A stretch of 22,084 nucleotides of DNA from a virus: IMG/VR virus record IMGVR_UViG_3300049460_000193, positions 1-22,084 of that record. One strand, given 5' to 3'. This document shows, piece after piece, positions 1 to 22,084 of this stretch. Below the pieces are notes generated by a model that worked only from the letters and a program-made list of their open reading frames with translations, had not been told where the DNA came from and made no database searches. The position numbers and the translations under genes are program-made. Position 1 is the stretch's first letter. Each line of letters begins with the position of its first letter.

Positions 1-111
1 GTAGACGATCCGGATGTTGGGCAGGTTGAGTTGCGCCTGAATTTCCTTGGCCTTACAGCGGCGCAGAAACAGGCGTTTGGCGGCTTCTTTAACTTCGGTC
101 GAGTAGTACAT
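1..111 (-). CDS. P: Phage terminase large (ATPase) subunit, gpP-like, N-terminal 37 residues only
   Basis: The minus strand opens with ATG at 111 and reads without a stop off the left edge, giving 37 residues that begin MYYSTEVKEAAKRLFLRRCK. This is the characteristic start of P2-type large terminases: a short helix-turn-helix-like region precedes the ATPase domain, which lies outside the window. In P2 this subunit powers packaging of DNA into the prohead together with gpM. It is divergent from the scaffold gene at 275, exactly as P2 genes P and O are arranged. The Walker motifs cannot be seen. No strong Shine-Dalgarno is evident; a short GC hairpin (114-130) lies just upstream of the start. 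Confidence 0.88.
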   Translation of the reverse strand, partial: MYYSTEVKEAAKRLFLRRCKAKEIQAQLNLPNIRIVY

Positions 112-113
112 GG

Positions 114-130
114 GCCGCAGTCTATGCGGC
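114..130. repeat. Short inverted repeat in terminase leader
   Basis: GCCGCA (114-119) and TGCGGC (125-130) are perfect 6-bp inverted arms around GTCTA. On the minus strand the hairpin would sit immediately before the terminase start codon, where it could hold back translation. It is short and could be chance. Confidence 0.35.
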
Positions 131-160
131 GAAAACATCGAAAACGCGAGGTTAAATTCT

Positions 161-195
161 GCGTTTCACCTAGATCGCGAATCTAGGAGAAACGC
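161..195. promoter_or_regulatory. 35-bp dyad in the divergent P/O control region (candidate late activator site)
   Basis: The left arm GCGTTTC-A-CCTAGAT (161-175) and right arm ATCTAGG-A-GAAACGC (181-195) are 15 bp each, with a single mismatch and a 5-base centre. No T-run follows, so it is not a typical terminator. It lies about midway in the 163-bp gap between the divergent terminase and scaffold genes. In P2 both late promoters of this gap need the Ogr/Delta activator, whose sites are dyads upstream of a weak -35. A weak -10-like TATCTT occurs at 232-237. The P2 consensus TGT-N12-ACA is not seen here, so a different activator or repressor is possible. No other gene-like signal is visible in 112-274. 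Confidence 0.5.
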
Positions 196-274
196 GCGAT
201 TGAACCGTTTGTTAGAGGGCGTTCGACTCCATATCTTGGCGGCTCAAATCACCGATTGAGCGCAGTTATCGCCC

Positions 275-1192
275 ATGCCCCGTTCCCTTGTTTCGTTCTG
301 GAAACGTGTCGCCACCAGCGGCACCACCGCCGATGGTCGCGAGATCCTTCCCCAGGAACTGCGCGACATCGCTGAAACCTACAAGCCGTCCAAGTACACG
401 GCGGTGATCTGGTGTGACCACGAGCGCTGGTCTGGTTCTCACGGCACCGTATATGCCGTGCGCTTGGTGGAAGAGGGCGACGACCTGGAGGAGGGGCAAA
501 TTGCCCTGGAAGCCCAGCTCAAGCCCAACGATCGACTGCTGTACCTGAATGACCAGGGCCAAAAGCTGTTCACCAGCATCGAGATCACCCCGAATTTCGC
601 CGGCAGCGGCAAAGCCTATTTGACCGGCCTGGGCGTGACCGATGAACCCGCCAGCCTGGGCACCCAGGAACTCTACTTTTCGAAGAAAACCCACAAAGAC
701 GCCTTTTACGCCGCGTCCGTTGAGCTGGGCTCCTTTGAAGAGGAACCCCAGGGCGAAGTGGGCAAGCTGATTGGCTTGCTCACCGGCCTATTCAAGCGCT
801 TCGCAGTGGACACCGAGCCCGCCGTACCCACCACCCCAACCGAGAGCAAACCCCCAATGGATGAAGCTACAGCAACGGCCTTGAAAGCCCTGCTGGCTCA
901 ATTGCTGATTGTCGCTGCCGGCATTCAGGCTGTAATTGAGCCCGTCGCTGAAGAGGCCCCCGAGCCCGACGCCGCGCCGATCGACGACGTGCAAGCCGCT
1001 GTCGACGGCATCGTGACCACCGCCGAAGAAGAGCGCGAGTTCAGCCGCAATGGCGGTGCCACGAACAAAACCCTGCTCGCCAGCATGGCCGCTCTACAGA
1101 AGCAGTTCACCGCACTGCAGAACACCACCACCGGTCGCCCGCTGCCGCGCAATCCCGGCCCGGTAACCACCACCAAACCACGGGTGCTCTGA
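275..1192 (+). CDS. O: Capsid scaffolding protein and maturation protease, gpO-like
   Basis: A 305-residue protein that builds the internal scaffold of the prohead and cuts capsid components during maturation. The N-terminal protease domain (about residues 1-140) aligns with P2 gpO. D20, H49 and S101 (in FTSIEITPNF) match the positions of the known P2 Asp/His/Ser triad, and the block GLGVTDEPASLGT is shared. The C-terminal part is acidic and Ala/Glu-rich, with a helical stretch near residues 190-285 fitting the scaffold role. P2 gpO is about 284 residues, so the length is normal. The ATG at 275 is chosen because the protein starts MPRSLVSFWKR, like family members, although its Shine-Dalgarno is weak. 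It is the first gene of the rightward late block and is separated by one base from the capsid gene. Confidence 0.93.
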   Translation: MPRSLVSFWKRVATSGTTADGREILPQELRDIAETYKPSKYTAVIWCDHERWSGSHGTVYAVRLVEEGDDLEEGQIALEAQLKPNDRLLYLNDQGQKLFTSIEITPNFAGSGKAYLTGLGVTDEPASLGTQELYFSKKTHKDAFYAASVELGSFEEEPQGEVGKLIGLLTGLFKRFAVDTEPAVPTTPTESKPPMDEATATALKALLAQLLIVAAGIQAVIEPVAEEAPEPDAAPIDDVQAAVDGIVTTAEEEREFSRNGGATNKTLLASMAALQKQFTALQNTTTGRPLPRNPGPVTTTKPRVL

Positions 1193-1193
1193 C

Positions 1194-2216
1194 ATGGCCC
1201 GTTCTCTCAGCGCCTACGGCGCGCAAATGTACGCAAAATTGCAGCTCGCGATCGCCGAAACCTACGGTGTCGAGCTGTCCAGCAAGATGTTCAACGTCGA
1301 ACCGTCGGTCGCCCAGGAGCTGAACGACGCCATCACCGCCAAGTCGGATTTCCTTTCTCGCATCAACGTCCTCGGCGTGACCGAGATCAAGGGCGAGAAG
1401 GTGTTCATTGGTGTTTCTGGCCCGGTCACCGGCCGCACCAATACCAAGACCACCGATCGCGAAGCCAAGGACGCTTCGGAGCTGGACCACACGACCTACG
1501 AATTGTCCTCGACCGAGTCCGACGTAGGTCTGCCGTACGCCAAGATTGATGCCTGGGCCAAGTTCCCGGACTTCCATCAGAAGTACTCCGCAGCGGTCCA
1601 GAAACAGATTGCCCTGGATCGCATCATGGTCGGTTTCCACGGCACTCACGCGGCCGTGCAGACCGATATCGACGCCTATCCAATGCTCCAGGACGTGAAC
1701 AAAGGCTGGCTGCAGCAGTTGCGCGATCAAGCGCCGCAGCAGGTGCTCAAGGAAGGCGTGGCGGGTTCTGGCAAGGTCAAACTGGGCGCCGGTGGCGACT
1801 ATGCGAACCTCGACGCCCTGGTGCACGACACCAAGCAAATGGTGGACGAACGTCTGCGTGATGGCGGCGACCTGGTGGCGATCATCGGTAGCGATTTGCT
1901 CGCCGCCGACAAGGCAAAGCTGTACGCCAAACAGGGCGATACCCCGACCGAGAAAGAACGCATCGAAGAGGCCCAAGTCATCGAGACCTACGGCGGCCTG
2001 CCGAGCTTCAGCGTGCCGTTCTTCCCGGTCAACGCCGTGCTGGTCACCAGCTGGGACAACCTGTCGATCTACTTCCAGGATTCCAGCTGGCGTAAGCAGA
2101 CGGTCGACAACCCGAAACGTTCCCGTGTCGAGGACTACAACAGCCGCAACGAAGGTTACGTGATCGAGCAGTTGGAGAAGATCGCTCTGACCGAGAACGT
2201 GGAGCTGTTGGCGTGA
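1194..2216 (+). CDS. N: Major capsid protein, gpN-like
   Basis: A 340-residue HK97-fold shell protein of the P2 gpN family (P2: 357). Shared landmarks include NVEPSV near residue 34, SDFLSRINV, the GEKVFIGVSG region, YPMLQDVNKGWLQ, GGDYANLDALV and the C-terminal NPKRSRVEDYNSRNEGYVIE. In P2 about 31 N-terminal residues are removed by gpO. Here the segment before NVEPSV has the same length, so similar processing is likely. The gene sits between scaffold and small terminase, as in P2, and its TGA overlaps the GTG start of the next gene. Confidence 0.95.
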   Translation: MARSLSAYGAQMYAKLQLAIAETYGVELSSKMFNVEPSVAQELNDAITAKSDFLSRINVLGVTEIKGEKVFIGVSGPVTGRTNTKTTDREAKDASELDHTTYELSSTESDVGLPYAKIDAWAKFPDFHQKYSAAVQKQIALDRIMVGFHGTHAAVQTDIDAYPMLQDVNKGWLQQLRDQAPQQVLKEGVAGSGKVKLGAGGDYANLDALVHDTKQMVDERLRDGGDLVAIIGSDLLAADKAKLYAKQGDTPTEKERIEEAQVIETYGGLPSFSVPFFPVNAVLVTSWDNLSIYFQDSSWRKQTVDNPKRSRVEDYNSRNEGYVIEQLEKIALTENVELLA

Positions 2217-2932
2217 GCCTGGCCCTGGCGCACAAGCGCCGAGTCCTGGCCGTGGGTGTTGCTGCAGCGGTAGCTCTATCCGGCGCAGCCACGGCGTACA
2301 CCCCAGCCGACGCCTTGAGCAGCCCGGCCAATGCCCGGAAGCACCTGCTGCTGCAGGAAGCGGCGCTGGACGTGGATCTGGAGCGCCTGAGCGCGCTCAA
2401 GAACTTGGCCAGCAAACAGGCGCTCAAGCGTGACGAGCTGCTGCCCAAGTACCAGGACTACGTCCAGCGCTACTGCGAATCGGAGTTGAACTTTCCGAAC
2501 CGCGTTGTGGTGCAAGTGATGGTCTGGCTGTTCGACACCGCGCAGTTCGAGGACGCACTGGAACTGGCGGACTACCTGATCGAGCAGGGGCAACAGATGC
2601 CGGAGCGCTTCAAGCGCCGCGATATCCAGACCTTTGTCGCGGATGCCGTCATCGAGTGGGCTTACACCGAATACAACGCCACCCGCAGCCCGGAGCCGTA
2701 CCTGTCCGACCTGCTGCCACGCGTGGACGGCGAATGGGACCTGACGGAGCAGATCCCGAGCAAGTACCACAAGTTGATCGGCATTCGCGCCCAGGACGCT
2801 CAGGAGTGGGAAACCGCGATCAAGCATCTTGAGCGTTCCACCGTGTTGTACGCGAAGGCTGGCAACGAAACCCGCCTCGAGAAGTGCCGCAAGGCATTGG
2901 CAAAACAACAGGCCACAACGGCCTCCGAATAA
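2213..2932 (+). CDS. M: Terminase small (endonuclease) subunit, gpM-like
   Basis: A 239-residue protein of the P2 gpM family, which partners the large terminase and cuts at cos in P2-type packaging. Recognisable features are the basic N-terminus, the helical core with LKRDELLPKYQDYV (compare KKRELLPFWLPWV in P2), VQVMVWLFDTAQFEDALELADYLIEQGQQMP, and a C-terminal helix-repeat part with HLERSTVLYAKAGNETRLEK. The start is a GTG overlapping the capsid stop (GTGA), implying translational coupling. Ninety-seven bases separate it from the next start, the longest gap inside the head block. Confidence 0.92.
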   Translation: MSLALAHKRRVLAVGVAAAVALSGAATAYTPADALSSPANARKHLLLQEAALDVDLERLSALKNLASKQALKRDELLPKYQDYVQRYCESELNFPNRVVVQVMVWLFDTAQFEDALELADYLIEQGQQMPERFKRRDIQTFVADAVIEWAYTEYNATRSPEPYLSDLLPRVDGEWDLTEQIPSKYHKLIGIRAQDAQEWETAIKHLERSTVLYAKAGNETRLEKCRKALAKQQATTASE

Positions 2933-3029
2933 CCGACTACCCCCCCAGCGGGGACCTGTGGAAGTGAGCCGCCCATTTATGGACCGTCCCACTGAAAACA
3001 GGCTCCCCGCCCTATTCGAGTGGCCAGCA

Positions 3030-3491
3030 ATGAGCTTTTCCGGGAAACCCACGACCTTTGTGGAACAGGCGATCGAGAACGACGGCTTCTGGCCGGACCT
3101 CTCCGTGACCGAGTTCCAGAAGGGTTACCGCCTACCGGCGGAGCACCTGGTCGAGATGCTGGTCATCAACCTGACTACCGCGATGACCGAGGTCAATCAC
3201 GACCTGGCCAAGTTAAAAGCGCGCTGGCAGGACGCTGGAGTGTCAAGCGTTGAGTCAGCAGACACCACCGTCCTGCCGGAGCGCACCTTTCAAGCCGCGA
3301 CCTACAAGCGCGCTGTGTATTGCCGTGCCAAAGCCAGCTTGCTCCCAGAGTTCGCTGCGGTTGTTCGACGGGAAAGCGCCGAGAACCTGGGCAAAGAAGC
3401 ACCCGAGCGCAAGGAGTCTTTTCTCGAGTTCAGTCAGCAGGCCGTCCGCTCGCTGCAGGGCCGTGGCCGCATCACGGCGGCACTGCTGTGA
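3030..3491 (+). CDS. L: Head completion/stabilisation protein, gpL-like
   Basis: A 153-residue protein of the P2 gpL family, which joins and stabilises the filled head. Typical features are FWPDLSVTEFQKGYRLP near the N-terminus, the helix with NHDLAKLKARW, and the middle TYKRAVYCRAKASLLPEF that parallels FYYERAVCAMATASLYERY in P2. ATG 3030 (MSFSGKP) is chosen because composition upstream looks non-coding. An in-frame ATG at 2979 would give 170 residues, close to P2's 169, and cannot be excluded. The reading frame also stays open back to 2829 inside gpM, which is a shadow. The TGA overlaps the GTG of the next gene. Confidence 0.85.
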   Translation: MSFSGKPTTFVEQAIENDGFWPDLSVTEFQKGYRLPAEHLVEMLVINLTTAMTEVNHDLAKLKARWQDAGVSSVESADTTVLPERTFQAATYKRAVYCRAKASLLPEFAAVVRRESAENLGKEAPERKESFLEFSQQAVRSLQGRGRITAALL

Positions 3492-3934
3492 TCAAACTCC
3501 GCGCCCTGACCACCTACCTGATCGAACGCCGCCTGGTCGAGGCTGAACAGCTCGACAGCTGGACCGACCAGGTGAATCTGGAACTGATCTGGAAGCCCGA
3601 CGTCGGCGGCATGCGCATGGGTGACATGCGCTACAGCGCCACGATCGCCCTGGAGCGTTTCGCCGATCACCCGGGGCGTCTGATGGCGTTGGTTGGCAGT
3701 TGGCTCGAGAGCAACGACCAGGACCGCGACGATCTGCCAGCGGCGAAGTTCGACATCACCATGCTCGACAACGACCTGGCCGACGTGGACATCACCCTCG
3801 AGTTCATCGAGCCCCAGTACCTGGCCGAGGATTCCACCGGCGAGATCCTGGCGTTCGGTAAGACCTGGTCGTTCGTGCCGTTTGACCTCTGGGTTGCCGA
3901 GCACGGCGAGGTGTCCAGCCATGGCCGGTCGTAG
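3488..3934 (+). CDS. R: Tail completion protein, gpR-like
   Basis: A 148-residue member of the P2 gpR tail completion family, needed to finish the head-proximal end of the contractile tail. It starts at a GTG that overlaps the gpL stop (GTGA) and reads VIKLRALTTYLIERRLVEAE. The central part, with RYSATIALERFADHP, LVGSWLESNDQDR and FDITMLDNDLADVDITLEFIE, has the family layout of strands for an acidic tail terminator. The reading frame is open further upstream inside gpL, but overlap, family length (P2: 155) and the residues support 3488. It overlaps gpS by 14 bases. Confidence 0.85.
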   Translation: MIKLRALTTYLIERRLVEAEQLDSWTDQVNLELIWKPDVGGMRMGDMRYSATIALERFADHPGRLMALVGSWLESNDQDRDDLPAAKFDITMLDNDLADVDITLEFIEPQYLAEDSTGEILAFGKTWSFVPFDLWVAEHGEVSSHGRS

Positions 3935-4604
3935 CACCTTCGAGCTCGATGCTCGGGGCTACCTGGGCGTGCGCGAGCAACTGGCCTTGCTGAGCCTGCC
4001 GCCGCAGCTGCGACGCCGTCTGCTGAACAACGTGACCAAGCGCGTGCGGACGATGAGCCGCAAGCGCGTGCGCGATCAGCAGAACCTGGACGGTACGCCG
4101 TTCGAGGAACGCAAAGGCTCGGGCAAAGGCAAAAAGAAGATGGAAGCGGGGCTGGCCAAGCTGATGTTGGTCACCCGCGTCAGCGCCGATGAAGCCGAAC
4201 TGGGCTGGCGTAACGCCCTGACCAGTTGGGTCGCGGCTCAGCAACATAACGGCGTCAGCGAGCGCCGCACGGCTGCCCAGATGAAGCGCTGGAACAACGT
4301 TCCCGCCGGCCTGGCCGCCACTGACAAGCAGGCAAAACGGCTGCGCCGCCTGGGCTTCAAGGTCCGCCAGGAAGGCAAAAAGACCCTGACCCGGCCGTCG
4401 GTGGCCTGGATTCAAGAACACGTGAACTACGCCAAAGCGGGGCTGCTGATCCGCATTTTGGACGACGAAAAAACCGAGAGTAGCGGCGCGCAGAGCTGGG
4501 AAATCACCTTGCCGAAGCGCCAGTTCATCGGCGTCAGCACCGAACGAGACACTGGCTTGCTGCTGAACCAGGTGCTCCAACAAATCCTTAATTCTCCCCG
4601 CTAG
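3921..4604 (+). CDS. S: Phage virion morphogenesis / tail completion protein, gpS-like
   Basis: A 227-residue basic protein of the gpS family (phage virion morphogenesis), acting at tail completion with gpR. The N-terminal part has RRRLLNNVTKRVRTMSRKRVRDQQNLDGTPFEER, the conserved core in which short phage proteins carry a run of Arg/Lys and then DG-x-P-(F/W). It is clearly longer than P2 gpS (150 residues). The extra C-terminal part includes KTLTRPSVAWIQEHVNYAKAGLLIRIL and KRQFIGVSTERD; the RQFIGVS-like ending is common in the broader family. ATG 3921 (MAGRSTFEL) is chosen although the frame stays open from 3693 within gpR. Confidence 0.85.
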   Translation: MAGRSTFELDARGYLGVREQLALLSLPPQLRRRLLNNVTKRVRTMSRKRVRDQQNLDGTPFEERKGSGKGKKKMEAGLAKLMLVTRVSADEAELGWRNALTSWVAAQQHNGVSERRTAAQMKRWNNVPAGLAATDKQAKRLRRLGFKVRQEGKKTLTRPSVAWIQEHVNYAKAGLLIRILDDEKTESSGAQSWEITLPKRQFIGVSTERDTGLLLNQVLQQILNSPR

Positions 4605-4615
4605 CGAGGCACTGC

Positions 4616-5731
4616 ATGGCACTCGGCAAAGTCAGCGTAAACAATCTCAATCTGGGCCAAGGTGCCGTGACTGAGATCGAACGCTATTTCCTTTTCATCG
4701 GCACTGGCGCGAAAAACGTCGGCCAGCTGCTCGCCCTGAACACCGACAGCGACCTTGACAGCGCCCTGGGCATTCCCGCGAGTGATCTGAAGACCCAGAT
4801 CACCGCTGCACGCCTCAACGGTGGCGATCGCTGGGCGTGCCTGGCCGCTCCAATCAATGCAGACGGCGAATGGTCCGAAGCCCTGGAAAAGGCCCAGCAA
4901 CAAGGCTTTTCCGTCGAGTCAGTAGTGATCACCACACCGGTAACCGCCGGTGCTCAACTGTCGGCCATGCATGACGCGGCCGTGGCACTGAACAACACCT
5001 ACGGCCGCCGCGCTTTTGTCATAGCGGCGAGTGCCGGTATCACTTCCCAGCAGACCTGGGCGGAATACCTGCTCGAGCAGAAGGCAATCACCACCGGCCT
5101 GGCTGCGCCGCGTGTCCTGGCTGTGCCGCAATTGCACGGCAATGACCTGGGCGTCTTGGCCGGTCGCTTGGCCAACGCCGCAATGAGCATTGCTGACAGT
5201 CCGATGCGTGTGGCGTCCGGTGCGCTGCTGGGCTTAGGCCCCGTTCCGACCGACAAAGAAAACGTGCCATTGCCGTCCGCGATCCGCGCCGAACTGGATA
5301 CCGCGCGCTTCTCCGTGTCGCAGACCTACCCCGATTACCCGGGCGTGTTCTGGGGCGACGGCAACATGCTCGACGCGCCGGCGAGCGACTTCCAGGTAGT
5401 CGAGTACCTGCGCCTGGCGGATAAGGCTGCCCGCCAGGTTCGTCCGCTATTGATCCGTCGTGTCGGCGATCGCCGCCTGAACAACACGCCCAACAGCATG
5501 GCCGCCGCGATCAGCGCGTTCATGAGGCCACTTCGCCAGATGGCCAAGTCCACCACCTTCGCCGGCCAGGTGTCCCCGGGTGAGATCGAATCGCCCCAGG
5601 ACGGCGACATCGTCCTGGTGTGGCACAGCAAAACCAAGGTCGAGATCTACATCAAGATCCGCCCGCTCAACTGCCCGAAAGACCTGACGGCCAACATCGC
5701 CCTCGACCTTTCTGACGACAACCAGGAGTAG
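4616..5731 (+). CDS. Contractile tail sheath protein (DUF2586-like)
   Basis: A 371-residue protein that I recognise as the DUF2586 type, the sheath of HP1/K139-like and many Pseudomonas prophage tails. It occupies the position of P2 FI but is not obviously FI-like in sequence. The N-terminus MALGKVSVNNLNLGQGAVTEIE fits a sheath handshake strand. The C-terminal third, from FMRPLRQM to VWHSKTKVEIYIKIRPLNCPKDLTANIALD, matches the conserved sheath C-terminal domain that carries the polymer contacts. A GAGG Shine-Dalgarno lies 7-8 bases upstream. It is followed five bases later by the tube gene, as expected for a sheath/tube pair. Confidence 0.85.
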   Translation: MALGKVSVNNLNLGQGAVTEIERYFLFIGTGAKNVGQLLALNTDSDLDSALGIPASDLKTQITAARLNGGDRWACLAAPINADGEWSEALEKAQQQGFSVESVVITTPVTAGAQLSAMHDAAVALNNTYGRRAFVIAASAGITSQQTWAEYLLEQKAITTGLAAPRVLAVPQLHGNDLGVLAGRLANAAMSIADSPMRVASGALLGLGPVPTDKENVPLPSAIRAELDTARFSVSQTYPDYPGVFWGDGNMLDAPASDFQVVEYLRLADKAARQVRPLLIRRVGDRRLNNTPNSMAAAISAFMRPLRQMAKSTTFAGQVSPGEIESPQDGDIVLVWHSKTKVEIYIKIRPLNCPKDLTANIALDLSDDNQE

Positions 5732-5736
5732 CCCCC

Positions 5737-6189
5737 ATGACCGCACGTATTGGCGGCAAGAACTTCGACGTGAACCTGGGCGACCTGCAGGTACACGTCG
5801 ACAACATCACCCTCGACATCACCGACAACACCGCCGTGGCGCAGAGCAAAGGCGTGCCCAACGGGCACGTCGACGGCGACGTCTCGGCCAGCGGCGAGAT
5901 GGAATTCGACACCAGCAACTTCAACCTGCTGATTGAGTCCGCCCGATCGGCCGGGAGCTTTCGCAAGCTGGACACCTTCGACGTGGTGTTCTTCGCGGCT
6001 GCAGGCGATGAGGAGCTGCGCGTCGAAGCCTTCGGCTGCAAGTTGAAGGTCTCCAGTCTGCTGGCCATCGATCCCAAGGGCGGTGAGAAGTCCAAGCACA
6101 AGGTGCCGTTCGACGTCACCAGTCCGGACTTCATCCGCATCAACGGCGTGCCGTACCTGGACGCTACCGAGATCGAGGGCCTGCGCTGA
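5737..6189 (+). CDS. Tail tube protein (DUF2597-like)
   Basis: A 150-residue beta-rich protein of the DUF2597 type found directly after DUF2586 sheaths. By position and family it is the inner tail tube through which DNA passes. The layout is strand-rich: FDVNLGDLQVHVDNITLDITDN, then a GHVDGDVSASGEMEFDTSNFNLL stretch, and the ending KVPFDVTSPDFIRINGVPYLD, which resembles tube subunits. A clear AGGAG Shine-Dalgarno (5725-5729) overlaps the end of the sheath gene. Its TGA shares one base with the next ATG (TGATG). Confidence 0.85.
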   Translation: MTARIGGKNFDVNLGDLQVHVDNITLDITDNTAVAQSKGVPNGHVDGDVSASGEMEFDTSNFNLLIESARSAGSFRKLDTFDVVFFAAAGDEELRVEAFGCKLKVSSLLAIDPKGGEKSKHKVPFDVTSPDFIRINGVPYLDATEIEGLR

Positions 6190-6401
6190 TGGTGTGCCCG
6201 TTCGACCGTGCCCAGGCGCTGGAGCAACGCCAGCGTGACCAGGCGATCGCGGCCCAGCTCGCCCAGGTGCGCCCGATCGGGCCAAGCCGGACCCACTGCC
6301 TGGACTGTGAAAACCCGATTCCCGAGAAGCGCCGTGCCCTGGGCGGAAAAGTCCGCTGCACGCCCTGCGAGTCTCTTTCCGAGAAAGGACAACGCCGATG
6401 A
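6189..6401 (+). CDS. TraR/DksA-type C4 zinc finger protein
   Basis: A 70-residue protein with four cysteines, C37, C40, C57 and C60, spaced C-x2-C-x16-C-x2-C within HCLDCENPIPEKRRAL and VRCTPCES. This is the DksA/TraR zinc finger, preceded by an alpha-helical, Gln/Arg-rich N-terminus. TraR-type proteins bind the RNA polymerase secondary channel and mimic DksA plus ppGpp. A helix of about 28 residues is available here for that, with D6 and D17 as the only acidic tip-like residues visible. Small members are common in the lysis/tail region of P2-like prophages, where their targets are unknown. The gene is coupled to both neighbours (TGATG and ATGA). Confidence 0.85.
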   Translation: MVCPFDRAQALEQRQRDQAIAAQLAQVRPIGPSRTHCLDCENPIPEKRRALGGKVRCTPCESLSEKGQRR

Positions 6402-6790
6402 GCCTCATCACCTGGCCGCACTTCGCCGCGGCTGAATTGCGCTGCAAATGCGGCAAATGCAACAGCACCGGCGCCGAGATGGATCCGGCGTTTATGGCCG
6501 AGCTCGTGACCCTGCGTCAGCAGTTTGGCCGGCCGATGGCGCTGAGTAGCGCCTACCGCTGCCCGAAGCACCCGGTGGAAGTGAACAAACCTGCACCAGG
6601 TGAGCACTGCACCGGCCTGGCCGTTGACGTGCGCTGCAGGGGCGAAGACGCCGTGCAGATCCTGCGCCTGGCGATGAACTTGAAGTTCACCCGCTTCGGC
6701 ATCAGCCAGCGCGGCAATGCCCGTTTCCTACACCTGGGCATGGCGCCGGCCGGTGGCCGATTCCCCAGCCCTGCGATCTGGAGCTACTGA
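6398..6790 (+). CDS. M15-family D-Ala-D-Ala carboxypeptidase-like endolysin
   Basis: A 130-residue peptidase M15A-like protein, probably the endolysin that cuts peptidoglycan stem peptides at lysis. Candidate zinc ligands are H70 (GEHCTGLAVDV), D77 and H112 (FLHLGM), with the substrate-binding SAYR motif at residues 51-54. This is the full arrangement expected for the family. An N-terminal cysteine cluster (C16, C18, C21) is seen in related phage proteins. There is no signal peptide, so export would require a holin or similar. ATGA overlap with the zinc finger gene shows coupling. No muramidase of the P2 gpK type is present. Confidence 0.88.
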   Translation: MSLITWPHFAAAELRCKCGKCNSTGAEMDPAFMAELVTLRQQFGRPMALSSAYRCPKHPVEVNKPAPGEHCTGLAVDVRCRGEDAVQILRLAMNLKFTRFGISQRGNARFLHLGMAPAGGRFPSPAIWSY

Positions 6791-7006
6791 ATGTCCCGAC
6801 TGTTGATTGTTGCCGTGTTCACCGTCGTCGCCCTGGTCGGCTGCGCGCTCAGCGAAACGCACAACGTTGTGGCGCGCAGTGCCTCAACGTTGGTGGCGTT
6901 GTACTGCAAAGCCCCGGAAACGGGCCGCGTGTTGCTGCGTGCGCAGATCGCCAATGACACCGCACCGAACAAGATCCGCGTGGAGTGCCCCGCCGATGCC
7001 CTTTAA
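6791..7006 (+). CDS. Small predicted lipoprotein in the lysis cassette
   Basis: A 71-residue protein with a lipoprotein signal: R3, a hydrophobic core (residues 4-16) and the lipobox L-V-G-C with C18. The mature part is about 54 residues and has two further cysteines (in LYCKAP and RVECPA) that might form a disulphide in the periplasm. The gene begins directly after the endolysin stop and overlaps the DUF1353 gene by 11 bases. By place and topology it could be an outer-membrane spanin subunit, but it lacks the proline-rich stretch usual in Rz1 proteins. The function is therefore not settled. Confidence 0.7.
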   Translation: MSRLLIVAVFTVVALVGCALSETHNVVARSASTLVALYCKAPETGRVLLRAQIANDTAPNKIRVECPADAL

Positions 7007-7358
7007 AAGCTCGCTGGTCGTGAAGGCGGTGATGGGCACCAAGCAGTGGCAGTTGGTGCGGCCGCTGATGTACCTGACCACTCGCAACCAGTGGGTGACT
7101 GTGCCGCAGTGCTACCGCACCGACCTGGCCAGCGTGCCCCGGCCGGTTTGGTGGCTGATCCCGCGTGACGATGAATGTGCCCGCCGGCCTTCGGTGGTGC
7201 ATGACTTCATTTACACCAACGCCACTGACCGATTCACCAAGGCCGAAGCCGACCAGGTGTTTTACGACGCCCTGCTCGAGGAGGGCATGCCCAAGCCTTT
7301 GGCCTGGCTGATGTACACCGCCGTCCGGATTGGCGGCCGTGGCAACTGGAGCGCATGA
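6996..7358 (+). CDS. DUF1353-like phage protein
   Basis: A 120-residue protein with the two hallmark motifs of DUF1353: TDLASVP (residues 42-48) and VVHDFIY (HD at 69-70). The family is common in tailed phages next to lysis and tail genes. Its role is unproven, but the conserved His-Asp and Thr-Asp residues suggest a small hydrolase or metal site. The start MPFKSSLVV at 6996 lies inside the lipoprotein gene; the longer open frame back to 6807 is a shadow of that gene. It ends one base before the start of the next gene. Confidence 0.8.
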   Translation: MPFKSSLVVKAVMGTKQWQLVRPLMYLTTRNQWVTVPQCYRTDLASVPRPVWWLIPRDDECARRPSVVHDFIYTNATDRFTKAEADQVFYDALLEEGMPKPLAWLMYTAVRIGGRGNWSA

Positions 7359-7359
7359 A

Positions 7360-7617
7360 ATGGAGCTTTCATCCATGACCGTGAGCGTACTGCTGATGCT
7401 GACCGAACTGGTCCTGACCGGTGTCGCGGGCTTTCAGGTGTACCTCTTCAAACAGATCAGCGCGGCCCGCCGTGAACACCTCGAGTTTCGCATCGAGGTC
7501 GCTGAGCGATACGTCCGGGCCGAGCACATCGATAAGGCCATGGAAAAGCTGGAAGACCGGCTGGAACAGCGGCTGCAGCACCTTTTTAACCAACCACCAC
7601 AACGGAAAAGATCATGA
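7360..7617 (+). CDS. Small membrane protein with C-terminal coiled coil (lysis cassette)
   Basis: An 85-residue protein with one transmembrane segment (about residues 8-30) followed by a highly charged helix. The helix reads EFRIEVAERYVRAEHIDKAMEKLEDRLEQRL and has coiled-coil periodicity. Similar short proteins sit just before the tail chaperone in many P2/HP1-like prophages. The topology fits either an inner-membrane spanin or a small holin-like accessory protein; no family function is known to me. ATG 7360 follows the DUF1353 stop by one base, and ATG 7375 (MTVSVLL) is a possible alternative. ATGA overlap couples it to the chaperone. Confidence 0.7.
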   Translation: MELSSMTVSVLLMLTELVLTGVAGFQVYLFKQISAARREHLEFRIEVAERYVRAEHIDKAMEKLEDRLEQRLQHLFNQPPQRKRS

Positions 7618-7901
7618 GCGAAACACGCGATATCACCCTGGAAGTCGGCGACAAAGAATTCACTTTCACCCTGACGCCCCAGGACGTGACCAAGTACTTC
7701 AACAGCCTGACCCAGAACAACAAGGTGGCCCCCGCCAACAACCTGCTGGTCAACACCGTCAAGCAGGAAGAGCGCGCCACGCTGAAGACGCTGCTGGGCA
7801 ACCCGGTGATGGTGATGCAACTCGCCGGTGCGCTGGTTGAGGAGTACGGCCCGGACGTTGAAGTCATCGTAAAAAAGCCCTCGAGCACGCTGAGCGCCTG
7901 A
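7614..7901 (+). CDS. Tail assembly chaperone, short (zero-frame) product
   Basis: A 95-residue protein resembling the putative phage tail assembly chaperone family seen before tape measure genes. It starts MSETRDITLEVGDKEFTFTLTPQDVTKYFNSL and has a helical second half. Such chaperones coat the tape measure protein before tail tube polymerisation. The zero frame ends at TGA 7899-7901, a few codons after the slippery site at 7871. It is equivalent in place to P2 gpE and lambda gpG. A GGAAAAG Shine-Dalgarno lies upstream of the ATG, which overlaps the preceding stop. Confidence 0.85.
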   Translation: MSETRDITLEVGDKEFTFTLTPQDVTKYFNSLTQNNKVAPANNLLVNTVKQEERATLKTLLGNPVMVMQLAGALVEEYGPDVEVIVKKPSSTLSA

Positions 7902-8065
7902 AAGAGGACGGGCTAGGCCAATTGTTGGCCCTGTCCGGTCGCTGGTTTCCTGGTGAGGCGCCCACACCCGAGGTGATGGGCACCGCCAAGTGGCTGGAGG
8001 ACGAATATTGGCACCGCATGGGGATCGCCGTTGCCAACGGCATCGCCCAGGCACTGAACGGATAA
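7614..8065 (+). CDS. Tail assembly chaperone, -1 frameshift product (E+E'-like)
   Basis: If ribosomes slip back one base at A AAA AAG (7871-7877), translation continues from GCC at 7877 in the -1 frame to TAA at 8063-8065. This yields 150 residues: 88 from the zero frame and 62 new. The extension begins ALEHAERLKEDGLGQLLALSG and goes on with RWFPGE and AKWLEDEYWHRMG, ending ALNG. It has no start codon of its own near its beginning and fills the otherwise empty gap before the tape measure gene (8072). This is the G/GT arrangement of lambda and E/E' of P2; the slip itself is inferred from sequence. Confidence 0.8.
7871..7877 (+). promoter_or_regulatory. Programmed -1 ribosomal frameshift site
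   Basis: The heptamer A AAA AAG lies in the correct phase, since the zero frame reads GTA AAA AAG. It is the same heptamer as the efficient E. coli dnaX signal. Downstream, AGCCC (7876-7880) can pair with GGGCT (7910-7914), enclosing a small CGC-TGA-GCG hairpin (7888-7896); this could act as a stimulator. Confidence 0.78.
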
Positions 8066-8071
8066 ACACGC

Positions 8072-10057
8072 ATGGCTGACCGCGCCGCCCGCCTGGCCTT
8101 CATTTTGAGTCTGACTGACAAGGTCACCGCGCCCCTGGGCAAGGTGAAAATGGGTTTTTCCGACCTTGCCGAGAAGAGCGAAAAGAACATCAAGACGATG
8201 GGCATGGGGCTGGGCGGCATGATCGGCGCCGGTGCGGCCATCACCGAATCGTTGGCCCCGGCCTTGGAGATGAATCGCGCCCTGGGCGAGGTCCGATCGC
8301 TGGGGGTGGTTGAGGACGCGCTGAACGCGCTGAATCGAAAATCCCTGGAGTTCTCGGTGGCCTACGGCGAAAACGCCCGGGATTTTGTCGCGTCGGCGTA
8401 CAGCATCGAAGGCGCGATCAAGGGGCTCACCGGCGACCAGTTGGCCACATTCACCAACACCAGCAACCTGCTGGCCAAGGCGACCAAGGGCGACGCGGAA
8501 ACCATGGGCGCCTACGTGGGCACCATGTACAACCTGTTCAAGGGCCAGGCCGACGCCATGGGCAAAGCCGAGTGGGTGGAAAAACTCGGCGGCCAGACGG
8601 CGCTGGCGGTGAAGCTGTTCCGCACCGACGGCGCCCAACTCAAGGACGCGTTCAAGGAAGTTGGCTCCATCGCCACCACCTTTGGCGTTGACCTGGCCGA
8701 GCAGTTCGCGGTGATCGGCTCGCTCAGCAGCACCATGGAAGGCGGGGACGCCGGCGGGATCTATAAGGCGTTTTTCGAAAACATCGGCGCCGCCTCGGAA
8801 AAGCTGGGGATGAAGTTCACCGGTCAGAACGGCAAGTTGCTGCCGATGATGGACATCCTCAGCAAGCTCGAGGGCAAGTTCGGCGATCTGAACAGCGCTG
8901 ACGCCGGCGCCAAGCTGATCGACGCCTTTGGCGGTGAAGGCGCCCGTGTCATCACCGCGCTGACCAAGGACACCGACCGCCTGCGCAATGGCATGGATCA
9001 ACTGGGCAAGGTTCGCGGCCTGGAGAACGCCGAGAACATGGCCAAGGCCATGGTGGACCCGTGGCAGCAGTTCGCTGCCGCTGTCGAAGCCTTGCGCGTG
9101 GTATTTGGCCAGGTGCTGATCCCGATCCTGACACCACTGATGAACAAGCTGGTGGCAATCGGCGCCACGCTGACCCGCTGGACGAACTTGTTCCCGAACA
9201 TCGCCCGCGTGATCGGCATCGTGACGTTGACCGTCTTCGGGATCATCTTCGCGATGTCCGCGCTGACCATGGTGATCGGCATCAGCCGCATGACCTGGCT
9301 CGGGCTGGTGACGGTCTGGAAAGTGGTGCAGCTGCTGAACCTGCGCACCATCGCCGGCTTTGTGCTGCAGAAGCTGGCCATCCTGGCTTACCTGTCCATC
9401 TTGACGCTGTTCGGTGCGGCCATGCTGGTCGTGCGCGGCGTCATGTTGGCCTGGCAGGCGGCTATCTGGCTGGTCAACGTGGCCCTGACCGCCAACCCGA
9501 TCGGGGTCATCGTGATGGGCATCGCCGCACTGGTCGCCATCGTCGCGGTCGCCGTCTACTACTGGGACGAATGGACGGCGGCCCTGATGAACAGCGAGGC
9601 GTTCAAGTGGGTCAGCGGGCAATTCAAGGTGCTGTCCGACTGGTTCAACTCCATGGGCGGCTGGTCGAGCATGGCCAAGGGCGCCTGGGACAGCATCGTC
9701 AGCGTCTTCTACAAGGCCATCAATGGCCTGATCGAGATGCTCAACAGCATCCCCGGCGTGAACATCGAAGCGCGGTTTGGCGGCATGCCGGAAGTACCTG
9801 GTGCTGACGTGGCCATTAATGCGGCGGACACCGCGAGCTCCGCGCAAAAAGCCCAGCAGACCATCAACTCGGCGATTCCGAGCCTGTCCCCATCGCGTGC
9901 CTCGGCCGTGCCCCCAGGTGGCTTGCTGAGCAGCATTCAGAACAACACCAACAGCCAGAGCAAGGGCACCCACGTGGAGAACCTGACCATTCAGAACAAC
10001 AAGCCAATGACCCCGCTGGAGATGGAAAACATGATGAGCATGGCGGTCGGCGGATGA
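8072..10057 (+). CDS. Phage tail tape measure protein
   Basis: A 661-residue tape measure protein of the TP901 type, setting tail length and later helping DNA cross the inner membrane. The N-terminal part (LSLTDKVTAPLGKVKMGFSDLA, then the conserved region around residues 70-320 with FVASAYSIEGAIKGL and FGVDLAEQFAVIGSLS) is typical. Long hydrophobic helices occupy roughly residues 345-500. The C-terminus is Ser/Gln/Asn-rich. At 661 residues the tail should be fairly short. The gene follows the chaperone frames by six bases, and its ATGA overlaps the next gene. A 686-codon open frame on the opposite strand is a codon-bias shadow. Confidence 0.92.
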   Translation: MADRAARLAFILSLTDKVTAPLGKVKMGFSDLAEKSEKNIKTMGMGLGGMIGAGAAITESLAPALEMNRALGEVRSLGVVEDALNALNRKSLEFSVAYGENARDFVASAYSIEGAIKGLTGDQLATFTNTSNLLAKATKGDAETMGAYVGTMYNLFKGQADAMGKAEWVEKLGGQTALAVKLFRTDGAQLKDAFKEVGSIATTFGVDLAEQFAVIGSLSSTMEGGDAGGIYKAFFENIGAASEKLGMKFTGQNGKLLPMMDILSKLEGKFGDLNSADAGAKLIDAFGGEGARVITALTKDTDRLRNGMDQLGKVRGLENAENMAKAMVDPWQQFAAAVEALRVVFGQVLIPILTPLMNKLVAIGATLTRWTNLFPNIARVIGIVTLTVFGIIFAMSALTMVIGISRMTWLGLVTVWKVVQLLNLRTIAGFVLQKLAILAYLSILTLFGAAMLVVRGVMLAWQAAIWLVNVALTANPIGVIVMGIAALVAIVAVAVYYWDEWTAALMNSEAFKWVSGQFKVLSDWFNSMGGWSSMAKGAWDSIVSVFYKAINGLIEMLNSIPGVNIEARFGGMPEVPGADVAINAADTASSAQKAQQTINSAIPSLSPSRASAVPPGGLLSSIQNNTNSQSKGTHVENLTIQNNKPMTPLEMENMMSMAVGG

Positions 10058-10371
10058 GCGAATACATCGATTTGCTGATTGTTGACAACGACCTGGTGCT
10101 CGATCCGTCGCGGCAACCGGTGCTCATTGATGACCGGGCCAGCATCGCCCAGGACATCGCGCACATGATCCGCGACAGCGGCCTGCTGGTGACCCTGGTC
10201 GCCGAGCGCAACAGCCTGAAACAGCGTGACTGCATTCAGCAGCTGGAGCTGTTGGTGGAGGCGGACGAACGTCTGGTACCGGGAACAGCACTGATCGCTC
10301 AGATCGAGCCCGGGCAGTACCTGGTGACGGCCACAACTATGAAATTCGGCGCGATCGAGGTGACGGTGTGA
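10054..10371 (+). CDS. Baseplate wedge protein, gpW/gp25-like position (DUF2590-like)
   Basis: A 105-residue protein that I recognise as the DUF2590 type. It lies between tape measure and J, where P2-like and Mu-like phages carry gpW/gp25-like wedge proteins. The pattern DLLIVDNDLVLD, SIAQDIAHMIRDSGLL and a final strand FGAIEVTV is compatible with a small gp25-like fold. Its stop is embedded in the GTGA start of J, as expected for stoichiometric baseplate parts. The specific wedge role is inferred from position. Confidence 0.75.
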   Translation: MSEYIDLLIVDNDLVLDPSRQPVLIDDRASIAQDIAHMIRDSGLLVTLVAERNSLKQRDCIQQLELLVEADERLVPGTALIAQIEPGQYLVTATTMKFGAIEVTV

Positions 10372-11543
10372 GCGACGTAGATTTCAAACAGGCCCTGACG
10401 GACGCCGGCATTCCGACCACCGAAGAAGGTCTGCGCCAGGCGTGGGAAGCCGAGGTGGTCGCCCAGGGCAGCAAGCTGAGCAACACCAGCACCTGGTCAC
10501 CGTTCTGGCGTGTGGTCACCGCGTTGGTGACCAAGCCGGTGATGTGGATTCTGGACTTCTTCATCGCCACGGTGCTGCCGAACTTCTTCGTCAAAACCGC
10601 CGAGGATGCCTGGCTGGATATGCTGGCGTGGGGCGTGAACGTTGAGCGCAAGGGGGCGACCAAGGCCAAGGGGTTCTTGCTGTTCACCCGTGTCGCCGCC
10701 GGCGGCGCCCTCGAGGTCGCGGCGGGCACGGTGGTGCAGTCGGCCGCGATCAATGGCCATGTTTACCAGATGGTGACGACGGCAGTCGGAACGTTCACCG
10801 ATGGAGTGATGCAGCTGCTGGTCCCGGTCGAAGCGGTGGACGTGGGCAGCGGCTTCAATCTGGCGCCGGGTTACTACGCCGTACTGCCGGTGCCGATTCC
10901 AGGCATTGCCCAGGTGGCCAACGCTGATGGCTGGTTGACCACGCCCGGGGCGGATAAGGAACCCAACGACGAGCTGCGTCTGCGCGTGCGCAATCAGTTC
11001 TCGGCGGTCAACCAATGGCACACCGACGCGGTGTATCGGGCGATGATTTCCGCCTTCCCAGGTGTGCGTCCGGACGGCGTGTATTTCGAACACGGCGCCC
11101 CACGCGGGCCAGGCAGTGCCAACGCCTTTGTGCTGTTCGATGCGGACGTGCCGGCGGCGACTTACCTGGAGCAGATCAACGCTCACATTCGCGATCTGGG
11201 CAACCATGGTCACGGCGACGACCTGCTGGTGATGGTGATGCCCGAAACCCTGCACGCACTGAGCGTGACGCTCTGGCCGCGCTCAACCTTGACCGCTGCT
11301 CAGCGCCAAACCTTGCTGGACGAAACCACGCTGTTCATCCGAGCGGCCTTTCGCGAGAGCACGACCAGCGACTACCAGCCGACGCTGACTTTCCCGCAGT
11401 CGCGGTTTTCATTCAGCCGCCTGGGCGAAGAACTCCACCAGCAGTTCCCGGGCATCGAGTCGCTGCACTTTGAGAATGACGACATCCTTTCGGAACTCAA
11501 CATCCCCCGGATTCAGAGTCTGCAGGTGCTGCCCCATGATTAA
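10368..11543 (+). CDS. J: Baseplate J-like (gp47-like) wedge protein
   Basis: A 391-residue baseplate J family protein that forms the wedge arms linking tube end, sheath and fibres. Family features are the N-terminal region with FIATVLPNFFVKTAEDAWLDMLAWGVNVERK, AAGGALEVAAGTVV with its Gly/Ala strands, PGADKEPNDELRLRVRNQF, and VYFEHGAPRGPGSANAFVLFD. The start is a GTG overlapping the preceding stop. Its own TAA overlaps the ATG of gene I (ATGATTAA). Confidence 0.9.
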   Translation: MSDVDFKQALTDAGIPTTEEGLRQAWEAEVVAQGSKLSNTSTWSPFWRVVTALVTKPVMWILDFFIATVLPNFFVKTAEDAWLDMLAWGVNVERKGATKAKGFLLFTRVAAGGALEVAAGTVVQSAAINGHVYQMVTTAVGTFTDGVMQLLVPVEAVDVGSGFNLAPGYYAVLPVPIPGIAQVANADGWLTTPGADKEPNDELRLRVRNQFSAVNQWHTDAVYRAMISAFPGVRPDGVYFEHGAPRGPGSANAFVLFDADVPAATYLEQINAHIRDLGNHGHGDDLLVMVMPETLHALSVTLWPRSTLTAAQRQTLLDETTLFIRAAFRESTTSDYQPTLTFPQSRFSFSRLGEELHQQFPGIESLHFENDDILSELNIPRIQSLQVLPHD

Positions 11544-12060
11544 GCTCAGCCTGCGTTTCTGGCTCGGCGGTACCGAGCTGGAAAAACTCACCGCTGCCGC
11601 CCAGTCCTGGTGGGAAAAAGTCGAGGGTTGGTTGCGCTGGCCACTGCTGCAGCTCGACGCCGATACCTGCCACCTGACCGTGCTTGATCTGCTGGCCTGG
11701 CAGCGCGACATCACCCGCTTTAAGGGTGAGCCGGAGGCGCTTTATCGACTTCGTGTGAAGTTCGCCTTTATCAACGCGGTGGACGCCGGCAGCACCGCCG
11801 GCATGAAACGCATCCTGCAGCGACTTGGGGTCGGTTACGTCGAGATCGAGGAGCGCATGCCCGATCGGGATTGGGACGTGGTGCTGCTGCGATTCTCCGA
11901 CACCCAACTGTCGCAAAACCCGGAGCTGTTGCGGGTGCTGATTCAGCAATACGGCCGCACTTGCCGCCGCTATGACTTCGTGACCATCACACCGGTGCCG
12001 TTTCGCATCGCCGTGGTCGACTTCAACGACGACCAGCAAACGCTGGTTGCCAGCCTTTAG
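11536..12060 (+). CDS. I: Phage tail protein I-like (baseplate)
   Basis: A 174-residue protein of the P2 gpI type, which forms the outer baseplate wedge with J and anchors the fibre. Diagnostic stretches are CHLTVLDLLAWQRDITRFKGEPEALYRLRVKFAF and AGSTAGMKRILQRLGV, which correspond to the conserved tail I core. ATG 11536 (MIKLSLRFWLGG) lies in the last codons of J. The frame is open further upstream in J but that part is a shadow. The stop overlaps the AGGAG Shine-Dalgarno of the tail fibre gene. Confidence 0.85.
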   Translation: MIKLSLRFWLGGTELEKLTAAAQSWWEKVEGWLRWPLLQLDADTCHLTVLDLLAWQRDITRFKGEPEALYRLRVKFAFINAVDAGSTAGMKRILQRLGVGYVEIEERMPDRDWDVVLLRFSDTQLSQNPELLRVLIQQYGRTCRRYDFVTITPVPFRIAVVDFNDDQQTLVASL

Positions 12061-12068
12061 GAGCCCCC

Positions 12069-13907
12069 ATGGGAGCCAGTATTACCCTTGCGGGTGAAAG
12101 CCTGATCGCGCAAAAGCACGTCGCCCAACAGGGCCTTGATGTGGTGCGTTTTATCTTTGCCAATGTCCCTGGGCTTGATCCCAATGGCCCGGTCGATCGT
12201 GCCGCGCCGAAGCCTGCTGCAGGGCAGATCGTTTACGTGTACGAGATCCCCGACGACAACGCCGGCTACGTGAACCCCAACCAGGTGGTGTACAGCTCGC
12301 AGATCGGGTCCGACGTCGGCGATTGGGATTTCAACTGGATCGGCCTGGAAACGGCTGAGGGTGTGTTGTTTGCCGTGGCCTACGTGCCGCTGCAGATCAA
12401 GCGCCGCAACATTCCGCCGCTACAGATCGGTAACAACCTGACGCGCAACTTCCTAGTGGCCTTCGACGGCGCCCAGGCGCTGACAGGCATCACCATTGAT
12501 GCCAGCACCTGGCAGCATGACTTCACCGTGCGCCTGGCCGGCATCGATGAGCGTGAACGTCTGAGCAACCGCGACATCTACGGCCGAGCGTGCTTTCTCG
12601 ACAGTTCGCTGCAGCTGGAAAAAGTGGGCAGTGCCTACCAGCTCAAGCCCGGGGTGGCTTACGTCGAAGGCGTTCGCGTAGTTCGCAGTGCCGCGTTGCC
12701 GGTCGTGCCAGCGGCGTTTCCGTGCACCGCCTGGATCGATGTCGCCCTGCAGCGCGAGCTGAGCGATGTGGTCGCCAGCTGGCAAGTGGTGTTTGCCGCC
12801 GTTCGTCCTGACTACACCGACAGCGCCGGCGCACGGCACTACTGCGTGGCGATCGCCGACTTGACCAATGCCAACACCATCACCGACCGGCGCCAGGTCG
12901 AGCCCATCGATGGGCCGCTGGTGAGCTACTTCGCCGCCCGAGTCGGTGACTATCCAAACCTGCGCGCACGGGCGACTACCAAGGACGACGTGGACCTGGG
13001 CAACTTGCCCAACGCCAAGAGCGACAGCTTCACCCTTGATGACAGCGAATCCTTGGCCACGTCCAAAGCTGTGGCCAGCCTGTGGGATTCCATTCGCATA
13101 CATGTTTCCAGTTTTGCCGAAGACAAGGTGCTCACGGCAGCGGAGCGTGGCTTGGTTGTGGTCGACGCCAACCTGGCGAACCACACGGTTACGTTGCCTA
13201 AATCGGATGCCGCGCTGGGCGTGCTCGATTTCATCATTCGACGGGCTGACAACACCACCAACCGCTTGGTCGTGCAGGCCAGCGGTAGCGACAAAATCAA
13301 GTTTCATACGCACCTTAAGGCTGCCGGTTATGGCTTCCTGGTACTGATGGGAGCGGGTGATTGGTGGCATTTGCGCAGCGACGGCGCGGGCAACTGGTGG
13401 CCGATCGGCCGGCTCGATGCGACCCCCCTGGGGCGCCCGGTGTTCGAGACCACCACATTGTTCAACCCGGGAGGCTACGGGGCGTTAGACGGCCCGTTAA
13501 TCCTTCGTGCGGAATGGCCATGGTTGTGGGATCACGCCCAGCAATCGGGAATGGTCGCGACCGAAGCGACACGCGCGGGTAAGGAAGGTTGTTGGACTGC
13601 GGGCGATGGCGTGCAGACGTTTCGAGGCCCAGAAGGGCGCGGTGAGTTCCTGCGGATTCTGGATGAAAGCCGAGGCATCGACATCGGTCGAACCGCAGGT
13701 AGTTCAAAACTGAGCCAGAACAAGGAACACCAACACGCTGCACGACAGGGGCTGGGTTTGAATCTAAGCACTGGGTCCAATGGCCTGGTCGCTTTCGGAA
13801 ACGTGGTCGTTGGCACCCCCTTAGTCAACGGCGCTGTCAGCTTTGAAGGCGGCAGTGAAGCGTACCCACGCAACTTGGCCTACCCGGGCCGAATCAAACT
13901 GATCTGA
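12069..13907 (+). CDS. Tail fibre protein (gpH-like)
   Basis: A 612-residue tail fibre. The N-terminal part (about residues 1-160: VRFIFANVPGLDPNGPVDR, QIVYVYEIPDD, WDFNWIGLETAEGVLFAVAYVP, IPPLQIGNNLTRNFLVAF) is the conserved baseplate-binding fibre domain of P2/Mu-like phages. The middle forms the shaft, with ATTKDDVDLGNLPNAKSD, a common fibre repeat. The C-terminal 150 residues (GALDGPLILRAEWPWLWDHAQQSGM, then GRGEFLRILDESRGIDIGR) resemble collar-type receptor-binding tips. The usual PDLRGEF is replaced by GPEGRGEF. A good AGGAG Shine-Dalgarno precedes the ATG. The tip should decide host range. Confidence 0.9.
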   Translation: MGASITLAGESLIAQKHVAQQGLDVVRFIFANVPGLDPNGPVDRAAPKPAAGQIVYVYEIPDDNAGYVNPNQVVYSSQIGSDVGDWDFNWIGLETAEGVLFAVAYVPLQIKRRNIPPLQIGNNLTRNFLVAFDGAQALTGITIDASTWQHDFTVRLAGIDERERLSNRDIYGRACFLDSSLQLEKVGSAYQLKPGVAYVEGVRVVRSAALPVVPAAFPCTAWIDVALQRELSDVVASWQVVFAAVRPDYTDSAGARHYCVAIADLTNANTITDRRQVEPIDGPLVSYFAARVGDYPNLRARATTKDDVDLGNLPNAKSDSFTLDDSESLATSKAVASLWDSIRIHVSSFAEDKVLTAAERGLVVVDANLANHTVTLPKSDAALGVLDFIIRRADNTTNRLVVQASGSDKIKFHTHLKAAGYGFLVLMGAGDWWHLRSDGAGNWWPIGRLDATPLGRPVFETTTLFNPGGYGALDGPLILRAEWPWLWDHAQQSGMVATEATRAGKEGCWTAGDGVQTFRGPEGRGEFLRILDESRGIDIGRTAGSSKLSQNKEHQHAARQGLGLNLSTGSNGLVAFGNVVVGTPLVNGAVSFEGGSEAYPRNLAYPGRIKLI

Positions 13908-13914
13908 GGCAGCT

Positions 13915-14604
13915 ATGACTATCTATCAATTCGACGACGTCGGCGTCCTCGCTGGGCCTGTGGTGCTGCGTGGTGTCCCAGGTATGGGGTCGTATTTGCC
14001 CAGCAACACGGTTCAGTTTGAAAAGGCGCTGCCCGTTCCAGCGACCGGCTGTGTATGGGCACTGGTCAACGGTGAGGCGCACCAGGTGGAGGATCATCGC
14101 GGGTCGGTGTATCGCACCGACACCGGCGAAGCTGAGCATTATTCCGACCTCGGGCCGCTGCCTGACGGGTATACCGCAATCCCGAAACCCTCGCCGACTC
14201 ATCACTGGCAAGACGGCGTCTGGATGAAAGATCAGGCTTCCGTGCATGCGACAAAGGTGATCGAGGTCAACAACGCCTGCGTGGTCGCGATTACTGGCGG
14301 CTTCTGGTCCTCGTCCCTTGGCACGCCGCACCAGTACAGCAGCGAGCTGGACGATCAACTGAACCTCACTGGTGTCATTTTGGCGGGGCTGGACAGTCCG
14401 TATGCCTGCCGTGATGAACAAGGGAAAAAGGATTTCCGGTTTCATACCTTTGCCCAGTTGCGCCGGGTCGGTGACGACTTCACGCTCTTCAAGTTGCAGC
14501 TGCTGCAGAAGGCCAACCAACTCAAGCAGCAACTGGATCAGGCCTTGACCGGCAACGACCTGGCCGCGCTTGAGACAGTGACCTGGGAGGATCAGCCATC
14601 GTGA
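13915..14604 (+). CDS. Tail fibre assembly chaperone-like protein
   Basis: A 229-residue protein directly after the fibre, most likely its assembly chaperone. The N-terminal two thirds have the loose Tfa layout (YQFDDVGVLAGPVVL, PDGYTAIPKPSPTHHWQDGVWM). The C-terminal region, FWSSSLGTPHQYSSELDDQLNLTGVILAG followed by FRFHTFAQLRRVGDDFTLFKLQLLQKANQL, matches a module often fused to fibre assembly proteins (DUF4376-like). A GAGG Shine-Dalgarno precedes the ATG. The stop overlaps the GTG of the next gene. Confidence 0.82.
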   Translation: MTIYQFDDVGVLAGPVVLRGVPGMGSYLPSNTVQFEKALPVPATGCVWALVNGEAHQVEDHRGSVYRTDTGEAEHYSDLGPLPDGYTAIPKPSPTHHWQDGVWMKDQASVHATKVIEVNNACVVAITGGFWSSSLGTPHQYSSELDDQLNLTGVILAGLDSPYACRDEQGKKDFRFHTFAQLRRVGDDFTLFKLQLLQKANQLKQQLDQALTGNDLAALETVTWEDQPS

Positions 14605-15524
14605 ACTGGGCACCGGTGACCATGCGCTGGCCGGAGCAGGCCACGCAATGGATGGACGGACTGGGCGCGGCCAAGGATCTGGCCGGCGGCGAGCTGGCCA
14701 GCACCGCGTTGCGCCTGGCCAGTCTCGATGGGCTGGCCAGCACCAACCCGGGGCCGGTCGGAGACGCGGCAAAGGACGCGATCGCCGCCGGCCGTGCGGC
14801 GATGGCTGAACAAATGGGTGAGGCGCCGGCCTGCCTGGTGGTGACACCGTTTCAAAGTGGTGTTGGCCAGGGTCGTGGTAACCAGCGTTTTTTGTCTGCG
14901 CCGAATCTGCTGCAGCAGCTGGCGAGCAAACTGATCGACGGCACCGATACCGGACGCCCGACCGGGCCGCAGTACGCGCTGTCGCTGTTGTTCCTAGGCA
15001 CGAACTACGACCAACTGGCCGGCACCCTGACGCGCTTCAATGCGTTGCTGCCGATTCCTGACCTGGTGCGCACCGAACGCCGCGCCCAACACCTGTCGAC
15101 GCTGGAGACGGAAAAGTGGGAGATGCCCAGTTCTGGCCCATTGCCGCGCTGGCAATCGCTGCCGCTCGAGCGCTGCACGGTGGTCAAGGCTGCGAAGCAA
15201 TCCATGTCCAGCCAACTGGCGCTGCTGGAGAGCTACGCGGCGGACAGCTCGCCGATGGGGGATCTCGCCGCGTTGGCCACCCGCAAGGCGGCTCAGCAGC
15301 AAGGCCGGGATCAGCAGCTGGATGACCTGAAAGCTCTGCTGGCTGGGGGAAACCCTGATACCAATATGCGAGTCCGACTGATCGGCCCTGGTGATGTCAA
15401 CGAGTTGCGCCGGTCGCTGCTCGAGGGCGAAGCCCCGGGCCACGAATGGGTACTGTCCGCCGGCGTGCTGCTGGTGGGATCGCTGGAAGGGTTGAGTTTT
15501 GTGCGCGAGCTGGTGGGCCTATGA
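14601..15524 (+). CDS. Unrecognised baseplate-region phage protein
   Basis: A 307-residue protein whose function I do not recognise. It starts at a GTG overlapping the preceding stop and ends in ATGA overlap with the next gene, so it belongs to the tail operon. Its first 75 residues are Ala/Gly-rich and helical. A central stretch (ALSLLFLGTNYDQLAGTLTRFNALLPIPDL) is hydrophobic, and the C-terminal part (VLSAGVLLVGSLEGLSFVRELVGL) is predicted to be strand/helix-rich. There is no signal peptide and no enzyme motif. Position after fibre assembly and before hub and spike suggests a baseplate or tail-end component of HP1-like phages. Confidence 0.65.
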   Translation: MNWAPVTMRWPEQATQWMDGLGAAKDLAGGELASTALRLASLDGLASTNPGPVGDAAKDAIAAGRAAMAEQMGEAPACLVVTPFQSGVGQGRGNQRFLSAPNLLQQLASKLIDGTDTGRPTGPQYALSLLFLGTNYDQLAGTLTRFNALLPIPDLVRTERRAQHLSTLETEKWEMPSSGPLPRWQSLPLERCTVVKAAKQSMSSQLALLESYAADSSPMGDLAALATRKAAQQQGRDQQLDDLKALLAGGNPDTNMRVRLIGPGDVNELRRSLLEGEAPGHEWVLSAGVLLVGSLEGLSFVRELVGL

Positions 15525-16075
15525 CGTTGCTACTCGACGGCGAGCAGATCCTCGGCAAGAAGATGAAGGTCACCGCCAACCTGCGTATCGAAGCCGACGA
15601 CATGTCGGGGCAGACCAGCAGCACCGACAAGGGGCACAAAGGCTTCAAACCCAAGACCCTGGCAGTGACACTGATGATCCCCTTCGTGGACAAGGATCAG
15701 CTGCGCACACTGATGCGCCTGGCGGAGTCCACGGCCAGCGGTGGCCAGCTCAAAAAATACCGCATCGTCAACGACACCGCCGCCGCGTTCGGTATTCGCG
15801 AGGTCGAATTCTCAGAGGGCGTGAGCGCCCGGGAAGACGATTCGCTGGCGGCCTGGCTGGTGCAGTTCACCCTGTCTGAAAAATTGTCCAACCCCGAACG
15901 GGTCGAAAGCCGCCGTGCCGGCAATGGGGTGGCCAAGCAATCCGCACCAGGGAAAGCGGTCGCCGGCGACGGAACCGGCGCCGGTGCCGATGGCCGCGGG
16001 AAGGGCGAGGAACTGTCGGGCTTTGAAGCCACGTTGAAGAAACTCGACAACTACCTGGGCGGGGCGCCGAAATGA
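15521..16075 (+). CDS. Putative baseplate/tail adaptor protein of HP1-like tails
   Basis: A 184-residue protein starting MTLLLDGEQILGKKMKVTANLRIEADDMSGQTS. Similar proteins accompany hub and spike genes in HP1-like Pseudomonas prophages. The first 130 residues look strand-rich, with LAVTLMIPFVDKDQLRTLMRLAES and FSEGVSAREDDSLAAWLVQFTLSE. The rest is a flexible Gly/Ala linker and a short C-terminal helix. The layout, a beta domain with a tail, could fit a tube-to-hub adaptor. That role is inference. Start and stop overlap both neighbours (ATGA). Confidence 0.65.
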   Translation: MTLLLDGEQILGKKMKVTANLRIEADDMSGQTSSTDKGHKGFKPKTLAVTLMIPFVDKDQLRTLMRLAESTASGGQLKKYRIVNDTAAAFGIREVEFSEGVSAREDDSLAAWLVQFTLSEKLSNPERVESRRAGNGVAKQSAPGKAVAGDGTGAGADGRGKGEELSGFEATLKKLDNYLGGAPK

Positions 16076-16782
16076 GCATGAAGCTGCATAAGGTGCTGAC
16101 CATCAATGGCACCGCCTACCCGCTGGTCAACGACGACGTCCGGCTCGATCTCAAAAGCCCTGGGCGGGCGACGTTCACCATCAAGGCCGGTGCCGCCGTG
16201 AAAGGCCTGGTGATGCTCGATGTGGGTTACAACGACAGCCCTTTGCAGCGCCACTTCATTGGCTACGTCGAGCGCTCCACCACGTCCTCGAGCCTGGAGC
16301 AGGTGCTGTTCTGTCGCGAGCTCGCCGCGATCTTGGCCAACCCGTTGCCGTTGAATCTACGCCACGTGGACCTGCAGGCGGTGCTGGCCGAGGTCAGCAC
16401 CAAAACCGGGCTGCGCTTCCGGGTACCGGACAAGCCTTACGCTAAGGTCAAGGCGCCGTTCCTCTACAGCCTGGCCGCCGGCTATCAGGCGATGGACAGC
16501 CTGGCCACCGTGTTCAACATCCCAGACTTCATCTGGCAGCAGCAGGGCGACGGCGAGGTGTTCGTGGGCAGTTGGGCTGACAGTTTCTTCGGTACCCGCG
16601 AACCGCTGCAGCTGCCGGTCGAACTGTTCGACGGCTACCAGAGTAATCAGAGCGCCATGGTCGCGGCCCTTCCCGGGTTGCGTCCTGGTGCATCGATCAA
16701 CCAAGGCGATCGCATCACGTCCGTGACGCTCGCCGGCAACCAGATGGCCATCCGATGGAAGACGCAATCCGCCGCGCAGTAG
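16072..16782 (+). CDS. Baseplate hub-like protein
   Basis: A 236-residue protein likely to form the tail hub that joins tube and spike. It starts MSMKLHKVLTINGTAYPLV. It has the opening domain RATFTIKAGAAVKGLVMLDVGYND-PLQRHFIGYVERS, which resembles the first barrel of gpD/gp27-like hubs, and later AVLAEVSTKTGLRFRVP, found in many hub proteins. At 236 residues it is much shorter than P2 gpD (387), so hub functions may be shared with the two preceding genes. It overlaps the spike gene by 28 bases. Confidence 0.7.
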   Translation: MSMKLHKVLTINGTAYPLVNDDVRLDLKSPGRATFTIKAGAAVKGLVMLDVGYNDSPLQRHFIGYVERSTTSSSLEQVLFCRELAAILANPLPLNLRHVDLQAVLAEVSTKTGLRFRVPDKPYAKVKAPFLYSLAAGYQAMDSLATVFNIPDFIWQQQGDGEVFVGSWADSFFGTREPLQLPVELFDGYQSNQSAMVAALPGLRPGASINQGDRITSVTLAGNQMAIRWKTQSAAQ

Positions 16783-17726
16783 ACCGACAATTCCCTGAAC
16801 TCAGCGGTGGTTATCACTTGCCGCGCTTTGGCCGCGTCGTAGCCGTTCCTGATGCGCCTGCAGCACCAGGTCTATGTGATGACTTCCGGCCGCGCTTTGG
16901 CGTCGACGTCGAAGTGTTGCTGCCCGATGGCGAGCCGGATCCGGATCTGCCGATCCTGACCAGCTTACCGTTGCCTGCACCGATGGGCGGGCAAGAGGCT
17001 GGCATGTTCGGCTTTCCGGAGGAGGGCACCACTGTGGTGGTCAGCTTCGCCTATGGCCTACCGAGCAAGCCATTTATCACCCAGATCCTGCCGCACGGTC
17101 TGAGCCTGCCCCGGGTGCCGAAGGGCGACCAGGTGTGGCAACACAGCGAGGCCTGTCAGCAGCGCGTCGATGCCGACGGCAACTGGCTGCGCCAGACGGA
17201 TGGCAAGATCCAGGACAAGGCGATCGAGCGCGAAGTTGAAGCCCTGGACAACACGGAGAGCTTCCAGAATCACACCAGGACGGTGGACGACCATTCGACC
17301 GAGTCAGTGGGTGGCATCAAAAAGATCGAGGCACTGGGCGCGCTCAAGTTGCTGTCAGGCGGTTCCGCAAGCTTGGCGGCGGTGGATGATTTACATCAGG
17401 CGACCGGCCGCGATCTGAACCTGGTGGTGGGACAGAAGCATAACGCCACGGTGGGCGGGAATATGCAGGAGCGGATTGAAGGCTTGCGCGAGAGTGTAGC
17501 GGGGATCAGTCAGCGCCTGACTGCGCCAAAAAACCATGTAGGATCGGCGTCCGTGAACATATTCCAGGTGTTGTGCGACACGCTGGATCTGATTGAGCAG
17601 ATGGCCGGACAGATCGCGAACCATGTTCACGGATCCAGTCCAGCTCCAACGACAGCGGCAACCTTCGTCGCGGACTCAGCCAAAGCTGCACTCTATTCGT
17701 CACAGCTTAAGGATATTACACTTTAA
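16755..17726 (+). CDS. Baseplate spike protein (gpV/Mu gp45-like) with H-x-H tip
   Basis: A 323-residue protein matching central tail spikes. An OB-fold-like domain (about residues 20-115: GRVVAVPD, FGVDVEVLLPDGEPD, FGFPEEGTTVVVSFAYGLPSKPFITQIL) is followed by a stalk region with polar repeats. The C-terminal tip contains NHVHGSSPAPTTAA. H290 and H292 form the H-x-H motif which in P2 gpV binds iron at the membrane-piercing point. It is the last gene of the late tail block. It uses the ATG at 16755, inside the hub gene. No clear terminator is visible in the 29 bases before the convergent cargo gene. Confidence 0.85.
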   Translation: MEDAIRRAVDRQFPELSGGYHLPRFGRVVAVPDAPAAPGLCDDFRPRFGVDVEVLLPDGEPDPDLPILTSLPLPAPMGGQEAGMFGFPEEGTTVVVSFAYGLPSKPFITQILPHGLSLPRVPKGDQVWQHSEACQQRVDADGNWLRQTDGKIQDKAIEREVEALDNTESFQNHTRTVDDHSTESVGGIKKIEALGALKLLSGGSASLAAVDDLHQATGRDLNLVVGQKHNATVGGNMQERIEGLRESVAGISQRLTAPKNHVGSASVNIFQVLCDTLDLIEQMAGQIANHVHGSSPAPTTAATFVADSAKAALYSSQLKDITL

Positions 17727-17755
17727 TAAAGGCCAAAATTAGCTGGTCATTCCGT

Positions 17756-18595
17756 TCAGTATTTTCTGAAAAGAGAAAGGAAGCGGTTACTTCCTTCAAG
17801 TCCGGTCCCAGACAAGAGTCGGATCAAGCTTTGACATTGCTCATCACTTAGTAAGCTCTTAACTCCATATCTGGACTCGAACTCATCTTTAACTTTTTGT
17901 ATCAAGTACAATGGGGTCGCGATGCAGCAATGTTGTTCCAAAAACAGGTAGGAACCGGTGTCGTCACTCAAATAGACATTAATCCAATTGAGAATTCCTC
18001 CTTCATCTTTGATTGAGGGTTCAAAGAAGTCAAATTCGGGCTCTGAAAATGTTGCATGCCGATAGTTAACTGCCTCTCGAGCATCCATCATCCAATCGAA
18101 AATTGATTCTCCAGCAACAGTGTTGCTTAGGAGGAGCTCTCCATTGCTCATCTCTTTTTCAAATATATAAATCGTTGTTTTGTGGTCGCCTTTCGTTGTT
18201 TCGCCTTTGTGTTTTTGCCCCGTTCGCTTGACTGGGGTAGAGCCTGCTTCATTCCTTAGCGTGTAGATTCCGTTGCACTTTACAATTCCGTAACCCCGGG
18301 CGGCGAAAAGCGCTCTAAGTAAATAGAATACTGAATAGTAAAGCTTGATAATTGCCCATGATTGATATCCCTTAGACGCTGCAGTTAGCGCGTCGACGAA
18401 TGTGTGGGCACCCTTATAGAATACGTCTGCTCCGTCTTCAATCAGCGCGTTTCTCATGGCATTCTGCATGTCCTCGGTTAGAATATGCTTTTCAAATGCT
18501 GATTTATAGTCGGAAAGTTTTTCCGGATTGCTACAGCCAATCCAACTCTCCATTAACTCCTGTAGCTTAAATCTTTTAGAATTTGTATTCGTCAT
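17756..18595 (-). CDS. Accessory protein with HEPN-like features, partner of the DGQHR protein
   Basis: A 279-residue protein of unknown family on the minus strand. Residues 76-105 (YQSWAIIKLYYSVFYLLRALFAARGYGIVK) have the helix pattern with paired Tyr and a following G-Y-G turn common in HEPN-type helical domains. R173 to H180 (REAVNYRH) fits the R-x6-H spacing of HEPN ribonuclease sites. Both are visual resemblances, not a proven match. Residues 115-142 are basic and may bind nucleic acid. No membrane segment or signal peptide is seen. Its start overlaps the end of the DGQHR gene by 20 bases, so the two are translated from one message. It is convergent with the spike gene and AT-richer than the phage genes. 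Confidence 0.75.
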   Translation of the reverse strand: MTNTNSKRFKLQELMESWIGCSNPEKLSDYKSAFEKHILTEDMQNAMRNALIEDGADVFYKGAHTFVDALTAASKGYQSWAIIKLYYSVFYLLRALFAARGYGIVKCNGIYTLRNEAGSTPVKRTGQKHKGETTKGDHKTTIYIFEKEMSNGELLLSNTVAGESIFDWMMDAREAVNYRHATFSEPEFDFFEPSIKDEGGILNWINVYLSDDTGSYLFLEQHCCIATPLYLIQKVKDEFESRYGVKSLLSDEQCQSLIRLLSGTGLEGSNRFLSLFRKY

Positions 18596-19655
18596 GGCTG
18601 GGCAACGAGTTCAATAGGTTACTTTCGAGAAGATCTTTAATGACCTTGCGAGCGGTTTTACCGTCTTTCCCTTTCAGGTCGTCCCACGTCACTAGTCCTT
18701 CTCGATCAAGCCCAATAAAACTTTTCATCGTGGGAATTGAAAAGGAGCCTTTTTCCGCGCATCTTTTAATCAGCGACTCAATAAAGAAATCCATTGCGCC
18801 ATTAAATCCAGCTGCTTTTAAAAATGGGTTCTTGGACGTTGAACCCCACGCTTTGGCTTCAGAGTAATAATCTCGAATCGCTTGAAAGTAGTTTGAGATT
18901 GAGGCTTTCTGTTTGTCGAAATCTCGTAGCCTGTATATGTAGAACGTTCCTGTTTTTGGATGCAGATGGTCTTTCAGTGCTGAAACGAAAGTGGAAAGCT
19001 CTATGTTGCCTTGCCCACGAGCCGCACCAGGGAATTTAATTAGATTATATAACGGTGAGGATGGATCTTCATTCAGATCCCGTGCCAGGTCGGTAGATCT
19101 ATTGACGCCATGCTCGGCATCGTCTATCACTTCTCCAAACAGATCAAAAACAAGGCTTTTGGGAACAGGTTTCTGTTCCGTGTTAATGTTTAAGAAAATT
19201 TGAGCTGCCTCGGGAGTTGATAGTCCCACGCACATTGTTACGAGAAGTTCCTGCTCTCCGATTTCTTCATTGATTTCGATAGCCGCCTCCAGCCCAGCAA
19301 TGCGGTGCTGGCCATCAATGACCTGAGCCGCATGCGGAACAATTGGGACAGTTATCGTTCCATCTTTGAACTTAGGGGTGAAGTTTTTGTCAGTCCAATT
19401 GATTATGAATGAGTTGAAAAATGTGTTTCCATCAAGTACGTACGAACGAATTCCATTAATTCGACGAACGCTCAATGGGCGCTGTACGGCCCCCGCTTCA
19501 ATATCTTGTCCGCGTACAGCTACGTAATGAAGTGCGATGATATCCTTGACTTTTACTGCAAATGTGTAAGCGGGTATGTTTCCGAACTTTGTGCTCAAAC
19601 AAGCTGCGCTGTGTACGGGATGGTCCAGTTTTTTTCTGATAATTCTCTTTGCCAT
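18576..19655 (-). CDS. DGQHR-domain (DndB-like) protein
   Basis: A 359-residue protein with the diagnostic DGQHR motif at residues 114-118 (AAQVIDGQHRIAGLEAA), followed by FLNINTEQKPVPKSLVFDLFG near residue 154. This is the shared core of DndB-like proteins and resembles ParB-type folds. Family members include DndB, a regulator in DNA phosphorothioation, and the sensor domain of SspE. Stand-alone copies are frequent in defence islands and prophages. No modification genes (dndA, dndC-E) lie nearby. ATG 19655 is chosen because it begins MAKRIIRKK with an AGGGA Shine-Dalgarno upstream on the minus strand. The open frame to 19886 reads Arg-rich nonsense and is rejected. The C-terminal part (KNPFLKAAGFNGAMDFFIESLI) is helical. 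Confidence 0.88.
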   Translation of the reverse strand: MAKRIIRKKLDHPVHSAACLSTKFGNIPAYTFAVKVKDIIALHYVAVRGQDIEAGAVQRPLSVRRINGIRSYVLDGNTFFNSFIINWTDKNFTPKFKDGTITVPIVPHAAQVIDGQHRIAGLEAAIEINEEIGEQELLVTMCVGLSTPEAAQIFLNINTEQKPVPKSLVFDLFGEVIDDAEHGVNRSTDLARDLNEDPSSPLYNLIKFPGAARGQGNIELSTFVSALKDHLHPKTGTFYIYRLRDFDKQKASISNYFQAIRDYYSEAKAWGSTSKNPFLKAAGFNGAMDFFIESLIKRCAEKGSFSIPTMKSFIGLDREGLVTWDDLKGKDGKTARKVIKDLLESNLLNSLPSHDEYKF

Positions 19656-20340
19656 AATGTTTCGTCCCTGCTTAGTTAATTGCTTGCGAGCTAGGTACAC
19701 GCTCCGCTCGTTAAAGATCGGCCAAATGTAGCATTGAAATTGCGAAGGACATATCTCAACGAGAGCGTTTTTTTGGAAGGTAGCAAGTGACGTGCGATTC
19801 CAGGTGCACCAATCTTCATTCGCATGTCCTGGCCTAGGATTCCTTCTCCGCGAGGCAGATCGTCGCGTGCTGCTCACCATTACCACCGTTTTGTCACCAT
19901 TTCCGTGATAACTGAAACGAAGCGTTCGCTAAGTTAACGCGCCCATCTGGCAGATCGTGACTACTCCTTCAGCTCGCTCAGCGCAGCTCATGCCCTCACC
20001 GACCAGATCAAAAATGACGCCATCATATTTGTCGTTGCTTGTTTGGTACCACCTCCTCGCGAGAGAGGACGTCAACAAAAAGCATTTCACGAAGAAAAAA
20101 TCTGTCAAAAAAGCACTTATCCCCCTCCCGCCGACGGGCTTTGTGTCCCTTTTTTGTGCAAACGAGGGTGGTAGTGCAAACGGTGGCTCCGCCCAAGCCC
20201 GCCGCGGGGTTTATGGGCTGTTTCGCAATTGCACGGAGCGCAAGGTTTTGCAAAGAAGTGCAGTGGCCTTGCACATCTGTATGGGACGGCGGCGATTTGG
20301 TCAGGGGAGTGAGACGCCCGGTTTACAGGGGTTACGGTTG

Positions 20341-20368
20341 CGAAAACCAGCAGCAGAGGGGGTTTTCG
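20341..20368. repeat. Inverted repeat CGAAAACC...GGTTTTCG
   Basis: Perfect 8-base arms at 20341-20348 and 20361-20368 enclose a 12-base purine-rich loop. No T-run follows on either strand, so a terminator is unlikely; an RNA hairpin or protein site is possible. Confidence 0.45.
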
Positions 20369-20380
20369 TATTTGGAACGG

Positions 20381-20397
20381 TTCACACCAGGTGCGAA
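20381..20397. repeat. Operator-like 17-bp near-palindrome
   Basis: TTCACACC-A-GGTGCGAA has two 8-base arms with one mismatched pair around a central A, the size and shape of a repressor half-site pair. It lies 13 bases after the hairpin at 20341-20368. Confidence 0.4.
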
Positions 20398-20581
20398 TTA
20401 ATGACCGTCCAGCCCAAACGCAAAACAGCTGTGAGGCCCAGCCCGTGGGGTTCTCCGGTGTTCTGCGGCATTGCACATTATCACCATGAATTTTCGGGCA
20501 GGTAGTACGGATTTAGAGGGCCTGAAAGGAACACCAAAACGGACGGCGCATGGCCATTTTTCAGACGTGGGGTGGGAAAAG

Positions 20582-20855
20582 GGTAATTTAAGTAAGCGCT
20601 AGATCAAATCGGGCTGGAACCCTTATAAACCGTGGCTTTCACCCATTACCTCAGAGGGTAATTTCGGGTAAGGGGAAGGGTAATATTTTGTTCATATCCA
20701 TATTTTACTGGGGTTGGTAGCGGATGGGCATTACTTGTACTGAAGGTAATTTTATAACCATCTACTTACCTTATTATTACCTCTATAAAACTATATCAAC
20801 TACCTGATTTTATTAGCTTTTATCCTTATTTCGACAGATCATTACCAAAATTACC
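20582..20855. repeat. Iteron-like cluster of GGTAAT/ATTACC
   Basis: GGTAAT occurs at 20582, 20657, 20679 and 20745, and ATTACC at 20645, 20776, 20841 and 20850. Near copies GGTAAG and CTTACC occur at 20667 and 20765. Thus eight exact and two variant sites lie in 274 bases, against well under one exact copy expected by chance. Most share purines before and TTT or AT after (consensus RGGTAATTT). The right half is AT-rich, as in an unwinding element. The array resembles origins where a phage initiator or primase-helicase binds iterons (P4 alpha-type origins), although the motif differs from that of P4. Confidence 0.6.
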
Positions 20856-21023
20856 TTTTTCCCGTGGCTCAACATAAAACGCGGAAAACGCCTGCAACGA
20901 TCCTATTCTGCAACCTGGTGCGTTTTATCTCTGGGACTACGCTGGGACAGATTCCGCGCACGCTGACAGGCTGCAGCCCTTGTAAACCGGGGGGAGAGGT
21001 TCGAAAAATCGCTCACGGGTAGT

Positions 21024-21046
21024 TTCGAATCTCTCCTTCACCGCCA
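21024..21046 (+). other. Right attachment site (attR): 3' fragment of a tRNA-Ser gene
   Basis: The sequence consists of a T-loop TTCGAAT (21024-21030), a T-stem 3' strand CTCTC (21031-21035), an acceptor 3' strand CTTCACC (21036-21042), a discriminator G and CCA (21044-21046). This is exactly the end of a tRNA-Ser whose acceptor would start GGTGAAG. The expected T-stem 5' strand GAGAG and the rest of the tRNA are not present upstream, so this is a fragment, as left by integrase-mediated insertion into the 3' end of a tRNA gene. The complete tRNA should lie at the other end of the prophage. The tRNA terminator follows. Confidence 0.75.
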
Positions 21047-21060
21047 AATTCGATGTAACC

Positions 21061-21094
21061 AAAACCCCTGATTTCGAAAGAAGTCAGGGGTTTT
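21061..21094. terminator. Bidirectional rho-independent terminator of the tRNA-Ser locus
   Basis: AAAACCCCTGA (21061-21071) and TCAGGGGTTTT (21084-21094) are perfect 11-bp arms with a 12-base loop. A-run and T-run allow termination from both sides. It stands 14 bases after the tRNA fragment, consistent with being the original tRNA terminator. Confidence 0.85.
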
Positions 21095-21360
21095 GTGGTT
21101 TCTGGCGTCTGGATTTTGTGGAAGGCAATGTTATTGATCCACGCTCATCGGCGAAGACGCTTCCGAAATTCATGTAGGACGGGTGATAGCTATGTGGGAA
21201 GTAATGCTGGAAGGCCAGATAGCTGGGTGCTTTCATAGGTTTCAGCAACTGGCACGAGCCGTTTCGTGAGGGGTATTCGCTTTGCGCCTTTCGGGGACAC
21301 AATGGATCAACGGGCAAGGCACATGATGCGGCCCGTTATCTGGAAGGACGAACGCACGTA

Positions 21361-21558
21361 ATGCAGGAATTCACCATGGAACAGGCAGAACTGGAAAAGG
21401 TTCATGTGGAGATCGTCAAGCTGATGGCTGAGCAGCGCAAGTTGAATGCCGAGGCCGGGAAGATGACCCGTGAAACTTTTTGGTATCCGGTGGCTGTGGC
21501 GACTGGGTTGATTGGCACGGTGGCCACTGTCACAACTGTGCTGGTCAAGCTGCTTTAA
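21361..21558 (+). CDS. Small conserved membrane protein (host)
   Basis: A 65-residue protein with a charged N-terminal helix (EQAELEKVHVEIVKLMAEQRKLNAEAGKM) with heptad character. A short linker REFWYP-like segment (RETFWYPVAV) and one transmembrane segment (about residues 43-63, ending TTVLVKLL) follow. Similar short proteins occur in Pseudomonas chromosomes without known function. An AAGGA-type Shine-Dalgarno is 12 bases upstream of ATG 21361; ATG 21376 (MEQAELE) is an alternative. In the 266 bases between the terminator and this gene I see no credible gene. Confidence 0.75.
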   Translation: MQEFTMEQAELEKVHVEIVKLMAEQRKLNAEAGKMTRETFWYPVAVATGLIGTVATVTTVLVKLL

Positions 21559-21597
21559 CCTGTTGGACTGCCCAAGCCCTCGAATGGAATCGACACT

Positions 21598-22084
21598 ATG
21601 TCTCACCCTCGCGCCGCTTCCCGCCGCATAGCTGTTTCCCTCACCGCCGTGTTGATAAGTACCGTCTCCTTTTTCGCCGTCGCATCTACGACCAAGACTT
21701 TCCCCGATGCCATAGCCAGCGACCCCGCAAAACTAGGCTGGATGGTCGGTTCGCCACCCCCTGCAGATCGCACCGTGCGCTTCGAAGACGGCAGCTACTT
21801 CCAGTTCCCGGCGATGCGCTGGAGTGTCTCGAACTTCCGTCAACTGATGCCTACGATCAACGTTTCACGGGGGGGCGGTGCGCCGGTTCCATTGGTATCT
21901 GCGCTGCGTAAAGACATTGATGTGATCAGCTTCGTCCCGCTGGGTGCGAAGGCTCCAATGACCTGGGAGCAATCCCTCGCGGCCACCTACACCGACGGGA
22001 TTGTGGTGATGCATCGCGGGAAAGTTGTCTACGAGCGTTATTTTGGCGTGTTGAAGCCTGAAGGCCAGCACGCGGCAATGTCGG
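21598..22084 (+). CDS. Serine hydrolase of the beta-lactamase (class C-like) family, N-terminal part
   Basis: The frame opens at ATG 21598 and runs off the right edge after 162 codons. The N-terminus has a signal peptide: RAASRR, then a hydrophobic core VSLTAVLISTVSFFAV, with likely cleavage after AVA. The following sequence (LGWMVGSPPPADRTVRFEDGSYFQFPAMRWSVSNFRQLMPT) and TDGIVVMHRGKVVYERYFG are typical of periplasmic serine hydrolases of the beta-lactamase/6-aminohexanoate-dimer hydrolase type. The last residues, QHAAMS, lead directly into the expected S-x-x-K catalytic motif, which lies just outside the window. Substrate unknown. A weak purine-rich Shine-Dalgarno is present. Confidence 0.85.
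   Translation, partial: MSHPRAASRRIAVSLTAVLISTVSFFAVASTTKTFPDAIASDPAKLGWMVGSPPPADRTVRFEDGSYFQFPAMRWSVSNFRQLMPTINVSRGGGAPVPLVSALRKDIDVISFVPLGAKAPMTWEQSLAATYTDGIVVMHRGKVVYERYFGVLKPEGQHAAMS

Follow-up and report, generated by a model that had tools for sequence, protein, structure and literature searches.

The 22,084-bp virus record analysed here (the window) carries on its minus strand, at 17756-19655, two overlapping genes that form a real, dedicated module whose pairing recurs far beyond chance: the first encodes a DGQHR-domain protein and the second a partner with a predicted HEPN fold. On balance, we read the pair as a compact prophage anti-phage module of the superinfection-exclusion or abortive-infection type, in which a DGQHR switch would control a HEPN effector of the AF0298/AbiV class.

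Locus organization and composition

The DGQHR-domain protein (P0002, 359 aa) is encoded at 18576..19655 (minus strand, ATG at 19655) and the partner (P0001, 279 aa) at 17756..18595 (minus strand). The first-pass annotation of this DNA had reported an overlap of 20 bases, and the 3' end of the DGQHR gene and the 5' end of the partner gene indeed share exactly 20 nt (18576..18595, minus strand, ATGACGAATACAAATTCTAA), which makes translational coupling likely. The pair was also correctly described as running opposite to the tail block and as AT-richer: both genes are oriented against the head and tail genes of the window, and their GC content is 43.8%, compared with 62.1% for the structural block, in which every 1900-bp window has at least 60.5%, the lowest value found. 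The proposed slot between the last tail gene and attR stands on its tail side, the pair lying 30 bp past the baseplate gene (phrog_4011), but on the other side attR is putative, and ARAGORN detected no complete tRNA in the window. The segment at 21022-21046 (GTTTCGAATCTCTCCTTCACCGCCA), similar to a tRNA gene 3' end, is a possible attR mark.

The slot beside the baseplate gene is identical in Pseudomonas sp. PICF141 (L003), whose partner protein is 99% identical to that of the window. Comparison of the two copies reveals 22 synonymous and 4 non-synonymous differences in the DGQHR gene and 23 and 3, respectively, in the partner gene, so both are under purifying selection. The leader upstream of the operon (19656..20150, minus strand) is collinear with that of PICF141 and highly similar to it. 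Past the prophage end in PICF141 (L003:3281-5963) lie genes for a trypsin-like protease and for a lipoprotein-like product of 410 aa.

The DGQHR protein

Assignment of P0002 to the DGQHR family is upheld by its score against TIGR03187 (117.6 bits, cut-off 58.85), and the DndB model PF14072 matches it at 2e-16. The three motifs named for DGQHR domains (PMC4619093), QR (Q58-R59), DGQHR (114-118) and FxxxN (F154-N158), are invariant in 13 members of the group. The best fold matches of the P0002 model are ParB/Noc, Spo0J, sulfiredoxin and SbnI, with weak E-values, and as modelled its N-terminus is a ParB/sulfiredoxin-fold NTP-binding module.

These motifs and the ParB/Srx fold are shared with DndB, DpdB and the rest of the DGQHR family (TIGR03187, PF14072), but P0002 belongs to neither the Dnd nor the Dpd system. 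It scores far under both equivalog cut-offs (19.6 bits against 328 for DndB, 68.2 against 300 for DpdB), no dnd genes lie beside the first-group pairs and no dpd genes adjoin the pair, and the Dpd DGQHR proteins form a clade of their own, separate from that of the window. DndB binds its own promoter and, as an autoregulator, represses the operon it belongs to (PMC4507180), ATP and GTP are ligands of a DndB-like protein (PMC12704722), and in SspE the related DGQQR module links GTP hydrolysis with cleavage of DNA (PMC13251355).

The partner protein and its candidate site

The HEPN-like fold suggested earlier for the partner has held up. Its AlphaFold model is helical and confident (pLDDT 88, pTM 0.89), with helices at 41-74 (H1), 78-99 (H2), 165-178 (H3) and 223-243 (H4). 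The top Foldseek match in the PDB by probability is 2hsb, the HEPN protein AF0298 of A. fulgidus (probability 0.90, TM-score by target 0.63, E 0.9), the other PDB matches listed having probabilities of at most 0.11, and PF05168 (HEPN) is matched by 12 of the 13 members, all weakly (best E 5e-4), P0001 itself reaching 20.6 bits, below the curated cut-off of 22 bits. Because the PF05168 score is sub-cut-off and the Foldseek E-value is 0.9, the assignment is drawn from several agreeing weak signals, and we place moderate confidence in the modelled four-helix bundle of the HEPN type. No HEPN model in Pfam other than PF05168 matched the partner, HEPN_AbiV (PF18728) giving nothing at E<=10; PDB sequence searches returned nothing relevant to either protein of the pair, and a BFVD fold search gave no confident match. 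Surveys of PF05168 and AbiV proteins among Pseudomonas relatives produced too few sequences for a profile.

The same annotation had proposed R173-x6-H180 as a ribonuclease motif, adding that an absence of conservation of these residues would count against it. The string is present and R173 (codon 18077..18079, minus strand), at the end of helix 3, is invariant (13/13), but H180 (codon 18056..18058, minus strand) occurs in only 2 of the 13 members, the window and its 99%-identical copy; across the 13 the column reads H N H V L S S N T I I R M, and position +5 from R173 is an invariant tyrosine (Y178). R-x4-6-H strings appear in 54% of shuffles of the partner sequence, so the R-x6-H string is no more than expected by chance. 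We therefore reject R173-x6-H180 as the active site: the fold was predicted rightly, and the catalytic histidine wrongly, since the fold matches HEPN and the H180 column is variable. The partner family has no conserved R-x4-6-H of the canonical RNase kind.

What is conserved instead is a signature of D54, W80, Y86-Y87, F90-Y91, R94, H138, R173-[ED]-x-x-[NHS]-Y178, F183, P186 and H222, with R94, H138, R173, Y178 and H222 invariant; the counterpart of the R173 motif in a sister subfamily (see below) is R-N-x-x-N-Y. In the class of AF0298 (2hsb) and AbiV, the arginine is kept, the motif histidine is lost and a second conserved histidine lies in an insert between helices 2 and 3 (PMC3710099). The partner has the same layout, with R173 kept and H138 (codon 18182..18184, minus strand), present in 13 of 13 first-group members, in the insert between helices 78-99 and 165-178. 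Residue conservation thus marks R94/H138/R173/Y178/H222 as a candidate non-canonical site, in which H138 is the likely active-site histidine of a putative enzyme. With the canonical R-x4-6-H missing, the partner could therefore be non-catalytic.

The partner thus shares with the HEPN-T/AF0298 and AbiV classes (PMC3710099) the fold, similarity to PF05168, an arginine at the end of helix 3, the missing motif histidine and the alternative invariant histidine in the helix 2-3 insert. It differs from them in being larger (248-313 aa), with additional helices at both termini and a beta-hairpin, in lacking a PF18728 match and in always being paired with a DGQHR gene rather than an MNT gene. Compared with the window, the nearest distinct pair shows 51% identity in the partner and 77% in the DGQHR protein, and the most variable region of the partner, outside its short N-terminus, is the C-terminal part. 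Since the faster-diverging protein of the two is the partner, it could equally be the one that carries the infection-sensing surface.

Distribution of the pair

The two genes co-occur well beyond this prophage, as the idea of a two-gene system demanded. Partner- and DGQHR-based searches yielded about 15 further same-clade loci, in each of which the DGQHR gene precedes the partner gene, together with 7 loci of a sister subfamily in a Pf phage, in plasmids of Leptospira, Providencia and Acinetobacter, and in genomes. Searching viral contigs with a partner-alignment profile recovered L010-L019, and a DGQHR-alignment profile recovered L002 and L020-L026; all strong partner-profile matches have a DGQHR gene directly upstream and all same-clade DGQHR-profile matches have the partner downstream. 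The same arrangement is found in genomes of the genus Pseudomonas (L007, L008), and a partner-only search of a phylum sample led to a locus (L029) that a DGQHR gene also adjoins. Spacing in the 13 members is a 14-20 nt overlap or a 1-6 nt gap, except for one locus at -92 whose start is uncertain. The first-group DGQHR proteins form one clade (14 rows, SH-aLRT 99), and the divergence of the two proteins is matched (r 0.89, with 0 of 2000 permutations as high).

A further locus, L028, has the same pairing with its HEPN gene split into two frames. Both there and in L030 (G1056:C66:186561-187377) the HEPN gene lies in two overlapping frames beside an intact DGQHR gene, which is the outcome of a frameshift, a programmed shift or a sequencing error.

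The subfamily to which the window pair belongs is rare, being present in 3 of 399 Pseudomonas genomes, with no member in E. coli genomes, PLSDB or named phages. The single partner sequence of the window, used as a query, found no match in phages, plasmids or viral contigs, so alignment queries were needed there; a single scan of genome contigs returned the 99% copy (L003) as its only match. One hit, L009 (E 6e-4), looks false as a partner, having no adjoining DGQHR gene.

Pairs of the sister type occur in Pf phage PfAC19 (L031), a Leptospira plasmid (L033), Providencia plasmids (L034), an Acinetobacter plasmid beside NotI-type restriction-modification (R-M) genes (L063) and the phylum-sample locus L029. 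A profile comparison links their partners to the first family (95% probability, E 2e-8), and this partner subfamily (B), queried alone, gave no HEPN match in Pfam. Among other DGQHR genes of the Pseudomonas and Pseudomonadota samples, many adjoin dndC or belong to Dpd clusters, two (L047, L078) stand with another HEPN-pattern partner, and one of the second clade (L077) has no partner. We also observed DGQHR proteins with a different, upstream partner at L037:2838-4714, L064:1741-3693, L065:2198-4101 and L066:2024-3861; in the Gram-positive plasmids (L037, L064) and the Dnd locus L065, this upstream partner has transmembrane-like segments. DGQHR genes may pair with several kinds of partner.

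Genomic context of the relatives

The cassette occupies a lambda-like early region, the P2 gpA-gpQ locus, sites beside an integrase (L014, L002), a Pf phage and plasmids, and because these positions differ between elements we regard it as mobile cargo. The earlier suggestion of cargo in a defence context is supported by its neighbours. In L015 it is flanked by the P2 replication gene A (phrog_91) and the portal gene Q (phrog_68), a locus that is an experimentally established anti-phage hotspot holding old and tin (PMC9122126); HsdR and HsdM (type I R-M) are found about 1 kb from the pair in L019; and in L016 a PDC-S31 candidate defence gene is directly upstream, with an AbiD/PD-T4-5 homologue nearby. 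This context of the P2 hotspot, type I and NotI R-M, AbiD and PDC-S31 favours anti-phage defence; against it, many loci sit in prophages with no other defence genes nearby.

In the Acinetobacter plasmid, the sister-type pair (L063, 427-4303) directly follows NotI family R-M genes, and in L032 (3075-5870) a pair directly follows an N6_N4 DNA methylase, its partner being degenerate and too diverged to assign; such pairs perhaps serve as a backup for the R-M system. As annotated, no modification genes are present in the window, and there are none near most other copies.

Two neighbourhoods contain further genes of interest. Around the pair of the L016 provirus (3802-10657) are PDC-S31 (DUF2971), a pentapeptide-repeat protein and the Abi_2/AbiD/PD-T4-5 homologue. 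Upstream of the closest distinct pair, an unannotated 214-aa gene (L002:738-1382) encodes RDKLAHG (R-x4-H); its product, which has no match in Pfam or PADLOC, is possibly a separate HEPN protein.

Proposed function and alternatives

The pair is probably an undescribed anti-phage system: no model in PADLOC (2023 defence database) fits the partner, and we found no open-access paper that treats DGQHR and HEPN together. It is not a new kind of system, since operons joining a HEPN gene to a ParB-fold gene, in some cases along with a DNA methylase, were already listed for the MAE_28990 and Ribo L-PSP-HEPN families (PMC3710099); those families keep R-x4-6-H, whereas the partner of the window matches only PF05168. 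Tha, a HEPN defence of Staphylococcus aureus prophages (PMC11087260), is likewise a prophage-borne HEPN anti-phage effector, as is predicted here, but is described as a single HEPN effector gene accompanied by an antisense inhibitor, and has no DGQHR partner.

A toxin-antitoxin (addiction) module, with the HEPN-like partner as toxin and the DGQHR protein as antitoxin and autorepressor, maintaining the prophage or plasmid and protecting against phages only secondarily, is the alternative we take most seriously, although we think it unlikely. An overlapping two-gene operon on prophages and plasmids would suit it, HEPN toxins are common in such systems (PMC3710099) and DndB represses its own operon (PMC4507180). 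However, at about 280 and 360 aa the proteins are large for type II modules, the first gene has an intact set of NTP-binding motifs rather than a small DNA-binding domain, the leader contains no inverted or operator-like repeat and no promoter scoring above chance, and the neighbours are R-M genes and a defence hotspot. Nor is this a HEPN-MNT toxin-antitoxin pair, as the gene adjoining the partner in all loci is a DGQHR gene and not an MNT nucleotidyltransferase.

We give still less credence to modification-dependent restriction of the GmrSD or SspE kind, in which the DGQHR NTPase would recognise phage DNA, modified or unmodified, and the HEPN-fold subunit would be an RNA- or DNA-binding or structural component and no killer. 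ParB/Srx domains of the DGQHR/DGQQR type act in this way in GmrS and SspE (PMC4619093, PMC13251355), ParB proteins can act as nucleases (PMC10853773), and methylase or R-M genes adjoin L032, L063 and L019. GmrSD and SspE, like our pair, couple a ParB/Srx NTPase module to a nuclease-type module, but here the second module has a HEPN fold instead of HNH and a gene of its own, and no modification system accompanies it in the window or around most copies. Neither protein matched DUF262, nor HNH or any other nuclease domain, so the DUF262 and HNH combination that defines GmrSD type IV restriction is absent. A pair regulating lysogeny or the prophage, made of a transcriptional repressor and an RNA-binding HEPN protein (like MtlR) with no defence role, would fit DndB as a transcriptional regulator (PMC4507180) and the regulators known among HEPN proteins that lack R-x4-6-H (PMC3710099), but is the least probable, as the cassette occupies unrelated positions in unrelated elements, at odds with phage-specific regulation, and the polar residues that are strictly conserved point to a catalytic or ligand site.

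Returning to the anti-phage module, we count in its favour the dedicated pair, the single DGQHR clade, the matched divergence, the HEPN fold signals with the alternative-site layout, the ParB/Srx fold with its three motifs, the neighbourhood context and purifying selection on both genes; against it we count the sub-cut-off PF05168 score, the Foldseek E-value of 0.9, the absent canonical R-x4-6-H, the many loci without defence neighbours, the rarity of the pair and the absence of an identified operator or promoter. The integrity of the module, its predicted folds, invariant residues, mobility and context are computed, whereas a complex of the two proteins, the trigger, RNase activity and protection, and the roles of the DGQHR protein as sensor and the HEPN protein as killer, are inferred. 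More specifically, though tentatively, prophages and plasmids may share a widely spread and hitherto undescribed anti-phage system, an RNA-targeting counterpart of GmrSD and SspE: its HEPN effector, with H138/R173 as a non-canonical active site, would be under the direct control of an NTP switch of the ParB/sulfiredoxin fold.

In such a system, the first gene would provide the nucleotide-binding DGQHR protein and the second, co-translated, the effector of the AF0298/AbiV class, whose putative RNA-cleaving site would combine H138 and R173, with R94, Y178 and H222 assisting, in place of R-x4-6-H. The two proteins would be held in a silent complex in the lysogen. Infection by another phage would shift the DGQHR switch to a different NTP- or DNA-bound state or, alternatively, a phage product would contact the variable C-terminal half of the partner; either trigger would release or activate the HEPN subunit, which would attack RNA and halt the growth of the phage, whether or not the cell is lost.

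Outside DNA phosphorothioate and deazapurine systems, in which their role is a matter of debate, DGQHR proteins are, to our knowledge, hardly known. A DGQHR-HEPN unit that stands alone offers a minimal two-protein setting in which to ask what the DGQHR NTP switch senses. The pair also allows a direct test of the proposal made in 2013 that RNA cleavage by some HEPN proteins relies on an alternative histidine (PMC3710099).
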